Origin: Candidatus Eiseniibacteriota bacterium
GTDB lineage: Bacteria; Joyebacterota; Joyebacteria; Joyebacterales; Joyebacteraceae
Direction: 5' to 3'
Assembly (NCBI GenBank): GCA_030610515.1
Contig: JAUWRQ010000134.1
Coordinates: forward strand, 1 to 5,056
Length of the DNA stretch: 5,056 nucleotides
Positions 1 through 5,056 of this stretch are shown here, one piece after another. Position 1 is the stretch's first letter. Every line of letters begins with the position of its first letter. The position numbers were made by a program, and so were the translations under genes. The notes beneath the pieces were generated by a model. That model was not told where the DNA came from and made no database searches. It saw only the letters and a program-made list of their open reading frames with translations.

Positions 1-3000
1 GCCAGACGCCCGACACCTCGTATCTCCCGGCCGACAGCAGTATCGCTCTCGAGAAGTGGGACAACTTCGCCGTGGACCCCGACATGCTGCAGACGTCGGT
101 CCCCGGCATCTTCGCCGGCGGCGACGCGGTGACGGGTCCGGCGACGGTCATCGAGGCGATAGCCGCGGGCAAGGAAGCCGCGATATCGATCGACAGGTAC
201 ATCCGCGGCGTCGACCTCAAGGAGGGAAGGAAGGTCGAGCGCGCGCCCGTGGAAGAGGTGGAGATCCCGCCGCACCTTCAGAAGGCGGAGAGACAGGAGA
301 TGGCGTTCGCTCCTGTGAAGGAGCGTACCTCGAGCTTCGCTGAGGTCGCGCTCGGGCTCACCGAGGAGCAGGTGATCGCGGAGGCGGCGCGTTGCTTTAA
401 CTGCGGGGGCTGCTGCGAGTGCGGGGAATGCGAGAAGGTCTGCGAGCCCGAAGCGATCGTCCACGACATGGAGGACGAGATCATCGAGGAGGACATCGGG
501 GCGATCATCGTGGCCACCGGGTTCGACTTCTACGATCCGCAGGAGGCGAGCGAGTACGGCTTCAAGAGGTTCAGGAACGTCATAACGAGCCTTCAGCTTG
601 AGAGACTTCTCTCCGCGAGCGGCCCCACGAGGGGCATCCTGACCACGCTTACCGACGACGAGCCGCCCGAGCGCGTGGCCTTCATCCAGTGCGTGGGCTC
701 GAGGTCGGTCAAGCGCGGCATCCTCTACTGCAGCCGTATCTGCTGCATGAACGCGGTGAAGGACGCTCTCCTGATCGAGGAGCTCTTCCCCGAGTCGGAG
801 CAGCTCATCTTCAACATCGACATGCGCGCGTTCGGGAAGGGCTTCGAGGCCTTCTTCGAGCGTTCGCACGGGATCTCGAAGCTCAGGTACGTCAAGGGGA
901 AGCCGTCGAAGGTCACCGAGGACGGCGAGACGGGCGAGCTCATTCTCCACTACGAGGACAGCGAGACAGCGAAGATCGAACGGAAGAAGGTCGACATGGT
1001 CGTTCTCTCCTCGGCTCTCGTTCCCTCGAAGGGAACGGCGGGGCTGGCCGAGGTCCTAGGCATCGAGGTCGACGGCGACGGGTTCCTGAAAAGCAGGGAC
1101 GCGTCGGCATACCCTCTCGAGTCTACCAGAGAGGGCGTGTATGTCGCGGGTGGCGCCATCGGCCCGAAGGACATCACCGACGCCGTCGCGGAAGCGTCCG
1201 GGGCGTCGGCCCTCGCCGCCGGCCACATGCTCGACAACAGGGTCGAGCCGGTGCATGAGGAGATCGAGCCGATCGACGTCTCCGGAGAGCCCAGGATCGG
1301 CGTGTTCGTGTGCCACTGCGGCATCAACATCGCGGGCGTCCTGGACGTTGCGAAGCTGACTGAGTACGCGAGGATACTGCCGAACGTCGCGTTCGCGGAG
1401 CACGTACTCTTCGCCTGCGCCGAGAGCACGCAGCGCCAGATTCAGGACCGCATCGCCGAACATGCCCTGAACCGGGTCGTGGTCGCGGCGTGCACGCCGC
1501 GGACGCACGAGCCGGTGTTCAGGGAGACGTGCGCGAGGGTCGGCCTCAATCCATACCTCGTCGAGATGGTCAACATCCGCGACCAGTGTTCGTGGGTACA
1601 CCACGACCAGCCGGTCGAGGCGACCGAGAAGGCACGTGACCTCATTCGCATGGCGACGGCGAGGTCGAGACTCCTCTCGCCGCTCGCCGAACGCGAGTTC
1701 GGCGTGGGTCACGAGGTTCTCGTCGTTGGGGGAGGCATAGCCGGCATACAGGCGGCCATCGACCTCTCCAAGCGTGGCTTCGAGGTCCACCTGGCCGAGC
1801 AACACGATCGCCTCGGCGGTCGCGTTCTGGACCTCGCGAGCATCTACCCCAGCGGGCACTCCGGCAAGTGGCTCATCGACGAGAAGGTCCGCGAGCTCGA
1901 AGAGCGCGGCGTCGACGTGAGGACCGGCGTCACGCTGACCGAGGTCAGCGGCTTCGTCGGCAATTTCGAGGCGGTGCTCTCGCCGCCCGACGGCCGGGAC
2001 GGCAGCGCTGAGACGCTCGATGTCGGAGCGATCGTCATAGCCAGCGGCGCGGACGTCTACACGCCCGACGGGGAGTTCGCCTTCGGGGAAGTCCCGAACG
2101 TCATAGGCAATACGGAATTCGAGAGCGTGCTGGGAGCCGACAGCCCGAAGTTCCACGGGAAGCCCGTCCAGGACGTCGTCTACGTGCAGTGCGTGGGCTC
2201 TCGAGGGCCCAAGGGGAGCCCGGAGTGCTCGAGGTACTGTTGCCAGGCGGCGATACGCCAGGCAATCCAGCTGCGCGAGAAGGGCATAAACGTCGTCATC
2301 CTTCACAGGGACGTCCGCGTCTACAGCAGGGGCGGCGAGGAGATGTACCGGAAGGCGCGCGAGATGGGCGTCACCTTCTTCCGGTACGATCCGGACGATC
2401 CCCCGACGGTCGGGTCGGTCGGCGACAGGGCACGAGTCGTGCTCAAGTACAAGCCTCACGGGATCGACATCGCGCTCCCCGCGGACGTTGTCGTGCTGTC
2501 GCTCGGGATGGTGGCGAGGGCCGAGACGGCGGGCCTCGTGGACCTTCTGAAGGTGCCAGTCGGAAGCGACGGTTTCCTACTGGAGCGTCATCCTAAGTTC
2601 GGTCCCGTAGAGACGAACACGGAGGGAATCTTCCTGTGCGGATGCGCGCAGGCCCCCAAGGACATTGGGGACTCGATCGCGCAGTCGTCTGCCGTCGCTT
2701 CGAAGGTCGGGGCACTCCTGGCCCGCGACACGATCGCTGTCGAACCCGTGACGGCGGTCGTCGCCGACCGGCTGTGCCGCTCGTGCGGGCAATGCGTCGA
2801 GGTCTGCGAGTTCCACGCGATAGAGATCGAGGAGCTTCCGGACGGACGCCGCGCCGCCGTGGTGAACGAGGCGCTGTGCAAGGGCTGCGGCACGTGCGCC
2901 GTCGTCTGCCCCAACGGGGCCATCTCGATACGGCACTTCACCAGTGAGATGATCGAGTCGATGATTGAAGCCTACCTCGCGCCATCCGAGAAGTACGGCT

Positions 3001-3041
3001 CGGAGGCGTGGCCGGAGGAAGAGCTTGCCGAGCAGGAGTAA
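1..3041 (+). CDS. hdrA: HdrA-like/GltD fusion flavoprotein (HdrL-like), 5'-partial
   Basis: Large cytoplasmic iron-sulfur flavoprotein, open from the left edge (first whole codon at base 3) to TAA at 3039-3041; 1012 residues are in view. Numbering from base 3: residues 1-65 are the end of a GltD/NfnB-like NAD(P)H-FAD module (GIFAGGDAV at 35-43). Residues 131-147 carry seven cysteines (131, 134, 137, 138, 140, 143, 147). Residues 160-410 are the C-terminal half of an HdrA module with QCVGSR and YCSRICC (C230, C243, C247, C248), a pattern that binds a [4Fe-4S] cluster in HdrA. A second HdrA module starts at about 432 with VCHCGINIAG, followed by the FAD motif GGGIAG (576-581) and C730, C742, C746, C747. 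Two ferredoxin motifs close the protein (C925-C935 and C959-C969). The second module lacks the redox-cysteine motif and inserted ferredoxin expected after the FAD fold. HdrA bifurcates electrons via FAD; an NAD(P)H link is inferred from the GltD part. A GTG at 72 is internal and not the start. The family is sure; the exact role is not. Confidence 0.93.
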   Translation, partial: QTPDTSYLPADSSIALEKWDNFAVDPDMLQTSVPGIFAGGDAVTGPATVIEAIAAGKEAAISIDRYIRGVDLKEGRKVERAPVEEVEIPPHLQKAERQEMAFAPVKERTSSFAEVALGLTEEQVIAEAARCFNCGGCCECGECEKVCEPEAIVHDMEDEIIEEDIGAIIVATGFDFYDPQEASEYGFKRFRNVITSLQLERLLSASGPTRGILTTLTDDEPPERVAFIQCVGSRSVKRGILYCSRICCMNAVKDALLIEELFPESEQLIFNIDMRAFGKGFEAFFERSHGISKLRYVKGKPSKVTEDGETGELILHYEDSETAKIERKKVDMVVLSSALVPSKGTAGLAEVLGIEVDGDGFLKSRDASAYPLESTREGVYVAGGAIGPKDITDAVAEASGASALAAGHMLDNRVEPVHEEIEPIDVSGEPRIGVFVCHCGINIAGVLDVAKLTEYARILPNVAFAEHVLFACAESTQRQIQDRIAEHALNRVVVAACTPRTHEPVFRETCARVGLNPYLVEMVNIRDQCSWVHHDQPVEATEKARDLIRMATARSRLLSPLAEREFGVGHEVLVVGGGIAGIQAAIDLSKRGFEVHLAEQHDRLGGRVLDLASIYPSGHSGKWLIDEKVRELEERGVDVRTGVTLTEVSGFVGNFEAVLSPPDGRDGSAETLDVGAIVIASGADVYTPDGEFAFGEVPNVIGNTEFESVLGADSPKFHGKPVQDVVYVQCVGSRGPKGSPECSRYCCQAAIRQAIQLREKGINVVILHRDVRVYSRGGEEMYRKAREMGVTFFRYDPDDPPTVGSVGDRARVVLKYKPHGIDIALPADVVVLSLGMVARAETAGLVDLLKVPVGSDGFLLERHPKFGPVETNTEGIFLCGCAQAPKDIGDSIAQSSAVASKVGALLARDTIAVEPVTAVVADRLCRSCGQCVEVCEFHAIEIEELPDGRRAAVVNEALCKGCGTCAVVCPNGAISIRHFTSEMIESMIEAYLAPSEKYGSEAWPEEELAEQE
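3014..3018 (+). promoter_or_regulatory. Ribosome binding site for the MvhD gene (decides a TTG start)
   Basis: A perfect GGAGG lies six bases before TTG at 3025, inside the last codons of the upstream HdrA-like gene. It makes 3025 the best start. The other in-frame TTG, at 2965, has no comparable Shine-Dalgarno and would add 20 residues overlapping the upstream gene by 77 bases. The placement suggests translational coupling. Confidence 0.75.
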
Positions 3042-3795
3042 GAAGACCGCGCCGAAGAAGGCTCCGAAGGCGTCCGCCAAGCCGGCGAAGAAGGCGGTGA
3101 AGAAGACCGACGCCGGCGCTCCCGAGAAGAGACTTGTCTGGCAGAAGGAGCAGGAGGGCGCCGCCGCCCGGGAGGTCGCGCGCGAGGGCGACGGGGGCTT
3201 CGAGCCCAGGATCATCGCGTTCGCGTGCAACTGGTGCAGCTACCCGGCGGCGGACGCGGCGGGCATCGGCAAGATGCAGTACCCGCCCAACGCGCGGATC
3301 ATCCGCGTGATGTGCGCGGGCCGCATCCACCCCGCGTTCGTTCTCAGGGCGCTGGAGCTGGGTGCGGACGGCGTGCTCGTATCCGGTTGCCACGATGCGG
3401 ACTGCCACTATCTGTTCGGCGCGAAGCGCGCGGGAGAGCAGTTCGAGAAGACGGCCGAGCTCGTCAGGATGCTCGGACTCGAGAAGGAACGCGTCCGGTT
3501 CGAGCAGATATCCGCGGCCGAGGCGCCCATGAGAAAGGCCCTGCCGAGCTCCGTTCCGGAGCGCTTCGTCGATCTCAATCTGGACGCCTTCGAGCGTGGG
3601 TACGAGCGCGGGCTGGCGGCGCTGGGAAAGCTGCCTGCGGGCGGTGAGGCCGCGGCGAGGAAGAAGGCTGCACCGAGGAAGGCAGCGGTGAAGAAGGCTG
3701 CGAAGAAGAAGACTGCGAAGAAGAAGGCAGCGCCGAAGAAGAAGGCAGCCTCGAAGAAGGCCACGACGCGCAGAAAGCGCGCGACTAAGAAGTAG
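3025..3795 (+). CDS. mvhD: MvhD-type iron-sulfur protein with lysine-rich N- and C-terminal tails
   Basis: Homologue of the delta subunit of methyl-viologen-reducing hydrogenase (MvhD/FlpD family), which in Hdr-Mvh complexes relays electrons to HdrA through a [2Fe-2S] cluster. With the TTG start at 3025 the protein has 256 residues. The core spans about residues 60-200: FACNWCSY (C68, C71), the stretch QYPPNARIIRVMCAGR (C97), and GCHDADCHY (C122, C127). The last motif is usually GCHPGDCHY as I recall it, so the two middle residues differ. Residues 6-28 (10 Lys) and 211-256 (19 Lys and 5 Arg of 46) are histone H1-like Lys/Ala/Pro tails, not part of the usual MvhD. Both CNWC positions are TGC, so this protein is not the selenoprotein. 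It overlaps the upstream HdrA-like gene by 17 bases and lies 51 bases before the next, which fits an HdrA partner. No hydrogenase genes are in view, so the donor is unknown. Confidence 0.92.
   Translation: MPSRSKKTAPKKAPKASAKPAKKAVKKTDAGAPEKRLVWQKEQEGAAAREVAREGDGGFEPRIIAFACNWCSYPAADAAGIGKMQYPPNARIIRVMCAGRIHPAFVLRALELGADGVLVSGCHDADCHYLFGAKRAGEQFEKTAELVRMLGLEKERVRFEQISAAEAPMRKALPSSVPERFVDLNLDAFERGYERGLAALGKLPAGGEAAARKKAAPRKAAVKKAAKKKTAKKKAAPKKKAASKKATTRRKRATKK
3040..3108 (+). repeat. Lysine/alanine/proline-rich N-terminal extension of MvhD
   Basis: Residues 6-28 of the MvhD protein contain 10 lysines, the rest being almost only Ala, Pro, Ser, Thr and Val (for example KKTAPKKAPK). It is low complexity, probably disordered and strongly basic. 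It is separated from the folded core by about 30 mixed-charge residues. Confidence 0.8.
3655..3792 (+). repeat. Histone H1-like Lys/Ala repeat tail of MvhD
   Basis: This codes for the last 46 residues of MvhD, 24 of them Lys or Arg, in KKAA/KKKTA/KKKAAP-like units. At DNA level the 11-mer AAGAAGGCWGC occurs four times (3661, 3691, 3721, 3739), so the tract is an imprecise tandem repeat likely to vary in length between strains. Such tails occur in bacterial H1-like and other nucleoid or polyanion-binding proteins. A role on an MvhD protein is unknown to me. Confidence 0.85.
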
Positions 3796-3799
3796 CGCG

Positions 3800-3816
3800 G
3801 GCCGCATGAGGCGGCC
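3800..3816 (+). other. Short intergenic hairpin after mvhD
   Basis: GGCCGC (3800-3805) and GCGGCC (3811-3816) can form a 6-bp stem with a 5-base loop, five bases after the mvhD stop. No run of T follows, so it is not a convincing intrinsic terminator. It may affect mRNA stability or be a chance of high GC. Confidence 0.3.
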
Positions 3817-3836
3817 GTCTCACCTCTGGGGTATGG

Positions 3837-3841
3837 GGAGG
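3837..3841 (+). promoter_or_regulatory. Ribosome binding site of the Sec-containing HdrA-like gene
   Basis: GGAGG lies five bases before ATG at 3847. It supports that start although the frame it opens meets a TGA after only 55 codons, which argues that this short-looking frame is really translated. Confidence 0.75.
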
Positions 3842-3846
3842 GCTGG

Positions 3847-5056
3847 ATGGAGAAGGGCGTGCTCGTGATTGGGGGCGGCATCGCAGGCATACAGGCCGCG
3901 CTCGATCTCGCGAATGCGCAGTTCAAGGTCTACCTGGTCGAGCGGGCTCCTTCAGTAGGCGGGAAGATGGCCCAGCTTGACAAGACCTTCCCGAGCATGG
4001 ACTGCGCCATCTGAATACTCGGTCCTAAGATGATGGATGTCGGTCGGCATCCTAACATAACACTCTGGACCAATAGCGAGGTTGTCAAGGTCGATGGAGA
4101 GGCCGGCGACTTCAAGGTCGACGTTCTGCGACAGGCGCGCTACGTCGACTTCGAGAAGTGCAACGGCTGTGGCGACTGCTCGCCCGCTTGTCCCGTGGGG
4201 CTGTGCAGCGAGTTCGACGTGGGGCTCGTGGATCGGTCCGCCATCTACAGACCGTTTCCCCAGGCCGTACCGAACAAGTTCGTCATCGACAAGCGGGGTG
4301 TCTCCCCGTGCAAGTTCGCGTGCCCTGCCGACGTGAACGCCCAGGGATATGTGGCGCTGGCGTCGCAGGGGAAGTTCGAAGAGGCGCTCGCCCTGGAGCG
4401 CGAGGAGAACCCGTTCCCGTCGGTGTGCGGCAGGGTCTGCACTCATCCCTGCGAGGGGGAGTGCAAGAGGGGGGACTTCGACGTTCCGGTCGCGATACGG
4501 AGCATCAAGCGGTTCCTGGCCGATTGCGAGGAGGAGCCGCCCAAGCCCGAGTTGCCGAAGGCCAAGAAGCAGAAGGTCGCGATCGTCGGCAGCGGACCCT
4601 CGGGGCTCGCCTGTGCGCACCGACTCGGCAAGCTGGGCTACGCCTCGACCGTGTTCGAAGCGCTGCCGGTGGCGGGTGGAATGCTGGCGGCCGGCATCCC
4701 GGAGTTCAGGCTCCCCAGGGAAGGCCTCCGGCGGGACATCGACTACATCAAGAGCTGGCGGGTTACGATCAAGACGGACCACAAGGTCGACGACCTCGAG
4801 AAGCTGCTCAAGGAAGGCTACAGCGCGGTCTACGTCGCCACCGGGGCGTGGCGTGAGAGGAAGCTCAACGTTGAGGGCGAGGACCTCGAGGGCGTGTACT
4901 ACGGGGTCGACTTCCTGTCCAAGGTCAACCTGGGTGAGAAGGTGGAGGTCGGGGAGAGGGTAGCAGTCATCGGCGGTGGGAACTCGGCGATCGACGCCGC
5001 GCGAACAGCGGTGAGGTCCGGCGGGAAAGAAGTGACCATCGTCTACCGGAGGTCAC
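3847..5056 (+). CDS. hdrA: Selenocysteine-containing HdrA-GltD fusion (HdrL-like), 3'-partial, TGA recoded at codon 56
   Basis: Starts at ATG 3847 and stays open to the window edge (403 codons) apart from one TGA at codon 56, read here as selenocysteine. The domains in order are as follows. First comes an HdrA FAD fold with GGGIAG (9-14) and GGKMAQLDKTFP (38-49). Next is the redox motif DCAIU (52-56) followed by ILGPKM; in most HdrA proteins position 56 is Cys. A ferredoxin motif follows with C105, C108, C111 and C115. A GltD/NfnB-like module then begins at about 155, with cysteines 155, 159, 194, 198, 202 and 206 in NPFPSVCGRVCTHPCEGEC and neighbouring sequence, expected to bind [4Fe-4S] clusters. 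A flavin/nucleotide fold GSGPSG (248-253) with GGMLAAGIPEFRLP and a second nucleotide fold IGGGNSAIDAA (375-385), likely for NAD(P)H, end the visible part. The same domains end gene 1, so the full protein is probably about 1,400-1,500 residues. It is likely a flavin-based electron-transfer subunit working with MvhD; the direction of electron flow is unknown. The alternative, a pseudogene, is unlikely because the rest of the frame is intact and conserved. Confidence 0.9.
4012..4014 (+). other. In-frame TGA read as selenocysteine
   Basis: Codon 56 of the second HdrA-like gene. It replaces the second cysteine of the HdrA CxxC motif (here C53-A-I-U56). It is the only TGA in roughly 1,670 codons of the three frames, Trp is always TGG, and the other two genes end in TAA and TAG. 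The frame, codon use and family motifs continue without change on both sides. Selenocysteine at this HdrA position is known from methanogens and some sulfate-reducing bacteria. Confidence 0.9.
4030..4058 (+). promoter_or_regulatory. Putative bacterial SECIS element
   Basis: The core is a perfect 7-bp stem, GGATGTC (4035-4041) with GGCATCC (4046-4052), including one U-G pair, closed by the loop GGTC (4042-4045). An outer ATG/CAT pairing (4030-4032 with 4056-4058) adds three pairs beyond a small internal loop. The loop begins 27 bases after the TGA, within the spacing I recall for bacterial SECIS elements. The loop GGUC is the same as in the Escherichia coli fdhF SECIS, where the second G and the U contact SelB. 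The assignment is by eye, without folding energy. Confidence 0.75.

Follow-up and report, generated by a model that had tools for sequence, protein, structure and literature searches.

Gene content of the locus

The window, the whole stretch of 5,056 bases that was analysed, is one entire contig (G000:C116) and carries three genes, all on the forward strand (Table 1). An MvhD/FlpD-type gene lies between the two parts of a single large HdrA-type gene, which is cut by both window edges: the N-terminal part opens at an ATG at 3847 and runs to the right-hand edge, and 3-3041, not mentioned in the earlier reading of this DNA, encodes the C-terminal part of that protein. Overlapping contigs, namely the window and contig L063 of another bin (G016), give a composite protein of 1493 residues, in which a first HdrA half with a predicted selenocysteine (Sec) at residue 56 and an inserted GltD module is followed by a second HdrA half.

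Table 1. Features of the window; residue numbers refer to the composite protein.
Feature	Position	Strand	Basis or remark
GltD module end, residues 482-620	3..419	+	L063 overlap; stands before the N-terminal part in the contig
HdrA half 1, remainder, residues 621-905; E681, K734, Cys711/724/728/729	420..1274	+	5odc alignment
Start of HdrA half 2: Fe-S domain of the HdrA N-terminal type, residues 910-1035	1287..1664	+	5odc 3-128
HdrA half 2, remainder: TrxR-like domain (second of the chain), two 4Fe-4S motifs at the C-terminus; stop codon 3039-3041	1692..3041	+	
MvhD/FlpD-type gene	3025..3795	+	PF02662
FlpD repeat	3198..3527	+	apparent join of relatives' contigs L206 (left) and L063 (right)
HdrA half 1, N-terminal: FAD-binding TrxR-like domain and first half of inserted ferredoxin, residues 1-148	3847..4290	+	5odc alignment
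In-frame TGA, predicted selenocysteine 56	4012..4014	+	Cys197 column of 5odc; motif in relatives; hairpin
SECIS-type hairpin, 7-bp stem, GGUC loop (4042-4045)	4035..4052	+	comparison across Sec stretches
Inserted GltD/NfnL-like module, first part, residues 149-403	4291..5055	+	PF14691, PF07992; 5jca, 9bov, 8oh5

Contig structure and gene neighbourhood

The order of the parts (C-terminal part, MvhD gene, N-terminal part) is probably a circular permutation of one locus, the assembler having closed a loop over a 330-bp FlpD repeat. Window positions 1-1669 correspond to 2244-3912 of L063 (G016:C191) at 99.7% identity and 3198-5056 to 169-2012 of the same contig at 98.6%, 231 bases of the gene being missing from the window by this comparison. 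A second contig of that bin, L206 (G016:C394), matches window 1397-3527 at 98.3% and then continues into the usual mvhD end and hdrCB, and within 3198-3527 the letters of the window alternate between L206 and L063. That the order is real, produced by tandem duplication or as an excised circle of about 5.3 kb via the FlpD repeats, is unlikely. Such an origin would fit a joint placed within a 330-bp repeat in which the differences between the two parents form a mosaic, as well as the recurrence of the joint between MvhD and a KorG-type tail in G016:C191, but an assembler walking through the repeat yields an identical contig, the 231 bp of the loop are absent, and the gene is interrupted at either contig edge. 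The KorG-type joint is an observation in its own right: residues 170-208 of the MvhD protein together with its Lys-rich tail resemble the tail of a KorG-like protein whose gene precedes hdrA in relatives, and the change near 3528-3531, found in L063 (G016:C191) as well, is likely a recombination joint.

Identity between the window and contigs of G016, a bin with a different genus code, is 98.3-99.7%, whereas the hdr locus of its own bin (C236) reaches at most 74% identity to G016:C394 and 79% to the genus mate G001. Because of this near-identity to G016 beside a divergent locus in its own bin, the contig may be misbinned, recent transfer being the alternative.

The mvhD gene follows the double hdrA gene in L206, in L222 (a homologue from a Ca. 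Stahlbacteria genome) and behind the C-terminal part in the window (mvhD at 3025), and in L206 it is accompanied by a fused hdrCB-type gene. In the relative L064, two of the three frames before hdrA are of 2-oxoacid:ferredoxin oxidoreductase type (POR_N, POR), the middle frame matching no family, and mvhD and a fused hdrCB-type gene come after it; with such frames in front and mvhD and hdrCB behind, a connection to the oxidation of 2-oxoacids is plausible. Neither metV nor metF is among the three genes of the window.

An in-frame TGA at a conserved HdrA cysteine

The reading frame that begins at 3847 extends to the end of the window with the TGA at codon 56 as its sole stop, which agrees with the original prediction of a frame that meets TGA after 55 codons and then stays open to the edge. 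The codon is flanked by DCAI and ILGPKM, and an alignment with the solved HdrA 5odc (query residue 5 set against chain residue 146) puts residue 56 in the column of Cys197, the second Cys of the DCSIC motif there, as had been proposed from the letters alone. Across seven contigs of the same family, each with one TGA, residues 1-150 are 74-78% identical; in the loci of relatives that were read the TGA stands within the same motif, and comparison with these relatives finds coding conserved on both sides of it. Third-position GC drops to 0.50 over the 20 codons behind the TGA, against 0.87 for the whole, and this is the minimum among 20-codon stretches in the first 1036 codons.

Since the 55 residues upstream are conserved and a hairpin downstream is both conserved and covarying, the TGA does not look like a chance occurrence, and the comparative evidence supports the prediction that codon 56 specifies selenocysteine within a double HdrA protein. 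The contrary reading takes the TGA as a true stop, the 55-codon piece as dead or as coding for a short peptide, and the ATG at 4030 as the start of a gene of its own. Database protein P0001 and 31 others of the best 120 matches do begin at or beside the corresponding Met62, and SelB is absent from the window's own assembly; residues 1-150 are nevertheless conserved as well as the rest, the FAD-binding motif GGGIAG lies upstream of the TGA, and both a hairpin and Sec genes were found, which makes this reading very improbable. A true stop and a sequencing error are alike disfavoured by the presence of the TGA on the other bin's contig L063 and in 136 Sec stretches.

A SECIS-type hairpin behind the TGA

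The predicted hairpin begins 20 nt behind the TGA. It was assessed across species on stretches collected with a Sec-HdrA search pattern that ended before the hairpin and that gave at least 119 Sec-HdrA stretches in named genomes. Among the matches listed and other loci, the distinct Sec stretches number 136; all seven stem pairs are present in 115 and the GGTC loop in 119 of them, the stem being incomplete in 21; the full seven-pair stem occurs in none of eight Cys stretches, a small control. At pair 29-36, the 135 stretches free of N have CG (61), TA (44), TG (20) or an unpaired combination (10), a covariation reached by none of 10,000 shuffles, which ignore relatedness. Shifting the helix in frame to 13 alternative positions gave full pairing in no sequence. 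In a reduced set of 39 representatives that differ from one another by more than 12 bases, 25 keep all seven pairs, with CG, TA, TG and other combinations at pair 29-36 in 16, 11, 5 and 7, respectively. The Stahlbacteria homologue L222 has all seven stem pairs with the loop GGCA.

Searching the whole window against Rfam at E up to 5 returned four weak matches below gathering scores, none of them SECIS. The z-score of single-sequence RNA folding is -2.74 for 4009-4072, and -0.43 and -0.31 for two other stretches, and the hairpin was judged by cross-species comparison because such folding is equivocal. Pairing and covariation in these alignments support a conserved SECIS-type hairpin, which is an addition to what was earlier known of HdrL.

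Selenocysteine machinery

The window's own bin (G000) is 57% complete. It has a tRNA-Sec scoring 71.7 bits, on which ARAGORN agrees, a Sec-type SelD whose motif reads SGUAAK and whose gene shares a contig with the tRNA-Sec, and two SelA matches above cut-off (G000:C222 and C253). The doubling of SelA in one bin may reflect a paralogue or a foreign contig. With two models, SelB was found above cut-off neither in this 57%-complete bin nor in G016; in the family it passes in 11 of 20 genomes, and SelB-wing_3 likewise in 11 of 20. The tRNA-Sec model passes in all 20 family genomes, with at least 68 bits in 19 of them (the exception, G017, has 50.6 bits); since the same model also reaches its cut-off in 5 of 14 control genomes, a pass by itself carries little weight. 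If the contig is misbinned, it is the Sec genes of G016 that count, and there tRNA-Sec is present and SelB was not found. Of the selenocysteine genes to which the original prediction had pointed, tRNA-Sec, SelA and SelD were accordingly recovered from the genome, but SelB was not in the incomplete bin. The same bin also holds a second Sec-HdrA gene, L071 (G000:C236), with its TGA at 2620, behind mvhD and a fused hdrCB-type gene.

Domain architecture of the double HdrA

Residues 1-149 and 621-1492 of the composite protein are HdrA-like, with 79% and 78% identity to the relative L064, and residues 153-403 are GltD/NfnL-like. Pfam and NCBIfam place HdrA-type domains first and then GltD-type PF14691, PF07992 and NF009410 at residues 147-403, which together with the 5odc alignment upholds the proposed succession of HdrA and GltD motifs behind the TGA; for the HdrA and GltD models of NCBIfam, the fragments stay below the whole-protein cut-offs. 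The first part of the GltD module has 4Fe-4S, FAD and NAD(P) motifs, and the contig end cuts the module. The insert (residues 149-620) sits within the ferredoxin domain, between Cys105-115 and Cys612-628. One chain in this way contains HdrA and GltD parts, two TrxR domains and a GltD placed inside the inserted ferredoxin.

In half 1, E681 and K734, equivalent to E356 and K409 of 5odc, are invariant in a 48-row alignment, as are Cys711, 724, 728 and 729, which align with the Cys quartet of the TrxR-like FAD domain of 5odc (386, 399, 403 and 404). The second TrxR domain spans residues of about 1045-1400; by eye, half 2 has Arg in place of K409, no Cys197 and no inserted ferredoxin. An AlphaFold model of residues 1-1036 (pLDDT 89.5, pTM 0.84) supports the domain folds only, and a fold search with it found NfnABC/Stn and HdrA chains as best matches. 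An imperfect inverted repeat (84% over 64 columns) lies at 1465-1524, within the portion of the gene that encodes the N-terminal-type HdrA domain.

The closest relatives have no GltD at this place, as would be expected if the joint between HdrA and GltD were an assembly chimera. The same joint recurs, however, in G016:C191, in P0001, in the Stahlbacteria homologue L222 and in many of the best 120 database proteins, and a chimera, which is extremely improbable on these grounds, was rejected. The earlier proposal of a selenoprotein, presumed there to be functional, in a large NAD(P)H-type HdrA fusion is supported by the conserved TGA, the hairpin, the Sec genes and the late-starting entry P0001, but the fusion is not an end-to-end one, GltD being inserted, and the protein is a double HdrA.

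Relatives and database entries

The relatives L064-L068 carry the gene with a matching TGA and without residues 150-620, at 76-79% identity before the insert and 69-78% after it. In a Ca. Stahlbacteria genome the homologue L222 is intact on a single contig, that of L133; it is 57% identical over 1487 aligned columns, has a TGA at the matching place and is followed by mvhD; a second, contig-cut copy in that genome (L223) has a korG-type gene upstream. GltD stands in frame with Sec in at least 2 of at least 119 pattern loci (L133 and the Chloroflexota locus L142), many loci being cut. The Chloroflexota protein (L142 / L225) is a Sec-HdrA with inserted GltD that opens with an N-terminal-type domain and has only one TrxR domain, a further way of combining the two traits. 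TGA is found in the same HdrA motif in the archaeal records L085, L094, L109, L113, L129, L150, L153, L163, L165, L173 and L157, the titles of such records naming Lokiarchaeia/Lokiarchaeota, Jordarchaeum and Bathyarchaeota.

The 1036-residue piece L063:803-3910 was compared with database proteins; 7996 of them received a score, and the best 120 were examined. Within these 120, position 56 is Cys in 87 proteins (Methanomassiliicoccales, Thermoplasmata, Aerophobetes and Thermodesulfobacteriota among the named ones), 32 begin only beyond the Sec site, at Met62 or directly after it (named ones including WOR-3), and one, P0039, is partial; the 32 consist of 27 assigned by alignment class plus P0008, P0026, P0042, P0059 and P0110 assigned by their first residues, the alignment having paired the wrong domain in these five. 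P0001 (1432 residues, 99%) is the window protein from Met62 onward, and the expectation that standard gene calling would mishandle this gene proved correct. An upstream TGA was seen for the window gene and for P0008, judged to be the same as L222, and the remaining late-start proteins presumably contain Sec as well. These 32 of the best 120 entries, which are without the flavin-binding start of the protein, point to a likely systematic loss from the catalogues.

Origin of the GltD insert

In a tree of the HdrA flanks the window groups with L064 and L068, both without GltD (SH-aLRT 100), and a single clade for the rows picked as having Sec (seen or inferred) and GltD is rejected (AU p 1.6e-5). 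In the GltD tree the sister of the window is P0002, an HdrA with Cys (SH-aLRT 98), and joining the window with the WOR-3/Stahlbacteria GltD rows is rejected (AU p 0.016). For both, 30 of the 120 database proteins were hand-picked as rows, quick trees only were used, and the clades for the AU tests were named after the first trees. The HdrA-flank tree leaves out L073 and L074, with P0011, P0085, P0067 and P0105 dropped after the first trees, and includes two long branches (L187, L075) and two rows of odd letter make-up (L066, L068). The topologies suggest a separate gain of the GltD cassette by a Sec-containing double HdrA, and change counts on the trees do not discriminate gain from loss.

Proposed mechanism

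The favoured reading, at a probability of roughly 0.8, is that a double HdrA with Sec56 and an inserted GltD acts as a self-dimer in an NAD(P)H-linked complex for flavin-based bifurcation or confurcation, an energy-coupling device of anaerobes. SelB with Sec-tRNA would read the UGA, and the two halves would pair as a self-contained HdrA dimer, in which half 1 would supply the bifurcating FAD (E681, K734) and Sec56, and half 2 the Fe-S domain. According to the published accounts as far as they are drawn on here, E356 and K409 mark the bifurcating HdrA flavin (PMC9430772), Cys197 is a ligand of the Fe-S cluster held by the N-terminal domain of the partner HdrA, electrons bound for the inserted ferredoxin travel via that cluster, and fused HdrAs are complementary in Cys197 and the N-terminal domain (PMC9012536). 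Half 1 here carries Sec56 but lacks an N-terminal domain, and half 2 has an N-terminal domain and no Cys197, the same complementarity as in the fusions covered there, but in the opposite order. Because the halves complement one another in this manner, Sec56 may help to ligate the Fe-S cluster of half 2 within one chain. The cluster so ligated would lie between the FAD and the inserted ferredoxin, on the branch to GltD.

On that branch GltD would replace free ferredoxin, with NAD(P)H feeding or draining it, and MvhD and HdrCB would serve the other branches. NfnB-like insertions are described in ANME-1 HdrA (PMC9012536), and an inserted GltD has been proposed, in the account of archaeal HdrA types, to block ferredoxin and let NAD(P)H use the branch (PMC12054007). 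The nucleotide motif of the present module is GGGNSA (GxGxxA), as against GxGxxG in archaeal type III HdrA (PMC12054007), and the substrate is given here as NAD(P)H, covering NADH and NADPH alike.

Sec might also be read in a complex that simply transfers electrons to or from NAD(P)H and does not bifurcate. Non-bifurcating HdrA homologues are described (PMC9430772, as far as its account extends), and half 2 has Arg for K409, but half 1 keeps both bifurcation-signature residues, invariant in 48 rows, which leaves this alternative an appreciable yet clearly smaller chance. Beyond the bifurcating or confurcating self-dimer, a broader idea can tentatively be put forward as possible: the ferredoxin domain of HdrA may be a slot with lineage-swapped GltD cassettes, combined in one chain with a selenium-ligated wire between two flavins, where a selenolate on the [4Fe-4S] cluster of the other half would tune the branch between the HdrA flavin and the Nfn-like flavin. 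With selenium at a predicted Fe-S ligand on the branch of an NAD(P)H module, its role in flavin-based electron coupling becomes testable.

Comparison with known systems

HdrA with UGA-encoded Sec is documented in bacteria and methanogens (PMC1794560), and Sec-containing HdrA fused to GltD is already known: Sec-containing HdrA/glutamate-synthase fusions (HdrL) beside mvhD were reported in 2009 from D. autotrophicum HRM2 (PMC2702500), and the protein is for that reason not of a new kind. In the portions of that report used here, HdrL1 and HdrL3 are listed as selenocysteine proteins, with an NADH-binding site and with mvhD after the gene. By description and gene order, HdrL and the present protein share HdrA and GltD in one chain and mvhD next to it; HdrL1, however, adjoins dsr genes, and the relatives here have kor-type genes and hdrCB. 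HdrL was called unique to Desulfobacterium autotrophicum in 2009 (PMC2702500), whereas the best 120 of 7996 database proteins place GltD-containing HdrA in many organisms.

The same domain order is described for Moorella thermoacetica HdrA of the MetVF-HdrABC-MvhD complex, in which a first TrxR is interrupted by ferredoxin and GltD and is followed by a second HdrA with a C-terminal ferredoxin; this protein, numbered to residue 1487 and oxidising NADH at 190 U/mg (PMC9430772), apparently has Cys, to judge from its description in terms of complementary Cys197 and N-terminal domain (PMC9012536), and has MetVF as neighbours. One Sec-HdrA is listed for M. thermoacetica (PMC1794560), which may be the GltD-type HdrA or another protein. 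In the archaeal survey, as far as its account goes, types II and III are separate and the longest HdrA has 1182 residues (PMC12054007), whereas the present chain combines the GltD insertion of type III with the two TrxR domains of type II, and with Sec. Bacterial Sec operons contain hdrA fusions of the forms hdrA-hdrA and hdrA_N-unknown-hdrA_C, with the gene order hdrA-frhD-frhG-frhA, the 'unknown' insert being given without the name GltD in the portion of the text considered (PMC1794560).

Of the structures, Methanothermococcus HdrA (5odc) shares the domain sequence, the cluster cysteines, E356, K409 and the Cys197 column, but is a single HdrA of 654 residues with Cys197 itself and no GltD. 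The transhydrogenases NfnABC/Stn (9bov, 9n5u and 8oh5) contain in the fold search a GltD-type module that is 46%, 42% and 37% identical, respectively, beside other domains there and inside HdrA here. A Sec56 that is a ligand between the halves of one chain, together with a cassette swap, was not met in the parts of the literature covered. What the present analysis adds to the known systems is the covarying hairpin, a self-dimer model in which Sec56 would sit on the cluster of the second half, and trees that suggest a separate gain of GltD.
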